NCBI GenBank assembly: GCA_021846845.1
Contig: JAJZWB010000003.1
Coordinates: forward strand, 1-58,404
DNA: 58,404 nt
Source of the DNA: Actinomycetes bacterium
GTDB lineage: Bacteria; Actinomycetota; Thermoleophilia; Solirubrobacterales; Solirubrobacteraceae
Reading direction: 5' to 3'
Program-made: the position numbers and the translations under genes
Notes under the pieces: generated by a model
What the model saw: the letters and a program-made list of their open reading frames with translations, nothing else
Told to the model about the DNA's origin: nothing
The model's database searches: none
Shown here: positions 1 to 58,404 of the stretch, piece after piece
How the letters are laid out: every line of letters starts with the position of its first letter
Numbering within the stretch: the first letter of the stretch is position 1

Positions 1-348
1 GAACGAGGCGATCTGCAGCGCGATCCCGAAGCTCACCGCCGCGGCTGGGCGCACGCGGCCCGACGGGATCGGCCGTCCAGCCGTCCGGTCCATCAGCCGG
101 TCGATGTCGCGATCGAAGCAGTGGTTGATGGCCCCCGCCCCGCCTGCCGACAGGTATCCGCCGGCGCAGGTCAGCGCCACCCGGCCGACCGACGGGCTGC
201 CGGCGATCTCCATCGTCGCGACCGTCGTGAACAGCAGCAGCGATTGGACCTTGGGCTTGGTGAGCTCAAGGTAGTCAGCGGCCAGCTGGCGAACCCGCGA
301 GCGGGAAGCCGGCGCGGCCGAGACCAGCTCGACCGTCGCCTCGGTCAC
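1..348 (-). CDS. ctaB: Protoheme IX farnesyltransferase, partial (C-terminus beyond window)
   Basis: This is the N-terminal 116 codons of the membrane prenyltransferase that converts heme b to heme O, the precursor of the heme a used by the oxidase encoded just upstream. The reading frame gives the family hallmark NHCFDRDIDRLMDRT followed by GRPIPSGR; the Asp-rich motif binds Mg-farnesyl diphosphate. It is preceded by the typical YLELTKPKVQSLLLFTT segment, the start of the first membrane helix. I chose GTG at 348 because it gives the usual short cytoplasmic leader, and no ATG lies nearby. The gene follows ctaD by 37 bp on the same strand and is probably co-transcribed with it. It is truncated by the left edge of the window, not by mutation. 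Confidence 0.93.
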   Translation of the reverse strand, partial: MTEATVELVSAAPASRSRVRQLAADYLELTKPKVQSLLLFTTVATMEIAGSPSVGRVALTCAGGYLSAGGAGAINHCFDRDIDRLMDRTAGRPIPSGRVRPAAAVSFGIALQIASF

Positions 349-385
349 GCTCGCCGTCCCCGACCGTCGGCCCCTGCGGCGCCGC

Positions 386-2098
<1,713 letters not shown>

Positions 2099-2100
2099 AT

Positions 2101-3072
2101 TCAGTTCCCCAGTTGCCCTTGGGATGTCAGGATCTGACGCAGCTGGATGACCTGGGCGTTCTGAGCCTGGATCAGCTGCGCCTGTTGAGTGAGCCAGGCC
2201 TGGTACTGGCCCGGAGTCACGACCTTGACGAACGCGACCATCGCATCATGGCCGACGCCGCAAAGCTGCGCGCACTGCCCTCGGAAGATGCCGGTGTGCA
2301 GCGGCTTGAACCAGGTGTAGGTCGTGTATCCGGGCACGGCGTCGACCTTGCCGCCGAGCGCCGGCACCCACCAGGAGTGGATCACGTCGCTGGACTGGAT
2401 CTTCAGCACGACGGTGGTGTGAACGGGGACGACCATCGTCGTGTACGAGTACGGCAGCTGCTTCTGGAAGTAGTTGGTCAGGCAGCCGGAGCCGTAGACG
2501 TAGCGCCAGATGTACTGGCGCCCCTGGATGCAGATCGTGAGCTTCTTGCCGTTCGGCGGCACCGACTCGTTCAGGGAGGCCGACAGGACGGCCCCGCCGG
2601 GACCGGAGTTCGGCGCGTTGATGATGCTCGGCAGCTTGATGAAGGTGACGACGGTCAGGATCACCAGGATCAGACATGCGGCCACGGTCCAGGTGATCTC
2701 CAGCCTGGTGTTGCCGTGGATCTGCGCGGCGACCGGGTTGCGCTTGGCGCGGAACCGCCAGACCGCGTACACGAGCGCGCCCTCGACGCACACGAACACG
2801 AACGCGGCGATGTACAGGATGATCTTGTACAGCGAGTCGATCTGGTTCGCGTTCGGGGATCCGCCGGACTCCGGCGTGAAGAACGAGGCCATGGCGGCCG
2901 GCGCGAGGATCAGCGATGCGAGCAGCACGGTCGGTACGACCGTGAGCAGGGTCGAGCGCCGACGCACTCTCAGGGCGCGCGACGCGGCGGCCTCGGTCCC
3001 GTCCGCGGAGCGGGCCGGACGCAGGCGGCGTGGGATGGCGGCTTTGAATGTGGGTCGCAAGGCGAGCGGCAT
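2101..3072 (-). CDS. ctaC: Cytochrome c oxidase subunit II
   Basis: The 323-aa product carries the CuA electron-entry centre on the outer face of the membrane. After a basic N-terminus there is a signal-like helix (about residues 41-62), then two transmembrane helices (about 80-105 and 127-147) and an extracytoplasmic cupredoxin domain. CuA ligands are visible as His232, Cys267, Cys271, His275 and Met278 (CAQLCGVGHDAM). No C-terminal cytochrome c domain is present. The N-terminus is longer than usual, so the true start could lie downstream of 3072, though no better ribosome site stands out. It is the first gene of the ctaC-ctaD-ctaB run and diverges from the PAP2 gene. Confidence 0.96.
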   Translation of the reverse strand: MPLALRPTFKAAIPRRLRPARSADGTEAAASRALRVRRRSTLLTVVPTVLLASLILAPAAMASFFTPESGGSPNANQIDSLYKIILYIAAFVFVCVEGALVYAVWRFRAKRNPVAAQIHGNTRLEITWTVAACLILVILTVVTFIKLPSIINAPNSGPGGAVLSASLNESVPPNGKKLTICIQGRQYIWRYVYGSGCLTNYFQKQLPYSYTTMVVPVHTTVVLKIQSSDVIHSWWVPALGGKVDAVPGYTTYTWFKPLHTGIFRGQCAQLCGVGHDAMVAFVKVVTPGQYQAWLTQQAQLIQAQNAQVIQLRQILTSQGQLGN

Positions 3073-3277
3073 TCTAACTATCCAGGTCGGTCGTCGACGT
3101 CACCTCGCGTACCGGCGCGATCGCGGCCACGGGTCCAAGCGGCCCGACGGGACACCTGGAGGAGCCCCGGCGCGCTCGGTCGGGGCGGCTCGGGCGCGCG
3201 CTCCGGGGCGGCGCCCCGATGGGCCGCAAAGTCGAGCGCTAGCTGCGGTTTTCACCGCCGAGCTCGGCGTGGACCCA

Positions 3278-3283
3278 TATACT
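3278..3283 (+). promoter_or_regulatory. Putative -10 element of the PAP2 gene
   Basis: TATACT lies 8 nt before a TTG codon at 3292 that opens the PAP2 reading frame. No Shine-Dalgarno sequence is seen, so the transcript is probably leaderless or nearly so. No convincing -35 box is visible. Confidence 0.5.
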
Positions 3284-3291
3284 GGCGCGCC

Positions 3292-4224
3292 TTGCGAGTC
3301 TCGAGGGCGATCAGAGCCGGAGCCTGGTCCGTGGTCGCCGCAGGGGTGACGGCCCCGGTGCTGCGCAGGCGAGCGAAGCTTCCGGGACCGGCGGTGCTGG
3401 CGGCGGGCGGCGCGACGCTGCCGGCGCTTGCGATCGCGCTGCCGCGCAGCCGCTCGCGTGATCTGGCCCTGTGCGGGCTGAACATGTGGGCCTACCTGGC
3501 GGCCTACAAGATGCCCAACGACGACCCGGAGCGGCTCCGGGCGCGCGTCAGGCTCGACTACCCGATCGCCGTCGACCGGGTCATCGGGCTCGGCGTGCCT
3601 CCCACCGTCCGCATGCAGGCGCGGGCCGACCTGAGCCGCATCAACCGGTTCGAGCGGGCGCTGGTCTGGTGCCACTGGGTCTGGTTCGCGGTCCCCCACT
3701 CCTCGCTCGCGTACACGCTGTGGCGAGCGCCGGAGCGGTTCCCCGCCGCGGCCGCCCGCATGTATGCGGTGTTCGACCTCGGCGCGTCGCTCTACTGGGC
3801 CGTGCCGACCGCGCCGCCGTGGTACGCCAGCGACGAGGGACGGCTGGCGCACGAGCGCCTCCCCCACGTGCGCCGCAGGATGATCGACTACGGGGAGGAG
3901 TTCTGGGGAGAGCGCTGGACCGACCTCTACGATCTGCTCGGGGGCAACCCGCTCGCCGCCATGCCGTCTCTGCACTTCGCCACGTCCGTCATGGCCGCCC
4001 GCCTGCTCGGCGAGGTGGGCCCGGTGGCCGGCGCGGTCGGCTGGGCCTACTCGCTCGCGCTCGGCCTGGCACTCGTCTACCTGGGCGAGCACTACGTCGT
4101 CGATCTGGTCGCGGGCGCCGCGCTGGCGGAGACGGTCCGCACCCAGGCGCCACGCACCGCGCCGGCGCTGCGACTGGTCACGCGCGCGCTGCAGGCTCTG
4201 GAACGGCGGGCGACGGCGGGGTAG
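3292..4224 (+). CDS. PAP2-family membrane phosphatase/phosphotransferase (PAP2_3 type)
   Basis: The 310-aa polytopic membrane protein belongs to the PAP2 superfamily. The phosphatase signature is present as MPSLHFATS (the PSxH block) and LGEHYVVDLVAG (the final block with catalytic His and Asp); the spacing resembles the AUR1/inositol-phosphoceramide synthase-like branch. A lipid phosphate is the likely substrate, but which one cannot be read from sequence. I prefer the TTG start at 3292 because a TATACT hexamer lies 8 nt upstream; GTG at 3331 is the alternative. It is followed 6 bp later by a UPF0104 membrane protein, so the pair may act together on envelope lipids. Confidence 0.85.
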   Translation: MRVSRAIRAGAWSVVAAGVTAPVLRRRAKLPGPAVLAAGGATLPALAIALPRSRSRDLALCGLNMWAYLAAYKMPNDDPERLRARVRLDYPIAVDRVIGLGVPPTVRMQARADLSRINRFERALVWCHWVWFAVPHSSLAYTLWRAPERFPAAAARMYAVFDLGASLYWAVPTAPPWYASDEGRLAHERLPHVRRRMIDYGEEFWGERWTDLYDLLGGNPLAAMPSLHFATSVMAARLLGEVGPVAGAVGWAYSLALGLALVYLGEHYVVDLVAGAALAETVRTQAPRTAPALRLVTRALQALERRATAG

Positions 4225-4230
4225 GACCCG

Positions 4231-5373
4231 ATGGGTCGGGGAGCTCCGATCGGGCAAGCCGGCGGCGAGCTGACCGAGGAGCGGCGGGCGTCACCCCACT
4301 CGGCGTCGCAGCAGACGAGCGGCCGGACCGAGGAGATGCCGCGCGTCCGCCTGACCCGCGGGCGGGTGTGGGGATCGATCGCGTTCGTCGTCTCGGCGGT
4401 CGCGTTCCTGTACTTCGTGCTGCCCAAGCTCGTCGGGCTGCGCGACACGTGGAACAGGCTCCAGCACGGCAACGCCTGGTGGCTCGCGCTGGGAGCCCTG
4501 CTGGAGGTGCTCTCGTTCATCGGCTACGTCGTCCTGTTCCGCGGGGTGTTCGTCGGCAGCACGCACCGAATCGGATGGCGCGCGAGCTACGAGATCACGA
4601 TGGCCGGCCTGGCCGCGACGCGACTGTTCGCCTCCGCCGGCGCGGGCGGCGTGGCGCTCACCGCCTGGGCGCTGCGGCGCTCGGGCATGGCGCCGCGCAC
4701 TGTCGCGTGCAGGATGGTCGCATTCATGGCGCTGCTCTACAGCGTGTTCATGAGCTGCCTGGTGGTCGGCGGGATCGGGCTCTACACAGGGGTACTGCCG
4801 GGCCCGAGCCCGTTCGCGATCACGATCGTGCCCGCGATCTTCGGCGCGGCCGTGATCGCGCTGTTCCTGGCCGTTTCCCTGCTGCCGAGCGATTTCGACC
4901 GCCTGGTGCGGCGCTGGGAGCCCCGCGGCCGGGCCGGGCGCCTCGCCCGACAGGCAGCCTCGATCCCAGCCGCCACGGCCGCGGGCGTTCGGACCGCGAT
5001 CCGGCTGGTGCGCGACCGTGAGGGCTCGCTCCTGGGCGCGCCGGCGTGGTGGGGCTTCGACATCGCGGTCCTGTGGGCGTGCTTTCACGCATTCGGCGGT
5101 GCGCCGCCGGTCGCCGTGATCGTGATGTGCTACTTCGTCGGCATGCTCGGCAACGTGCTGCCGCTCCCCGGCGGGATCGGGGGCGTGGACGGCGCGATGA
5201 TCGGCGCGTTCTCGGCCTTCGGGATCGCTCCGTCCCTGGCGATCGTCTCCGTGCTCGCCTACCGCGCGTTCGCCTTCTGGCTGCCGACCGTGCCGGGCGC
5301 GATCGCGTACCTTCAGCTGAGACGCACGGTGCAGCGTTGGCGGACCGAGCGCGACCCTGGCTATACTTTGTGA
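4231..5373 (+). CDS. UPF0104 / lysylphosphatidylglycerol synthase TM-region family protein
   Basis: The product is a 380-aa integral membrane protein with about eight hydrophobic segments. It ends with the family signature GNVLPLPGGIGGVDGAM, a re-entrant glycine-rich loop seen in YbhN/AglD/MprF flippase-like domains. No cytosolic synthetase domain is attached, so lysyl transfer is unlikely; lipid flipping or binding is the usual inference. ATG 4231 is 6 bp after the PAP2 stop; ATG 4339 is an alternative start that would remove a low-complexity leader of 36 residues. A second member of the family lies at 56821-57975. Confidence 0.85.
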   Translation: MGRGAPIGQAGGELTEERRASPHSASQQTSGRTEEMPRVRLTRGRVWGSIAFVVSAVAFLYFVLPKLVGLRDTWNRLQHGNAWWLALGALLEVLSFIGYVVLFRGVFVGSTHRIGWRASYEITMAGLAATRLFASAGAGGVALTAWALRRSGMAPRTVACRMVAFMALLYSVFMSCLVVGGIGLYTGVLPGPSPFAITIVPAIFGAAVIALFLAVSLLPSDFDRLVRRWEPRGRAGRLARQAASIPAATAAGVRTAIRLVRDREGSLLGAPAWWGFDIAVLWACFHAFGGAPPVAVIVMCYFVGMLGNVLPLPGGIGGVDGAMIGAFSAFGIAPSLAIVSVLAYRAFAFWLPTVPGAIAYLQLRRTVQRWRTERDPGYTL

Positions 5374-5380
5374 AGCAATG
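5361..5380 (+). promoter_or_regulatory. trxB promoter with the element shared by cysM and the ThiF gene
   Basis: The block CTATACTTTGTGAAGCAATG contains a TATACT -10 hexamer (5362-5367), 10 nt, and the ATG at 5378. The same block with three changes precedes cysM, with identical spacing to its ATG. A related block with perfect dyad symmetry precedes the ThiF gene at 44563-44579. A TTGGCG at 5337-5342 could be a -35 box with a long 19-bp spacer. The conservation beyond the -10 suggests an operator overlapping the transcription start. Confidence 0.65.
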
Positions 5381-6373
5381 GAGCGGCGTATGGAGAACGT
5401 GGTGATCGTCGGAAGCGGGCCGGCCGGCTACACGGCCGCCCTCTACACCGCCCGTGCGGAGCTCGAGCCGCTCGTGCTCGAGGGCTTCGCCTGGGGCGGG
5501 CTGCTGCAGCAGACCACCGACGTGGAGAACTACCCGGGCTTCCCCGAGGGGATCATGGGCCCGGACCTGATGTCGAAGTTCCGTGCCCAGGCGGAGCGGT
5601 TCGGGGCTCGCCTGGAGACAGACGACGCGACCGCGATCGAGCTGTCCGCGGACGGCTCCGAGCCGCACAAGGTGTGGGTCGGCGACGAGGTCCATCTTGC
5701 GCGGACGGTCGTGCTCGCGATGGGCGCCGAGCACCGCAAGCTCGGCGTCCCCGGCGAGGAGGAGCTGTCGGGACGCGGCGTCAGCTACTGCGCCACGTGT
5801 GACGCGGCGTTCTTCAAGCAGGCCACGACCCTGATCGTCGGTGGCGGGGACTCGGCGATGGAGGAGGCGATCTTCCTCTCCAAGTTCGCCGCCAAGGTGA
5901 CGATCGTGCACCGGCGAGACGAGTTTCGCGCCTCTCGGATCATGGTCGACCGCGCCCGCGAGGTGCCCAACATCGAGTGGCTGACACCCTACGCCGTCGA
6001 GGAGTTCTCGGCGGACGGCGACGGGCGCTCGCTGGCGGTCGCCAGGCTGCGCAACACCGTCGACGGCTCCGAGCTCTCCGTGCCCGTGACGGGCGCGTTC
6101 GTCGCGGTCGGCCATGAGCCGCAGTCGCACCTGGTCCAGGGTCAGGTAGAGGTCGACGACGCGGGGTACGTGGTGACCCAGGGCCGGTCGACGAGGACCA
6201 ACATCCCCGGGGTGTTCGCGGCCGGCGACCTGGTCGATCACACCTACCGGCAGGCGATCACCGCCTCGGCATCGGGATGTCAGGCCGCGCTCGACGCCGA
6301 GCGCTACCTGCGCGACAACCCCGCGCCGGCGGGCGGCGTGGCCGGCGGCGCCGCGGGGGTGGCAGGGGACTGA
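5378..6373 (+). CDS. trxB: Thioredoxin-disulfide reductase
   Basis: The 331-aa NADPH- and FAD-dependent flavoprotein reduces thioredoxin. Landmarks in order: FAD Rossmann motif GSGPAGYTAA (about residues 12-21), redox-active pair CATC (Cys138 and Cys141) in the NADPH domain, second Rossmann motif GGGDSAMEEA, and the C-terminal FAD motif AAGDLVDHTYRQA. Length is normal. ATG 5378 lies 10 nt after a TATACT hexamer, giving a nearly leaderless mRNA; ATG 5390 is an internal alternative. No thioredoxin gene is in the window. The promoter element it shares with cysM and the sulfur-carrier activating enzyme suggests joint redox/sulfur control. Confidence 0.97.
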   Translation: MERRMENVVIVGSGPAGYTAALYTARAELEPLVLEGFAWGGLLQQTTDVENYPGFPEGIMGPDLMSKFRAQAERFGARLETDDATAIELSADGSEPHKVWVGDEVHLARTVVLAMGAEHRKLGVPGEEELSGRGVSYCATCDAAFFKQATTLIVGGGDSAMEEAIFLSKFAAKVTIVHRRDEFRASRIMVDRAREVPNIEWLTPYAVEEFSADGDGRSLAVARLRNTVDGSELSVPVTGAFVAVGHEPQSHLVQGQVEVDDAGYVVTQGRSTRTNIPGVFAAGDLVDHTYRQAITASASGCQAALDAERYLRDNPAPAGGVAGGAAGVAGD

Positions 6374-6560
6374 TCGGCTCCCGGGACGGGGGCGCGCCGC
6401 GACCGAGAGCGCGCACCCCATCCGGGCCTGGCGCGGCGTGCGGGCACCCAGTCAGGGGCGCGCCTGCCACCGGCCCGATTTGCGCGCCCTCCGGTGCCGA
6501 CGGCCGCCGGTGTCCACGGCCGCCGGGGCCTCGCGACAGGCGCGCGCGGGGCCCTCGGTG

Positions 6561-7157
6561 CTAGTAGGGGCAGCCCTCCGCCGGACCCCAGTTGCCCGCG
6601 GCCGGCCGCTGGCCCATCCACAGGCCGAAGTCCTCGGTCCAGGTCCCCGGCTGCGAGCTGAAACCTGAGATGGAGCGATTGTCTACGCCGGTCCCGACGT
6701 AGCGCCAGGTCGGGTCGAGGATGTTCTGGCAGTGATCCGTGCTGCCCATCCAGGCCGACACGACCGCCGCCGGGGTCTCGAACCCGGTCGCGATGTTCTC
6801 GCCGATGCTGGACCAGTAGAACCCGACGTCGCTGACCCGCGCGCCGAAGTTGCCGCCGTGGCTGAAGTAGCGCTGGTGCACCATCGCGTTGGTCCAGCCC
6901 TGCGCCGAGCGGTTCAGGCGCTGGTTCTCCAGCAGGGCGGGAAGCCCGTGGGCGCGACGCTCGGCGTTGACGAGACAGACGACCGCCCGCTGCAGCTCCG
7001 CGCGTGAGGCGGCGACGATCCGCGTGTTGGCGTGCGGACAGCCGCGCGGCCGGGCGCTTGCGACCGAAGCGGCGCCGACGAACGCACCCGCCACGGAGAT
7101 CGCGATCAGGCAGCCGCGAAGGAGCGTGCCGAGCCGAACCGGTTTTGTGTCGATCAT
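6561..7157 (-). CDS. Secreted CAP (SCP/PR1-like) domain protein
   Basis: The 198-aa exported protein has an N-terminal signal helix (about residues 8-36, ending in an Ala-Ser-Ala-Arg region). A CAP domain follows with LVNAERRAHGLPAL, a central HGGN and SSIGENIATG, and a C-terminal WMGSTDHCQNIL block. These match bacterial YkwD-like CAP proteins; their role is poorly known and usually extracellular. Cysteines flank the domain and may form disulfides. ATG 7157 is favoured because GGTAGGAG stands just upstream and the signal peptide begins there. It is convergent with trxB; the 187 bp between the two holds GC-rich repeats but no clear terminator. Confidence 0.85.
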   Translation of the reverse strand: MIDTKPVRLGTLLRGCLIAISVAGAFVGAASVASARPRGCPHANTRIVAASRAELQRAVVCLVNAERRAHGLPALLENQRLNRSAQGWTNAMVHQRYFSHGGNFGARVSDVGFYWSSIGENIATGFETPAAVVSAWMGSTDHCQNILDPTWRYVGTGVDNRSISGFSSQPGTWTEDFGLWMGQRPAAGNWGPAEGCPY

Positions 7158-7280
7158 CACTCCTACCTTTTTCGGCGCGGCCAGGCCGTCCTTGAGCGCT
7201 CCCGACGCTCGACAGCGATCGCCGCCAGGTCCGCGGGAAACCCTACACAAGCTTCCGGTCCGATGCAGCGACGGTCGCCC

Positions 7281-7333
7281 CACGCCTCGCGCGTCACGCC
7301 TCGCGCCTCGCGCCTCTGACCTCACGCCTCGCG
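7281..7333. repeat. Three direct copies of an 11-bp motif
   Basis: CACGCCTCGCG occurs at 7281, 7295 and 7323 in the 218-bp gap between the dehydrogenase gene and the CAP gene. Partial copies lie between them. The array is non-coding and probably reflects slippage. Confidence 0.6.
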
Positions 7334-7375
7334 CCGGCGGTGACACCGCAGCCAAGGCCCCGGCACGCGGCCCGC

Positions 7376-8989
7376 TCAACCCTCCGGGTGAAGGAGGAAG
7401 CCCTCCCCCGTCTCGCGGCCGAGACGGCCGGAGAGGCACAGCGAGCGCAGCGCCGGCGCCGGGCGGTAGCGGTCCTCGCCGCGCTCGAGCGCCAGTCCCT
7501 CCAGCCCCGCGAGCACCTGGTGCAGGCCGACCTCGTCAGCCCACTCCAGCACGCCGCGCGGGTAGTTGAGCCCCAGACGCATCCCGGCGTCTATGTCGGC
7601 GACGCTGCCGACACCCTCTCCGAGCGCGAACGCTGCCTCGTTGACCAGCTGGTTGAAGATCCTGCCGAGCACCAGGCCGGGCGAGTCGGCGACCCACTCG
7701 GCATGCATGCCGAGCGTCGCGAAGAACCGCTCCGTGGCGAGCGCGGCGGAGTCGGCCGTGTCGGGCCCGCGGGTCAGCTCGACGAGCCGGCACCGGTCCA
7801 GCGGCGCCAGCGCGTGGAAGCCGGCGCTCGAGCCGCCGGGGTCCAGCGCCGCGAGCGAGCCGCTCGCGCAGCAGACCGCGCGGGGCCCGCCCTGAGCCGG
7901 CGCGTCCGGCTCGCCTCCCTCGGCGTCGACCTCGAGGATCAGGAACGGTGGGCGCCTCCCGTCCGCCTCGGCCGGCGTCGCCACCTCCCAGCCCGCCCGC
8001 AGCGCGGCGTCGACGAGGCCCAGGGCGAGCGACGACTCACCGGCGACCACGACCAGCCCGTCTCCACCGCCGGGGGCGGGCGGCTCGGGGTCGGGCGGCC
8101 TGTGGGAGCCGGACCGCGGGTAGTGGTAGTAGCCGCGGCCCGCCTTGCGCCCGGTGCGCCCGGCGGCGACCATCGCGGCCGCGATCGGCGACGGCCGCCA
8201 GCGCGGCTCGCCGAAGCTCTGCTCGTAGAAGGAACGCGCCACCTCGAGGGCGACATCGACCCCGACCAGGTCCATGAGCTCGAACGGCCCCATCCGGAAT
8301 CCGCCCCCGAGACGGCAGATCCGGTCGATCTGCTGCACCGTGGCCACCCGCTCCGACAGGAGCCGCAGTGCCTCCAGCCCGAACGGCCGGCTGCAGCGGT
8401 TGACCAGGAAGCCGGGCCCGTCGACCGCTTCGATCACGCGCCTGCCCATCGCCTCGCCGGTCGCGCGGGCGATCGCGAGCGCCCGCGCGCCGGAGTCAGC
8501 GCCGGCGACGACCTCCAGCAGCGCCATCAGCGGCGGCGGGTTGAAGAAGTGCATGCCGACCACTCGCTCCGGGTGGTCGGCCGCGGTCGCGATCGCCGTG
8601 ACCAGCAGCGAGGAGGTGTTGGTCGCGAGCACGCAGTCGGCCGAGACGATCCCGGCCAGCGCGCGGAACAGCTCACGCTTGAGCTCCAGCCGCTCGGGCG
8701 CCGCCTCGACCACCAGCTCGCACGCCGCCAGATCGTCGAGCGCGGGAGCCGGCGAGAGCCGCTCAAGCGCCGCGCGGGCCCGCTCGGCGTCGAGCCGGCC
8801 GCGCTCGACCTCGCGCTGCAGCCGCGCCGCGATCCCCTCGGTCCCACGCCGCAGAGCCGCGACGTCGGGATCGTGCAGGAGCGTCCGCATGCCCGCCAGG
8901 CAGCCCAGCTGTGCGATGCCGGACCCCATCGTGCCGGCGCCGCAGACACCGAGCACGGCGGGCACCGCGCCGTGCTCCCCCTGTGCCAC
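7376..8989 (-). CDS. 3-hydroxyacyl-CoA dehydrogenase, two C-terminal domains (PaaH type)
   Basis: The 537-aa product oxidises 3-hydroxyacyl-CoA to 3-ketoacyl-CoA with NAD. The Rossmann motif GAGTMGSGIAQ lies near residue 17, the catalytic His in GMHFFNPPPLM, and the first helical 3HCDH C-terminal domain includes GPGFLVNRC and GRKAGRGYY. A degenerate Rossmann-like middle follows, then a second 3HCDH C-terminal domain (RIFNQLVNEAAFALG, GETGEGF-like end). This two-copy layout is typical of phenylacetate-pathway PaaH and long bacterial HBDs. GTG 8989 directly abuts the HIT stop codon. The substrate range is not evident, as no other beta-oxidation gene is adjacent. Confidence 0.93.
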   Translation of the reverse strand: MAQGEHGAVPAVLGVCGAGTMGSGIAQLGCLAGMRTLLHDPDVAALRRGTEGIAARLQREVERGRLDAERARAALERLSPAPALDDLAACELVVEAAPERLELKRELFRALAGIVSADCVLATNTSSLLVTAIATAADHPERVVGMHFFNPPPLMALLEVVAGADSGARALAIARATGEAMGRRVIEAVDGPGFLVNRCSRPFGLEALRLLSERVATVQQIDRICRLGGGFRMGPFELMDLVGVDVALEVARSFYEQSFGEPRWRPSPIAAAMVAAGRTGRKAGRGYYHYPRSGSHRPPDPEPPAPGGGDGLVVVAGESSLALGLVDAALRAGWEVATPAEADGRRPPFLILEVDAEGGEPDAPAQGGPRAVCCASGSLAALDPGGSSAGFHALAPLDRCRLVELTRGPDTADSAALATERFFATLGMHAEWVADSPGLVLGRIFNQLVNEAAFALGEGVGSVADIDAGMRLGLNYPRGVLEWADEVGLHQVLAGLEGLALERGEDRYRPAPALRSLCLSGRLGRETGEGFLLHPEG

Positions 8990-9397
8990 TCAGCGCAACC
9001 GCGCGGCGACCGCCGCGATCTCGTCCAGCTGCCCGGGGGCCGGCGTCCACGGGAGGCGCATCTGGTCGTCGGGGTAGCGCGGGATCACGTGGATGTGCAG
9101 GTGGAACACGGTCTGCCAGGCGGCCGCGCCGCACGAGTTGAGCAGGTTGACACCCTCGACGCCGAGCCGCTCCTTCGCGACCCGGGCCTGACGCTGGGCG
9201 GTCACGATCGCAGCCTCGAGGTCGCGCGGCTCGGCGGCCAGGAGGTCCTCGGAGTGGGCCCTTGGGACGACCAGCATGTGACCCGGCGTGGCGGGGTTGA
9301 TGTCCATGAACGCGACCGTCAGGTCGTCCTCGTACACGCGCTGCGACGGAAGCTCCCCCGCGACGATCTTGCAGAACAGGCAATCCGGGTCGCGCAT
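8990..9397 (-). CDS. HIT-family nucleotide hydrolase
   Basis: The 135-aa histidine-triad protein has the catalytic HLHIHVIP motif (His99, His101, His103). Its N-terminal CLFC pair (Cys6, Cys9), with downstream His, forms the zinc site common in Hint-like proteins. Such enzymes split phosphoramidate or dinucleoside phosphates, for example adenosine 5'-phosphoramidates. It is 12 bp downstream of cca and immediately upstream of the dehydrogenase. The length is standard and there are no oddities. Confidence 0.95.
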   Translation of the reverse strand: MRDPDCLFCKIVAGELPSQRVYEDDLTVAFMDINPATPGHMLVVPRAHSEDLLAAEPRDLEAAIVTAQRQARVAKERLGVEGVNLLNSCGAAAWQTVFHLHIHVIPRYPDDQMRLPWTPAPGQLDEIAAVAARLR

Positions 9398-9409
9398 CGG
9401 TGGCGCAGC

Positions 9410-10810
9410 TTACCGGGACGCCCCGGGACCGGCCGCCAGCAGGGTGCGCGCGTGCTCGATCGCCTCCTCCGGGCCGGCGATCTCGCCCGCGAAGCTGGCC
9501 TCCTCCAGATCGGCGAGCAGCCGCCCGATCAGCGGTCCCGGCGTCACCGACAGCGCGCGCGCCAGCTCGTCGCCCCGCACCGGGGGACGCGGCGGATCCG
9601 CCAGCCAGTCCAGCGCCTCCACGACCATCCCCTCGGCCAGCTCCAGGTGCCTGGCGATCGCGACCTCCGCGTTGTCGCCGCGAGTCGCGAGGCGGTCGGC
9701 GACGCTCAGCACGGTGACGTCGACCCCGACCGGGGCGGTCGCGCGAAGGTAGGCGTACACGGCCCGGCGGTCGAGCGGCATGTCGCGCACCAGGAACCCG
9801 AGCCTGAGATGGTGCCGGGTGAGCGCACCGACGTGCGCGATCAGCCGCTCGGAGGCCCGCAGGCGGCCGAGGATCGAGGCGCACAGGTCGGCGCCCTCAC
9901 GGTCGTGGGACATGAACGTGATCCGGCCCTCCGGCGTCACGGCTCGAGTCTGCGGCTTGGCGATGTCGTGCATCAGCGCCCCGAGCCGCAGCGCCTGGCC
10001 GCGCGTCAGCTCGTCCGCCAGCGGCTGGGCGAGCACGGCCGCCAGCGCGGCGGCGCGGGACCCGGCGAGGCGGGCCGGTGAATCGACCAGCGAGATCGTC
10101 TCCTGAAGCGTGAGCAGCGTGTGCTCCAGGACGTCCAGGTGATGGAACCGGCTCTGCTGGACGCCTCGAAGCGCCTCAAGCTCCGGCAGCACGACCGCTG
10201 TCGCTCCCACGCGCTCCATCAACCGCAGGCCCTGCACCGCGGACGGTGCGCAGATCACCCGGCGCAGCTCGGCGAAGACCCTCTCGGCGGCGACCGATCC
10301 CAGCGCCGCAGCCGACGAGCGCGCCAGCGACAGGGTCCCCGCGTCGATCTCGAACCCCAGCTCGCAGGCGATCCTCGCCAGGCGCAGCACCCGCAGGGGG
10401 TCGCCGCGGAACGAGCGCTCGGAGACCGCCCGCAGGCGCCGCGCGCGAAGGTCCGCGAGCCCTCCGAACGGATCGATCCACGCATCCTCGGCGAGCGGCC
10501 GCGCGATCGCGTTGATCGTCAGGTCCCGCCGGGCGAGATCCTCCTCGATCGAACCGCCGTCGAGCGGGGTCAGGTCCACCTGCCAGGCGCGGTCGCGCGC
10601 CACCACGCGCCAGTGGCCGAACTCACGCGAGAGCTCGAACGAGAACGCGTCGGCGGCGCGGCCGAGCGCGCGCGCGACGCCCGCCGGCGGCTCGTCGAGC
10701 ACGACGTCGAAGTCCGCGGTCTCGCGGCCCAGCGCCCGGTCGCGGACGGCTCCCCCCACCAGCCAGGCACGCTGGACGAGGCCCGACAGCGTCGCCAGCG
10801 GCTCAGGCAT
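9410..10810 (-). CDS. cca: tRNA nucleotidyltransferase / poly(A) polymerase family protein with HD domain
   Basis: The 466-aa cytosolic protein has an N-terminal nucleotidyltransferase head with the GGAVRDRALG motif and the metal-binding DFDVVL. An RNA-binding segment follows, then an HD domain (LMHDIAKP with downstream HH). It would add or repair the CCA end of tRNAs. The class II CCA-adding versus A-adding distinction cannot be settled without the full template helix alignment. The ATG overlaps the alr stop by 8 bp. In many actinobacteria tsaE or tsaB follows alr; here cca takes that place. Confidence 0.88.
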   Translation of the reverse strand: MPEPLATLSGLVQRAWLVGGAVRDRALGRETADFDVVLDEPPAGVARALGRAADAFSFELSREFGHWRVVARDRAWQVDLTPLDGGSIEEDLARRDLTINAIARPLAEDAWIDPFGGLADLRARRLRAVSERSFRGDPLRVLRLARIACELGFEIDAGTLSLARSSAAALGSVAAERVFAELRRVICAPSAVQGLRLMERVGATAVVLPELEALRGVQQSRFHHLDVLEHTLLTLQETISLVDSPARLAGSRAAALAAVLAQPLADELTRGQALRLGALMHDIAKPQTRAVTPEGRITFMSHDREGADLCASILGRLRASERLIAHVGALTRHHLRLGFLVRDMPLDRRAVYAYLRATAPVGVDVTVLSVADRLATRGDNAEVAIARHLELAEGMVVEALDWLADPPRPPVRGDELARALSVTPGPLIGRLLADLEEASFAGEIAGPEEAIEHARTLLAAGPGASR

Positions 10811-11954
10811 CGCAGGGCACCCCGTCCCGGTGGTAGCGGCGCGGCACCCGGGCGGAGATCCCGCACAGCACCTCGTGGTTGATCGTCCCGATCCGCCGCG
10901 CCATGTCCTCGACGGTGAGCCGGTGATCCCCGTCTCGCCCGATCAGCACCACCCGCGCGCCCGGCGCCACGAGCGGCTCCGGGCCGAGCTCCACGGCGAT
11001 GTTGTCCATGCTCACGGTGCCGACCACCGGCAGGGGCCGGCCCGCGACCAGGACCTCGCAGTTGTCGCTCAGCGCGCGGCGCACTCCGTCGGCGTAGCCG
11101 ATCGGGATCGTCGCGATCCAGGTCGCGCGCGTGGCGACGAAACGGCGGCCGTAGCCGACGCTCTCACCGGGCGAGGCGAGCTTGACGGCCGCCACGTAGG
11201 AGCTGAGCTCCAGCGCCGGCTCGACCCCGGCGGCATCCGGGTCCTCGTTCATCGGGTCGCAGCCGTACAGCGCGATCCCGCAGCGGACCATGTCGAAATG
11301 GCTGGCGGGCTCGCGCAGCGTCGCCGCGCTGTTGGCCGCGTGCATCGGCACGGGCCCGAGGGCGCCGCGCAGCCGCGCCCCGAACGACCCGAAGACAGCC
11401 AGCTGCGCGGCCATGAACTCGCGGTCGCCGTCGGCGGTCGCCATGTGCGTCATCACGCCGGCCAGCCTCAGCGCCGGGCGGGAGGCGATCCGCTCGGCGA
11501 TCGCGAGCGCATGTGCGGCATCGCGCGTGCCCAGGCGGCCCATGCCGCTGTCCAGCTTGACGTGTACGGGGACCGGACGGGGCGCAGCGGCGAGCCTCGA
11601 TCCCTTGTTCAGCGCGGCCTCGACGGCATCCACGAACCGGTCGGTCCACGCCACCACCCCCGCGCCCGCCGCCAGCGCGTGGGGCAGCTCGTCGTCGCTC
11701 AGCGCGCCGAGCACGAGGATCGGCGCCGACAGGCCCGCGTCCCGCAGCGCGACGGCCTCGCCGGCCGAAGCGACCGCCAGGCAGCTCGCGCCGCCGGCGA
11801 GCGCCGCCCCGGCGACCGGCGCGGCACCGTGCCCGGACGCGTCGGCCTTGACGACCGCACAGAGCTTGACCCCGGGCGCGAGCCGTGATCTCAGAGCCGC
11901 GGCATTGCGCTCGATCGCGGCCAGGTTCACGCTCGCGAGGGCGCGCAGCGCCAT
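10803..11954 (-). CDS. alr: Alanine racemase
   Basis: The 383-aa PLP enzyme supplies D-alanine for peptidoglycan. The PLP lysine is Lys36 in AVVKADASGHG and the catalytic tyrosine Tyr268 in SVGYGRRF; IPIGYADGVRR and the C-terminal beta domain are intact. Most alanine racemases have Tyr, not Ser40, in the AYGHG block, where it contacts the PLP phosphate. TCC here is one base from TAC, so this is a real sequence difference. The start codon overlaps the nnr stop by 1 nt (TGATG). It lies in the cell-wall block with glmS and glmM. Confidence 0.95.
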   Translation of the reverse strand: MALRALASVNLAAIERNAAALRSRLAPGVKLCAVVKADASGHGAAPVAGAALAGGASCLAVASAGEAVALRDAGLSAPILVLGALSDDELPHALAAGAGVVAWTDRFVDAVEAALNKGSRLAAAPRPVPVHVKLDSGMGRLGTRDAAHALAIAERIASRPALRLAGVMTHMATADGDREFMAAQLAVFGSFGARLRGALGPVPMHAANSAATLREPASHFDMVRCGIALYGCDPMNEDPDAAGVEPALELSSYVAAVKLASPGESVGYGRRFVATRATWIATIPIGYADGVRRALSDNCEVLVAGRPLPVVGTVSMDNIAVELGPEPLVAPGARVVLIGRDGDHRLTVEDMARRIGTINHEVLCGISARVPRRYHRDGVPCDA

Positions 11955-13507
11955 CAGGCGTCCTCCCCCGCTCGGGCGCGCGGCAGCTGCGAGATCACGT
12001 CGCTCGCGATCACGCCCTCGGCTCCGATCCGAGCCGCCGCCAGCCGCCCGGCGCGGGCATGGAGGAAGACGCCCGCGCAGGCGGCCGTGAACGCGTCGGC
12101 GCCCGCGGCCAGGAACGCGCCGATCGCGCCTGAGAGCACGTCTCCGGTCCCGGCGGTCGCCAGCGCGGGCGAGCCGCCGCGGCTGACCGCGACCGCGCCG
12201 TCGGGCCGCGCCACGAGCGTGTCGTCGCCCTTGAGCACCGCCACCGCGCCTGCCATGCGCGCCGCCCGCCGGACCGACGCGAGCCGGTGCGCCGCCACCT
12301 CCTCGGCCGAGCAGCCGAGCAGCCGGCCGAGCTCGCCCTCGTGCGGCGTCAGAACCGTCGCGTGCCGGCGCCCCGCAAGCGACGCAAGACGCTCCGCGTG
12401 CGCGTTGAGCCCGTCGGCGTCGAGCACCAGCGGCACCGGGGCGGCCGGCGCAACGGCTCGCATCAGCTCCGCCGTCGCGTCGTCCCGGCCGCCGCCCGGG
12501 CCCAGCACGAGCGCGCCGGCCCGACCGCAGCGCTCAAGCACCGCGGCGACCCCGTCGGGCGCCAGCGCGCCGTCCCGGTCGGGCAGCCCGACCGACATCA
12601 CCTCCAGCAAGCGCTGCTCGAACACGATCCCCAGCGAGGCGGGCACGAGCGCGGTGACGTAGCCCGCCCCGGCCCGCATCGCGCCCTCACACGCCAGGCA
12701 GGGCGCTCCGGTCAGCCCGGCGGAGCCCCCGCAGACCAGCACCGCCCCGGCCCGGAACTTGTTGGACTCGCGCTCACGGCGGGGCAGCTCGTCGAGCACG
12801 GCGGGCCCGATCAGCCCCACCTCCGGCACGACCGGGGCTCCGGCCGGGATTCCGATGTCGATCACGATCACATCGCCCGCGCGCGCCTTCCCGGGCGCGA
12901 TCCACAGCCCCGGCTTGGCGGCCGCGAAGGTCGCCGTGACGTCGGCTCGCACAGCCGGCCCGGCGACCTCGCCGGTGGATGCGTCGACCCCGCTCGGAAC
13001 GTCGCAGGCGACCACCACCGCGCCGTCGCGCTCCGCGTTGATCGCCTCGATCGCCCGGGCGGCCGGGTCGCGCGGCTCGCCCGCGAAGCCCGTGCCGAGG
13101 ATCGCGTCCACGATCGCGCTCGCACCCCTGAGCGTGGACGCCCCCAGCGGCCGCGGGGCCGGTCCGGGCAGGCGCTCCAGGTTGGCGCGCGCGTCGCCGC
13201 GCAGCTCGTCCGCGGAGCCGAGCAGCACCACGTCCACCTCACGCCCGGCCGTGCGCAGCAGCCGCGCCGCGACGAGGCCGTCGCCGCCGTTGTTCCCCCT
13301 CCCGGCGACGACCGCGACACGGCCGGCCGGGGCGCGCGCCGCGACGAGGTCGGCGAGCCCGGCCCCGGCTCGCTCCATCAGGTCAAGCGCCGGGATCCCG
13401 CGCTCCGAGATCGCCCAGGCGTCGGCCGCGCGCTGCTGTGCGGCGTCCGGCAGCGGCTGAAGCCAGGCCGGCAGCCTCTCCTCGCCGGCCGTGTCGAGGT
13501 CATCCAT
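11954..13507 (-). CDS. nnr: Bifunctional NAD(P)H-hydrate epimerase / ADP-dependent dehydratase
   Basis: The 517-aa repair enzyme restores damaged hydrated NADH and NADPH. The N-terminal YjeF epimerase domain (about residues 15-215) contains VVAGRGNNGGDGLVAARLL. The C-terminal ribokinase-like dehydratase domain (about 225-510) contains the LVLGPGGGRDD and GTGDVLSGAIGAFL motifs, the latter holding the catalytic Asp. The fused form is the common bacterial arrangement. The ATG overlaps the acpS stop by 8 bp. Confidence 0.95.
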   Translation of the reverse strand: MDDLDTAGEERLPAWLQPLPDAAQQRAADAWAISERGIPALDLMERAGAGLADLVAARAPAGRVAVVAGRGNNGGDGLVAARLLRTAGREVDVVLLGSADELRGDARANLERLPGPAPRPLGASTLRGASAIVDAILGTGFAGEPRDPAARAIEAINAERDGAVVVACDVPSGVDASTGEVAGPAVRADVTATFAAAKPGLWIAPGKARAGDVIVIDIGIPAGAPVVPEVGLIGPAVLDELPRRERESNKFRAGAVLVCGGSAGLTGAPCLACEGAMRAGAGYVTALVPASLGIVFEQRLLEVMSVGLPDRDGALAPDGVAAVLERCGRAGALVLGPGGGRDDATAELMRAVAPAAPVPLVLDADGLNAHAERLASLAGRRHATVLTPHEGELGRLLGCSAEEVAAHRLASVRRAARMAGAVAVLKGDDTLVARPDGAVAVSRGGSPALATAGTGDVLSGAIGAFLAAGADAFTAACAGVFLHARAGRLAAARIGAEGVIASDVISQLPRARAGEDA

Positions 13508-13874
13508 TGGGCGCGATTATCGCCGCCGCCGCGGCCGTGGTCTGAGTGTGGGTCAACGAGACGCTCACCCGCACCCCGAGCTCCTGCGCGCGCCGGGCCG
13601 CGGCACCGTGAAGCAGCACCTCGGTCGGACCGCCCCCGCCGACGACCTCCACGTCGCGAAAGCTCCAGGCCTCCAGCCCGAGCGCCTTGGCGACGGCCTC
13701 CTTGGCGCAGAAGCGCGCCGCAAGATGCTGTCCGGGACGCGCGCGCGAGGCCGCGTAGGCTCGCTCGCCCTCCGTGAACAGGCGCTGCGCAAGCCGCGGC
13801 GTTCGCCGCAGCGCCCGCTCCAGACGCTCTATCTCCAGCAGGTCGACGCCGACCGCCGGGCCAGATCGGCTCAC
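13500..13874 (-). CDS. acpS: Holo-[acyl-carrier-protein] synthase
   Basis: The 124-aa phosphopantetheinyl transferase activates acyl carrier protein by moving 4'-phosphopantetheine from CoA to a serine. The Mg-binding Asp is in GVDLLEIERL near residue 10. The second metal/base motif is ARFCAKEAVAKALG. The family's C-terminal SVSLTHT beta strand is present. The GTG start lies inside the glmS stop region (GTGA, 4-bp overlap), showing translational coupling. Length is typical of the trimeric AcpS class. Confidence 0.95.
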   Translation of the reverse strand: MSRSGPAVGVDLLEIERLERALRRTPRLAQRLFTEGERAYAASRARPGQHLAARFCAKEAVAKALGLEAWSFRDVEVVGGGGPTEVLLHGAAARRAQELGVRVSVSLTHTQTTAAAAAIIAPNG

Positions 13875-15820
13875 TCGACCGTGACCGTCTTGGCCAGGTT
13901 GCGCGGCTGGTCGACGTTGAGCCCGCGCAGCCGCGCGATGTGGTAGGCCAGCAGCTGGAGCGGGATCACCGCCAGCAGTGGCGCGAGCATCCAGTCGGTG
14001 CGCGGCACCCGGATCACCTCGTCGGCGTGCCCGTCGATGCGATCGTCGCCCTCGGTCGCGATCGCGATCACCCTCGCGCCGCGCGCGCGGACCTCCTGGA
14101 TGTTCGAGATCACCTTGTCCAGCACCGGCGACTCGGTCGCGACCACCACGACAGGCGTCGCCTCGTCCAGCAGCGCGATCGGGCCGTGCTTCATCTCCCC
14201 GGCCGCGTACGCGTCGGTGGCGATGTAGGAGATCTCCTTGAGCTTCAGCGCGCCCTCGAGAGCAATCGGAAGGCCGACGTGGCGGCCCAGGTAGAGGAAG
14301 AACCCGGATTGGGAGTGGGCGCGCGCGATCTCCTCGATCCCCGACACGTCCCGCTCCATCAGCTCGGCGATCAGGTGCGGCAGGCGCTTGAGGTCCGAGA
14401 TCGGGGGCTTGAGCTCGGCGCGGCCGAGCACCCCGCGGACCTCCGCCAGCCGCAGCGCCAGCAGGTACATCACGGTGAGCTGGGCCACGAAGGTCTTGGT
14501 CGCCGCGACCCCGATCTCGAGCCCTGCGCGGGTGTAGAGGACGCCATCGGCCTCACGCGTCGCCTGGGCGCCCATCACGTTGGTGACCGCCAGCACGGGC
14601 GCGCCGCGCTCGCGGGCGGCGCGCATCGCCGCCAGCGTGTCGGCCGTCTCCCCGGACTGCGAGATGCCGATCACGAGGTCGTCGGGCCCGACGACCGGGT
14701 CCCGGTAGCGGAACTCGGATGCGATGTCGACATCGACCGACATCCGCGCCCAGTGCTCGATCGCGTAGCGGCCGACCAGGCCGGCGTGGTATGCGGTCCC
14801 GCACGCGACGATCACGACCCGGCGCACGCGGCGCAGCAGATCGTCGTCGATCGCCACGGCGGGCGCGGACCCGGGAGGCGCCAGCTCCCCGAGGTCGATC
14901 CCCCACCCGCGCGCCGCGCGCTCGCCGATCGTCTCGGCGACCGCCGACGCCTGCTCGTTGATCTCCTTGAGCATGTAGGTCTCATAGCCCTGCTTCTCGG
15001 CCGTCTCCGCGTCCCAGTCGATCTCCACCACCTCGCGGGCCACCGGCTCCCCCGCCGGCGTGAAGAACGAGACGCCCTCGGGTCGCAGCACGACCAGCTC
15101 GTCGTCGCCGATGTACTGGACGCTGCGCGTCTCGCGCAGGAATGCCGGGATCGCCGAGCCGACGAACTGCTCGCCGTCGCCTCGGCCGACGATCAGCGGG
15201 CATTCGCGACGCGCACCGACCAGGACCCCGGGCTCGTGCGCGGTCATCGCGACGAACGCGTAGTGGCCGCGCAGCTGCGCGTAGGCGGCCCGGACCGCCT
15301 CCAGCAGATCTCCGTCGTAGTGGTGGGCGATCAGGTGCGCGATCACCTCGGCGTCGGTCTCGGAGGTGAACACCGCGCCGCCGTCCAGCAGCCGCGCCTT
15401 GAGCGCGATGTAGTTCTCGACGATCCCGTTGACGACCACGTGGACCGAGTCATCGGTGTCGAAGTGCGGGTGGGCGTTCTCCTCCGTCACGCGCCCGTGG
15501 GTCGCCCAGCGCGTGTGACCGATCCCGGTCTGGGCGCCATCCGCCGGCGTCTCGGCGACGGCGACCGCCCCGCCGTCCGGCTCCGCCTCGCGATCGACGG
15601 CCGGGACGGGGATCGGCGCGGCCCCGCGCTGCGCATCGCGCTGACCGATCGCCCCGCGCAGCGCGGACAGGTTCCCGACGGCGCGGATCGAGTCGATCCG
15701 ATCTCCCTCCAGCACAGAGATCCCGGCGCTGTCGTAGCCGCGGTACTCGAGCGCCGTGAGGCCGTCGAGGAGCAGGTCCTTGGGCTTCCGGTGCCCGACG
15801 TAACCGACGATTCCGCACAT
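13871..15820 (-). CDS. glmS: Glutamine-fructose-6-phosphate aminotransferase (isomerizing)
   Basis: The 649-aa enzyme makes glucosamine-6-phosphate, the first step toward UDP-GlcNAc. The N-terminal nucleophile Cys follows the initiator Met (MCGIVGYVG), and the glutaminase domain includes GIGHTRWATHG and NGIVENY. Two SIS domains follow (CGTAYHAG, SQSGETADT, VTVE end). An insertion of about 40 residues, rich in Pro, Ala and Glu (about 65-105), interrupts the glutaminase domain between beta strands, making it longer than the usual roughly 610 aa. GGAGG lies 10 nt before the ATG. It is 175 bp downstream of glmM, the next enzyme in the pathway. Confidence 0.97.
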   Translation of the reverse strand: MCGIVGYVGHRKPKDLLLDGLTALEYRGYDSAGISVLEGDRIDSIRAVGNLSALRGAIGQRDAQRGAAPIPVPAVDREAEPDGGAVAVAETPADGAQTGIGHTRWATHGRVTEENAHPHFDTDDSVHVVVNGIVENYIALKARLLDGGAVFTSETDAEVIAHLIAHHYDGDLLEAVRAAYAQLRGHYAFVAMTAHEPGVLVGARRECPLIVGRGDGEQFVGSAIPAFLRETRSVQYIGDDELVVLRPEGVSFFTPAGEPVAREVVEIDWDAETAEKQGYETYMLKEINEQASAVAETIGERAARGWGIDLGELAPPGSAPAVAIDDDLLRRVRRVVIVACGTAYHAGLVGRYAIEHWARMSVDVDIASEFRYRDPVVGPDDLVIGISQSGETADTLAAMRAARERGAPVLAVTNVMGAQATREADGVLYTRAGLEIGVAATKTFVAQLTVMYLLALRLAEVRGVLGRAELKPPISDLKRLPHLIAELMERDVSGIEEIARAHSQSGFFLYLGRHVGLPIALEGALKLKEISYIATDAYAAGEMKHGPIALLDEATPVVVVATESPVLDKVISNIQEVRARGARVIAIATEGDDRIDGHADEVIRVPRTDWMLAPLLAVIPLQLLAYHIARLRGLNVDQPRNLAKTVTVE

Positions 15821-15957
15821 TCTCAGATGCCTCCGTGTGCCTTGCGCGTTCGGACCGGTCCCGCCGGCTCCGATCCCGTCCGATCAACGATCGGCGGAGC
15901 GGGATCTCGATGGTATCGACCGCCCCTCAGCGGGCCGCAACCGGGCGCGGCGCGGCG

Positions 15958-16007
15958 CGGCTCGCTCAGGCTCCCGCGGGCTTGGCTCGGCTCGCTCAGG
16001 CTCCCGC
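15958..16007. repeat. 20-bp direct repeat across the glmM stop codon
   Basis: An identical 20-bp sequence occurs at 15958-15977 and 15988-16007, a 30-bp period. The second copy contains the glmM stop codon at 15996-15998, so the last codons and stop of glmM are duplicated just downstream. Confidence 0.8.
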
Positions 16008-17336
16008 CGGCGCGCCGAGGATCCCCGACACCAGCTCAGCGAGCCGCTCGCACACGGCGTCGGTCTCCCCCTCCCCGGGCGCCTCGACCATCACCCGGAT
16101 CAGCGGCTCTGTCCCGGAGGCGCGCACCAGCACGCGCCCGCGACCGGCCAGCTCCGCCTGCTCACGCTCGATCGCGGCACGCAGCTCGTCGGACCCCATC
16201 GCCTCCCGCAGCGATTCACGGTCCGCCGCGCGGACGTTGACCAGGCGCTGGGGGAGCTTGCGCATCGCGCCGCGCTCGCGAAGATCGCGGCCGGCGAGCG
16301 CCTCGAGCGTCAGCAGGGCGCTCGCGATCCCGTCCCCGGAAGGCGCGAACGAAAGCTCGATGATGTGCCCCGACTGCTCCCCGCCCAGCGTCCAGCCGCG
16401 GCGGCGCAGCTCATCCAGCACGTAGCGGTCGCCGACCGCGGTGGTCGCCACCTCGATCCCGGCCGCCTCCATCGCGGTCTGAAAGCCGTAGTTGGTCATC
16501 ACCGTGACCGCGACTCCGCCGCCCGCGAGCCGGCCCGTGGACTTGAGGTGGACGGCCGCCAGGGCCACGAGCTCGTCGCCGTCGACGACCTCGCCGGACG
16601 CGTCGACCGCCAGGACGCGGTCTCCGTCGCCGTCGAACGCGAACCCCAGGTCAAATCCCCCCGAGCGCACGGCCTCTGCGAGCGCCGCGATGTGGGTCGA
16701 GCCGCAGCCGTCGTTGATGTTGCGCCCGTCCGGGGCGACCGCGAGCGCCCGCACGTCCGCGCCCAGGCGCCGGAATGCCTCGGGCGCGGCGCGGAAGGTC
16801 GCACCGTTGGCGCAGTCCAGCAGCACGCTGCGGCCGCTCAGGTCGAGCCCCCCGAACCTGGCGTGCAGGGCCTCGACGTATGCCTCCAGGGCTCCCTCGA
16901 GCGGCCGCACCCGCCCGATCCGGGCCGGCGCCGTCAGCGGACGATCGAGCGCGGCCTCGATCTCGTGCTCGGCGTCGTCGTCCAGCTTGAAGCCGTCCGC
17001 CGCGAAGAGCTTGATCCCGTTGTCCTCATACGGGTTGTGCGACGCGGAGATCACGGCCGCGAGCTGCAGGCCCCGGGCGCGGACGAGCAGCGGCGCCGCG
17101 GGCGTCGGCAGCACGCCCGCGAGCAGTGCGTCGCCACCCGCGGCGGCGACCCCGGCCGCGATCGCGGACTCAAGCATCTCCCCCGACTCGCGCGTGTCGC
17201 GCACGATCAGAACCTGCGGGCGCTCGTGCTCGCAGCGGGCGACCGCTGCGCGAGCGAGCTTCAGCGCCAGCTCGGGCGTCAGGAACTCTCCGGCGCGGCC
17301 GCGAACGCCGTCGGTCCCGAACAGGTGGCGCGCCAT
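15996..17336 (-). CDS. glmM: Phosphoglucosamine mutase
   Basis: The 446-aa enzyme interconverts glucosamine-6-phosphate and glucosamine-1-phosphate. The phosphoserine is Ser99 in ISASHNPYEDNGIK, the Mg-binding loop is FDGDGDRVL, and the sugar-binding GGEQSGH and phosphate-binding RASGTEPLIRVMVE motifs are present. The family start FGTDGVRG is at residue 6, which fixes the ATG. It is 63 bp downstream of rpsI. The C-terminus after the last domain is a short low-complexity tail that lies within a direct repeat. Confidence 0.97.
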   Translation of the reverse strand: MARHLFGTDGVRGRAGEFLTPELALKLARAAVARCEHERPQVLIVRDTRESGEMLESAIAAGVAAAGGDALLAGVLPTPAAPLLVRARGLQLAAVISASHNPYEDNGIKLFAADGFKLDDDAEHEIEAALDRPLTAPARIGRVRPLEGALEAYVEALHARFGGLDLSGRSVLLDCANGATFRAAPEAFRRLGADVRALAVAPDGRNINDGCGSTHIAALAEAVRSGGFDLGFAFDGDGDRVLAVDASGEVVDGDELVALAAVHLKSTGRLAGGGVAVTVMTNYGFQTAMEAAGIEVATTAVGDRYVLDELRRRGWTLGGEQSGHIIELSFAPSGDGIASALLTLEALAGRDLRERGAMRKLPQRLVNVRAADRESLREAMGSDELRAAIEREQAELAGRGRVLVRASGTEPLIRVMVEAPGEGETDAVCERLAELVSGILGAPAGA

Positions 17337-17399
17337 GCGCCGTTCAGTGTCGGCGGCCGCGCGCGCGGCCGCGGCTTGCGCTCGTCAACGGGGCACCCG

Positions 17400-18182
17400 T
17401 CAGCGCTTGGAGAACTGCGGCCGCTTGCGGGCCTTCTTGAGCCCGGCCTTCTTGCGCTCCTTGACGCGCGAGTCGCGGGTCAGGAAGCCCCGGCGCTTGA
17501 GCTCGCCGCGCAGGTTGGGGTCCGCCTCCAGCAGCGCGCGGGAGATCCCGTGGCGTAGGGCCCCGGCCTGGGCCGCCATGCCGCCACCGTGCATGCGTGC
17601 CACCACGTCCATCCTGGACTCGTAGCCGACCGCCTCAAGCGGCTGGCGGATCATGCGCTGCAGGGTGTCACGCGGGAAGTAGGCCTCAAGGGCACGGCCG
17701 TTGATCTGGTAGGCCCCGGTCCCCGGCTTGAGGATCACACGGGCGACGGCGGTCTTGCGCTTGCCGGTCGCCGTGTAGCGAGCGCCGGCGGCGAGATCGA
17801 TCGCGGCATCGGCGATCGGCTGCGCCTCGTCGGCATCCTGCTCCTGCTCGCGGGCCCTCGCGGCGGCCGCCTCCGCCTCCGCCTCCGCGGCCGCGCGCGC
17901 CTCAGCGTCGAGGAACTCCTCGCTGTCGGTGACGATGTCGGGAATCAGGTCCGCGCCGGGGATCTCGGGTCGCTGACGCGGCGCCGGCTCGTACTCCTCC
18001 TCGTCGTCCTCCGCGGCCGCGACCTCCGGCTGTGCCTCGGCAGCCGCCTGGGAGGAGATCCCCGGGACGGAGGCGGCGACCGGCTCCGAGTACGGGGCGG
18101 GTTCAGCCGAGCCGGAGGCGGCCGTCTCCGGCTCGGCCTCGACGGCGGGCTGCTCTTGCTCTGGACGCGGGTCGTCGGTCAC
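17400..18182 (-). CDS. rpsI: 30S ribosomal protein S9 with long acidic N-terminal extension
   Basis: Residues from about 133 to 260 form a complete S9: [24 protein letters not shown], the conserved core, and the terminal PQFSKR that reaches the P-site tRNA. The first 130 or so residues are an extra Ala/Glu/Pro/Asp-rich, probably disordered, strongly acidic extension; S9 is usually 130-150 aa in total. The GTG start overlaps the rplM stop (GTGA), and no internal start with a good ribosome site directly precedes the S9 core. The extension therefore looks genuinely translated. It pairs with rplM as in nearly all bacteria. Confidence 0.95.
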
Positions 18183-18613
18183 TGCGCGATCTCCATCGGT
18201 TTCGGCTGCTGGGCGGCGTGGGGATGCTCGGGTCCGGCGTAGACCTTGAGCTTGGTCAGCTGCTTGCGGGCGAGGCGGTTGCGCGGCAGCATCCCCTTGA
18301 CCGCCAGGCGGATGACCTCCTCGGGACGGCGCTCGAGCATCTCGGCCAGCGAGCGGGACTTCAGACCGCCCGGATAGCCCGAGTGGCGGTAATAGCGCTT
18401 GTCGGTGCGCTTCTTGCCGGTGACGGAGATCTTCTCCGCGTTGACGACGATGACGAAGTCGCCGGTGTCGATGTGCGGCGTGTACGTGGGCTTGCGCTTG
18501 CCGCGCAGCGCGTCGGCGATCTGCGTGGACAGCCGACCGAGCGTCTGGCCGGTGGCGTCGACGACGAGCCAGTTACGCTCGCGGTCTGTGGGCTTGGCGG
18601 TATAGGTCTTCAT
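18179..18613 (-). CDS. rplM: 50S ribosomal protein L13
   Basis: The 144-aa protein has all the L13 blocks: [49 protein letters not shown] and the [11 protein letters not shown] end. The ATG at 18613 fits the usual MKTY start and length. It heads the rplM-rpsI-glmM-glmS run; the divergent NUDIX gene begins 113 bp away. L13 usually represses its own operon, but nothing visible here proves that. Confidence 0.98.
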
Positions 18614-18714
18614 GACATGGACGTGCCCGCACGAGGGCGCTCGCGCGGCGCGGTGGACGATGATAGCCGTCCGGACCGGCCGGCGCGCAATGGTCTCCCG
18701 CGAGCGCCGCCGCC

Positions 18715-18720
18715 TACGCT
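18715..18720 (+). promoter_or_regulatory. Putative -10 element of the NUDIX gene (leaderless)
   Basis: TACGCT ends 6 nt before the ATG at 18727. No ribosome-binding site precedes the ATG, so the mRNA probably begins at or next to the start codon. Confidence 0.5.
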
Positions 18721-18726
18721 GTCGCA

Positions 18727-19191
18727 ATGCCCGCGCGACTGCTGCTGCGCCGACTCGGCTACCGGATCGCGTATCGGATCCTGCAGGCCGCCTGGCTCGT
18801 GAGCCGGTTCCCGCGGCGCGGCGTGAAATGCGTCGTCACCGACGGCGATCTGGTCCTGCTCGTGCGCCACACCTACGGACGGCGCTGCTGGGACCTGCCC
18901 GGCGGCACGCTGCACCGGGACGAGCCGCCGCTCTCGGCGGCCCGGCGCGAGATGCGCGAGGAGCTCGGGCTGGCGCAGGCCGAGTGGATCCCGCTCGGCG
19001 AGCTGCGCGGCCTCGGCGGCAACCGCCGGGACACCGTCCACTGCTTCCGCGCGGAGCTGTCGGAGCCGCACCTGAGCCTCGATCTCGGCGAGCTCGCGGA
19101 GGCGGCGTGGTTCAGGCGGGCGCGGCTCCCGGCCGATGTCGGCCCCTATGTCGGGCGGATCCTGGCGCTGGCCCCCGCGCGAGCCGCCTGA
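18727..19191 (+). CDS. NUDIX hydrolase
   Basis: The 154-aa protein has a complete Nudix box: [16 protein letters not shown] continuing into EMREELGL matches GX5EX7REUXEEXGU, so metal-dependent pyrophosphohydrolysis is expected. The N-terminus has a basic, partly hydrophobic segment (about residues 5-28) that could bind the membrane. The substrate cannot be deduced. It converges on guaA with only 23 bp between stop codons and is not obviously part of an operon. Confidence 0.9.
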
Positions 19192-19214
19192 CCTGCCTCC
19201 CGGCCGCGACGTCG

Positions 19215-20792
19215 CTACTCCCACTCGATCGTTCCGGGCGGCTTGCTCGTGATGTCGAGCACCACCCGGCCGACGGCGCGGATCTCGCCGATCATCCGCG
19301 ACGCGATCCGCTCAAGCAGGTCGTATGGCAGCCGCGCCCAGTCGGCGGTCATCGCGTCGTCGCTGGTGACGGCCCGGATCGCGATCACGCTCCCGTAGGT
19401 GCGCTCGTCGCCCTGCACGCCGACCGTGCGGATGTCGGGCAGCACGCAGAAGGACTGCCACAGCTCGCGATACAGCCCCGCGGCGCGGATCTCCTCCTGC
19501 AGGATCGCGTCGGCCTCGCGCAGGAGGTCGAGCCGCTCGCGTGTCGCCTCGCCGCCGACGATCCGGATGGCCAGGCCGGGACCGGGGAACGGCTGGCGCC
19601 AGACGAGACGCTCGGGCAGCCCGAGCTGCGCCCCGACCTCGCGGACCTCGTCCTTGAACAGCGCCCGCAGCGGCTCGACGAGCTCGAAGTCGAGGTCCTC
19701 CGGAAGGCCGCCGACGTTGTGGTGGGACTTGATCGTCGCGGTGCCGGTCCCGCCGCCGGACTCGATCACGTCGGAGTACAGCGTGCCCTGCACGAGGAAG
19801 CGGACATCGTCGAGCCTGGCGGCCTGCTCCTCGAACACGCGGATGAACTCAGCGCCGATCACCTTGCGCTTGCGCTCCGGATCGGTGACGCCCCTGAGCG
19901 CGGCGAGGAAGCGGTCCGAGGCGTCCACGGCGATCAGCGGAACCCTGAAGTGGTCGCGAAACGCCGCGACGACCTGATCCCCCTCGTTCTTGCGCATCAG
20001 CCCGTGGTCGACGAACACGCATGTCAGCCGGTCGCCGATCGCGCGGTGCACGAGCAGCGCCGCGACGCTCGAGTCGACCCCGCCCGACAGGCCGCAGATG
20101 GCCCGTCCATCACCGACCTGGGCCCGGATCAGCTCTATCTGCTGCTCGATCACCGAGGCCGCGCTCCAGCCTCCCTCGCAGCCGCAGATGTCGGTTAGGA
20201 AGTTGCTGAGCACCCGCTGGCCGTAGGGCGTGTGGACGACCTCCGGATGGAACTGGATGCCGTAGATGTCGCGGTCCGTCGACTCGAAGGCCGCCACCGG
20301 CGACGCGGTCGAGGACGCGAGCGCGTCGAAGCCGGGGGGCGGCTCGTACACGGTGTCGCGGTGCGACATCCAGCAGGCCTGCTGCGCCGGCGTGCCCGCC
20401 AGCAGCCGCCCCGGCCGCGACACGGCCAGCTCCGAGCGACCGAACTCCCCCGTCTCGGCTCCCTCGACGCGACCGCCGAGCGCGAGCGCCAGGAGCTGCA
20501 TCCCGTAGCAGATCCCCAGCACCGGCACGCCGAGCTCAAGCAGCTCTCGCTGCAGCGGCGGCGCGCCCTCGGCATAGACCGAGGCGGGTCCGCCGGACAG
20601 GATCACGCCCCTGGGCCGGCGGCGCGCGACCTCGGCTGCTCCCACGTGATGTGGCAGCAGCTCCGAGAACACTCCGCACTCGCGCACCCGGCGGGCGATC
20701 AGCTGGGAGTACTGGCCGCCGTAGTCCAGCACCACGACCCGCTCGGCGGTGACGTCCGCTGCGGCGGGCGGCTCGGCGACCGGGTCCGACAC
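19215..20792 (-). CDS. guaA: GMP synthase (glutamine-hydrolysing)
   Basis: The 525-aa enzyme aminates XMP to GMP. The N-terminal class I amidotransferase domain begins at [18 protein letters not shown] and has the catalytic Cys in [10 protein letters not shown] and His/Glu in GIQFHPEV. The ATP-pyrophosphatase domain has the P-loop [10 protein letters not shown]. The C-terminal dimerisation domain ends at the family's typical [12 protein letters not shown] 20792 gives a normal length and avoids overlap with guaB3; starts further upstream would add low-complexity sequence. It lies 46 bp downstream of guaB3, forming a guanine-nucleotide pair. Confidence 0.97.
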
Positions 20793-20838
20793 GGCACCGG
20801 TCGACCGCGAGCCGTGTGTCTCCGGGGCCGCGGCGCCG

Positions 20839-22041
20839 CTAATCGGCGACACCGACGGTAGCGCCGCGGCTCCCGGCGCCCATCCCGACCCCCTGCTCAC
20901 GCTGCAGGTGCTTGCCCTCGGTCTGCAGGGCTGGCGCGATCATCAGCTCGGCCCGGTTGAACTCGGCGATGTCACGGTAGCCGCAGGTCGCCATCGAGGT
21001 GCTCAGGCCGCCCATCAGGTTGAAGGTGCCGTCGTTCTCCCGTGCCGGACCCTTGACGATCTCCTCGAGCGTGCCGTTCTGCTTCGTGGCGACGCGGGTC
21101 CCGCGCGGAAGCGTCGGATGGAAGGTCGCCATGCCCCAGTTGTAGCCGCGGCCCGGGGCCTCGTAGGCCCGCGCCAGGGCAGACCCGAGCATCACCGCGT
21201 CGGCTCCGCAGGCGATCGCCTTCGCGATGTCCCCGCCGTTTCGCATGCCGCCGTCGGCGATCACCTTGACATAGTCGCCGGTCTCAAGCATGTGCTGGGA
21301 GCGAGCGGCAGCCACGTCCGCGATCGCGGTCGCCTGCGGCACCCCGATCCCGAGCACTCCGCGCGTGGTGCAGATCGCGCCTGGACCGACCCCCACCAGC
21401 ACGCCGGCGGCACCGGTGCGCATCAGGTGAAGGCCCGCGTGATACGAGGCGCAGCCGCCGACGACGACCGGGGTTGGCGCCAGCTCACGGATGAACTCCT
21501 TCAGGTTCAGCGGAGGCCGGCTCTCGTCGCGGGAGACGTGCTCGGCGGAGACCACGGTTCCCTGGATCACCAGGATGTCGAGTCCCGCCTCGAGCGCCAC
21601 CTCGTAGTAGGTGCGGACCTTCTGCGGCGTCAGCGACGCGGCGGCGACCACCCCGTGCGATTTGATCTCTGCGATCCGCCGGGCGATCAGCTCCGGCTTC
21701 ACCGGCTCCCGGTAGATGTCCTGCATCTCGCGCGTCGCGATATCGGGCGAGAAGGAGGCGATCCGCTCCAGCTGGGACTCGGCGTCCTCGTAGCGGCAGA
21801 AGATGCCCTCAAGGTTGAGCACGGCGAGCCCGCCGAGCTTGCCGATCAGACCGGCGGTGGTCGGCGAGACGACACCGTCGAGAGCGGCTGCGAGCAGCGG
21901 CAGATCGAACCGGTACGGACCGAGAGTCCAGGAGATGTCGACGTCGTCGGGGTCGCGAGTCCGACGTGAAGGGACGATCGCGATGTCGTCGAATCCGTAC
22001 GCGCGGCGAGCCTTCTTGCCGCGCCCGATCTCTACTTCCAT
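20839..22041 (-). CDS. guaB3: GuaB3-family IMP dehydrogenase-related protein
   Basis: The 400-aa TIM-barrel protein belongs to the actinobacterial GuaB3 group. It has the active-site loop [16 protein letters not shown] with the catalytic Cys, the phosphate-binding [16 protein letters not shown], and [11 protein letters not shown]. It lacks the CBS domains of ordinary GuaB, as expected for this group. Related proteins have been assigned IMP dehydrogenase or GMP reductase-like roles, so the reaction is not certain. A TAGGAT hexamer lies 6 nt before the ATG, suggesting a leaderless transcript. Its product may feed guaA immediately downstream. Confidence 0.9.
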
Positions 22042-22047
22042 ATTCGC

Positions 22048-22053
22048 ATCCTA
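22048..22053 (-). promoter_or_regulatory. Putative -10 element of guaB3 (leaderless)
   Basis: On the minus strand TAGGAT is followed by six bases and the guaB3 ATG at 22041. There is no Shine-Dalgarno sequence in between. Confidence 0.5.
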
Positions 22054-22077
22054 GAACTCGCGGCGGACGGTTTGGCG

Positions 22078-22094
22078 GGCTGCTTCGCGCAGCC
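22078..22094 (-). terminator. Weak hairpin between the pfkB-kinase operon and guaB3
   Basis: GGCTGC and GCAGCC form a 6-bp stem with a 5-nt loop, 149 bp past the kinase stop codon and just upstream of the guaB3 promoter. No T-tract follows, so termination is only a suggestion. Confidence 0.3.
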
Positions 22095-22242
22095 TTGAGG
22101 GCAGTCGATCCTAGCAGCGGCGAGGGCTGTCGCCGACCGCGCGACGCCTCAGACCGCGACCCCGGACCGCTGCGTCCGCGGGGCGCGGCAGCGGCGCCTC
22201 GCGGGCGTCCTCACGACCGCCGGCCGAGCGCCGAGCGGGAGC

Positions 22243-23205
22243 TCAGCCGATCTCGGCGCCGACGTCGGAGAGTCGCTCGCAACCTACCTCGACCAGCAGC
22301 CGCTCGGCGCGAGCCGGGTCCAGGATCCCGGCGCCGAAGTGCTGCGTCGACTCGGCGCCGCACGCCACTCCGAAGCGCAGGCACTCCTCGGGCTCGCGCT
22401 CCGAGTAGCGGGCCGCGATGTAGCCCGCCAGGAACGCGTCGCCCGAGCCGACCGCCGAGCGTGCCTCCTGCTCCTGGATCCGCACCCGGTAGAGGACCGG
22501 CGACCCGCCCTCCAGCACCCGCGCATAGCACCCGTCGGGAACGGTCATCACGGCCTCCCGGGCCCCCTGGCGGGTCATCTCGACGACCGCCAGCGCCCGA
22601 TCGCCGCTGTCGTTGAACTCGTGGCCGACGAGCTCCTCCGCCTCCAGCTCGTTGGGCGAGACGAGGTCCGGCTCGGCCCGCATCGCCATCCGCAGCGGGT
22701 CGCCGTCGGAGTCGATCACGGTCATCACGCCAAGCCGCTTGACGTCGCGGATCAGCGTGAAGTAGATGTCCGACTCGACGCCGCGCGGCAGGCTCCCCGC
22801 GAACACGCAGATGCTCGCGCCCTGAGCCAGATAGAGCAGCTTCTCTCGGAAGGTCTCAAGCTCCACTCCGGAGACGGAGGGGCCGCGCTCGTTGATCTCG
22901 GTCTGCTGGCCGTTGGTGGGGTCCAATACGGCCGTGTTGGTGCGCGACTCGTCGGCGATCCGCACGAAGTCGTTGAGCACCGACTCGTGGTCGAGCGCCT
23001 CGACGATCCGGCTTCCGGTCGGCCCGCCGGCGAAGCCGGTCGCGATCACCGGCTGGCCCAGGCGCTTGAGCGCGCGCGCGATGTTCACGCCCTTGCCGCC
23101 GGGCATCGTCGTCTGGTCGACCGTCCGGTGACGGCGGCCGGGCGTGAAGCTCGGGACCTCCAGGGTCTTGTCCATCGCGGCGTTGAGCGTGACGGTGATG
23201 ATCAT
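22243..23205 (-). CDS. PfkB-family hexose kinase (1-phosphofructokinase type)
   Basis: The 320-aa ribokinase-fold protein begins with the FruK/LacC-type MIITVTLNAAMDKTL. It has the substrate-binding MPGGKGVNIARAL and, near the C-terminus, the PfkB signature GSGDAFLAGYIA with the catalytic Asp and anion hole. Candidate reactions are fructose-1-phosphate to fructose-1,6-bisphosphate, fructose-6-phosphate phosphorylation, or tagatose-6-phosphate phosphorylation; no PTS or sugar gene is nearby to decide. The ATG overlaps the dacA stop (ATGA), which makes this an unusual coupling of a sugar kinase to a cell-wall gene. Confidence 0.88.
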   Translation of the reverse strand: MIITVTLNAAMDKTLEVPSFTPGRRHRTVDQTTMPGGKGVNIARALKRLGQPVIATGFAGGPTGSRIVEALDHESVLNDFVRIADESRTNTAVLDPTNGQQTEINERGPSVSGVELETFREKLLYLAQGASICVFAGSLPRGVESDIYFTLIRDVKRLGVMTVIDSDGDPLRMAMRAEPDLVSPNELEAEELVGHEFNDSGDRALAVVEMTRQGAREAVMTVPDGCYARVLEGGSPVLYRVRIQEQEARSAVGSGDAFLAGYIAARYSEREPEECLRFGVACGAESTQHFGAGILDPARAERLLVEVGCERLSDVGAEIG

Positions 23206-24656
23206 TCGCTCCTGCGCTCCCCTCCCTCCGCGCGCTCACGCCGCCCACGGCGACGGACGCGCGGTGCAGCCAATCCTCCCAGCCCAAGTGCCCCGAGGCC
23301 CATGAGCGCGGTGGACGACCCGGACGCGAATCGCCTCTCAATGGTAGGGGCAGTCGCGGCAGCCCGCCCGGAACCCGTTCGGCCGGCGATCGAGTCCACG
23401 GCGCGACCGCGGTGGGCGGGTCGTGCCGCCGCGCCACCCGGGCCGGGGCCCGCCGGGCCCGTGCCGGTAGGCGCCGGACCGGTCGCAGCCGTGCCGGTCG
23501 CAGCCGTGCCGGTCGGAGCGGCGCCGGTCGGAGCGGTGCCGGTCGGAGCGGTGCCCGGCTGGGATGCCGGCGGCACGGCCGCTGCCAGCAGCAGCGGGAC
23601 GCGAGCCAGCACGCGGCGGCCGTCCACCACCAGCACCGTCCCCTCCCGCGCGCGCGCCGCGAGCGGGCCGGAGAGCGAGACGGGCGCGCGGACGACCAGG
23701 CGAAGGTGGCTGGAGCGCGGAAGCACCCGCGCAAGCCCGGTAGCCGCCACGAGCCTCGCCCTGCCGCCGGAGGCGCCGGCGATGCTCGGCCTCGCCAGCA
23801 CCTCGCCCGCGCGGACCGGAGTCCAGGTGCGGAACTGGGCGTAGCCCCAGTCCAGCAGCTTGAGCGTGTTGCGATCCCGAGCCGCCGTCGACGTGGTCCC
23901 GAGCACGGCGCTGACCAGGCGCAGGCCGTCGCGCCGGGCGGAGGCGACCAGCACGTGGCCGGCATCCGTCGTGGTGCCGGTCTTGACGCCGTCGATCCAC
24001 GGGTAGCGGCCGACCAGGTCGTTGAGGTTGACGACCCGGCGCGGGATTCCGTCGACCCTCACGACCGCGTGCGGGAGCGCGACCACGCGCGCGAAATAGC
24101 GGGAGTGGCTGAGGTCGTAGGCGGCCAATCGCACCAGGTCATAGGCGCTGGAGTAGTTGCCGGGCGTGTCGAGCCCTATCGGTGTCGAGTAGTGGGTGTC
24201 GCGCAGCCCCAGCGCCCGAGCCTCCGCGTTCATCATCCCGATGAAGCGCGCGACCGACCCGTGGCCGACGTTGAACGCCACGTCCTCGGCGGCGTCGTCC
24301 GCGCTCGGCAGCAGCATCGCGATCAGCAGGTCGTGCACGCTCATCCGCTGCCCGGGCAGCAGACCGAGCTGCGAGTCGTCAGGAGCCGGAAGCCAGTCGT
24401 TCTGCGCGAACACCGTGCTGAGGCGGTGGACCCGCTGCAGCGTGATCAGCGCGGTCATCAGCTTGGTCGTGGAGGCGATCGCCAGCCGGCGGTATGGGTG
24501 GACGCCGTAGAGGAGCTGGCCCGTCCGGGGCGCGTAGAGCGCGGCCCCGGTCACCGACAGCGCCGGCGCGGCCACCGCCACCCCAGCGGCCTGTACGCAC
24601 GCCCCCGCGATCCCCGCCGCCGTGATCATCGCGCCGGCGGCGATCCGGCCTCTCAA
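23202..24656 (-). CDS. D-alanyl-D-alanine carboxypeptidase (S11 family), membrane anchored
   Basis: The 484-aa penicillin-binding protein of the DacA type trims peptidoglycan stem peptides. Catalytic motifs: SxxK is STTK (Ser62, Lys65), the second is SAD (118-120) where SxN is usual, and KTG is at 225-227. A signal segment precedes (residues 9-30). After the C-terminal beta domain there is a Pro/Thr/Gly/Ala pentapeptide-repeat linker (about 365-405), then a hydrophobic anchor (STALMGLGALGLGGLAA) and an Arg-rich cytoplasmic tail. The start is TTG 24656, overlapping the LysM stop; ATG 24629 is an alternative. It probably acts with the LysM protein at the wall. Confidence 0.92.
   Translation of the reverse strand: MRGRIAAGAMITAAGIAGACVQAAGVAVAAPALSVTGAALYAPRTGQLLYGVHPYRRLAIASTTKLMTALITLQRVHRLSTVFAQNDWLPAPDDSQLGLLPGQRMSVHDLLIAMLLPSADDAAEDVAFNVGHGSVARFIGMMNAEARALGLRDTHYSTPIGLDTPGNYSSAYDLVRLAAYDLSHSRYFARVVALPHAVVRVDGIPRRVVNLNDLVGRYPWIDGVKTGTTTDAGHVLVASARRDGLRLVSAVLGTTSTAARDRNTLKLLDWGYAQFRTWTPVRAGEVLARPSIAGASGGRARLVAATGLARVLPRSSHLRLVVRAPVSLSGPLAARAREGTVLVVDGRRVLARVPLLLAAAVPPASQPGTAPTGTAPTGAAPTGTAATGTAATGPAPTGTGPAGPGPGGAAARPAHRGRAVDSIAGRTGSGRAAATAPTIERRFASGSSTALMGLGALGLGGLAAPRVRRRGRRERAEGGERRSE
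23463..23552. repeat. 15-bp in-frame tandem repeat in the dacA-like gene
   Basis: Six units of 15 bp (for example GCCGGTCGGAGCGGT) run from 23463 to 23552. On the minus strand they encode PTGTA/PTGAA/ATGTA-type pentapeptides that form the linker between the enzyme and its membrane anchor. Confidence 0.85.
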
Positions 24657-24982
24657 CTGCGCAGCCTCAGTCTCTGGCCGATCTGGAGGCTGTTCTGCGA
24701 GCGCGCCAGGCTCGGGTTGAGCTGGATCAGCGTGGTCATCGCCACGCCGGTCCTGGCCGCGATCCCGCTCAGCGTGTCCCCGCTCCTGACGACGTAGAAC
24801 CTCGCCGTGCGCTTCGCGTGGCCGGCCGCGCTCCGCAGGCTCTGGACCCGGGTTGCACCGGTGGTCGTCTGGGCCACGGCTGTCGTGGACTGGGAGAGGT
24901 TGGCGTGGACGACGACGTAGATGCCGAATGCCACCGCCACGAGTGCGATGGGCGCCAGCAAGCGCGCGCTCTTTCCCACCAT
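24653..24982 (-). CDS. LysM-domain membrane-anchored protein
   Basis: The 109-aa protein has a short cytoplasmic start, one N-terminal transmembrane helix (about residues 9-29) and a Thr/Gln/Ser-rich spacer. A single C-terminal LysM domain (YVVRSGDTLSGIAARTGV to LQIGQRLRL) binds N-acetylglucosamine of peptidoglycan. There is no catalytic domain. The stop codon overlaps the TTG start of the carboxypeptidase gene (TTGA), so the two are made together. It may position that enzyme or simply tether the membrane to the wall. Confidence 0.87.
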   Translation of the reverse strand: MVGKSARLLAPIALVAVAFGIYVVVHANLSQSTTAVAQTTTGATRVQSLRSAAGHAKRTARFYVVRSGDTLSGIAARTGVAMTTLIQLNPSLARSQNSLQIGQRLRLRS

Positions 24983-25081
24983 CCCGCGGCGATCATACCG
25001 GCGCGGTGGCTCGCCCAGGAAGGGTACGGTCGGGTCGCGCCCTGCGGACGGCCGGATCGCTCGCGACCGGGCCCGACTCCC

Positions 25082-26008
25082 TCAGCTGTAGAGCCCCCAG
25101 AGCAGCTCGCGCAACCGGGCGGCCTCGTCGGCCGCCGCCATCGCCGGGTCCCGAGACGCGGCCGACTCGGCCAGATGCGCGTTCACGATGGCGCGCGACG
25201 CCGACACCAGGCCGCCGGCCGGTCCCGGGGCGAAGGCCGGCGCGAGCTCCAGGCCGGTCCCGCCCTGCGGGCCGATCCCGGGCAGCAGCAGAACGGCCCG
25301 GGGCATCAGCTCGCGCAGCGCCTCGAGCCGCTCCGGAGCCGTGGCGCCCGTGACCGCGCCGACGTCGGCCAGCCCGCGGGCGCCGGTCCCCGGCAGGCCG
25401 AGCTCGTCGATCATCCGCGCCAGCGCGTCGCTGACGGTCCCGCCGGCCGCGAGCGCCCGGTCCTGGATGTCGGCCGCGCCCGGGTTCGAGGTGCGGGCGA
25501 GGACGAACAGCCCCGCGGACCGGGAACGGGCGGCCTCCACGAATGGCGCCAGCGAGTCCCGTCCCAGCAGCGGGTTCACCGTCGCCGCGTCCACCCCCAG
25601 CCCCGGGACCGGCCCGAACGGCGTATCGACCCACCCGAAGAGCGACTGCGCGTATGCGCGCGCCGAGATGTCGATGTCGCCGCGCTTGCCGTCGCCGATC
25701 ACCAGCAGCCCACGCTCGGCCGCGTCGCCGACGACCTCCGCGAGCGCCGCCCACCCCGGCGCACCGAGACGCTCGAAGCAGGCGAACTGCGGCTTGACGG
25801 CAACGCACCGGTCGCCGGCCGCTTCGATCACGAGACGGCAGTGCGCCGCCACGGCCCGCCCGGCCCGCTCCGCCGGCCCGCCCGGCGAGCCCGCCACCAG
25901 CTCTATCGCCCGCGGCCAGAGCCGCGCCGGATCAGGATCGAGGCCGAGGACCAGCTGCGAGCGGCGCCGATCGACGTGCTCGGCCACCCGATCGCCGAAG
26001 CCGGCCAC
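25082..26008 (-). CDS. pyrF: Orotidine 5'-phosphate decarboxylase (type 2)
   Basis: The 308-aa enzyme makes UMP from OMP. The catalytic Asp-Lys-Asp set is in IGDGKRGDI (Asp106, Lys108, Asp111), preceded by VKPQFACFE. Length and N-terminal LVLGLDPDP fit the longer type 2 (mycobacterial) OMP decarboxylase group. C-terminal LLLPGIGPQGG supplies the phosphate-binding loop. It starts with GTG, 56 bp downstream of hup. No other pyrimidine gene is in the window. Confidence 0.94.
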   Translation of the reverse strand: MAGFGDRVAEHVDRRRSQLVLGLDPDPARLWPRAIELVAGSPGGPAERAGRAVAAHCRLVIEAAGDRCVAVKPQFACFERLGAPGWAALAEVVGDAAERGLLVIGDGKRGDIDISARAYAQSLFGWVDTPFGPVPGLGVDAATVNPLLGRDSLAPFVEAARSRSAGLFVLARTSNPGAADIQDRALAAGGTVSDALARMIDELGLPGTGARGLADVGAVTGATAPERLEALRELMPRAVLLLPGIGPQGGTGLELAPAFAPGPAGGLVSASRAIVNAHLAESAASRDPAMAAADEAARLRELLWGLYS

Positions 26009-26064
26009 ACGGGCGCCGGCGGCGCCCGTGCCGTCCGGCGGTTGCGCAGATGCCGGGCTCAGGG

Positions 26065-26337
26065 CTAGTTGACCGCCTTCTTCAGCGCCGCGCCGGCGGT
26101 GAACTTGGGCACGCGGGAGGCGGCGATCTGGATCTTCTCGCCTGTCGCCGGGTTGCGACCCTCGCGCGCGCCGCGCGTCGAGACGCTGAACTTGCCGAAG
26201 CCGGAGAAGACGACCTCGCTGCCGCGCTTGAGCGCGCTCTCGATCGTCTCCAGCATCGCATCGACCGCATCGCCGGCGTCCTTCTTGCTCAGCCCCGCGC
26301 GGTCGGCGACCTGCTCCACGAACTCGGATTTGGTCAT
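26065..26337 (-). CDS. hup: HU-family nucleoid DNA-binding protein
   Basis: The 90-aa histone-like protein has the whole HU fold: MTKSEFVEQVADRAGLSKKD, the dimer helix, VVFSGFGKFSV, and the DNA-binding arm REGRNPATGEKIQI with the proline that intercalates DNA. It has no Lys-rich C-terminal tail, unlike mycobacterial HupB. The ATG at 26337 follows a strong AGGAGGAG site. On the minus strand a TAGGTT (about 26368-26373) further upstream is a plausible -10. Confidence 0.97.
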   Translation of the reverse strand: MTKSEFVEQVADRAGLSKKDAGDAVDAMLETIESALKRGSEVVFSGFGKFSVSTRGAREGRNPATGEKIQIAASRVPKFTAGAALKKAVN

Positions 26338-26570
26338 CGCTCCTCCTGGTCGTCGGTCTAAAGCGTCGAACCTAACACGCTGCCCGGACGGCGGACGGCC
26401 GGTCCGAGCGGCCACGCGTCAATTGTGGAGGCCCGCGGCCCGGGACGATCCCCCGGCGCCGCACCCACACCCTGCCCGCCGTCCCGCGCTCGCATCTTGC
26501 GCCAAACGGCAACGGCGTCACCCGGGCGGGGCGAGCTGCAGGCGTCCACCGGGCCAGGGAGAATGTGGCC

Positions 26571-26711
26571 GTGGACATCGGACGGATCGCCTGGCTGGCC
26601 ACGGTCTTCGCCTGCCTCGTGGCGGTCGTCGTCCTGGTCGTGGACGGCTACTACGGATACGCCGCCGTGACCTTCGCGGTCGCGCTGTCCGCGTCGATCA
26701 ACCTCACCTGA
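26571..26711 (+). CDS. 46-aa putative single-helix membrane protein
   Basis: The frame from GTG 26571 encodes a 46-residue peptide. It begins MDIGRIAWLATVFACL, continues with a run of about 20 hydrophobic residues, then a short VDGYYGYAA turn and a second hydrophobic stretch ending in SINLT. AGGGAG lies about 9 nt before the GTG. Codon third positions are strongly G/C as in real genes nearby, and the composition is typical of small membrane peptides rather than of chance frames. It lies alone between divergent hup and the convergent CDF gene. No family is recognised; function is unknown. Confidence 0.6.
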   Translation: MDIGRIAWLATVFACLVAVVVLVVDGYYGYAAVTFAVALSASINLT

Positions 26712-26744
26712 GCCGGCGGCGGTCGCCCCGTCGGCGTCGTTCAG

Positions 26745-26899
26745 GCTCCTTCGAGGCCGGGCCCGTCGCCGCCGCCCGCCAGCGTCACCCAGCCTCCTGC
26801 GGGACCCGGCCCGTCGCCGCCGCCCGCCAGCGTCACGCGCCCGCCAGCGTCGCTCAACCTCCTGCGGGACCCGGCCCGTCGCCGCCGCCCGCCAGCGTC
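26745..26899. repeat. Three copies of a 42-bp unit spanning the CDF gene end
   Basis: Units lie at 26858-26899 (coding, the last residues of the CDF protein), 26793-26834 (identical by eye) and 26745-26786 (several changes). Spacings are 65 and 48 bp. The coding unit gives TLAGGGDGPGPAGG, and the same peptide can be read downstream of the stop codon in another copy. Confidence 0.85.
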
Positions 26900-27837
26900 T
26901 CGCCTGGCCGCACGCGATCCTCCGGCTCCAGGTGGATCAGGACGTCGGCGCCCCCGAGCGCGTCCGCGACGCGATCCTGGAGCTCGTGGGCGATTCGATG
27001 CGCGTCCTCCAGCGAAGTGCCGCCGCGGAACTGGAGATGCAGGTCGATGTAGCGACGTGACCCGGCCCGCCTGGTGCGCAGCTCGTGGTATCCGACCACC
27101 CCCTGGGCGGAGAACTCCTCGACCGCCCGGCGGATCAGATCGACCTCGCCGGCCGGCAGCGACTCGTCGACGAGCACCCGCGAGGCCTGCGAGAGCAGGC
27201 TCACGCCGGTGCGCACGACGACGGCGGCCACGCATAGCGCCACGACCGGGTCGATCCACTGCGCCCCGGTGAGGCCGACCAGCGCCAGCCCGCCGAGCAC
27301 GCCCGCGGAGGTGAGGGCGTCGGTCCCCAGATGCGCGGCGTCGCCCGCCAGCGCCGGCGAGCCGGTCTGGGCAGCGGCCCGGCGCAGGCGGGCCGACACG
27401 CCGGTGTTGACGACGAGCGACAGCGCGATCACCGCCATCCCAAGGCCGAGCCGCTGCACGCGGCCATGGTCGACGAGGTGGCGGATCGCCTCGAACGCGA
27501 TCGCCGCCGAGCCGACGAGGATCAGGATCCCCTCGATCGCGCCGGCCAGGTTCTCGATCTTCTCGTGACCGTAGCGGTGGGTCTCGTCCGCAGGCTCGTC
27601 GGCCTTGCGAACCGAGACGAACGCGACCGCCGACGCGACCAGGTCGATGCTCGAATGCACCGCCTCGGTGAGGATCGCGACCGACCCGGTCAGCGTCCCC
27701 GCGATCACCTTGAGGAGGATCAGGGTCGAGTTGGAGACCAGCGAGATGGACGCAAAGCGGGCCTTGACGCCATCCCGGGAGGCCGCGGGCGGGCCGTCCA
27801 CGGGCTCGCCGGCGCTCAGCCGTCCGGCGCCAGCCAT
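26854..27837 (-). CDS. Cation diffusion facilitator family transporter
   Basis: The 327-aa membrane protein has six predicted helices and a C-terminal cytosolic dimerisation domain. The two metal-site motifs of CDF transporters are present: HSSID in helix 2 and HLGTD in helix 5. THRYGHEKIENLAG between helices 2 and 3 is also diagnostic. It would export a divalent metal (Zn, Fe or Mn) in exchange for protons; the exact metal is unclear. The ATG at 27837 overlaps the end of rdgB by 22 bp. The C-terminal 14 residues derive from a tandem repeat, so the end may vary between strains. Confidence 0.92.
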   Translation of the reverse strand: MAGAGRLSAGEPVDGPPAASRDGVKARFASISLVSNSTLILLKVIAGTLTGSVAILTEAVHSSIDLVASAVAFVSVRKADEPADETHRYGHEKIENLAGAIEGILILVGSAAIAFEAIRHLVDHGRVQRLGLGMAVIALSLVVNTGVSARLRRAAAQTGSPALAGDAAHLGTDALTSAGVLGGLALVGLTGAQWIDPVVALCVAAVVVRTGVSLLSQASRVLVDESLPAGEVDLIRRAVEEFSAQGVVGYHELRTRRAGSRRYIDLHLQFRGGTSLEDAHRIAHELQDRVADALGGADVLIHLEPEDRVRPGETLAGGGDGPGPAGG

Positions 27838-28418
27838 GCCAGCAGCTCCGCGACGGCGCGGCCCCGATGGCTGATCCCGTCCTTCTCGGCGTCGTCGAGC
27901 TGGGCCATCGTCCTGCCGCCCCAGTCGCCGTCGGGCATGAACACGGGGTCGTATCCGAACCCCCGCGAACCCCGCGGCGCGGGGGCCATCCGGCCATGGC
28001 AGCAACCCCGGAACATCCGCTCGGCGCCCGGAGCGCCCGGGGGCGCATAGGCGAGCTCGCAGACGTAGCGCAGCCGGCTGCCAGCCGGCGCCTCGGCACG
28101 GAGCTTCTCAAGGTTCTCCTGATCGGTCGCGTCGAGCCCCGCGTAACGCGCCGAGCGCACGCCGGGCCTCCCGTCGAGCGCCTCGGCCTCGATCCCGGAG
28201 TCGTCTGCGATCGCGACCATGCCGGTGGCGTCCGCCGCCGCGCGGGCCTTGGGGCGCGCGTTGGCCTCGAACGTGTCGCCGATCTCCGGAGGAAGCTCGA
28301 TGCCGTCGGGCAGCGGTATCACCTCGATCCCCGCCGGCGCGAGCAGGCGGGAGAACTCGCGCAGCTTGTGCGGGTTGCGTGAGGCGAGCAGCAGCGTCCC
28401 GGGGATCGCCTGGCCCAT
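27816..28418 (-). CDS. rdgB: RdgB/HAM1-family non-canonical purine NTP pyrophosphatase
   Basis: The 200-aa enzyme hydrolyses dITP and XTP to monophosphates, which keeps damaged purines out of nucleic acids. It begins with the family motif LLLASRNPHKLREF and has FEANARPKARAAA, the metal-binding IADDSGIEAEALDGRPGV and the C-terminal GFGYDPVF and SHRGRA. The internal segment RMFRGCCHGRMAPAPRG is the usual substrate-loop region. It sits 7 bp after rph, in the order murI-rph-rdgB seen in mycobacteria. Confidence 0.95.
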   Translation of the reverse strand: MGQAIPGTLLLASRNPHKLREFSRLLAPAGIEVIPLPDGIELPPEIGDTFEANARPKARAAADATGMVAIADDSGIEAEALDGRPGVRSARYAGLDATDQENLEKLRAEAPAGSRLRYVCELAYAPPGAPGAERMFRGCCHGRMAPAPRGSRGFGYDPVFMPDGDWGGRTMAQLDDAEKDGISHRGRAVAELLAWLAPDG

Positions 28419-28425
28419 CCCCTGC

Positions 28426-29154
28426 TCAGGCCCCGCAGGCGCGTCGCTGAAGCGCGCGCAGCGACTCGATCCCCTCCGCCGCGAGCGCCAGCAGGTCGTC
28501 CAGGTGGGCGCGCGACAGCGGCGTGCGCTCGGCCGTCGCCTGGACCTCCACCAGCCCGCCATCGCCTGTCATCACGACGTTGGCGTCCACCTCGGCGGTC
28601 GAGTCCTCCGAGTAGTCGAGATCCAGCAGCGGGGTCCCCTCGACTATCCCGCACGAGACCGCCGCGACGGATCCCAGCAGCGGGAGGCGCTCAAGCAGGC
28701 CGCGTGCCAGCAGCGACTCGCAGGCGAGCGTCAGCGCGACCATCCCGCCGGTGATCGACGCGCAGCGCGTGCCGCCGTCGGCCTGGAGCACGTCGCAGTC
28801 GACGTAGACGGTGCGCTCGCCGAGCGCCTCGAAGTCGACCACCCCGCGCAGCGAGCGGCCGATCAGCCGCTGGATCTCGACGGTGCGCCCGTCCGGCCTG
28901 CCCTTGCTCACGTCGCGCTGCTTGCGCTCGCCGGTGGACGCCGGGAGCATGCCGTACTCGGCGGTCACCCAGCCGCGCCTGGAGCCCATCATCCAGCGTG
29001 GCACGCTCTCCTGGACCGACGCGGTGCAGATCACCCGCGTCTCCCCCACCGAGATCAGCGCCGACCCGGTCGCCGTCCGCACGAACCCCGGCTCGATCGT
29101 CACCGGGCGCAGGTCCGCGGAGCCTCGCCCGTAGCTGCGCTCGCGCAGGCTCAC
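28426..29154 (-). CDS. rph: Ribonuclease PH
   Basis: The 242-aa phosphorolytic exoribonuclease trims tRNA 3' ends. Family blocks: RPVTIEPGFV near the start, GETRVICTASVQE, WMMGSRRGWVTAEYGMLP, RSLRGVVDFEALGERT and the phosphate-binding LDLDYSEDSTAEVDANVV. GTG 29154 is within the murI stop (GTGA, 4-bp overlap), and a longer upstream start would run into murI. It is a normal-length, intact gene in the murI-rph-rdgB-CDF operon. Confidence 0.96.
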   Translation of the reverse strand: MSLRERSYGRGSADLRPVTIEPGFVRTATGSALISVGETRVICTASVQESVPRWMMGSRRGWVTAEYGMLPASTGERKQRDVSKGRPDGRTVEIQRLIGRSLRGVVDFEALGERTVYVDCDVLQADGGTRCASITGGMVALTLACESLLARGLLERLPLLGSVAAVSCGIVEGTPLLDLDYSEDSTAEVDANVVMTGDGGLVEVQATAERTPLSRAHLDDLLALAAEGIESLRALQRRACGA

Positions 29155-30005
29155 GCGGCCGCCCTCGCGACGACCTGCAGCGACACCGGGGCCACCTCGC
29201 CCAGGGGCATCTGGAGGAACCGCGTCCCGAGCGCCTGGAAGGCGATCGGGTCGCCGGTGCACGCGAATCGGTAGCTGCCCTCTCCGCGGCGCGGGTTCAG
29301 CAGCGACCGCGCCGCGAGCGCGCGCTCGACGCTGCGGGCCACGCCGGGGCCGGAGGTCACGAGCGTCACGCCGCGGCCGAGGACGCGCTGGATCATCGGC
29401 GCGATCAGCGGGAAGTGGGTGCAGCCGAGGATGACGGTGTCGACCTCCGCCGCCCGGAGCGGCGCGCAGTACCGGCGCACGGTCGAGACGAGGTGCTCGT
29501 CGAACGGGAAGCCGGCCTCGATGATCGACGCCAGCCCGGGGCACGCCACGCTCTCCAGATGGACGTGCGGATCGGCGAGCGAGACGATTCGCTCGTAGGC
29601 ACCGCTCGCGACCGTCGCGGGCGTCGCCAGCAGGCCGATCCGACCGCTGCGACTGGCCGCCACGGCGGTCTGGGCGGCCGGGCCCAGGACGCCGATCACG
29701 TCGACGCCGGCGCCTCGGCGCGCGAGGTGTGACCGCACCGCGTCGAGCGCCGCGGCGCTGGCGGAGTTGCAGGCGACCACGAGCAGCTTCGCCCCGCCGG
29801 CGAGCAGGTGGTCGGCGATCTGGATGGCGAACTCCCGCAGCTCCTCGGCGGGACGGTCGCCGTACGGAAGCCGGGCGGTGTCGCCGAAGTAGACGTAGTC
29901 CTCGCCCGGCAGGGACACGAGCAGCTCGTGCAGGACGGTCAGGCCGCCGACGCCGGAGTCGAACACGGCGATCGGCAGGCCGGCTTGGTCGAGCATGGGG
30001 ACCAT
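29151..30005 (-). CDS. murI: Glutamate racemase
   Basis: The 284-aa cofactor-independent racemase makes D-glutamate for peptidoglycan. The N-terminal VFDSGVGGLTVLHEL is diagnostic. The two catalytic cysteines are Cys79 in VVACNSAS and Cys195 in VILGCTHFPL. ATG 30005 or the internal ATG 29996 could start it; the latter gives the more usual short leader. It is first in the murI-rph-rdgB-CDF operon and diverges from a glycosyltransferase across a 74-bp gap. Confidence 0.96.
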   Translation of the reverse strand: MVPMLDQAGLPIAVFDSGVGGLTVLHELLVSLPGEDYVYFGDTARLPYGDRPAEELREFAIQIADHLLAGGAKLLVVACNSASAAALDAVRSHLARRGAGVDVIGVLGPAAQTAVAASRSGRIGLLATPATVASGAYERIVSLADPHVHLESVACPGLASIIEAGFPFDEHLVSTVRRYCAPLRAAEVDTVILGCTHFPLIAPMIQRVLGRGVTLVTSGPGVARSVERALAARSLLNPRRGEGSYRFACTGDPIAFQALGTRFLQMPLGEVAPVSLQVVARAAA

Positions 30006-30061
30006 GGTGCCAGAGCGCGCGGCGCCGACGCGTGCGCCGGCCCGAGCCGGCCCGCTCCGTC

Positions 30062-30067
30062 TAGATT
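30062..30067 (+). promoter_or_regulatory. Putative -10 element of the glycosyltransferase gene
   Basis: TAGATT lies 12 nt before the ATG at 30080, in the 74-bp gap between divergent genes. A -35 box is not clear. Confidence 0.4.
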
Positions 30068-30079
30068 CGCAGCGGGTCG

Positions 30080-31003
30080 ATGCGCGCGCTGATCGTGACC
30101 AACATGTACCCGAGCCCGGCGCGACCCGGCCTCGGGAGCTTCGTCGCCGACCAGGTGGCGGCGCTGCGCCGCACGGGGGAGGTCGACGTCGAGGTGTTCG
30201 CGTTCGATCCCGGGGGCGCCGGCGCCTATCTCGCGGCCGGCCGCCGCCTGCGCGCGAGCACGCGCGGCACCCGCTACGACATCGTTCACGCCCACTACGG
30301 TCTGACCCTGTGGCCGGCGCTCGCGGCGCGGGGGCGCGCGCGGCTCGTGACCCTGCACGGCACCGACCTCGCGCACCCTCGCGCCCGGCCGGCGACGCTC
30401 GCGGGGCTGCGGCTCTACGACCTTGTGGCGGCGGTCTCCGCGCCGCTGGCCGCGACGATCCCGGGCTGGGCCGCGCCGGGACGGGTCGCGATCCTCCCCT
30501 GCGGGGTGGACCTGCACCGATTCGGGCCGCTCGACCGGCGGGAGGCGCGGCGCCGGCTCGGGCTCGACCCTCGGGGCCCCTACCTGCTGTTCCCGGCCGA
30601 TCCCGGGCGAGCCGAGAAGCGCCACGACCTGGCCCTCGCCGTCGCCGGCGACGTGCCGCTGCTGACGCTGGCGGGCGTCGGGCGCGAGCAGGTGCCGCTG
30701 CTCGTCAACGCCGCCAACGCCGTGCTCGTCACGTCGGCCCGGGAGGGGTTCGGGCTGGCCGTGCTCGAGGCGCTCGCGTGCGACGTGCCGGTGCTCGCGA
30801 CGCCCGTGGGAGTCCACCCGGAGGCGCTGGCGGGGATCTCGGGAGATCTCTGCGCGCCGTTCGACGAGCGCGCCTGGCGCGCCGCGCTCGCTCCGCACCT
30901 GGCCGCGCCGGACCCGCGGGTGCCCGGCCGAGAACGGGCGGAGCGCTACTCGAGCGACTCCACGGCGCGGCGGGTGATCGACGCCTGGCGGACGCTGCTG
31001 TGA
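30080..31003 (+). CDS. Glycosyltransferase family 4 protein
   Basis: The 307-aa GT-B enzyme has an N-terminal MRALIVTNMYPSPARPGLGSF block typical of GT4 acceptor domains and a DIVHAHYG segment. The C-terminal nucleotide-sugar domain has VTSAREGFGLAVLEALAC holding the EX7E retaining motif. At 307 residues it is short, with a compressed acceptor domain. The donor and acceptor are unknown, and no polysaccharide cluster surrounds it. It ends 60 bp from a convergent HDAC-family gene, with a perfect palindrome between them. Confidence 0.87.
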   Translation: MRALIVTNMYPSPARPGLGSFVADQVAALRRTGEVDVEVFAFDPGGAGAYLAAGRRLRASTRGTRYDIVHAHYGLTLWPALAARGRARLVTLHGTDLAHPRARPATLAGLRLYDLVAAVSAPLAATIPGWAAPGRVAILPCGVDLHRFGPLDRREARRRLGLDPRGPYLLFPADPGRAEKRHDLALAVAGDVPLLTLAGVGREQVPLLVNAANAVLVTSAREGFGLAVLEALACDVPVLATPVGVHPEALAGISGDLCAPFDERAWRAALAPHLAAPDPRVPGRERAERYSSDSTARRVIDAWRTLL

Positions 31004-31034
31004 CACGAGGCCGCGGCCGGCCCGTCCGTCCACG

Positions 31035-31056
31035 GCCGCGGGCCATGGCCCGCGGC
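31035..31056. terminator. 22-bp perfect palindrome between convergent genes
   Basis: GCCGCGGGCC, AT, GGCCCGCGGC form a perfect self-complementary 22-mer in the 60-bp gap between the convergent glycosyltransferase and HDAC-family genes. Either strand can fold into a 9-bp stem with a CATG loop, so it could be a bidirectional terminator. There is no T-tract on either side. Confidence 0.5.
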
Positions 31057-31063
31057 GGGCGGC

Positions 31064-32188
31064 TCAGCCGATCCCGGGCCAGAACTGGGCCAGGCGCGCC
31101 AGCGCGCGCTCGGACTCCGGCGCGAACGGAGGCTCGGCGTCGGCGCCGCCACCAGCGGCGCCGGCCGGCAGGCCGGCGCCCGCGCCCAGGACCTCCATCG
31201 TCGCGGCCACCGAGCGGCCGAGAGCCGCCAGGGCGTAGCCCCCCTCCAGCACGGCCCCGACGGGCGCCCCCAGGCGCCCCGCGACCGCCACCAGGGACGC
31301 GGCCATCCCGGCGAACCCGGCCTCGGTGACGGCGCAGTCGGCCAGCGGATCCTCCGCGTGCGCGTCGAAGCCGGCCGAGACCAGCACCAGCTGCGGCCCG
31401 TACACCCGCGCCAGCGGCGCGATCACGTGGTGAACGAGCGAGCGGAACTCCCGGTCGCCGCTTCCGGGCGCGACCGGCATGTTGACCGTGAAGCCGCGCC
31501 CGGCGCCGGAGCCGACGTCCGCGGCCGGACCCGTCCCCGGGTAGAGCGGCGACTGGTGGATCGAGCAGAACAGCACCCGCGGCTCGACCCTGAAGATGTC
31601 GTTGGTGCCGTTTCCGTGGTGCACGTCCCAGTCGACGATCAGCACCCGCTCCAGTCCGTGCGCGTCGAGCGCGTGACGGGCCGCGACCGCGATGTTGTTG
31701 AACAGGCAGAAGCCCATCGCCCTCGCCTCCTCGGCGTGGTGCCCGGGCGGCCGGTGGATGCTGAAGCCGGTCCGCGCAGTGCCGCCGAGCAGCCGGTCGA
31801 CCAGCGTCACGGCGCCTCCGCACGCGTGCAGCGCTGCCTCGAACGACCCCGGCGAGGCGACCGTGTCGGCGTCCAGCGCCGCGCCCGCCGCGGCGGCGCG
31901 CTCCACCAGCTCGATGTGGCTCTGCGGGTGGACGGCGCGCAGCGCCTCCAGGGCGACCGGGGGCGACTGGACCCGCTCCCAGCCGGGCAGCGCGCGCGCC
32001 TCCAGCTCGCGCTCGATCGCCGCGATCCGCGCCGGCTGCTCGGGGTGCGCGCCGGTCTCGTGGCGCAGCGAGGACGGGTGGTGCAGCAGCACGGCCGGCG
32101 TGGGCTGGCCGACCGCTCCGGGCGCGGGCTCGCCACTGACGTCCTGGGACGGGGCCCCGCTGCGATCGTCGGCGGTCGCGGGTGTCAT
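31064..32188 (-). CDS. Histone deacetylase-superfamily (AcuC/APAH-type) deacetylase
   Basis: The 374-aa zinc-dependent amidohydrolase has the full class I/II HDAC core. The His-His dyad is in RPPGHHAEEARAMGFCLFNN (His150, His151), the zinc ligands are in VDWDVHHGNGT and SAGFDAHAEDPL, and the transition-state Tyr is in LEGGYAL. Likely substrates are acetyl-lysine proteins or small acetylated amines (polyamines). ATG 32188 gives a start before a low-complexity leader of about 30 residues. It diverges from nadB with only 21 bp between start codons, so their promoters must overlap. Confidence 0.92.
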   Translation of the reverse strand: MTPATADDRSGAPSQDVSGEPAPGAVGQPTPAVLLHHPSSLRHETGAHPEQPARIAAIERELEARALPGWERVQSPPVALEALRAVHPQSHIELVERAAAAGAALDADTVASPGSFEAALHACGGAVTLVDRLLGGTARTGFSIHRPPGHHAEEARAMGFCLFNNIAVAARHALDAHGLERVLIVDWDVHHGNGTNDIFRVEPRVLFCSIHQSPLYPGTGPAADVGSGAGRGFTVNMPVAPGSGDREFRSLVHHVIAPLARVYGPQLVLVSAGFDAHAEDPLADCAVTEAGFAGMAASLVAVAGRLGAPVGAVLEGGYALAALGRSVAATMEVLGAGAGLPAGAAGGGADAEPPFAPESERALARLAQFWPGIG

Positions 32189-32209
32189 GGCCGAGTACCG
32201 TACCTGCAC

Positions 32210-33664
32210 GTGAGCGCACAGCAGAGCGAGGTGGCGGTCGTCGGGGCGGGAGCCGCCGGGCTGTACGCCGCGCACCGCGCCGCCCGGCTCGGGGCCAGGG
32301 TGACGCTGATCTCAGCCACCCCCCTGACCGGAGGCTCCAGCTGGTGGGCGCAGGGTGGCCTGGCGGCGGCGATCGACGGCGAGGACGATGCGGCCGAGCA
32401 TCTCGCCGACACGCTGATCGCCGGACGCGGGCTGGTGCGCGAATCGGCCGCGCGGGTCCTGTGCGAGGAGGCGCCGGCGATCGTCGAGGACCTGGCCGCG
32501 CTCGGCGTCGCCTTTGACCGCGACGCCGACGGGGAGCTCGCGCTCGGACTGGAGGGCGGCCACCGCGCCAGGCGGATCGTGCACGCCGGCGGGGCCGAGA
32601 CGGGCCGCCGGCTCACCTCGCGCCTCGCCGAGCTGGCCGCCTCGGACCCGCTGATCGAGGTCCACGAGGGCCGCCGCGTGACGGGCGTCGTCACCCATGA
32701 CGGCCGCGCGATCGGCGTGCGGACCGCCGACGGTGCGACGATCCAAGCGCGCGCCGTGGTGCTGGCGACCGGCGGCGCCGCGGCGCTCTGGTCGAGGACC
32801 ACCAATCCCCCCGGCGCGACGGGCAGCGGGATGCTGCTGGCGCACCTTGCCGGAGCGCGGCTGGCCGACCTGGAGCTGATGCAGTTCCACCCCACGGCGG
32901 TCGTCGGCCACAACGGCGCCGACGGCTTCCTGGTGACCGAGGCGATCCGGGGCGAGGGAGCCCGCCTGCTGGACGCCGCCGGTGAGCGTTTCGTCGACGA
33001 GCTCGCCCCGCGCGACGTGGTCGCGCGGGCGGTCCAGCAGGTGATCGACCAGGCCGGGACCCGCTCGGTCTCGCTCGACATGCGGCTGATCGACCCGGCC
33101 CGGTTCCCGAACGTGTTTCGAGCCCTCCGCGAGGCCGGCATCGACCCGCAGCGCGAGCTGGTCCCGGTTGCACCGGCCGCCCACTACATGATGGGCGGCG
33201 TGGCCACGGACCTGCGGGGACGGGCCTCGATCCCTGGCCTGTACGCCGTCGGAGAGTGCTCGTGCACCGGGCTGCACGGCGCCAACCGGCTGGCGTCCAA
33301 CTCGCTGAGCGAGTGCTTCGTGTTCGGCGCGCGAGCTGCGGAGTCGGCCGCCGACGAGCCCGCCGTCCAGCCGGCGGCCGGAGCGGACCGGCCGCCGAAC
33401 CCGCGCCCGCCGGCGCTGGACACGCGGTCGCGGGCTGAGCTGTGGGCGCTCGCCGGGCTCGAGCGCGACGGCGCGGGGCTCGGCAGGCTCGCGCAGGAGG
33501 CCGCCCACCCGCTCGTGCGACTGATCGCCCGCGCCGCGCTCGCCCGGCGCGAGAGCCGAGGCGCGCACCAGCGGCGCGACTACCCGGATCTCGATCCGGC
33601 GCTCGACGGGCTGCACGTCACGATCGGCGCCGACGGCGAGCCCCAGCTCGCGCAGTGGACCTGA
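32210..33664 (+). CDS. nadB: L-aspartate oxidase
   Basis: The 484-aa flavoprotein converts L-aspartate to iminoaspartate, the first step of NAD synthesis. It has the FAD motif VVGAGAAGLYAAHRAA, SSWWAQGGLAAA, RIVHAGGAETGR, QFHPTAV, VTEAIRGEGA and the C-terminal GLHGANRLASNSLSE flavin block. The Ser/Arg catalytic region AHYMMGGVATD is intact. GTG 32210 is chosen because the FAD motif begins nine residues later. nadA and nadC are not adjacent, which is unusual, so it stands alone beside the HDAC gene. Confidence 0.95.
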   Translation: MSAQQSEVAVVGAGAAGLYAAHRAARLGARVTLISATPLTGGSSWWAQGGLAAAIDGEDDAAEHLADTLIAGRGLVRESAARVLCEEAPAIVEDLAALGVAFDRDADGELALGLEGGHRARRIVHAGGAETGRRLTSRLAELAASDPLIEVHEGRRVTGVVTHDGRAIGVRTADGATIQARAVVLATGGAAALWSRTTNPPGATGSGMLLAHLAGARLADLELMQFHPTAVVGHNGADGFLVTEAIRGEGARLLDAAGERFVDELAPRDVVARAVQQVIDQAGTRSVSLDMRLIDPARFPNVFRALREAGIDPQRELVPVAPAAHYMMGGVATDLRGRASIPGLYAVGECSCTGLHGANRLASNSLSECFVFGARAAESAADEPAVQPAAGADRPPNPRPPALDTRSRAELWALAGLERDGAGLGRLAQEAAHPLVRLIARAALARRESRGAHQRRDYPDLDPALDGLHVTIGADGEPQLAQWT

Positions 33665-33711
33665 GCGGGGCACTTAACACCAAATTAATGAACGCTGCGC
33701 GCGCAGCTTCA

Positions 33712-33732
33712 CACGATCCGGGGAAGATCGTG
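33712..33732. promoter_or_regulatory. 7-7-7 inverted repeat upstream of the Cys3His protein gene
   Basis: CACGATC, seven bases, GATCGTG form a perfect dyad 20 bp before the putative TTG start at 33753. A 14-bp palindrome GCTGCGCGCGCAGC (33694-33707) and an AT-rich TTAACACCAAATTAATG (33674-33690) lie just upstream. This looks like a promoter/operator region, or an RNA hairpin in the leader. Confidence 0.5.
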
Positions 33733-33752
33733 GCGGACCGCCCCCCAGCGGA

Positions 33753-34187
33753 TTGGAGACTGCCACGTACCAGTTCAGCCGGGCGATCTACCGAGAGCTC
33801 GCCTCCGAGATCGCCGAGGATCCCCACCGGAACTGCCCGAACGCCAACCACGAGCGCGTCCTGCGCGCCTGCGAGGCGGCGATGGAGCGGCTCGCGACCG
33901 ACCGCCACTACTTCGCCCATCCGACCCGGACGCTGTTCACGGACATCCGAGCCTACTTCCCGGTCGGCGCGCAACTGCGCGTGCTGCGGGTCGTGCAGCG
34001 ATACATGGACTGCGCGGACGAGTTCATCCGCAGCCGGCCGCGAACGGGCTATGACCTGTACGGAAACCCGCTGCACTGCCGCGCGTCAACCCGCCGCGGC
34101 ACGCCCTGCCAGAGGATGCCGATACCCGAGACCGGCTACTGCCCGTCGCACCAGCACCTCGCCGACACCGAGGCGATCGCGGCCTAG
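33753..34187 (+). CDS. Unrecognised 144-aa protein with C-terminal Cys3His motif
   Basis: The protein is mostly helical for about 100 residues (Arg/Glu-rich). It ends in C-x9-C-x10-C-x2-H (Cys109, Cys119, Cys130, His133), which would suit one zinc ion; Cys28, Cys40 and Cys87 are also present. No family name can be given. The start is uncertain: TTG 33753 is the only ATG/GTG/TTG in the open frame and has no ribosome site. The upstream region has an AT-rich stretch and a perfect inverted repeat, so regulated expression is likely. A strong hairpin follows the stop codon. It precedes the hydantoinase genes by about 100 bp but is probably separate. Confidence 0.7.
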   Translation: METATYQFSRAIYRELASEIAEDPHRNCPNANHERVLRACEAAMERLATDRHYFAHPTRTLFTDIRAYFPVGAQLRVLRVVQRYMDCADEFIRSRPRTGYDLYGNPLHCRASTRRGTPCQRMPIPETGYCPSHQHLADTEAIAA

Positions 34188-34199
34188 CGCATCTCCGGA

Positions 34200-34221
34200 G
34201 GGGCCCGCACGCGCGGGCCCC
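34200..34221 (+). terminator. GC-rich hairpin after the Cys3His protein gene
   Basis: GGGGCCCGC, ACGC, GCGGGCCCC form a perfect 9-bp stem with a 4-nt loop, starting 13 bp past the stop codon. No T-run follows, as is common for actinobacterial terminator-like hairpins. Confidence 0.5.
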
Positions 34222-34276
34222 GGTTGCGGCGGGCGCCGCGCGGCGGCGGCGCGGGCTCCGGACGGCGCCGGGCCGC

Positions 34277-34282
34277 TACCTT
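34277..34282 (+). promoter_or_regulatory. Putative -10 element of hyuA-like gene (leaderless)
   Basis: TACCTT lies 7 nt before the ATG at 34290, just past the hairpin that ends the preceding gene. There is no Shine-Dalgarno sequence. Confidence 0.45.
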
Positions 34283-34289
34283 CGGGCCG

Positions 34290-36284
34290 ATGAGACTCGG
34301 GGTCGACGTCGGCGGCACGTTCACGGACGCGGTGCTGGTCGACGGAGACCGCCTCCACACCGCCAAGGCCCCGACCACGCCGGGCGACCAGTCCGAGGGC
34401 GTCCTCGCGGCGGTCGCCCGGGTGCTCGCGCGCGCCGGGGCCGCGCCGCGCGAGGTGACCGGCTTCTCGCATGGGATGACGGTGGCGACCAACGCCCTGC
34501 TGGAGGGACGCTCCGCACGGACAGCATTCGTCGCGACCGAGGGCTTCGAGGACCTGGTCGCGCTCGGGCGCCAGCAGCGCCCGCACCTGTACCGGCTCTG
34601 CGAGGGGCGGCCGGCCCCTCTGTCGCCCCCGGAGCGCCGCTTCGGCGCGCCGGAGCGGATGGCGCCGGACGGCCCGGTGCGCGACCTGGACGCGGCCGGC
34701 GCCCGCTCGGTGGCCGAGGCGGTCGCCGCCTGCCAGCCGGAGGCCGTCGCGGTCGTGCTGCTTCACTCCTACCGTCATCCGGCTCACGAGCTCGCGCTCG
34801 GGGAGGCGCTGGCCGAGCTGCTCCCCGGCGTCCACGTATCGCTCTCGCACCAGGTCACGGGCACCTTCCGGGAGTTCGAGCGTGCCGCCACGACCGAGAT
34901 CGACGCGGCGCTGTCGCCGCTGCTGGGCGGCTACCTGCGGCGGCTGGCAGGGCGTTGCTCCGAAGCGGGGCTGCCGGCGCCGTCGATCATGCAGTCGAGC
35001 GGCGGGCTGATCGACCTGCGCTCGGCCACCGGCCACGCGGCCTGGACCGTCCTCTCCGGACCGGCCGGCGGGGCCGCGGGCGCCGCCTACGTGGCGCGCG
35101 CCTCGGGAACGCCGGACGCGCTCTGCTTCGACATGGGAGGCACCTCCTGCGACGTCTGCGTGGTCGACGGCGGCGCGGTGCGCGAGCAGGGCGGCGGCAC
35201 GGTCGCCGGACGGCCGCTCGCGCTGCCGATGGTCGCGGTGCACACGGTCGGGGCGGGCGGGGGCTCGATCGCCTGGCGCGACGCCGGCGGCGCGCTGCGC
35301 GTCGGCCCGCGCTCGGCTGGCGCCGACCCGGGGCCCGCCTGCTACGGCCGGGGAGGACGCGAGCCCACGGTGACCGACGCCAACCTCGTGCTCGGCCGGC
35401 TGGGCTCGGAGTCGCCTTTGGCAGGCGGCGTGAGGCTCGACCCGGATGCCGCCCGGCGGGTGGTCGGCGAGCTCGGCGAGCGCCTCGGCCTGGACGTCAC
35501 CCGCTGCGCCGAGGGGATCGTTCGGGTCGCCGACGCCGAGATGGTCCGGGCGCTGCGGGTGGTGACCGTCGAGCGCGGGATCGACCCGCGCAGGTACGCG
35601 CTGCTGGCGTTCGGCGGCGCCGGCCCGCTGCACGCGGTCGCGATCGCGCGTGAGCTCGGCATCTCGCACGTGGTCTGCCCGCGCGCGTCAGGCGTGCTGG
35701 CGGCGCTCGGCCTGGTTGTCGCTCCCCGCCGGCGAGACCGCCAGCGCACCGTGATGCTGCGCGGCGAGCGGCTGACCGCCGGGAGCGTCGCCCGGCACGT
35801 CGAGCGGCTGGGAGACGGCGCCCGGCGCGAGCTGGGAGAGCCCCAGGCACGGCTCGGGGCCACGTTCGAGCTTCGCTACCGGGGCCAGTCGTTCGAGCTG
35901 GCGGTCGAGGGGCCGCTCGCTCCCTCGCCGGAGTGGCTGCGCGAGGCGTTCGAGTCCGCGCACGAGGAGCGCTACGGATATCGCGATCCCGAGGCCGAGC
36001 TCGAGCTCGTGACGATCCGCGTATCGGCCTCCACGCCGGGCGCGGACGCGCGCCTGGCGGGGGACGCCGGGCGCGTGGGCGCCCCCGCGCCGCGGCCGGA
36101 CCGCCGCGCGACGATCGACGGGGAGCGGGTGCGCCTGCGGGTCGTGCACGGCCCACCCGATCCGGGCGCGGCGCTCGCGGGACCGGCCGTGGTCGAGCTG
36201 CCGGAGTCGACCGTGCTGGTGCCGCCGGGCTGGTGGGGCGAGGTCGACGACGCCGGCACGATCCACCTCCGGGAGCGCTGCTGA
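34290..36284 (+). CDS. Hydantoinase/oxoprolinase subunit A family protein
   Basis: The 664-aa protein of the HyuA/5-oxoprolinase A type begins with the actin-like ATPase phosphate loop LGVDVGGTFTDAVLVDG. It contains the hydantoinase A core (FDMGGTSCDVCVVD, GAGGGSIAW, GPRSAGADPGPACYG, YALLAFGGAGPLHA). A C-terminal domain follows. It would use ATP to open a cyclic amide such as N-methylhydantoin, 5-oxoproline or acetophenone-like substrates; the substrate is undetermined. The ATG at 34290 is 8 residues before the glycine loop ends. The subunit B gene starts inside its stop codon, so a heteromeric complex is likely. Confidence 0.92.
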   Translation: MRLGVDVGGTFTDAVLVDGDRLHTAKAPTTPGDQSEGVLAAVARVLARAGAAPREVTGFSHGMTVATNALLEGRSARTAFVATEGFEDLVALGRQQRPHLYRLCEGRPAPLSPPERRFGAPERMAPDGPVRDLDAAGARSVAEAVAACQPEAVAVVLLHSYRHPAHELALGEALAELLPGVHVSLSHQVTGTFREFERAATTEIDAALSPLLGGYLRRLAGRCSEAGLPAPSIMQSSGGLIDLRSATGHAAWTVLSGPAGGAAGAAYVARASGTPDALCFDMGGTSCDVCVVDGGAVREQGGGTVAGRPLALPMVAVHTVGAGGGSIAWRDAGGALRVGPRSAGADPGPACYGRGGREPTVTDANLVLGRLGSESPLAGGVRLDPDAARRVVGELGERLGLDVTRCAEGIVRVADAEMVRALRVVTVERGIDPRRYALLAFGGAGPLHAVAIARELGISHVVCPRASGVLAALGLVVAPRRRDRQRTVMLRGERLTAGSVARHVERLGDGARRELGEPQARLGATFELRYRGQSFELAVEGPLAPSPEWLREAFESAHEERYGYRDPEAELELVTIRVSASTPGADARLAGDAGRVGAPAPRPDRRATIDGERVRLRVVHGPPDPGAALAGPAVVELPESTVLVPPGWWGEVDDAGTIHLRERC

Positions 36285-38017
36285 TGGACCCGATCGAGCT
36301 TCAGGTGCTGACCGGCGCGCTGCACGCGATCTGCGAGGAGATGGGCGCGGTCCTGATCGGGTCGGCGCACTCGGCCAACATCAAGGAGCGGCGCGACGCC
36401 TCGACCGCGCTGTTCTCCCCGGACGGCGAGATGGTGATGCAGGCCGAGCACATCCCCGTGCACCTGGGGGCGATGCCGGCGGCTGTCCGCGCGGTGCTCG
36501 ACAAGCGTCACGCCCCGGGCCGCTCGTGGGTCCTCAACGACCCCTACCGAGGCGGCACCCACCTGCCGGACATCACCGTGATCACGCCGGTCTTCGCCGC
36601 CGGCGGGCGCGGGGGCCCGACGGCCGCTGCACGGGACCGGGGTGGCCCGCACGGGCAGAGCGGACCGTGCGCGCAGGCCGGCACGCTCGCCCAGACCGTC
36701 CCGCACGCCCAGACCGTCCCGCACGCCCAGACCGGTACGCGCGAGCAGACCGGTACGCGCGAGCAGACCGGTCCGCGCGAGCAGACCGGTACGCGCGAGC
36801 AGACCGGTACGCGCGAGCAGGCGGATGACGCGCCCGCTCTGATCGGCTTCGCCGCCAGCCGCGCCCACCACGCGGACGTCGGCGGCCCGACCCCCGGCTC
36901 GATGCCGGCCGACAGCCGCACGCTCGCCGACGAGGGTGTCGTGATCGAGCCTCAGGTGCTCGACGAGGCGGCCATCGAGCGACTGAGCGCGCTGATGCGC
37001 CGGCCCGACCAGCGCCGCGCGGACCTGCGCGCCCAGCTCGCGGCGGGCCGCATCGGGGTCATGCGCCTGGGCCAGCTGGCGCAGCGGGTCGGGACCGGGA
37101 CGCTGCTGGCCGCCTATGAGGAGGTGCTCGACTACGCGGAGCGGCGGACGCGGGCCTGCCTGGCGGCGCTCCCCGACGGGGATCTGCACGCGATCGACGT
37201 CCTGGAGGCGCGCGAGGGAGACCTGCGGATGCAGCTGCGGGCGACCGTGCACGGCGACGAGCTGACGCTCGACTTCACGGGCACCGCGGCGCAGCACGAG
37301 GGCAACCTCAACTGCCCCCTCGCGGTGACGCGGTCGGCCGCGTACTTCGCCGTGAGGGTCCTCACCGACCCTGACATCCCGGCCAACGCCGGCGCACACC
37401 GCCCCGTGCACGTGATCGCGCCCGAGGGCTCGCTGCTCAACGCCATGCCGGCCGGCGATCCGGGGGCCTCGCCGGCGGTCGTCGGCGGCAATGTCGAGAC
37501 GTCATCGCGCGTGGCGGACATCGTGCTGCACGCCTTCGGGCGCGCGCTCGGCCAGGGCACGATGAACAACCTCACGCTCGGGGACGAGGCCGGCGTCGTC
37601 TACTACGAGACGATCGCGGGCGGCCAGGGCGCCTGCGCCGACGCCGATGGCCCCGACGCGGTGCACGTGGCGATGAGCAACACGCTCAACACGCCGGTCG
37701 AGGCGCTCGAGCTTGAGTTCCCGCTGCGCGTGACCGAGTACGCGCTGCGGCGAGGCTCCGGCGGCCGTGGCCGCCATCGCGGCGGCGACGGCGTCGTGCG
37801 CGAGCTGGAGGCGCTCGCGCCGCTGCGCTTCTCGCTGATCACCGAGCGCCGCCGGCACCGGCCCCGCGGCGCGGCGGGCGGCGAGCCCGGGGCGCCGGGC
37901 CGCAACCTGATCGACGGCCGCGAGCTCGGACCCAAGAGCAGCGGCGAGCTGTCGCCCGGCCAGCGCCTCCGGATCGAGACGCCCGGCGGCGGCGGCTACG
38001 GCGCGCCGGCGCCCTAG
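36284..38017 (+). CDS. Hydantoinase/oxoprolinase subunit B family protein, with internal repeat
   Basis: The 577-aa partner of subunit A has family blocks ELQVLTGALHAICEEMG, HSANIKERRDASTALF, VLNDPYRGGTHLPDITV, FAASRAHHADVGG and NCPLAVTRSAAYF, ending at PGGGGYG. An insertion of about 75 residues lies between the PDIT strand and the FAASRAHHADVGG active-site block. Its centre is nine Gln-initiated hexapeptides (QTGTRE type). Because it interrupts a conserved region it may form a surface loop or impair activity. The start codon overlaps the subunit A stop (TGATG). The enzyme is probably cytosolic. Confidence 0.9.
   Translation: MDPIELQVLTGALHAICEEMGAVLIGSAHSANIKERRDASTALFSPDGEMVMQAEHIPVHLGAMPAAVRAVLDKRHAPGRSWVLNDPYRGGTHLPDITVITPVFAAGGRGGPTAAARDRGGPHGQSGPCAQAGTLAQTVPHAQTVPHAQTGTREQTGTREQTGPREQTGTREQTGTREQADDAPALIGFAASRAHHADVGGPTPGSMPADSRTLADEGVVIEPQVLDEAAIERLSALMRRPDQRRADLRAQLAAGRIGVMRLGQLAQRVGTGTLLAAYEEVLDYAERRTRACLAALPDGDLHAIDVLEAREGDLRMQLRATVHGDELTLDFTGTAAQHEGNLNCPLAVTRSAAYFAVRVLTDPDIPANAGAHRPVHVIAPEGSLLNAMPAGDPGASPAVVGGNVETSSRVADIVLHAFGRALGQGTMNNLTLGDEAGVVYYETIAGGQGACADADGPDAVHVAMSNTLNTPVEALELEFPLRVTEYALRRGSGGRGRHRGGDGVVRELEALAPLRFSLITERRRHRPRGAAGGEPGAPGRNLIDGRELGPKSSGELSPGQRLRIETPGGGGYGAPAP
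36656..36817. repeat. Nine 18-bp in-frame units inside the subunit B gene
   Basis: Units of 18 bp, most like CAGACCGGTACGCGCGAG, run back to back; the last five (36728-36817) are almost identical and the first four diverge. They encode QSGPCA, QAGTLA, QTVPHA (twice), QTGTRE (twice), QTGPRE and QTGTRE (twice). The gradient suggests recent expansion at the 3' side. Confidence 0.92.
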
Positions 38018-38181
38018 GCGCCTGCGCGCGGTCCCCTCGCGTCCCGGAGGACCGGCCTCCGGCGGCTGGCGACGGCGCACCGGCCCCCGCTGACCGTCGT
38101 CCCCGGCGCTCCCGCGGAGCGAGAACTTGCGCCCCAGGCGGCATCAGGATCGCATAAAAGCCCGCAAATTGCGAACACATT

Positions 38182-38209
38182 TTGCGATTTGCACGTTCTC
38201 ACCTACAAT
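38182..38209 (+). promoter_or_regulatory. Promoter of the DUF1802 gene
   Basis: TTGCGA (38182-38187), a 16-bp spacer and TACAAT (38204-38209) form the best sigma-70-like promoter in the window. It sits in an AT-richer island (about 38140-38300). The leader to the ATG at 38295 would be about 80 nt. Confidence 0.6.
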
Positions 38210-38294
38210 CCGGCGGTCCCGGCGCTGCCGAAGCAACAGGAAGCTGTGCGCGTTTCGGGCACTTCCAACCAACACGTCTGCCCTTTACTCAAGA

Positions 38295-38942
38295 ATGCCG
38301 ATTGCCTTTAAAGAATGGGCTGTCACCGTGCGGGCTCTAGCGGAGGGCGAGCAGCTGCTCACGCTCCGCAAGGGCGGCATCCGTGAGCCCGAGAAGCACT
38401 TCAAGCTGGACCACGACCGCTTCTTCCTATATCCGACGTTCGACCATCAGCGTTCCGACCTGGTTCGCGAGTCCCATCGCCCGGAGCTGTCGAGGGCGCT
38501 GGAGGAGGGAGTCTGGTCAGACGGAGACCCGCATCCGCTCGCGCTGCATCACGGCGAGCCGCTGACCCAGCCCGACCGCGTCCGGATCCGGGCCTGGGCC
38601 GAGGTCGCGGGGCACTTCACGATCACCGACCGCCGCGCGGTCGATGCCCTGTCCCCGTTCTATGTCTGGACCACGGACTACGCGGAGAAGCGACTCGCCT
38701 GGAAGCGACGGCACCCGCTGCACGTGATCGTGCTGCGCACCTACCGGATCCCGCGACCGGTGACCGTCAAGGTGCGTGAGGAGTACAGCGGCTGCCGCTC
38801 ATGGCTGCACCTGACACGCGAGCTCCCGTTCGAGGGCACACCCGTGCTCTCAGACGAGGAGTTCGAGCGGGCATTCGAGGAGATCGCGGCGATCGCAGCG
38901 GCCTCCAGCCCGGCCGCCAGCCGCCAGCCCGCACTGGTCTGA
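38295..38942 (+). CDS. DUF1802 family protein
   Basis: The 215-aa soluble protein begins with the family's typical FKEWAVTVRALAEGEQLLTLRKGGI and continues with FFLYPTFDHQRSDLV and LSPFYVWTTDYAEKRLAWKRR. This matches DUF1802 proteins known mainly from cyanobacteria and scattered bacteria; none has an assigned function. Conserved His, Trp and Arg residues suggest an enzyme or nucleic-acid-binding role, but that is a guess. The upstream region is unusually AT-rich for this genome and carries a clear promoter. Transfer from another lineage is possible, though codon use inside the gene looks native. Confidence 0.85.
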   Translation: MPIAFKEWAVTVRALAEGEQLLTLRKGGIREPEKHFKLDHDRFFLYPTFDHQRSDLVRESHRPELSRALEEGVWSDGDPHPLALHHGEPLTQPDRVRIRAWAEVAGHFTITDRRAVDALSPFYVWTTDYAEKRLAWKRRHPLHVIVLRTYRIPRPVTVKVREEYSGCRSWLHLTRELPFEGTPVLSDEEFERAFEEIAAIAAASSPAASRQPALV

Positions 38943-38998
38943 ACGGCTTCGCCGACTCCGGTCCCGGGCGGGCCAACCCTGCCCGGGACCGTTGAGCG

Positions 38999-39754
38999 AT
39001 GCCCTGGGTGCAGAGCGAATCCGAGTCGTTCACCGCGCGCCACGACGCGGCCGCGGCGACCGACGCGCGCCGCGTGCTCGAGTCGCTGGAGCTCACGCGG
39101 GCGCGCCTCGCGGGGCTCTTCCCGCGCCTTCCGCGGGAGCTGACCGTGATCCTGCACGACGGCCCGCTCGGGCTCGCGCTGGCGAGCCCGGTCGTGCCGC
39201 TCACGTGGCTGGCGACCGCCCCCGCCGCGCGCCGGTACGTGGTCGGCTGGGCCGGCCGCCGCGAGTTGCACGTGCTCACGCCGGGCCGCCTCGAGCGCCG
39301 CGCCTCCAGCGTGCCCGGCTCGGCACGGATGCTGGAGCTGGGGGCCGCCGCTCTCTATGCCCGCCGCGTCGTGATCGCCTCAAACGGCCACCTCGCGCGC
39401 GTCGCCACCCCGGTCTCGCTCGCGCGCGAGCTGCGCTGGGGCTGGCTGCTGGAGGGAGCCGCGCGCTGGTTCGCCGGCCAGACCGAGCACGCGCGACCGG
39501 CGATCGCGCGGCGCCTGCGGGAGGGCAGGCGCCCGAGCTTCCCGCCCAGCCCCCGCGACGCCGCGCTGCTCGGCGGCACCGTGATCGGCCTGCTGGCGGG
39601 CGAGCAGGGCGAGGCGGCCGCGGCGCGCTTCGCCTGCCGCCTGCACCCGGACGGTCCGCGGACAGCACTGGTGGAGGCCTTCGGCGGGCGGCCGCTGGTC
39701 CACACCGAGGGCGCGTGGCATGCATACCTGGCCCGCCTGGCCGGCGCACGGTGA
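38999..39754 (+). CDS. Unrecognised protein resembling a degenerate MA-type metallopeptidase
   Basis: The 251-aa protein has a WLLEGAARWFAGQ segment that strongly resembles the helix carrying the third ligand (Glu) in MA-clan/basic metallopeptidases. The expected HExxH is missing: the region just before reads RVATPVSLARELRWG. The N-terminal half (VLESLELTRARLAGLF and a RELTVILHD strand) also fits the peptidase MA-like layout. It is thus either a catalytically dead protease fold or a coincidence. The ATG at 38999 is 56 bp past the DUF1802 stop. There is no signal peptide. Confidence 0.6.
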   Translation: MPWVQSESESFTARHDAAAATDARRVLESLELTRARLAGLFPRLPRELTVILHDGPLGLALASPVVPLTWLATAPAARRYVVGWAGRRELHVLTPGRLERRASSVPGSARMLELGAAALYARRVVIASNGHLARVATPVSLARELRWGWLLEGAARWFAGQTEHARPAIARRLREGRRPSFPPSPRDAALLGGTVIGLLAGEQGEAAAARFACRLHPDGPRTALVEAFGGRPLVHTEGAWHAYLARLAGAR

Positions 39755-39760
39755 CGGCGC

Positions 39761-40183
39761 TCAGCGGACCGCGAGCGTCACGATCCAGACGACCAGCAGC
39801 CCGAGCGCCAGCGCCGCCAGCAGCCCAGCGAGCAGCCGGCCCGGGCTGACGACCGCCTCGGTCGACGGCCGCCCCGGCGCCGGCTGCCCGGCCTCCGCGG
39901 CCGGTGCCAGCAGCTCGCGGGCCCGGTCGGCCGCGGCGGCCGGGACCAGGACGTCCCGCGGGCCCGCGGCTAGGAAGTCGGGCACGTCGAAGCCCGCGCT
40001 GCGACGCAGCAGGCTGGGCACGCCGCGCTCCAGCAGCAGCGCCTGGATCAGCTCCGCCTCGGCCCCGTTGGCCGCTCGCGCCACCCGCGTCAGCTCGCCC
40101 GCCGTCAGCGGCGGGCTGACCTTCAGCGCTCGCTCGTGGCGGTCCGACACCCTGCCGGTGCTGCCGCCGCCGGCGGGCGCCAT
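39761..40183 (-). CDS. DUF2007-like putative signal-transducing protein with C-terminal membrane helix
   Basis: The 140-aa protein has a central domain of about 65 residues (TRVARAANGAEAELIQALLL, GVPSLLRRSAGFDVPDF, PRDVLVPAAAADRARELL) like DUF2007. In other proteins this is a small alpha-beta domain at the end of regulators. A C-terminal helix (about residues 114-138) anchors it to the membrane. The ATG lies inside the stop codon of the JAMM protease gene (TGATG), so the two are coupled. Its role in the cysteine cluster is unknown. The domain call is moderate; the membrane helix is clear. Confidence 0.7.
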   Translation of the reverse strand: MAPAGGGSTGRVSDRHERALKVSPPLTAGELTRVARAANGAEAELIQALLLERGVPSLLRRSAGFDVPDFLAAGPRDVLVPAAAADRARELLAPAAEAGQPAPGRPSTEAVVSPGRLLAGLLAALALGLLVVWIVTLAVR

Positions 40184-40578
40184 CACACGACCTCTAGCTG
40201 CGCCTCGCTGACGTGGCCGTCGCTGATCTCGTACGCCCGCACCTCGGGCTCGTCTCCCGCCAGCCCGACGATGATCCAGATCACGCCCGGCCACGGCCTG
40301 GAGAAGTTGATGTCCGTCTGCGACGGGTATGGCTCGCTGCGCGTGTGCGAGTGGTAGATCGCGCCCAGCTCCAGGCCCGCGTCCTCGATCTCGGTGTGGA
40401 CCCGCAGCTGCTCGGTCGGGTCCATCACGAACCGCAGCGGACTCGCCTCCGCATTGGTGACCGGGTAGACCCGAACCGCGCGATCGTCCTCGGTGGCGAC
40501 GATCCCGCAGCACTCGTCGGGCGCCAGCGCCCGCGCGTGTTCCACGATCTGGTCATGCAGAGAGCGTTCGATGCGCAT
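40183..40578 (-). CDS. mec: JAMM/MPN+ metalloprotease (Mec-like CysO-cysteine peptidase)
   Basis: The 131-aa zinc peptidase has all JAMM ligands: Glu22 (PDECCGI), His76 and His78 (YHSHTRS), Ser86 and Asp89 in the HxHx7Sx2D pattern. In Mycobacterium the homologous Mec cleaves cysteine from CysO-Cys. Here it has a second plausible job, trimming the Ala-Arg cap from the CysO-like carrier. A TAGGCT hexamer 8 nt before the ATG suggests its own leaderless promoter rather than only read-through from cysM. It is coupled to the DUF2007-like gene downstream. Confidence 0.92.
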   Translation of the reverse strand: MRIERSLHDQIVEHARALAPDECCGIVATEDDRAVRVYPVTNAEASPLRFVMDPTEQLRVHTEIEDAGLELGAIYHSHTRSEPYPSQTDINFSRPWPGVIWIIVGLAGDEPEVRAYEISDGHVSEAQLEVV

Positions 40579-40586
40579 CGCAGCCG

Positions 40587-40592
40587 AGCCTA
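40587..40592 (-). promoter_or_regulatory. Putative -10 element of mec (leaderless)
   Basis: On the minus strand TAGGCT is followed by 8 nt and the mec ATG at 40578, with no ribosome site. The same hexamer and spacing precede the cysO-like gene. Confidence 0.45.
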
Positions 40593-40689
40593 CCAGCGCT
40601 CGCCGGACGCCGGGGGCCGGCCCGGCCCCGAGACGGCGCCTCCGGCTCCCGGCTGATCGTGGCCCGCCCGGTCTCCCACTCGATCGTGA

Positions 40690-40733
40690 GCCGATCGACC
40701 GCACCCCCCGAAGGCGCGCCGCGGTCGATCGGC
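40690..40733 (-). terminator. 13-bp perfect inverted repeat after the ferritin-like genes
   Basis: GCCGATCGACCGC (40690-40702) and GCGGTCGATCGGC (40721-40733) are exact complements around 18 nt. The loop contains CCTTCGGG, able to form a UUCG-type tetraloop. It begins 38 bp past the stop codon at 40771 and sits between the cysM-ferritin transcript and the separate mec promoter. It is probably a terminator or processing hairpin, without a T-tract. Confidence 0.5.
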
Positions 40734-40770
40734 GAGAGCCCCCTTCGGGGCAGGCCGCGGACCGGACCCA

Positions 40771-41409
40771 TCACTGAACTCCCTGCACGAGGCCGTACGG
40801 CGCAGCGGAGCCGAGCTTGTGGGGCGGCAGCAGCAGCCTCAGCACGGCGTCGTGCTGAGCCCCCGTCGCCATGATCTGCGCGCTCAGCTCGACCAGCGCC
40901 GGCTCGGACAGCTTCAGCAGCGCGACGAAGTGAGCCCCGATCACGACCTGCTCCATCGACAGCAGGAGGCGCAGCGCGTCCTGATCGCCGCGCAGATGCC
41001 CCAGGCGACCGCCGACGCGGCGCCGAGCGAGGAACCGGTTGGCCTGCGAGACGCTCGCAGGCCCTGGCGGGAGCGTTGCGCCCCGCGCTGCCAGCCGGGC
41101 TTCGAGCGCGGCCACGTGCGCCTCGACGTGGCCCTCGAACGGAGCGATCGCCCGCCGTGCGTCGGGCCTCAGGATCGTGGAGGAGAGCACCTGGCGATAG
41201 CAGTACTCGAGCAGCAGCTCAACCCGGACCAGGCGCTGCAGCCGGTCGATCGTCGCGCTCGCGGCGGGTACCGCGACCGCGGCTGAGGCGGGCGCCACCC
41301 CGCCCGCGCCCGGCGCCGCGGCCGCCGCCAGCGCCGCCGACGCCGTCCTCGCGGCGGCGCCGCGGAGAAGCTGGCGCCGGGTCTGAGGCTCTGGCGGGGG
41401 CAAGATCAC
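40771..41409 (-). CDS. Tat-exported ferritin-like domain protein (second of pair)
   Basis: The 212-aa protein begins with a twin-arginine signal (TRRQLLRGAAART and an Ala-rich hydrophobic stretch to about residue 55). A four-helix ferritin-like fold follows. Candidate metal-ligand helices are RVELLLEYCYRQVL, FEGHVEAHVAALEA, LLSMEQVVIGAHFV and ATGAQHDAVL, in the Glu-to-Glu/His pattern of the Ferritin_2/DUF4439 group. Export with cofactor or partner is expected of Tat substrates. The start overlaps the stop of the first ferritin-like gene by 4 bp. Function is unknown; its location inside a cysteine cluster is striking. Confidence 0.8.
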   Translation of the reverse strand: MILPPPEPQTRRQLLRGAAARTASAALAAAAAPGAGGVAPASAAVAVPAASATIDRLQRLVRVELLLEYCYRQVLSSTILRPDARRAIAPFEGHVEAHVAALEARLAARGATLPPGPASVSQANRFLARRRVGGRLGHLRGDQDALRLLLSMEQVVIGAHFVALLKLSEPALVELSAQIMATGAQHDAVLRLLLPPHKLGSAAPYGLVQGVQ

Positions 41410-41963
41410 TCGGCTCCGGTTACGAACGCGCTCGGAACCGGGGCCTGACCCTGCTGGAGGCGGATCAGCGACACGTGCTGTGCGTCGACGGTCAGGATCG
41501 AGGCGACCGCGGCCCGGACCGGCCCCGGCGACAGCTGCGGGATCGTGCTCAGGTAGGTCGCGATCTGCGCGGACTCGAGCTCGTGCACCAGCGCCAGGAC
41601 CCCGGCGGCGTCACTCGGATGGCCGAGCTGGAAGCTGTTGGGCCGTGCCGGGACGCGCCCCCCGACCGAGCGCACCAGCGAGATCAGCTCACCGGTGTGC
41701 TCGAGCTCCTCGGAGAGGAACTGCTGCACGGTGCCGCGCAGCGCGCGCGGCAGGAGCGGCAGCCCGGCGACGTAGGCCGCGACGGTCCGCCGCTCAAGCT
41801 CCAGTGCCGCGAGCAGCAGAGCCAGGTCGCGCTCCGCGACGGCCGGCGCCGGCCTGGTCGAGGCCGGCGCAGCGGTCGCTCCGCAGCCCGACAGCGCCAG
41901 CCCCGCCACCGCGGCCGCGCCGAGCAGCGCGCGCCTCGACGCGCCGCCGCCGTCGCCTACCAC
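41406..41963 (-). CDS. Tat-exported lipoprotein with ferritin-like domain (first of pair)
   Basis: The 185-aa protein has the twin-arginine motif SRRALLG at residues 9-15 followed by a lipobox (LALSGC), so it should be a Tat-exported lipoprotein. The mature part is a four-helix ferritin-like domain with ligand-bearing helices LELERRTVAAY, FLSEELEHTGEL, HELESAQIATYL and VDAQHVSLI. Di-iron binding is plausible. The start overlaps cysM by 7 bp and its end overlaps the second ferritin-like gene by 4 bp, so all three are one transcription unit. No known ferritin-like partner of the CysO pathway comes to mind. Confidence 0.85.
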   Translation of the reverse strand: MVGDGGGASRRALLGAAAVAGLALSGCGATAAPASTRPAPAVAERDLALLLAALELERRTVAAYVAGLPLLPRALRGTVQQFLSEELEHTGELISLVRSVGGRVPARPNSFQLGHPSDAAGVLALVHELESAQIATYLSTIPQLSPGPVRAAVASILTVDAQHVSLIRLQQGQAPVPSAFVTGAE

Positions 41964-42928
41964 CAGACGGTCGAGTCCAGGTTCTCGATCTCGTCCACGG
42001 GACGGGTGTAGATCCCGGACGAGAGGTACTTCCAGCCATCGTCGCAGACGATGAACACGACGTTGCCCTCGTCAAGCTCGCCGGCGATCCTGACCGCGAC
42101 GCGCGCGATCGCACCCGTCGAGACGCCCGCGAACAGACGCTCCTCGTCGAGCAGCTTGCGCGTCCAGAGGATCGCGTCGCGATTGGTGACGAAGATCTTG
42201 CGATCCAGCAGCGAGAGGTCGATGATCGGCGGGATGAACCCGTCGTCGAGCGAGCGCAGGCCCTGCACGGGCTCGCCCTGCATCGGCTCGGCCGCGACGA
42301 TCTTGACCGCGTCGCCCAGCTCCTCGCGGAGCCGCCTTCCGTTGCCCATCAGCGTCCCGCCGGTTCCCAGCCCGGCGACGAAGGCCGAGACCTCGTCGAG
42401 CTCCTCCAGGATCTCCAGCGCGGTCCCGTTGTAGTGCGCGCCAGGGTTGGCCTCGTTTCCGTACTGGTAGGGCATGTAATAGGAGGCGTCCTTCTCGGCC
42501 ATCTCCAGCGCCAGCTCGACCGCTCCGTTGGATCCCTTGGACCCCTCCGAGTAGACGATCTCGGCGCCGTACATGCGCAGCAGCTGGGTCCGCTCGGGGG
42601 TGACGTTCTCCGGCATCACGACCTTGAGCCTGTAGCCCTTGCGACCGCAGATCATCGCCAGCGAGATGCCGGTGTTGCCGGACGTCGGCTCGAGGATCGT
42701 CTGGCCAGGACGGATCAGCCCCTTCTCCTCGGCGTCCTCGATCAGCGCCCGCGCGACGCGGTCCTTGACGGAGCCCGTCGGGTTGCGTGACTCCAGCTTT
42801 GCCCAGAGACGAACCCCGGGCTTCGGGCTGAGGCGCTTGAGCTCGATCAGCGGCGTGTGGCCGATCGACTGGACGATGTCTCCGTAGCGGCCTCCGCAGG
42901 GCTTGTTCTTCAGGCTCGGAGCGTCCAT
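41957..42928 (-). CDS. cysM: CysM-type cysteine synthase (CysO thiocarboxylate dependent)
   Basis: The 323-aa PLP enzyme closely matches the mycobacterial CysM pattern: VRLWAKLESRNPTGSVKDR with PLP Lys55, LEPTSGNTGISLAM, YQYGNEANPGAHY, GLGTGGTLMG and GWKYLSSGIY. In Mycobacterium CysM joins O-phosphoserine with thiocarboxylated CysO. The EPR stretch thought to read the phosphate in that enzyme appears here as EPMQGE, so donor use needs checking. ATG 42928 lies 10 nt after TATACT and is preferred over a start 14 codons upstream, within the promoter. Two ferritin-like genes follow with overlaps. Confidence 0.93.
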   Translation of the reverse strand: MDAPSLKNKPCGGRYGDIVQSIGHTPLIELKRLSPKPGVRLWAKLESRNPTGSVKDRVARALIEDAEEKGLIRPGQTILEPTSGNTGISLAMICGRKGYRLKVVMPENVTPERTQLLRMYGAEIVYSEGSKGSNGAVELALEMAEKDASYYMPYQYGNEANPGAHYNGTALEILEELDEVSAFVAGLGTGGTLMGNGRRLREELGDAVKIVAAEPMQGEPVQGLRSLDDGFIPPIIDLSLLDRKIFVTNRDAILWTRKLLDEERLFAGVSTGAIARVAVRIAGELDEGNVVFIVCDDGWKYLSSGIYTRPVDEIENLDSTVWW

Positions 42929-42945
42929 TGCTTTACCAAGTATAG
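42926..42945 (-). promoter_or_regulatory. cysM promoter with the element shared by trxB and the ThiF gene
   Basis: On the minus strand CTATACTTGGTAAAGCAATG runs from the -10 hexamer (42944-42939) to the ATG (42928-42926). It differs from the trxB block at three positions and keeps the 10-nt gap to the ATG. The flanking GC before it is also shared with the ThiF-gene site. Confidence 0.65.
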
Positions 42946-43033
42946 CGGCGTGGTGCGGCTGCCGCGACACCGCTCTCGCGGTGACGCGGCGGCCGTGGCC
43001 GAGAGCGGGCCCGCACCCCGATCGCCCGGGCCG

Positions 43034-43312
43034 CTAGCGAGCACCGCCCGCCATCGCGGGCAGGATCACGAGCGTGTCGGACTCGCCGACCGCGGTGTCG
43101 AGGCCGTCGAGCACTCGGACGTCCCCGTCGTTGAGGTAGACGTTCACGTACCGGTTCAGCCCGCCGTCGGCCGCGAACAGCTGCGACTGCGTCTCGGGAT
43201 GGGCGTCGGCGAGCGCGCGCAGGACCTCCCCGACGGAGGAGCCCCCGGCGGTCAGCTCCTTCTCTCCCCCGACGGCGGGGCGGAGCACGGGTGGGATTCT
43301 GATCGTGGCCAT
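43034..43312 (-). CDS. cysO: CysO-like ubiquitin-fold sulfur carrier with C-terminal cap GGAR
   Basis: The 92-aa protein resembles mycobacterial CysO along its length: IRIPPVLRPAVGGEKEL at the start, LNRYVNVYLNDGDVRVLDGL, and VILPAMAGG near the end. The beta-grasp fold carries sulfur as a thiocarboxylate on the terminal Gly-Gly. Here two further residues, Ala91 and Arg92, follow the Gly-Gly, so the carrier must be cut before adenylation. The JAMM protease encoded downstream is the natural candidate, as for QbsE, whose C-terminal dipeptide is removed by the JAMM protease QbsD. A TAGGCT lies 8 nt before the ATG. It is 36 bp from the ThiF gene and 105 bp from cysM. Confidence 0.92.
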   Translation of the reverse strand: MATIRIPPVLRPAVGGEKELTAGGSSVGEVLRALADAHPETQSQLFAADGGLNRYVNVYLNDGDVRVLDGLDTAVGESDTLVILPAMAGGAR

Positions 43313-43320
43313 GACGGCGG

Positions 43321-43326
43321 AGCCTA
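43321..43326 (-). promoter_or_regulatory. Putative -10 element of cysO-like gene (leaderless)
   Basis: TAGGCT on the minus strand is followed by 8 nt and the ATG at 43312. It lies in the 36-bp gap after the ThiF gene, so the carrier may be transcribed both from here and by read-through. Confidence 0.4.
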
Positions 43327-43348
43327 GTACAGGTTCAATGCCGGACGC

Positions 43349-44530
43349 TCAGTGTGCGCCCGCGCAGAACGCCTCGTAGTCCGGGAACACGCCCATCTCT
43401 TCGTCGGAGATCGACTCCGGGTCACGCGAGCAGATCGGGCAGTTCGGATCGCGGCGGATCTTGACCTCGCCGAGTGTCGCGGCCAGCGCGTCGTAGAGGA
43501 GCAGCCGGCCGATCGCCGGCTCGCCCTCGCCGAGGATCAGCTTGATCACCTCGGTGGCCTGCAGCAGCCCCATCGTCCCGGGAAGCACTCCGAGCACGCC
43601 GTTGGCGCCGCACGAGGGCGCAAGCTCGGCCGGCGGCGGCGTCGGGAACAGGCATCTGTAGCAGGGCCCGTCGTAGGGCTTGAACACCGACAGCTGCCCC
43701 TCGAAGCCCAGGATCGCGGCCGAGACGACCGGGATCTGCAGGCGCACGGACGCGTCGTTGAGCAGGTACCGGGTGGGGAAGTTGTCAAGCCCGTCGACGA
43801 CCACGTCGTATCCGGGCAGGATGTCCATGATGTTCGCCGGGCCGAGCCGCACGGGGTACTTCTCGACCTTCACGTCCGGGTTGAGCGCCGTGATCGTCTC
43901 CTCCGCCGAGTCGACCTTCGGCACGCCGATCCGCTGCGAGTTGTGGATCACCTGACGCTGCAGGTTGGAGAGGTCGACCGCGTCGTCGTCGACGATCCCC
44001 AGCGTGCCGACGCCGGCAGCAGCGAGATACAGGCCGGTCGGCGAACCGAGCCCGCCGGCGCCGAGCAGCAGCACCTTCGCGTCGAGGAGCTTCTGCTGCC
44101 CCTCCGAGCCCACCTCCGGCAGCAGCAGGTGGCGCGAATAGCGCTCGCGCTGCTCGGCCGTCAGCGAGCGGGGGACCTCGACCTCATACCCGCGGTCCTT
44201 CCAGAGGGTCATCCCGCCGGTCATCGACTCGACGTGCTCGTAGCCCAGGTCCTCGATCATCGTCCTCGCCGCCCAGGCGGACCGAACCCCTGACTGGCAG
44301 TAGAGGATCACGTGCTGGGAGCGATCGCCGACGGTCCCCTCGATCCGCGACTCGAAGTAGGACTTGGGGACGTGCCTGGCCCCGGGGATGTGGCCCGTGG
44401 ACCACTCCTCCGGCTCGCGCACGTCGATCACGACCGCGCCGTTTGAGAGCTGGTCGTGCACGGACGAGGGGTCGACCTCGTCGATCCGGCTCTTGATCTG
44501 TCGCAGCACCTCGGCTCCGGACGGACTCAT
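43349..44530 (-). CDS. Rhodanese-ThiF/MoeB fusion, sulfur-carrier activating enzyme (MoeZ-like)
   Basis: The 393-aa protein should adenylate the carrier C-terminus and load sulfur onto it. An N-terminal rhodanese domain (residues about 20-115) has the sulfur-bearing Cys78 in LYCQSGVRS. An E1-like domain follows (about 125-393) with the ATP loop GAGGLGSP at 158-165, Cys307 in APSCGANG, and zinc cysteines at 290/293 (CYRC) and 364/367 (CPIC). Mycobacterial MoeZ has the same two domains in the opposite order. GAGGAG precedes the ATG, and the promoter carries the shared dyad. It heads the cysteine cluster. Confidence 0.95.
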   Translation of the reverse strand: MSPSGAEVLRQIKSRIDEVDPSSVHDQLSNGAVVIDVREPEEWSTGHIPGARHVPKSYFESRIEGTVGDRSQHVILYCQSGVRSAWAARTMIEDLGYEHVESMTGGMTLWKDRGYEVEVPRSLTAEQRERYSRHLLLPEVGSEGQQKLLDAKVLLLGAGGLGSPTGLYLAAAGVGTLGIVDDDAVDLSNLQRQVIHNSQRIGVPKVDSAEETITALNPDVKVEKYPVRLGPANIMDILPGYDVVVDGLDNFPTRYLLNDASVRLQIPVVSAAILGFEGQLSVFKPYDGPCYRCLFPTPPPAELAPSCGANGVLGVLPGTMGLLQATEVIKLILGEGEPAIGRLLLYDALAATLGEVKIRRDPNCPICSRDPESISDEEMGVFPDYEAFCAGAH

Positions 44531-44562
44531 TCTAAAAACTCCTCAAAGGCGGTCGGGATTCG

Positions 44563-44579
44563 ATACTTCACGGAGTATA
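44563..44579 (-). promoter_or_regulatory. ThiF-gene promoter with perfect dyad ATACT-N6-AGTAT
   Basis: ATACT, TCACGG and AGTAT (44563-44578, plus strand) form a perfect 5-6-5 inverted repeat. It overlaps the minus-strand TATACT -10 (44579-44574) of the rhodanese-ThiF gene, whose leader of about 35-40 nt ends in a GAGGAG ribosome site. The same block, less symmetric, precedes trxB and cysM. The position fits a repressor or redox-switch operator. Confidence 0.65.
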
Positions 44580-44676
44580 GCGCCGCCACGCAGGTGCATC
44601 CAGGCCCTGCGGCCGGGCGCGCGACCCACGACCATCGTAGAGCGGGCGCCGCGCCGCTCGATCGATCCACCGGCTC

Positions 44677-44682
44677 TAGCAT
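44677..44682 (+). promoter_or_regulatory. Putative -10 element of the thioredoxin-fold gene
   Basis: TAGCAT lies 10 nt before the ATG at 44693, the same spacing as in trxB and cysM. No ribosome site is present. Confidence 0.45.
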
Positions 44683-44692
44683 CGTGCGTGCG

Positions 44693-45442
44693 ATGCGACC
44701 CCCGGTCGACCACATCCCGGCCCCATCCTTCCCCGGCAAGCTGCCGTGGATCAACACCGACGAGCCGGTCCGCATGGAGCGGGAACGCGGCCGGCCGGTC
44801 CTGGTCGAGTTCTGGGACTTCTGCCGCGCTAACTCGCTGCGCACGCTGCCGTATGTCACCGGCTGGCACGATCGCTATGCCGGGGAGGGCCTGCTGGTGA
44901 TCGGCGTGCACAGCTCCGGCTTCTCGCCCTCCGCCGACCCCCAGGCCGTGGCCGCCGCGGTGCAGCGCCTCGGTGTCCGGCACCCGGTCCTGGTCGACCT
45001 GGAGCTTCGCACCTGGCTCGAGTACGGCAACCTCGGGTGGCCGGCTCGCTACCTGTTCGACCGCGAGGGCCGCCTGTTCGACTTCCACTACGGCGAGGGG
45101 GCCTACGTGGAGACCGAGCTCGCGATCCAGCAGCTGCTGGGCGTCGAGCGCGAGCCGATCGCGCCCGTGCGCCCCGAGGACGCACCCGGAGCGATCCTCA
45201 CCCCCCAGAGCGAGGACGTTCCAGGCCCCTACAGCGGCCCGTACGAGGCCGGCGGCGTCTGGGCGGTGCTGGAGGGAAGCGGCTCGGCGACCGCCAACGG
45301 CCGAGAGCTCGCGGTCGAGCACCCCGGCGCCTACGAGCTGGTCGCCCACCCGCGCAGCACCCGCGGCGAGCTCGAGCTCGCGATCTCCGACGGCGTGACC
45401 TGCCACGCCGTCTGCTTCACCCCCGGCCTGGCCGCGGACTAG
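44693..45442 (+). CDS. Thioredoxin-fold (TlpA/DipZ C-terminal-like) protein with CRAN in place of CXXC
   Basis: The 249-aa protein resembles the TlpA-like C-terminal half of actinobacterial DipZ: VLVEFWDFC, VIGVHSSGF, PVLVDLELRTWLEYGN, PARYLFDREGRLFDFHYGEG and TELAIQQLL. The active-site pair is CRAN (Cys44-Asn47), so the usual resolving cysteine is missing. A beta-rich C-terminal domain (about 160-249) ends with a CHAVC pair (Cys237, Cys241) that could substitute. There is no signal peptide or membrane segment. It diverges from the rhodanese-ThiF gene across a shared 162-bp region, implying a sulfur or thiol role. Confidence 0.82.
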   Translation: MRPPVDHIPAPSFPGKLPWINTDEPVRMERERGRPVLVEFWDFCRANSLRTLPYVTGWHDRYAGEGLLVIGVHSSGFSPSADPQAVAAAVQRLGVRHPVLVDLELRTWLEYGNLGWPARYLFDREGRLFDFHYGEGAYVETELAIQQLLGVEREPIAPVRPEDAPGAILTPQSEDVPGPYSGPYEAGGVWAVLEGSGSATANGRELAVEHPGAYELVAHPRSTRGELELAISDGVTCHAVCFTPGLAAD

Positions 45443-45523
45443 ACGTGCTCGGGCGCGATCGGGGCGCGGGCCGAGCGCCCGCCTGCACCGCCTCGCCACG
45501 GCCCACCCCGGCGCGGCGACGGG

Positions 45524-46618
45524 TCAGTCGTCAAGCAGGTTGACCAGCCGCGGCGGCCCGTCGTCCTCGACGATCGCGCAGAACCCCGGACGGTAGGGGC
45601 TGCGGGCCGGCTCGGGGCCGAGGAAGGCGGGGTCCCGCACCCAGCAGCCGCAGTTGACGAGCCGCGCCCCGGGCCCCGGGGACCCAGGGGCGGCCGCCGC
45701 ACGCCACTCGGACGGGTCGTCGCCCTCGAGCGGGCCCGCACGATGGGTGTGACCGAAGATCACCCACTCGGCCCCTACGCCGAGCCGTTCGACCACCTCC
45801 GCCATCGCGCGCAGGCCGGCCCGGCGCAGCTCCGCCCCCGAGAGCTCCGGGCGCAGCGGCCCCAGGCGCAGGGCGTTCAGCGCGGCGACGGCGACCGGCC
45901 ACGCCGCCGCAGCCGCCCGCCGGCGCACCCCGTGGCGGCGACCGTCGGTCAGCGCCCGCCAGCCGCGAACGGACCCGCCGTGCATCAGCTCGCCGCGCTC
46001 CGGCCCGACCCGCTGCGCCAGCGCGTGGATCCAGGCGTACAGCGGCGCGAGGACGAGCTCGTAATCCTCGGCGCGACGCGGACCGCCGGTGTCCAGGGCG
46101 GCGACCCTGCGCATCACGCCGGTCGCCAGGCGCTCCAGCGTCGGCACGGTCAGGTGCAGGTCCAGGTAGTGGCCGTGGGTGGCGTACACGTCGTGGCGCA
46201 GCCAGACACCCGGGTAAGCCGCGCGCACGGTCGCGGGGGCCAGCAGCGCGGCTACGTGCGCCATCGCGTCGCCGTCCAGCCACCGCACCGCGGCCTGCCG
46301 TCCGAGGTCGGCGGGCGACCGCTCCAGGTCGCGCCGCGCGGCCCATCCGTCGAACAGCGCGTGGTCGTGGTTGCCGGTGAGGACGATCGCCTCGCGCCCG
46401 CGGCCGAGGGCCGCGCCGATCTCCCGCAGGGCCTGCTCGGCGGCGCCGAGCGCGTCGCGCAGCGGACCGTGGCGCAGCTCCAGCAGGTCGCCGAGCAGCA
46501 CCAGGCGATCGCAGTCCTCCAGGTGCGCGACCAGGCGGGCGCGCGCGTCCGCCTCGCGCAGGACGGACTCTCCCAGGCGCGTGCCCAGGTGCAGGTCGGA
46601 GACGACGAGCGTTCTCAG
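45524..46618 (-). CDS. Calcineurin-like metallophosphoesterase, probable CTG start
   Basis: The 364-aa frame contains the five blocks of binuclear metallophosphoesterases: SDLHLGT (DxH), LLGDLLEL (GD), LTGNHDHALF (GNHD), a His-bearing RHDVYATHGHY, and FGHTHRAGP (GHTH). The first block lies upstream of any ATG, GTG or TTG in the frame; the first such codon (46501) would delete the essential Asp and His. A CTG at 46618, with GGGGAC 6 nt before it, is the best initiation site. The substrate is unknown. It begins 22 bp after ispH. Confidence 0.85.
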   Translation of the reverse strand: MRTLVVSDLHLGTRLGESVLREADARARLVAHLEDCDRLVLLGDLLELRHGPLRDALGAAEQALREIGAALGRGREAIVLTGNHDHALFDGWAARRDLERSPADLGRQAAVRWLDGDAMAHVAALLAPATVRAAYPGVWLRHDVYATHGHYLDLHLTVPTLERLATGVMRRVAALDTGGPRRAEDYELVLAPLYAWIHALAQRVGPERGELMHGGSVRGWRALTDGRRHGVRRRAAAAAWPVAVAALNALRLGPLRPELSGAELRRAGLRAMAEVVERLGVGAEWVIFGHTHRAGPLEGDDPSEWRAAAAPGSPGPGARLVNCGCWVRDPAFLGPEPARSPYRPGFCAIVEDDGPPRLVNLLDD

Positions 46619-46640
46619 GAGCGGTCCCCGGCCGAGGGTC

Positions 46641-47603
46641 TCAGCTGCGCGAGGCGGTGAGCGGAGAGCGGATCGCCTTGGGCAGCATGAAGCGAACGTC
46701 CTCCTGAACGACCTCCAGCTCGCAGACGTCCTCGACCCCGCGCTCGCGGAAGAAGCCGACCAGCCGCTGCACGAGATCCTCCGGCGCGCTCGCCCCGGAG
46801 GTGATCCCGACCACGCGCTTGCCCGCGAGCCACGCCTCCTGCACCTGGGACTCGTTGTCGATCAGGTGCGACTCGGCGCCGTGCTCGCGCGCCACCTCGA
46901 CCAGCCGGTTGGAGTTGGACGAGTTGCGGCTGCCGATCACGAGCACCAGATCCGACCGCTGGGCCAGCTGCTTGACGGCCGCCTGCCGGTTGGTGGTCGC
47001 GTAGCAGATGTCGTCGGTGCGCGGTCCGACGATCGCCGGGAAGCGCTCCCGCAGGCGCTCGATGATCGAGCGCGTCTCGTCGACCGACAGCGTCGTCTGG
47101 GAGATGTAGGCCACGCGCGAGGGGTCCGAGACCTCCAGGGCATCGACGCCCGCCTCGTCCTCGATCAGCACGATGTGCTCGGGGGCCTCCCCCATCGTGC
47201 CCTCGACCTCCTCGTGGCCGGCGTGCCCGATCAGCACGATCGTGTACCCATCGGCCGCGAACTTGAGCGCCTCACGGTGGACCTTGGTCACAAGCGGGCA
47301 GGTGGCGTCGATCGTCCGCAGGCCGCGGGAGGCGGCGTTGGCGGGAACGCTGGGCGCGACGCCGTGGGCCGAGAAGACGACGGTCGCGCCCGGCGGGACC
47401 TCGGACTCGGACTCCACGAACACGGCGCCACGGGCCCGCAGCTGCTCGACCACGTGCTTGTTGTGGACGATCTCCTTGCGCACGTACACCGGAGCGCCGT
47501 GACGCTCGAGCGCACGCTCCACGGTCTGCACGGCGCGGTCGACCCCGGCGCAGTAGCCCCGCGGCGCCGCGAGCAGGATCTTCTCCGGGACGGTGCCTTG
47601 CAC
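46641..47603 (-). CDS. ispH: 4-hydroxy-3-methylbut-2-enyl diphosphate reductase
   Basis: The 320-aa iron-sulfur enzyme makes IPP and DMAPP in the last step of the MEP isoprenoid pathway. The three cluster cysteines are in PRGYCAGVDRA (Cys18), DATCPLVTKVHRE and DDICYATTNRQ; the catalytic Glu/Thr region SQTTLSVDET and SSNSNRLVEVA are present. GTG 47603 is favoured because TAAACT ends 7 nt before it; the earlier GTG 47609 is too close to the -10. No other MEP gene is in the window. Confidence 0.97.
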   Translation of the reverse strand: MQGTVPEKILLAAPRGYCAGVDRAVQTVERALERHGAPVYVRKEIVHNKHVVEQLRARGAVFVESESEVPPGATVVFSAHGVAPSVPANAASRGLRTIDATCPLVTKVHREALKFAADGYTIVLIGHAGHEEVEGTMGEAPEHIVLIEDEAGVDALEVSDPSRVAYISQTTLSVDETRSIIERLRERFPAIVGPRTDDICYATTNRQAAVKQLAQRSDLVLVIGSRNSSNSNRLVEVAREHGAESHLIDNESQVQEAWLAGKRVVGITSGASAPEDLVQRLVGFFRERGVEDVCELEVVQEDVRFMLPKAIRSPLTASRS

Positions 47604-47610
47604 CCCCACG

Positions 47611-47616
47611 AGTTTA
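47611..47616 (-). promoter_or_regulatory. Putative -10 element of ispH (leaderless)
   Basis: TAAACT on the minus strand is followed by 7 nt and GTG 47603. This spacing decides between two nearby GTG codons. Confidence 0.5.
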
Positions 47617-47651
47617 GGCGGCCCCCGCGCGCGGCGACCCCGGCGCAACCG

Positions 47652-48953
47652 TCAGTCGTTGGCGGTGATCGAATCCAGCAGCGCGGCGAACTGCCGGCGC
47701 GCGGCCTCCCGCCTGGCGGGGATGAACTCGGTCGGGACCTCGTCGGCCGGAGCCTGGTACCCGCGCAGCACCTGGCGCGCCACCGAGGCGCGGTGGACCT
47801 CGTCGGGGCCGTCGTAGATCCGGGCCGCGCGCGCGTAGCGGTACATCGATTCGAGCGGCAGGTCGGTGGAGTAGCCCAGGCCGCCGTGCACCTGGACAGC
47901 TCGGTCGACGACGTCGTGCAGCACCTTCGCTCCGAAGAACTTGATCAGCGCGATCTCCCGGCGCGCCGCGAGCACGCCCTGAGTGTCCATCTTCCAGGCG
48001 GCGTGGAGGGTCATCAGCCTCGCGGCGCTCATCTCGGCCTCGGAGTCGGCGACCCAGTTCTGCACCGTTCCATGGCCGGCCAGCGGCGAGCCGTGGGCGT
48101 GGCGGTAGAGCGCCCGCTCGCACATCATGTCGAAGGCGCGCCGCGCGACCCCGAGCCAGCGCATGCAGTGATGGATCCGGCCCGGGTACAGGCGCTGCTG
48201 GGCGATCATGAAGCCCGCGCCCTCACCGCCGAGCAGCGCGTCGGCGGGCACGCGGACGTCCTCGTAGCGGATCTCCGCGTGGTTGCCGTAGTGGCCGAAG
48301 CTCTCGTAGGGATGCGCCATCGTCGCCACGTCGCGGACGACCTTCACCCCCGGCGTGCTCGCGTCGACGACGAACATCGAGGCGCGGTGGTGCGGGCGCG
48401 CCTCGGGGTCGGTGACCGCCATCACGATCAGGAAGTCGGCGATCGAGCCGTTGGTGGAGAACCACTTGTGGCCGTTGATCACCCACCCGTCGCGATCGCG
48501 CACCGCGCGGGTGCGCAGGAGCGTCGGGTCCGAGCCGGCCGTCTCGGGCTCGGTCATGCTGAACGCGGACTTCAGGTCCCCCGCGAGCAGCGGGTGCAGG
48601 TAGCGCTCCTTCTGCTCGGGCGTGCCGGCGAGCGCGAGGATCTCCGAGTTGCCCGAGTCCGGCGCCGCGTTGCCGAACACCAGCGGCGCGATGTGGCTGG
48701 CACCGAGGACCTCGTGCATCAGGCCCAGCTTGACCTGGCCGAACCCCTGCCCGCCGAGCTCCGGCTCCAGGTGCGCCGCCCACAGGCCCTGCTCTCGCAC
48801 CTTGTCCTGCAGCGGCGCGATGGCCCTCCGCAGGCCCTCCCAGCCGAGCTCGTCGACGAGGGTCTCGAGCGGCAGGATCTGGTCGCGCATCAACGCGCGC
48901 ATCCACTCGAGCTTGGCTTCGAACTCGGGCTCTGTGGAGAAGTCCCAGCTCAT
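47652..48953 (-). CDS. Acyl-CoA dehydrogenase (ACAD10/11-like)
   Basis: The 433-aa flavoprotein has the FAD/acyl-CoA signature FSMTEPETAGSDP, NGHKWFSTNG, the C-terminal QVHGGLGYSTDLPLE and RIYDGPDEVHRASVAR. That last block is typical of the ACAD10/11 branch, where an Asp takes the position of the usual catalytic Glu. The length is normal. It would desaturate an acyl-CoA, but chain length and electron acceptor are unknown. It stands alone on the minus strand, diverging from the WS/DGAT gene. A TAGGTT 16 nt before the ATG is a possible -10. Confidence 0.94.
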   Translation of the reverse strand: MSWDFSTEPEFEAKLEWMRALMRDQILPLETLVDELGWEGLRRAIAPLQDKVREQGLWAAHLEPELGGQGFGQVKLGLMHEVLGASHIAPLVFGNAAPDSGNSEILALAGTPEQKERYLHPLLAGDLKSAFSMTEPETAGSDPTLLRTRAVRDRDGWVINGHKWFSTNGSIADFLIVMAVTDPEARPHHRASMFVVDASTPGVKVVRDVATMAHPYESFGHYGNHAEIRYEDVRVPADALLGGEGAGFMIAQQRLYPGRIHHCMRWLGVARRAFDMMCERALYRHAHGSPLAGHGTVQNWVADSEAEMSAARLMTLHAAWKMDTQGVLAARREIALIKFFGAKVLHDVVDRAVQVHGGLGYSTDLPLESMYRYARAARIYDGPDEVHRASVARQVLRGYQAPADEVPTEFIPARREAARRQFAALLDSITAND

Positions 48954-49065
48954 CGGTCGTCGGCGAGGAAACCTACCGCACGTCGTCCGGCGGCGCCTCC
49001 GGCGACCCGCGGCGGTCGGATAGCCTTGACGCGCAGCGAGTCAATCGTCAAGCCTGGAGCGACAA

Positions 49066-50829
49066 GTGCGCCAGCAGCACCTCGACCGCCTGACCTCGAT
49101 CGACGCGTCGTTCCTGCACCAGGAGGGGCGCTCGTCGCACATGCACATCGGCGGCGTGCTCGTGTTCGACGGGCCCGCGCCGTCGTTCGACCGGTTCGCC
49201 GATCACGTCCGCTCCCGCCTGCATCTAGTCCCGCGCTACCGCCAGAAGCTGGCGGTGCCGCCGCTCCAGGCCGGGCGTCCGCTCTGGATCGACGATCCGG
49301 ACTTCAACCTCGACTATCACCTGCGCCACACGGCGCTGCCGTCTCCCGGCGGCGAGGAGCAGCTGCTTACGCTCGCCGCGCGGATCGCGTCGCAGCAGCT
49401 GGACCGCTCCAAGCCGCTGTGGGAGATGTGGCTCGTGGAGGGGCTGGATGACGGCCGGTTCACGCTGATCTCCAAGACGCACCACTCGCTGGTCGACGGG
49501 ATCTCGGGCGTGGACCTCGCCTCGGTGCTGTTCGACCTCACCCCCGAGCCCGCACCCGGGCAGGAGGACCTGGAGCCCTGGCACCCGCACCCTGAGCCGT
49601 CCCCGGCGGAGCTCGTGCTCGCCGGCGCGGTCGGAGCGGTGGAGGCGACCGCCGGCCTGGCTGCGCGGGCCGTGGCTGCCGCGGCCCGGCCCGGCGCCTC
49701 CGCCGGCCTCCTGCGCGACGCGCTCGAGGGCCTCGGCGAGCTCGTCTGGGCCGGTCTGAACCCGGCCCCCGAGACGCCGCTGAACGTGCCGATCGGCCCC
49801 CACCGCCGCTACGCGGTCGTACGCCAGCAGCTCGCCGACTACAAGCTCGTCAAGGATGCGCTGGGAGGGACCGTCAACGACGTGGTGCTGACGGTCGTGT
49901 CGGGCGCGCTCGCGGCCTGGCTGCGGTCCCGCGGCGTGCGCATCGAGGGCCTGGAGATGCGCGCGCTGGTGCCCGTCTCGGTCCGCACGCGCGACCAGCG
50001 CGGGGCCCTGGGCAACCGGCTGACGGTGATGCGCGGGCCGCTGCCGGTCTACATCGAGGACCCGGTCTCGAGGCTGCGCTTCGTGCGCGCCGCGATGGAC
50101 GGGCTCAAGGAGTCAAAGCAGGCGATCGGCGCCGCGACGCTGGCCGCGGTCAACAACCTGGCGCCGCCGACGATCCTGGCGCAGGCGAGCAGGCTCAACT
50201 TCTCTACCCGCCTGTTCAACCTGATCGTCACCAACATCCCGGGCCCGCAGATGCCGCTCTACATGGGCGGCCGCCGCCTCCGAGACCTGTTCCCGGTCGC
50301 GTTCCTGCCGGAGCGCCATGCGCTGGCCGTCGCGATCATGTCCTACGACGGGAACCTCGACTACGGGCTGCTGGGCGACTACGACGCGATGCCCGACATG
50401 GACGTGATCGCGTCCGGGATCGAGGAATCGCTCACGGCGCTGCTGGCCGCCGCCCGCGGCCGGGGCGGCCGCCGGCCCCGCGGGAGCGCCGAACGGCCGG
50501 CCCGGGAGCGGCGCAGGGCGCCCTCGCGACCGGAGGACGAACGCCGGCAGCCGGCCTCACGACCGCAGGAGGAACGCCGGCAGCCGGCCTCGCGACCGGA
50601 GGAGGAGGAACGCCGGCAGGCGCCCGCACGACCGGCGGACACGCCGCTGCTTCCGACGGCCCGGGGGCGCGCCAAGCGCGGGCCGGCGGTCGAGATGCGG
50701 GCGCGGGCGGCACGCCCGCCGCGCCCCGCCCCGGACCCGCCATCGGAGCCGGGCCCACCGCCTGACCGCAGGCGCGCGGACCGCGCGCGCAGAACCGTCG
50801 ACTCACAGGAGGCACAGGATGGCCGATGA
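49066..50829 (+). CDS. WS/DGAT-family wax ester synthase / diacylglycerol acyltransferase with repeat tail
   Basis: The 587-aa acyltransferase makes storage lipids from acyl-CoA and an alcohol or diacylglycerol. The catalytic HHxxxDG is HHSLVDG (His139, His140, Asp144, Gly145). The family's start (LTSIDASFLHQEG), PLWEMWLVEGL, and the C-terminal PVSVRTRDQRGALGN and NIPGPQ blocks are all present. After about residue 465 comes a basic, Arg/Glu/Pro-rich tail of about 120 residues with an 11-residue repeat (PASRPEEERRQ type). GTG 49066 has GGAG 7 nt before it. The next gene starts inside its 3' end. Confidence 0.95.
   Translation: MRQQHLDRLTSIDASFLHQEGRSSHMHIGGVLVFDGPAPSFDRFADHVRSRLHLVPRYRQKLAVPPLQAGRPLWIDDPDFNLDYHLRHTALPSPGGEEQLLTLAARIASQQLDRSKPLWEMWLVEGLDDGRFTLISKTHHSLVDGISGVDLASVLFDLTPEPAPGQEDLEPWHPHPEPSPAELVLAGAVGAVEATAGLAARAVAAAARPGASAGLLRDALEGLGELVWAGLNPAPETPLNVPIGPHRRYAVVRQQLADYKLVKDALGGTVNDVVLTVVSGALAAWLRSRGVRIEGLEMRALVPVSVRTRDQRGALGNRLTVMRGPLPVYIEDPVSRLRFVRAAMDGLKESKQAIGAATLAAVNNLAPPTILAQASRLNFSTRLFNLIVTNIPGPQMPLYMGGRRLRDLFPVAFLPERHALAVAIMSYDGNLDYGLLGDYDAMPDMDVIASGIEESLTALLAAARGRGGRRPRGSAERPARERRRAPSRPEDERRQPASRPQEERRQPASRPEEEERRQAPARPADTPLLPTARGRAKRGPAVEMRARAARPPRPAPDPPSEPGPPPDRRRADRARRTVDSQEAQDGR
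50518..50619. repeat. 33-36-bp in-frame repeat in the WS/DGAT tail
   Basis: Three units at 50518-50550, 50551-50583 and 50584-50619 encode APSRPEDERRQ, PASRPQEERRQ and PASRPEEEERRQ. The last has one extra codon. Confidence 0.85.
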
Positions 50830-51043
50830 GGATCTGATCGGACCCAACGACGTGGCGTTCCGGCTGGAGCTGACGCCGGCGCAGCTGAAGATCGTTCACA
50901 CGGCGCTGAAGGCGCTCGCGGACGACCTCGGGCACGAGGAGCACGAGGTCCGCGAGATCGTGCGCGCAGTGCTCGCAAAGCTGCCCGGGGAGCACTCGGT
51001 GCGCGCGATCGACCTGGCCCGGGAGCTGCGCGGGGAGCGCTGA
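50819..51043 (+). CDS. 74-aa unrecognised helical protein coupled to the WS/DGAT gene
   Basis: The 74-residue protein begins MADEDLIGPNDVAFRLEL, then has helices rich in Leu, Ala, Glu and His (LKIVHTALKALADDLG, VREIVRAVLAKL), ending in RELRGER. Its ATG at 50819 overlaps the 3' end of the WS/DGAT gene by 11 bp, with GGAGG 7 nt upstream inside that gene, so it is translated in coupling with it. No family is recognised. The regular helical pattern, fixed spacing and native codon use make it a likely partner or regulator of lipid-body synthesis. The role is inferred from location only. Confidence 0.75.
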   Translation: MADEDLIGPNDVAFRLELTPAQLKIVHTALKALADDLGHEEHEVREIVRAVLAKLPGEHSVRAIDLARELRGER

Positions 51044-51070
51044 GACGAGACCCGCCCGTCCTCAGCGGCT

Positions 51071-51090
51071 GCCCGGGCGCCGTCCCGGGC
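51071..51090. terminator. Hairpin between convergent WS/DGAT operon and SufT-like gene
   Basis: GCCCGGG, CGCCGT, CCCGGGC form a 7-bp perfect stem with a 6-nt loop in the 101-bp gap between convergent genes. It may end transcripts from both directions. Confidence 0.45.
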
Positions 51091-51144
51091 TGCGCCACCA
51101 GCAGCCGGGAGACCGGTGAAGGCCGTCCCGCTCCGCGCCGGGCC

Positions 51145-51441
51145 TCAGAACCCGAGCGCGAACTTGGCGTCCTCGCTCATCAGATCAGGCGTCCAGGGTG
51201 GCGTGAAGGTCATCGTCGACTGCACGTCGGTGACCCCCTCCAGCTCGGAGACGAACTCCTCGATCTGCTCCGACACCTGCGGCCCGATCGGGCACCCAGG
51301 GCTGGTGAGCGTGTACGTCACACGTACGGTGCCGCCGTCGACCTCCACGTCGTAGATCAGGCCCAGCTCGACGAAGTCCATGCCGAGCTCGGGATCGATC
51401 ACGTCCCGCAGCGCGTCGGTCACCTCTTCCACGGTTGCCAT
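51145..51441 (-). CDS. MIP18/DUF59-family (SufT-like) iron-sulfur assembly protein
   Basis: The 98-aa protein has the DUF59 start VTDALRDVIDPELGMDFVEL, a VTYTLTSPGCPIG segment with the conserved Cys, and the SELEGVTDVQSTMTFTPPW end. Proteins of this family (SufT, PaaD, MIP18) help in Fe-S cluster or metallocentre maturation. No other suf gene is nearby, so it is a stand-alone form. A TACACT hexamer ends 8 nt before the ATG at 51441, indicating a leaderless transcript. It is convergent with the 74-aa gene. Confidence 0.9.
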   Translation of the reverse strand: MATVEEVTDALRDVIDPELGMDFVELGLIYDVEVDGGTVRVTYTLTSPGCPIGPQVSEQIEEFVSELEGVTDVQSTMTFTPPWTPDLMSEDAKFALGF

Positions 51442-51449
51442 GTCCGCCA

Positions 51450-51455
51450 AGTGTA
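51450..51455 (-). promoter_or_regulatory. Putative -10 element of the SufT-like gene (leaderless)
   Basis: TACACT on the minus strand is followed by 8 nt and the ATG at 51441. The divergent STAS promoter lies within the next 130 bp. Confidence 0.5.
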
Positions 51456-51549
51456 GGACGCGCACGGCGGGCCGCGGGATGCCCCGGACCGCAGAGTTGC
51501 GCGGCAGGCACCGGAGCTGCTTCTTAGGCAAGTTTTAGGATCGCCGCAC

Positions 51550-51579
51550 TTGTCAGGTCCTCGTCAGCTTGGGTAGGTT
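51550..51579 (+). promoter_or_regulatory. Promoter of the STAS gene
   Basis: TTGTCA (51550-51555), an 18-bp spacer and TAGGTT (51574-51579) form a good promoter. Transcription should start near 51586, where the open frame has ATC rather than a standard start codon. Imperfect repeats of TTTTAGGATCGCCG (near 51533) and TTTTCAGGATCGTCG (near 51578) flank it. Confidence 0.6.
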
Positions 51580-51615
51580 TTCAGGATCGTCGTCTTCGAT
51601 GACAAGCCACCCACA

Positions 51616-51903
51616 TTGCGGTGCGTCGGCGATGAGGACCGGAGCACCCAGGGCTCCCGACGCAGGGCGCTGACCAGGGCGATCCGCGCCGACGCGGACG
51701 TCACCGTCGACCTGTCGGAGCTCTCCTTCGCGGATCCGTCGCTGATGCTCGACCTCGCGATGCTGGCGCGCCGGCTGCGTGCCCGCGGCCGCTCGCTCCT
51801 TCTGTGCGGCGCGCAGCCGCAGATCCGCACGCTGATCCAGATGGTCGGCCTGCACAAGCTCCCGGGCATCGAGCTTCAGGGCTCCGCCCGGGCGCTGGCC
51901 TGA
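51616..51903 (+). CDS. STAS-domain protein (anti-sigma factor antagonist-like), start uncertain
   Basis: The frame encodes a STAS domain: VTVDLSELSFADPSLMLDLAMLARRL, SLLLCGAQPQIRTLIQMVGL and the terminal HKLPGIELQ strand. The SpoIIAA phosphorylatable serine position reads FADPSLML, with Ser-Leu after Asp-Pro. The first standard codon is TTG 51616. However, the first beta strand (IVVFDDKPPTLRCVGDEDR) is encoded upstream in the same frame from 51586, where only ATC could initiate, 6 nt after a good -10. Either initiation is at ATC, or the protein lacks the first strand, or a mutation removed the start. Confidence 0.75.
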   Translation: MRCVGDEDRSTQGSRRRALTRAIRADADVTVDLSELSFADPSLMLDLAMLARRLRARGRSLLLCGAQPQIRTLIQMVGLHKLPGIELQGSARALA

Positions 51904-51982
51904 CCGCCGCGCCCGCCCCAGCCTGTCCGTCCGGCGCATTGCCTAACTTTGCGGCGTTCGCAACCCGCAAGCCGGAGCTGCA

Positions 51983-52438
51983 ATGACCCTGTGCTTCATA
52001 GAACCGCAGAACGCGATCCGGGTGATCGCCGACTCAGTCGGCCGCGAGGCGCGGCGTCAGATCCTGGGCGAGGTCGTGCGCGCCTGGGTGGATGAGATCC
52101 CCGAGTCCGAACTGGACTCGCACTACGCCAAGGCGGTCGCAGACCTGGACGAGCACGACCTGTCGCTGCTGGCGGCATGGCATGTCTCGCTGGAGGTCGG
52201 CCAGCCGCTCCCGAGCAAGGAGTTCCTGGTCAAGGTGTTCCCTTCGCTTGGAGAGAACCGGCGTGAGGCGCTGAAGATCGCCGCCGGCTTCCGGGGGGAG
52301 GAGGCATTCGAGGCGGGTGTCGGCGAGGAGCAGGCATTCGACACGGTGCTTCCGTGGCTCTCCGATGAGCGCTGCCGCGCGCTCGCAGCGGAGTGCCTTG
52401 AGCTCTACTGCTGGGACCGGCTCGGGGTCGACAACTAG
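51983..52438 (+). CDS. Unrecognised 151-aa helical protein
   Basis: The 151-aa soluble protein begins MTLCFIEPQNAIRVIADS and is rich in Glu, Leu and Ala. It contains DEHDLSLLAAWHVSLEVGQP and ends ECLELYCWDRLGVDN. No motif or family is recognised. Helix-rich layout and several conserved-looking Trp/His residues suggest a regulatory or protein-binding role, which is a guess. GGAG lies 8 nt before the ATG at 51983. The upstream gap (51904-51982) holds the AT-richer TTGCCTAACTTTGCG and a small inverted repeat TTGCG-N5-CGCAA. It follows the STAS gene on the same strand but has its own likely promoter. Confidence 0.75.
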   Translation: MTLCFIEPQNAIRVIADSVGREARRQILGEVVRAWVDEIPESELDSHYAKAVADLDEHDLSLLAAWHVSLEVGQPLPSKEFLVKVFPSLGENRREALKIAAGFRGEEAFEAGVGEEQAFDTVLPWLSDERCRALAAECLELYCWDRLGVDN

Positions 52439-52579
52439 CGACTGACCGGCCGCCCAGTCTCGACGCGAGCGACCGGTCAGCCCCGGCTCGGACCGCCAGC
52501 CCCCGGCTCGGACCGCCGATCCCGCTCGCCGACAGTGCGCTCCGTCGCGGGCGGTCGCCCGGACGCGCACGTTCAGCTG

Positions 52580-54235
52580 CTACCCGCCCGGGGTCACCGT
52601 CACGAGCGCCGCGCTCCCCGCCGGCACCGAGACGGTCAGACGCCCGCCGGCGGCCTGCACGCGCGTCACGATCGGCGCGCCCAGCAGACCGGTGGACGTC
52701 TGCGCGCCGTAGCTGCGGCCTCCGAGGGTCACGCCGCTGCGGCTCGCAACGCTCGGCGCCTGCATCCGCTCCACGGTCGCGGTCGAACCGGAGCCTGCTG
52801 GGAGCGTCAGCGTGACCCGCCGTCCGCGGACGGGGTCCTTGTCGATCAGCACGATCCGCACCGTCCCGTCGGACGCGCGGGTCGCCCACGTGCGCAGCGC
52901 GCCGAACGAACCGCCCCGGGAGACGGCCAGCAGCCTCGAGCCGGGGGGCGCTGCCTCGGCGAACAGCTGAAGCCCGTAGTAGACGGGGGCCACCGATGCC
53001 TCCCAGCGGCCGTTGACGCGCCGCAGCCGGAAGAGCTGGTAGGCCGCCGCGGGCAGCGTGTGCATGTCGACTCCGTCGACCCCCACCCGCGCCAGGGAGA
53101 ACAGCGCGTCGGTGGCCCAGAGCGCGCTTGCGAACGTGTCGCTGACTCCCACCTTGCCGAAGCAGGCGACCGAGTTGAGCTCGTCGACCCGCAGAAGGCG
53201 ATGGTGGCTGTGTGCGATCGCGAGCCAGGGCTTGACGCTGGCGGCCAGGCCGGCCGTGGCGTAGTTGGCCAGCAGGTGCGGGATGGACGGGTACTGCCGC
53301 GAGCTGGGTGGCACGAAGCAGTTGCGCAGCGGGTAGCGGTGCACGGTCATGATCGTCAGGCGCGGTGTGCGCGCGAGCAGGTTCGGCACGACCCGCACCC
53401 AGGAGCCCGGTGCGGTCGTCGGTCCGACCGCGAGCGCCGGGCCCGCGAGCGCAGTACCCGGCGCCGCCCGCGCCGCCGCGGCCGCCTCGGCCTCGAACTG
53501 GCGGCGGAATGCGGGATATCCGAAGCCCTTCGGCCGGATCGTCACGGGCAGCCCGAAGACCGTGTGCAGGATCGTGAACTTGGAGTAGATGTTCGGCTCG
53601 TTGCCGATCTCGAAGGCCTGGATCGATCGGCGCCCGAGCGCATGCTCGAACGCGCGCGCCTCGGCGGCCGCTAGCGCCGGCTCATTGGCGGCCAGGTTCA
53701 GCCCCATGATCATCCGTGCCCCGAGCCGGTGGGCGAGCGCTGCGGTGGTGGCGAGCCAGCTGCGGGTCAGCCGATAGCGGGCGAAGGCCGGCGGACGCAC
53801 CCCCGGTGCCGGCACGTAGGAGATGTCGGTGCTGTCTCCCCCGATGCGCAGCACGGGCGCCTGACCGGGCGTCAGGTTGCGGATCAGCGTGACCAGCACC
53901 GGGTCGATCCGGGCCGGGTCCGAGCCCGTGTACGCGCGCACCGCCTGGAATTCGAACGAGAAGCCGAGGTATCCCGACGGAACCGGCTGACCGACCGCGC
54001 GCGCGGAGACCGAGACCGAGACGCGATCGGCCGGCACCCGGCGGCCCGCGGTCGCCGCCGCCTGCGTGACCGCTGCGCCGCCGGAGGCGGCGGTGCTCGC
54101 GGGGCCGCTCGCGGCCGCCTGCGTGCTCGCCGCGCTCGTTGCGGTCGCGCCGCTGCCGCCGCACGCCGCCAGCGACAGGCAGGCCATCGCCGCGACCGCC
54201 GCGGACCCGATCCGGCGTGACCGCACGCCGGTCAC
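52580..54235 (-). CDS. Secreted glycoside hydrolase-like lipoprotein (GH79-like)
   Basis: The 551-aa protein has a lipoprotein signal with lipobox SLAAC (Cys25) and an Ala/Ser/Thr-rich spacer to about residue 68. A TIM barrel with two catalytic glutamates follows: acid/base in EIGNEPNIYSKF (Glu213) and nucleophile in RVDELNSVACF (Glu352). LRIGGDSTDI and a C-terminal beta-sandwich (about 440-551) fit clan GH-A families such as GH79, whose members cleave beta-glucuronides or heparan-type sugars. The substrate is uncertain. It overlaps a HAD phosphatase gene (ATGA), which overlaps no other enzyme of a sugar pathway. Confidence 0.85.
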   Translation of the reverse strand: MTGVRSRRIGSAAVAAMACLSLAACGGSGATATSAASTQAAASGPASTAASGGAAVTQAAATAGRRVPADRVSVSVSARAVGQPVPSGYLGFSFEFQAVRAYTGSDPARIDPVLVTLIRNLTPGQAPVLRIGGDSTDISYVPAPGVRPPAFARYRLTRSWLATTAALAHRLGARMIMGLNLAANEPALAAAEARAFEHALGRRSIQAFEIGNEPNIYSKFTILHTVFGLPVTIRPKGFGYPAFRRQFEAEAAAAARAAPGTALAGPALAVGPTTAPGSWVRVVPNLLARTPRLTIMTVHRYPLRNCFVPPSSRQYPSIPHLLANYATAGLAASVKPWLAIAHSHHRLLRVDELNSVACFGKVGVSDTFASALWATDALFSLARVGVDGVDMHTLPAAAYQLFRLRRVNGRWEASVAPVYYGLQLFAEAAPPGSRLLAVSRGGSFGALRTWATRASDGTVRIVLIDKDPVRGRRVTLTLPAGSGSTATVERMQAPSVASRSGVTLGGRSYGAQTSTGLLGAPIVTRVQAAGGRLTVSVPAGSAALVTVTPGG

Positions 54236-54876
54236 AGCGGCACACCTCCCAGTGCCGCGTCGAGGTCCGCGATCGCCTGGTCGGTGCTTTGGAACACGAC
54301 CGCGCGCATCCCCATCCGAACCGCTCCCGCGCAGTTGTCCTCGATGTCGTCGACGAGCACCGCGGCGTGCGCCGCGACGCCCAGGCGCTCGAGCGTCAGC
54401 TCGTAGATCCGCGGCTCAGGCTTGCGGAAGCCGACGAACGCCGAGTCGACGACCACGTCGAACAGCTCCGAGACGGGGAGCATCGAACGCCACCGGTCCG
54501 ACCACTCACGGACGTTGTTGGTGCAGATCGCGGTCCGCAGCCCGCGCCCGCGCACCTCTCGGACATAGTCGATCATGCGCTCGTTGGGCGCCAGCCGCGA
54601 GAGGATGCTCTCCCCGAGCTCGTGAAGCTCGACAGGCCGACCGAGCTGCTCCCTCAGCCGCTGGCCGAGCTCGGTGAGGAACCGCGCCTCGCTCATGCGC
54701 CCGGTCTCCAGCTCGAACAGCGGGTTGGCGCCGATCCGCTCGCCGACTGCGCCCAGCGCGAGTCCCAGCTGCGGCATCGAGGCGCCGGATGCCTCCAGGA
54801 ACGACTCCAGCATGCCCGCGACCGGCGTCGTGAGCACGCCTCCGAAGTCGCACACGAGCGCCGTCACCGGATCCAT
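54232..54876 (-). CDS. HAD-superfamily hydrolase
   Basis: The 214-aa protein has HAD motif I as LVCDFGGVLTTP, motif II near AICTNN, motif III Lys in VGFRKPEPRIYEL and motif IV VLVDDIEDN. Motif I is Asp-Phe-Gly, with Gly where the acid-base Asp usually lies in phosphatases of the DxD type, a substitution seen in the haloacid dehalogenase/epoxide hydrolase-like branch. The substrate is unknown. The gene starts 8 bp after the preceding unrecognised gene and its stop overlaps the GH79-like start, so the three form one operon. Confidence 0.9.
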   Translation of the reverse strand: MDPVTALVCDFGGVLTTPVAGMLESFLEASGASMPQLGLALGAVGERIGANPLFELETGRMSEARFLTELGQRLREQLGRPVELHELGESILSRLAPNERMIDYVREVRGRGLRTAICTNNVREWSDRWRSMLPVSELFDVVVDSAFVGFRKPEPRIYELTLERLGVAAHAAVLVDDIEDNCAGAVRMGMRAVVFQSTDQAIADLDAALGGVPL

Positions 54877-54884
54877 CGCGCGCC

Positions 54885-55625
54885 CTAGAGTCCAACCAGG
54901 ACGTAGGCGCCGGCGCCCTCGCGCCCGCGACTGTGGCAGCGCAGCGGGACGACGCGGATCGCGATGCCGTCCCCGTCGAGCGCCGCTCCGGGACCGGCCG
55001 CCTCACCGGCCGCGCGGCGCGGGAACTCGCTCTCGCCCTCGCCGACCCAGAGCTCCAGGTTGACCCTGGTCGGCACGCCCTCGCGGTCATAGGTGGTCGA
55101 GAGCCGAGGCTCGGCCACCGCCACCCAGCCCTCGGGGTCGAACAGCGTCGCGGCGACCATGTCCTCCTCGTGGGAGACCTGGCGCTCGCCGCGCAGCGCC
55201 AGCAGCAGGAACGCGTCGTCGGCGCCGAACCAACCGGAGACGACGCGCGCGGAGCGCATCTCGCCGGGTTCCACGCCCTCAAGCGCGCAGCGCGTTCCGA
55301 CGCACTGGACCTCACGCCTGGACCCGCCCAGCTCCACCTCGCCGGACACCTGGCAGAGCTCCTGGAAGCCGGTCACGCGCTCCCCCGCGGACGCCTCCGG
55401 CGCCGAAGCGTCCTCTCCGGCGGGTTCGACGTGCAGGGCGAGGCCGGGACCCTCGAGCCGCCAGCCACGACCTTCCTGCTCCCAGCTGGCCAGAGCCCCT
55501 GACCAGCCCGCCCCGCCGCGCTCGCCGAGCACGATCGCCGCCGACGGGCCGCTTACCGCGGCCCCCCATAGGTCACCGCGCGCATCGCCGAAGACGACGG
55601 TGCGCAGTCGCCCCGCGGCGCTCAC
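54885..55625 (-). CDS. Unrecognised 246-aa beta-rich protein
   Basis: From GTG 55625 the protein reads MSAAGRLRTVVFGDARGDLWG and continues as a string of beta strands with many Glu, Gly and Val residues. It includes EVELGGSRREVQCVGTRC, RVVSGWFGADDAFLLLALRG and a C-terminal GAGAYVLVGL. This resembles lipocalin-like or CrtC-like beta-barrel proteins in composition, but no motif is decisive. The frame stays open further upstream with low-complexity sequence, so the start is moderate. It is first in the operon with the HAD hydrolase and GH79-like lipoprotein. There is no signal peptide. Confidence 0.7.
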   Translation of the reverse strand: MSAAGRLRTVVFGDARGDLWGAAVSGPSAAIVLGERGGAGWSGALASWEQEGRGWRLEGPGLALHVEPAGEDASAPEASAGERVTGFQELCQVSGEVELGGSRREVQCVGTRCALEGVEPGEMRSARVVSGWFGADDAFLLLALRGERQVSHEEDMVAATLFDPEGWVAVAEPRLSTTYDREGVPTRVNLELWVGEGESEFPRRAAGEAAGPGAALDGDGIAIRVVPLRCHSRGREGAGAYVLVGL

Positions 55626-55785
55626 AGAACCGGAAGCGGCCGCGCGGGCGACCGGATGATCAGCGTTGCGACGGCGAGCATCTCTCGCAAAGGCTAGTGG
55701 CTGGCCCGCGCATGCGAGTGGTCGGGTCGGTCGTTGGGGTGCTCGCGGAGAGAGGCCGGGGACCGCGCGCGCCCAGCGCAAGCGC

Positions 55786-56808
55786 CTAGGGCAGGCCGAG
55801 AGCCGCGCGGGCACCCGCCAGCAGCTCCGCGTCGGGCTCCTGCCGCGGGTCGATCCCGACACCCGCGCGCGTACCGCGCTCCCAGTTGAACAGGCCCAGA
55901 TCGAGCGCCTCCAGCGGGACCCCGAGCGCCTGTGCGAGCTCCACGGCGCGGCGCTCCAGCAGCAGCTTGTCGCCGATCCCCAGCACCCGCTTGCTGGCCA
56001 GCGTGACCGCGTCGTCTCCGCCGAGGCCGAGCGAGGGCGCCCGCAGCTCGTAGACCCCGAGCCGTCCCAGCGACGCCAGCAGCTCGAAGCGGGCCCCGCG
56101 GTGCAGGCCGGGCAGCGCCAGCCGCTCGAACGCGCGCTCGAAGCGGCGCTCGGGAGCCCACGACTCGTCGCCGGCGAAGGCCGCCGCCTGCGACCCGGCG
56201 CGCGCTGCCCAGGCGCGGTACGCGTCGATCGTGCGGCTCCCGCGGTCCGGGTCGTGAGCGGTTCGAGGCCCGAGCCCGACCCCGTCGAGCGCCGGCTCGG
56301 CCGAGCCTGCCCAGGGCTCGCGAACGCGCTCGATCTCGGCGAACGGACGCTCCTGTTCCAGCGGGCCCAGGTAGGCGATCAGGAACGCGAGCCACGTGCG
56401 CTCCTCCACATCCGCGCCGGCGTCGGCCACCTCCGCGTACAGGCCGGGAGGGTCGCTCGCAAGGCGCGCCAGCCGGGTCGCCGCGAACGTCAGCTCGGCA
56501 GCCAGCCGCTCCGCGTCGGCGACCGATCTCAGACCGGGCGCGAGCGGCGAGCGAAACCCGTCCTCCGCCGCACGCGACAGGCGCCGGACCCTCAGGCCGG
56601 GGGTGCGCGTCGTCGCGCCGCGGGCGCCGCCCGGCGACCGGCCCGCGACGGCGGCGCCCGCAGCAGTCGGACGGCCGGAGCGGGTCCCCTGCGCGGCCCT
56701 CGCCGGCTGACCGCTGGGAGACACCACGGGCCGCATCTCGACCTGCTGCTCTCGGGAGCAGATCGGGCAGTTCTGGATCAGGCGGCTGTGGCGGCAGAAG
56801 GTCGGCAC
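55786..56808 (-). CDS. Unrecognised 340-aa protein with N-terminal Cys/His zinc-finger-like motif
   Basis: The protein begins MPTFCRHSRLIQNCPICSREQ, a C-x1-H-x6-C-x2-C arrangement (Cys5, His7, Cys14, Cys17) that suits zinc. A Gly/Ala/Arg-rich linker (about 30-70) follows, then a helical domain of about 250 residues with FLIAYLGPLEQERPFAEI, RLALPGLHRGARFELLASLG and RVLGIGDKLLLERRAVELA. The last part looks like a helix-hairpin-helix-type segment but no family is certain. GTG 56808 is preferred because TATAGT lies 12 nt upstream; TTG 56820 is possible. It follows a UPF0104 gene. Confidence 0.7.
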   Translation of the reverse strand: MPTFCRHSRLIQNCPICSREQQVEMRPVVSPSGQPARAAQGTRSGRPTAAGAAVAGRSPGGARGATTRTPGLRVRRLSRAAEDGFRSPLAPGLRSVADAERLAAELTFAATRLARLASDPPGLYAEVADAGADVEERTWLAFLIAYLGPLEQERPFAEIERVREPWAGSAEPALDGVGLGPRTAHDPDRGSRTIDAYRAWAARAGSQAAAFAGDESWAPERRFERAFERLALPGLHRGARFELLASLGRLGVYELRAPSLGLGGDDAVTLASKRVLGIGDKLLLERRAVELAQALGVPLEALDLGLFNWERGTRAGVGIDPRQEPDAELLAGARAALGLP

Positions 56809-56820
56809 CGGCGGCGCCAA

Positions 56821-56826
56821 CTATAG
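56821..56826 (-). promoter_or_regulatory. Putative -10 element of the zinc-finger-like gene
   Basis: TATAGT on the minus strand overlaps the stop codon of the UPF0104 gene and lies 12 nt before GTG 56808. This supports GTG 56808 as the start. Confidence 0.45.
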
Positions 56827-57975
56827 GACGCGCCTTCGGGCCGTCCCCGGAGCGGGCGACGGCGCGCGCCAGCCCCCGGCGATCGCCTCTTCGCCCGCCC
56901 GTGCCTCCGCGCGCCGGTGCTCCCGGGCGCGCGCGATCACCTCACGGAAGCTGTGGAAGCGGAAGATCAGGACCAGCGCCGCGAACCCCATCGCGGAGCT
57001 GAGCACCGCGGTGGCGATCTGCTGCCCGACCGAGAAGGCCGGCGTGGCGATGTTGTTGGGGAAGATCGTCAGCAGCAGCGCCTGCTGGACGCCGGCGCCA
57101 CCCGGCGTGAACGGGAACACGGACGCGACCACCTGCACCGCCAGCACGAGCAGGGCGTTGCGCACCGAGCCGCCGATGTGGAACGCGTCCAGCAGCGCCC
57201 AGTAGGACGCAAAGCGCGCGACCCAGCTGGCGAGCTGCCAGCTCGCCATCTCCCGGCGGTAGCGGCGCCGGTCGGAGAGGATCGTCAGGCCCAGGCGGAT
57301 CCGTCCCCAGAACGCCCTCACGCGCGCCGACAGGACCGCGAACCCGACCACGAACGCCATGCCCATGACGGTGAGCAGGAACAGCGTGAAGCGCATGTTC
57401 GAGGCGAAGAAGCTGATGTCGAACGCCGGTAGCTTGGCGAAGTCGGGTGGCTTGGGGAAGACCCCCTGCGTGAAGGCGAAGGCCATCACCAGCAGGCCCA
57501 TGAACCAGTCGAAGATCACGCCCGTGCTCAGCGCGGTGGCGATCGTCGGGTAGCTTGACTCGTCGATCGCGAGCCTCGTCAGGAACATCTGGGCGACGTT
57601 GCCGCCTCCGAGCGGGAAGACGTTGTTGACCGCGTAGCCGACCATGTACGCCCCCCAGATGTCCCGCCAGCGCACATGACCGGCCGGGTAGGCGGCGCGC
57701 ACCGCCGCGAACAGGGCTCGGGAGCGCAGCAGCAGGTACAGCCCGTAGAGCGCGAGGCCGATCATCAGCGACAGCCAGTTGAGGCCCGCCAGCTGCGAGA
57801 AGAAGGTCCCGACCGACGAGAGCAGCCCGTTGACCGTGTCGAGGAACGAGGTTCCGTGGTGATGGTGGACCGCGAACAGCTGCTGGGCGCGCACCACCGT
57901 GAGGTGCTGGTAGACGGCTGAGCTCGGCTGGGGTCCGCTCGCGGCGGCGATCGGCAGGGCGGGCGACGGCGCCAT
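56821..57975 (-). CDS. UPF0104 / lysylphosphatidylglycerol synthase TM-region family protein
   Basis: The 384-aa membrane protein has about seven to eight transmembrane helices. The family motif is FPFTPGGAGVQQALLL near residue 290 and GYAVNNVFPLGGGNVAQM near 125. A stretch of His residues (AVHHHHG) in the N-terminal region before the first helix is unusual and could bind metal. ATG 57975 gives a better N-terminus than GTG 57993. It is the second UPF0104 gene in the window and may flip or bind a lipid. Its upstream region contains the hairpin-rich stretch 58128-58290. Confidence 0.85.
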   Translation of the reverse strand: MAPSPALPIAAASGPQPSSAVYQHLTVVRAQQLFAVHHHHGTSFLDTVNGLLSSVGTFFSQLAGLNWLSLMIGLALYGLYLLLRSRALFAAVRAAYPAGHVRWRDIWGAYMVGYAVNNVFPLGGGNVAQMFLTRLAIDESSYPTIATALSTGVIFDWFMGLLVMAFAFTQGVFPKPPDFAKLPAFDISFFASNMRFTLFLLTVMGMAFVVGFAVLSARVRAFWGRIRLGLTILSDRRRYRREMASWQLASWVARFASYWALLDAFHIGGSVRNALLVLAVQVVASVFPFTPGGAGVQQALLLTIFPNNIATPAFSVGQQIATAVLSSAMGFAALVLIFRFHSFREVIARAREHRRAEARAGEEAIAGGWRAPSPAPGTARRRVL

Positions 57976-58127
57976 GAGCAAACGGTCGCACACCGGGCGG
58001 CCATGCCGTCCCCGGCACGCCGATCCACCGCCGTCCCCGGCACGTCGATCGGCTCAGCCGCCGCCGCTCCGGGCAGGTGCGGGCTCGCGGGCCCGGCAGC
58101 GGGGGACGCGACGTCGACGAGTTAGGA

Positions 58128-58159
58128 CCGGGGGGCCCAGATCCATCTGGGCCCCCCGG
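58128..58159. terminator. 15-bp perfect hairpin
   Basis: CCGGGGGGCCCAGAT and ATCTGGGCCCCCCGG are exact complements separated by two bases. It is the strongest hairpin in the window; no T-tract follows on either strand. It ends the candidate RNA, and/or the transcript of the gene at the right edge. Confidence 0.55.
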
Positions 58160-58278
58160 AGAGTCAGGGAAGTGGGGGCGCAGTTCCCTGACCGACAGGG
58201 GCGAGTTTCCCCGTCCCACACCTCGTGCAAGCTTTTTGCCCCGAACGGTCCGGTCCAGGCACGGGCACCCGTACCTGC
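58128..58278 (-). ncRNA. Candidate structured small RNA or riboswitch-like leader
   Basis: Read on the minus strand after a TACGTT -10 (58290-58285), the sequence has a near-perfect 10-bp hairpin (58277-58256) and an A5-containing single-stranded stretch. A GGGG...CCCC stem follows (58212-58198), then a perfect 9-bp hairpin (58192-58163), and it ends in a perfect 15-bp hairpin (58159-58128) that looks like a terminator. It could be a separate RNA of about 150 nt or the 5' leader of the UPF0104 gene. It does not match an RNA family I can name. Confidence 0.35.
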
Positions 58279-58327
58279 CGACTTAACGTATCACCTCGGC
58301 CGACACGTGTGCCGGCACGCTCGCTCC

Positions 58328-58404
58328 TCAGCGGTCGCGCGTCGCCGGCCCCGTGAAGAACTCCTCCCCCGGCCACACCGTTCCGGCGGTCTCGGCCTCG
58401 TGAC
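58328..58404 (-). CDS. C-terminus of an unidentified protein, partial
   Basis: The last 24 codons of a minus-strand frame read HEAETAGTVWPGEEFFTGP then ATRDR and a TGA stop at 58330-58328. Third codon positions are almost all G or C and the peptide composition looks genuine. The rest lies beyond the window. No family can be named from so little. Confidence 0.5.
   Translation of the reverse strand, partial: HEAETAGTVWPGEEFFTGPATRDR

What the first reader, a model, noticed from the sequence alone, without database searches (positions are those of the whole stretch)
43034..43042. CysO-like sulfur carrier is capped by Ala-Arg after its Gly-Gly
The codons before the stop read Gly-Gly-Ala-Arg. Sulfur carriers of the ThiS/MoaD/CysO class are adenylated on a terminal Gly-Gly, and as I recall mycobacterial CysO ends directly in Gly-Gly. 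This one should therefore be an inactive precursor until the last two residues are removed. The JAMM protease of the same cluster could perform both the trimming and the release of cysteine. A precedent is the QbsE/QbsD pair, in which a JAMM protease removes a dipeptide from the carrier. A processing step of this kind would be a control point for cysteine synthesis.
Basis: partly seen in the sequence, partly recalled or inferred. Interest (0 to 1): 0.85.

Follow-up and report, generated by a model that had tools for sequence, protein, structure and literature searches.

The report
Cysteine sulfur carrier made as precursor
A small bacterial protein that carries sulfur for making cysteine is encoded with two extra amino acids after its working end; most relatives in the same bacterial phylum carry similar, highly variable extra ends, which suggests the protein is made as a precursor that a neighbouring protease must trim.

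Summary
The CysO-like ORF (43034-43312, minus strand) ends ...ILPAMAGG-Ala-Arg-TAG in an intact MoeZ-CysO-CysM-(two ferritin-like)-JAMM cluster. Among 133 distinct Thermoleophilia orthologues Gly-Gly never changes; 111 continue past it, mostly by 1-2 residues, and the tail changed at least 90 times on the tree. Ala-Arg itself is in only 8. The first tail residue is restricted (A, R, S, G, T, C, Q, once E; never Pro, Val, Leu, Asp). Elsewhere in Actinomycetota 37 of 50 CysO-type carriers have tails, and in two genomes Gly-Gly runs straight into CysM or the E1 enzyme. Controls end flush: ThiS 29/29, ThrC-linked paralogue 26/30, unlinked carriers 15/17. Best reading: CysO is a pro-protein cut after Gly-Gly, most likely by the cluster's JAMM, whose known reaction (hydrolysing CysO-Gly-Gly-Cys) is chemically the same cut; that also explains free drift of the tail. 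The proposed 'control point' is not supported: the tail is not conserved and often lost. No biochemistry was done. This kind of processing is known (QbsE/QbsD, HcyS/HcyD, MoaD-MoaE); its prevalence in CysO was not found in the open literature searched.

The parts
43043..43312 (-). CysO-like sulfur carrier core, residues 1-90, ending in Gly-Gly
   Evidence: ORF list; PF02597 45.1 bits; M. tuberculosis CysO 3dwg_C E 5.8e-18
43037..43042 (-). Codons for the post-Gly-Gly tail Ala-Arg
   Evidence: Sequence; tails in 111 of 133 orthologues
43034..43036 (-). Stop codon TAG of the carrier
   Evidence: Sequence
43349..44530 (-). E1-like activating enzyme, rhodanese domain N-terminal and ThiF domain C-terminal (MoeZ-like), 393 aa
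   Evidence: PF00899 271.8 bits, PF00581 71.5 bits; NF006444 557 bits over cut-off
41957..42928 (-). CysM-type cysteine synthase, about 323 aa from the ATG
   Evidence: Best solved relative is M. tuberculosis CysM / O-phosphoserine sulfhydrylase 3dki, E 7.2e-96
40183..40581 (-). JAMM (Prok-JAB) metalloprotease, 132 aa from the likely ATG; candidate tail-trimming and cysteine-releasing enzyme; the only PF14464 match in the genome
   Evidence: PF14464 84.9 bits; single copy; E..HSHx7SxxD residues conserved in the homologues; PDB relative JAMM1 5lda E 5.1e-15
41406..41963 (-). Ferritin-like protein inside the cluster, role unknown
   Evidence: PF13668 47.2 bits; present in part of the related clusters
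40771..41409 (-). Second ferritin-like protein inside the cluster, role unknown
   Evidence: PF13668 37 bits

Best explanation
The carrier is translated as pro-CysO with Ala-Arg after the reactive Gly-Gly. An endopeptidase, most likely the JAMM protease of the same cluster, cuts once after Gly-Gly. The freed carboxylate is then adenylated and thiocarboxylated by the MoeZ-like E1/rhodanese, CysM joins it to the amino-acid acceptor to give CysO-Gly-Gly-Cys, and the same JAMM hydrolyses that adduct to release cysteine. The CysO-Cys adduct is a Gly-Cys peptide bond, so a one-residue tail is chemically the same kind of substrate, and two orthologues (L042, L286) encode exactly 'Cys' as the tail. 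Tail removal therefore needs no new activity, and the tail is free to drift as long as its first residue fits the protease. Shown here: the sequence, the invariant Gly-Gly beside a hypervariable tail, restriction of the first tail residue in the class, carrier specificity, clustered intact JAMM. Inferred: that cleavage occurs, that JAMM does it, and that uncut CysO is inactive.
For: (1) Gly-Gly unchanged in 133 orthologues while the adjacent residue changes at least 68 times and the tail string at least 90 times. (2) First tail residue A42 R31 S19 G7 T4 C4 Q3 E1, never P/V/L/D, although about 46% of one-step coding changes from those codons would leave that set, and P (5), L (5) and V (3) do occur at tail position 2. 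JAMM-type proteases are sterically selective there: in an archaeal Rpn11 substrate with natural Cys at that site, Gly speeds and Glu blocks cutting (PMC6043591). (3) Specificity: ThiS 29/29 flush, ThrC-linked paralogue 26/30 flush, CysO only 22/133 flush; outside the class 37/50 CysO-type tailed against 2/17 others, Fisher p 9e-6. (4) Two one-frame fusions, CysO-GG-CysM (L264) and CysO-GG-E1 (L303), each with a JAMM gene adjacent. (5) JAMM clustered in gene order MoeZ-CysO-CysM-JAMM, catalytic residues invariant wherever aligned. (6) Mec+ hydrolyses CysO-Cys (PMC3227635); a JAMM cuts MoaD-MoaE in Deinococcus leaving a C-terminal Gly (PMC8832034). (7) The same genome has a MoaD-MoaE fusion PPVSGG|SVGV, usual in the order, junction first residue S10 A10 E8 of 30.
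Against: No biochemical data. 22 of 133 class members and 13 of 50 others end flush while keeping the same cluster type, so a tail is not needed by the pathway as such. Two paralogue-type carriers without an adjacent JAMM also carry short tails (L283, L284). G143 has tail 'R' with no JAMM found, though its contig ends about 1.3 kb past CysO. The first-residue restriction is looser outside the class (M, V, L, I, H, E also occur). Related sequences are not independent, so the p-values overstate the evidence. A different protease is not excluded.
Confidence: 0.76

Rival explanations
1. CysO is trimmed after Gly-Gly, but by another cellular protease or by a carboxypeptidase; the JAMM only releases cysteine.
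For: Solirubrobacter and Patulibacter loci have tails with no JAMM within 6 kb, although one search finds a JAMM elsewhere in the Solirubrobacter-like genomes. The protease that cuts mycobacterial MoaX was unidentified in PMC4326299.
Against: A carboxypeptidase would have to stop at Gly-Gly after tails of 1 to 42 residues and could not release whole CysM or E1 fusions. Tails are rare on carriers outside JAMM clusters and absent on ThiS.
Confidence: 0.15
2. The tail is never removed: the carrier is inactive in sulfur transfer, or the E1 and CysM of this group tolerate an extended C-terminus, or CysO does something else such as protein modification.
For: Tails are widespread and no processing has been shown in this group.
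Against: The end of the core, LPAMAGG, is nearly invariant with 0 changes at Gly-Gly, and the cluster keeps CysM and a rhodanese-E1. Adenylation chemistry needs a free Gly carboxylate, and changes at the E. coli MoaD Gly-Gly abolish activity (cited in PMC4326299).
Confidence: 0.05
3. The Ala-Arg cap is a dedicated regulatory switch: trimming is rate-limiting and regulated, and so controls cysteine synthesis.
For: Only that a precursor state is implied; PMC4326299 reports incomplete cleavage of MoaX in M. smegmatis.
Against: Ala-Arg in 8 of 133 orthologues, 49 distinct tail states counting 'none', tail presence changed at least 16 times on the tree, flush carriers in otherwise similar clusters. 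CysO is recycled, so one cut per molecule is unlikely to limit flux.
Confidence: 0.08
4. Sequencing, assembly or annotation artefact.
For: The window genome is a draft in 219 contigs.
Against: The same feature in isolates and complete chromosomes (for example L015, L016, L042, L063, L068) and in dozens of independent assemblies.
Confidence: 0.01

Closest known systems
Mycobacterium tuberculosis CysO / CysM / MoeZ / Mec+ cysteine pathway
   Same: Same four activities; carrier and CysM are the best solved relatives; JAMM clustered with them; the protease hydrolyses CysO-Cys (PMC3227635).
   Different: Mycobacterial CysO ends flush at Gly-Gly (3dwg_C); here the gene encodes Ala-Arg after it. The window E1 has the rhodanese domain N-terminal. 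The gene order differs and two ferritin-like genes sit inside.
QbsE/QbsD of Pseudomonas thioquinolobactin synthesis
   Same: JAMM protease removes two residues after the carrier Gly-Gly (from memory; paper not held).
   Different: Siderophore pathway with a single defined Cys-Phe tail (from memory); here cysteine synthesis with an evolutionarily variable tail.
HcyS/HcyD of Wolinella succinogenes methionine synthesis
   Same: From memory of Krishnamoorthy and Begley 2011 (listed in the references of PMC5764234): one JAMM-type metalloprotease both removes a C-terminal Ala and releases the amino acid, the dual role proposed here.
   Different: Homocysteine rather than cysteine; different acceptor enzyme and an E1 without rhodanese.
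JAMM-processed MoaD-MoaE (Deinococcus DRJAMM) and cleaved M. tuberculosis MoaX
   Same: Cut after Gly-Gly to free a sulfur-carrier C-terminus (PMC8832034; PMC4326299, Gly82-Ser83). The window genome also has such a fusion.
   Different: There the sequence after Gly-Gly is a needed enzyme; here it is a short disposable tail.
Archaeal Ub/SAMP precursors processed by CsRpn11/CsJAMM
   Same: Ub-fold precursor with residues after Gly-Gly removed by a JAMM enzyme, with steric limits on the residues after the cut (PMC6043591).
   Different: Ubiquitin-type system, not cysteine synthesis.
Iyer, Burroughs and Aravind 2006 operon classes 4c and 4d (PMC1779556)
   Same: Describe ThiS/MoaD + E1-rhodanese + JAB + cysteine synthase operons in actinobacteria and suggest JAB could free ThiS/MoaD from fusions.
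   Different: The passages read do not report post-Gly-Gly tails on the cysteine-operon carrier; they call the JAB link with the siderophore-type operons 'more mysterious'.

Membership tests
CysO-type sulfur carrier | ThiS/MoaD beta-grasp family protein | tested here: met
   PF02597 45.1 bits over cut-off 22.5; Mtb CysO E 5.8e-18
CysO-type sulfur carrier | Clustered with CysM, a MoeZ-like E1-rhodanese and a JAMM protease | tested here: met
CysO-type sulfur carrier | Encoded protein ends directly in Gly-Gly, as in M. tuberculosis | tested here: not met
   Ends Gly-Gly-Ala-Arg; 111 of 133 orthologues likewise extended. This lowers 'identical to Mtb CysO', not 'orthologue of it': the flush end varies within the family and so is not truly defining.
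CysO-type sulfur carrier | Forms a C-terminal thiocarboxylate and a CysO-Cys adduct | not testable with these tools
   Needs biochemistry
JAMM-processed pro-carrier (works like QbsE/HcyS) | Residues encoded after an invariant Gly-Gly | tested here: met
JAMM-processed pro-carrier (works like QbsE/HcyS) | JAMM protease with intact catalytic motif in the same cluster | tested here: met
JAMM-processed pro-carrier (works like QbsE/HcyS) | Observed removal of the tail by that JAMM | not testable with these tools
   Needs mass spectrometry
QbsE / HcyS families proper | Siderophore (QbsE) or O-acetylhomoserine/sulfate-reduction (HcyS) gene context | tested here: not met
   Window cluster carries a CysM-type synthase and E1-rhodanese; not filed there
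SAMP1 (NF041918 equivalog) | Score over the curated cut-off of 60 bits | tested here: inconclusive
   60 bits printed against cut-off 60; fold-level similarity, context points to CysO
Haloferax-type desampylase (NF041370) | JAMM scores over the curated cut-off of 130 bits | tested here: not met
   81.7 bits; filed only as Prok-JAB/JAMM

The most novel reading that the evidence does not exclude
Across Actinomycetota the cysteine sulfur carrier is by default a ubiquitin-like pro-protein whose tail drifts almost neutrally because its protease already has to cut the chemically equivalent Gly-Gly-Cys bond in every catalytic cycle. In Solirubrobacterales one JAMM gates both cysteine synthesis (pro-CysO) and molybdopterin synthesis (MoaD-MoaE fusion). 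The flush M. tuberculosis CysO would then be the minority form, and occasional stop loss produces carrier-enzyme fusions, as with ubiquitin.
Probability: 0.45. Interest if true: 0.65.

Novelty: new variant of a known kind. Interest (0 to 1): 0.52.

Why it matters
If right, the textbook mycobacterial CysO is an unrepresentative, already mature form, and most actinobacterial CysO proteins need a ubiquitin-like maturation cut before they can carry sulfur. It gives the JAMM protease two roles, predicts that heterologous CysO will be inactive without its JAMM or a stop placed after Gly-Gly, and offers a simple account of why tails accumulate on this carrier and not on ThiS. The carrier-enzyme fusions are a natural parallel to ubiquitin fusion precursors. 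All of this is testable with small soluble proteins.

Tried and rejected
A direct test in genomes that keep a CysO but lack any JAMM was attempted and gave no clean answer: nearly all genomes with CysO also have a JAMM, and the apparent exceptions are drafts. G143 has tail R but its contig ends about 1.3 kb past CysO; G273 lacks a detected JAMM and has flush CysO copies but is 88% complete. Fusion conservation was checked: the CysO-E1 fusion is unique to G357 among the family members searched and the CysO-CysM fusion unique to G319, so each rests on one assembly. First-residue restriction was strong in Thermoleophilia but does not hold strictly across the phylum. Papers on QbsE/QbsD, HcyS/HcyD and the Amycolatopsis BexX sulfur carriers were not held, so whether any of them mentions tailed CysO could not be checked. 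Promoter/terminator and tRNA scans added nothing useful. Structure prediction was not run because it would not distinguish the hypotheses.

Full report
Observation. The minus-strand ORF 43034-43312 codes for a 92-residue ThiS-family protein ending ILPAMAGG-AR, then TAG. The named interval is exactly Ala-Arg-stop. The best solved relative is M. tuberculosis CysO (3dwg_C, E 5.8e-18), whose chain ends in AGG. The genes around it on the same strand are a rhodanese-ThiF E1 (43349-44530), a CysM-type synthase whose best solved relative is M. tuberculosis O-phosphoserine sulfhydrylase (E 7.2e-96), two ferritin-like genes, and a Prok-JAB/JAMM protease, which is the only PF14464 match in the genome.

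Orthologues. A scan of GTDB genomes returned 80 loci, nearly all titled Solirubrobacterales, Conexibacter, Solirubrobacter, Patulibacter or unplaced Actinobacteria. With the window, 67 of 81 have residues after Gly-Gly and 14 end flush. With further regions taken from the class there are 133 distinct genes: 111 tailed, 22 flush; lengths mostly 1 or 2, up to 21, with one apparent 53. Ala-Arg occurs in 8, including the window and its closest listed relative L008.

Sharp boundary. On a tree of CysO plus E1, the last two core columns (Gly-Gly) show 0 changes, the first tail residue at least 68, the whole tail at least 90, and tail presence at least 16. The first tail residue is A42, R31, S19, G7, T4, C4, Q3, E1 and never Pro, Val, Leu or Asp. 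About 46% of single-base coding changes from the observed codons would leave that set, and the same reading frame beyond the stops gives 36% other residues, so this position appears to be under constraint. The set was defined after seeing the data, so the small probabilities computed should be read as indicative only. A published archaeal JAMM enzyme shows this kind of steric limit: with natural Cys at that position, Cys-to-Gly speeds and Cys-to-Glu blocks cutting (PMC6043591).

Controls. In the window genome ThiS (C55) and a threonine-synthase-linked paralogue (C132) end flush. In the family, ThiS is flush in all 29 readable cases and the paralogue in 26 of 30, with single-residue tails R, R, S, C in the others. 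CysO against paralogue: Fisher p 4e-13; against ThiS: 2e-18. These treat related genomes as independent.

Rest of the phylum. Among 67 loci outside the class, carriers with CysM, E1 or JAMM neighbours are tailed in 37 of 50; others in 2 of 17 (p 9e-6). Tails range from one residue to 42. Genomes that look like Streptomyces (f30: large, near-complete; the naming is my inference from size and gene order) show 'MA' and a 13-residue tail; Mycobacterium-like ones are flush. In L264 the frame runs CysO-GG-AAHDSILDAIGNTPVV through a full CysM, and in L303 CysO-GG-VQSPIKGAEEVELSNEEIQRYSRH through a full ThiF-rhodanese E1, each with a JAMM gene adjacent. Each fusion is confined to one genome; relatives have separate genes.

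Protease. In the JAMM homologues aligned from these loci, the catalytic Glu, His, His, Ser and Asp are invariant wherever aligned (125-126 of 127). The order MoeZ-CysO-CysM-JAMM on one strand is usual in the order, with or without ferritin-like genes; Solirubrobacter and Patulibacter loci lack CysM and JAMM within 6 kb, but Solirubrobacter-like genomes have a JAMM elsewhere. In M. tuberculosis the protease Mec+ hydrolyses CysO-Cys (PMC3227635). That adduct is a Gly-Cys peptide bond, so a tail of one small residue is nearly the same substrate and a tail of Cys (L042, L286) is the same. This argument is inference, but it explains at once why tails are tolerated on this carrier, why their sequence drifts, why the first residue is limited, and why ThiS, which has no such protease step, is not tailed.

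Second substrate. The window genome encodes MoaD fused to MoaE with PPVSGG|SVGV at the junction. The fusion is usual in the order and the residue after Gly-Gly in 30 junctions is S10, A10, E8, R1, D1. Deinococcus JAMM cuts its MoaD-MoaE (PMC8832034) and mycobacterial MoaX is cut between Gly82 and Ser83 by a protease unidentified in that study (PMC4326299). The single JAMM of the window genome may therefore mature two carriers; this is a prediction.

What is not supported. A regulatory role for the cap: it is not conserved, is often lost with no other visible change in the cluster, and CysO is recycled so it needs one cut per molecule. Whether cleavage happens at all was not tested.

Relation to the known. 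Iyer and colleagues (PMC1779556) described the JAB/E1/ThiS-MoaD/cysteine synthase operons and suggested JAB could free carriers from fusions; the passages I read do not mention tails. QbsE/QbsD and HcyS/HcyD are recalled precedents for JAMM trimming of residues after Gly-Gly; the papers were not held. I therefore rate this a new variant of a known kind, with the caveat that subscription papers may already note tailed CysO.

Noticed in passing
L004 (G000:C61:33701-34318), protein P0001: MoaD-MoaE fusion with an internal Gly-Gly at the junction (PPVSGG|SVGV); usual across the order, with variable residues after the invariant Gly-Gly.
   Followed up: partly
L264 (G319:C157): Single open frame joining CysO to CysM across Gly-Gly with no stop; JAMM gene adjacent; separate genes in the two relatives searched.
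   Followed up: partly
L303 (G357:C1, CysO match 143532-143801, minus strand): Single 505-codon frame joining CysO to a ThiF-rhodanese E1 across Gly-Gly; unique in the family members searched.
   Followed up: partly
window 40771-41963: Two ferritin-like genes sit between CysM and JAMM; found in a subset of related clusters, function in the cluster unknown.
   Followed up: no
window 43349-44530: The E1 has its rhodanese domain at the N-terminus, unlike the ThiF-then-rhodanese order of mycobacterial MoeZ.
   Followed up: no
window 39761-40177: Small DUF2007 gene just downstream of the JAMM on the same strand.
   Followed up: no
L276, tail region of the CysO frame: A 42-residue CysO tail contains a duplicated stretch (SEHAPRHLSAGGA twice), suggesting tail growth by duplication.
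   Followed up: no
L086 (CAMDBT010000006.1): Record titled Bifidobacterium breve encodes a Solirubrobacterales-type CysO cluster; the title is probably wrong.
   Followed up: no
G335 (Mycobacterium-like family f35): No JAMM match, and not among the genomes listed with a CysO match, unlike its listed family members; possible joint loss.
   Followed up: no
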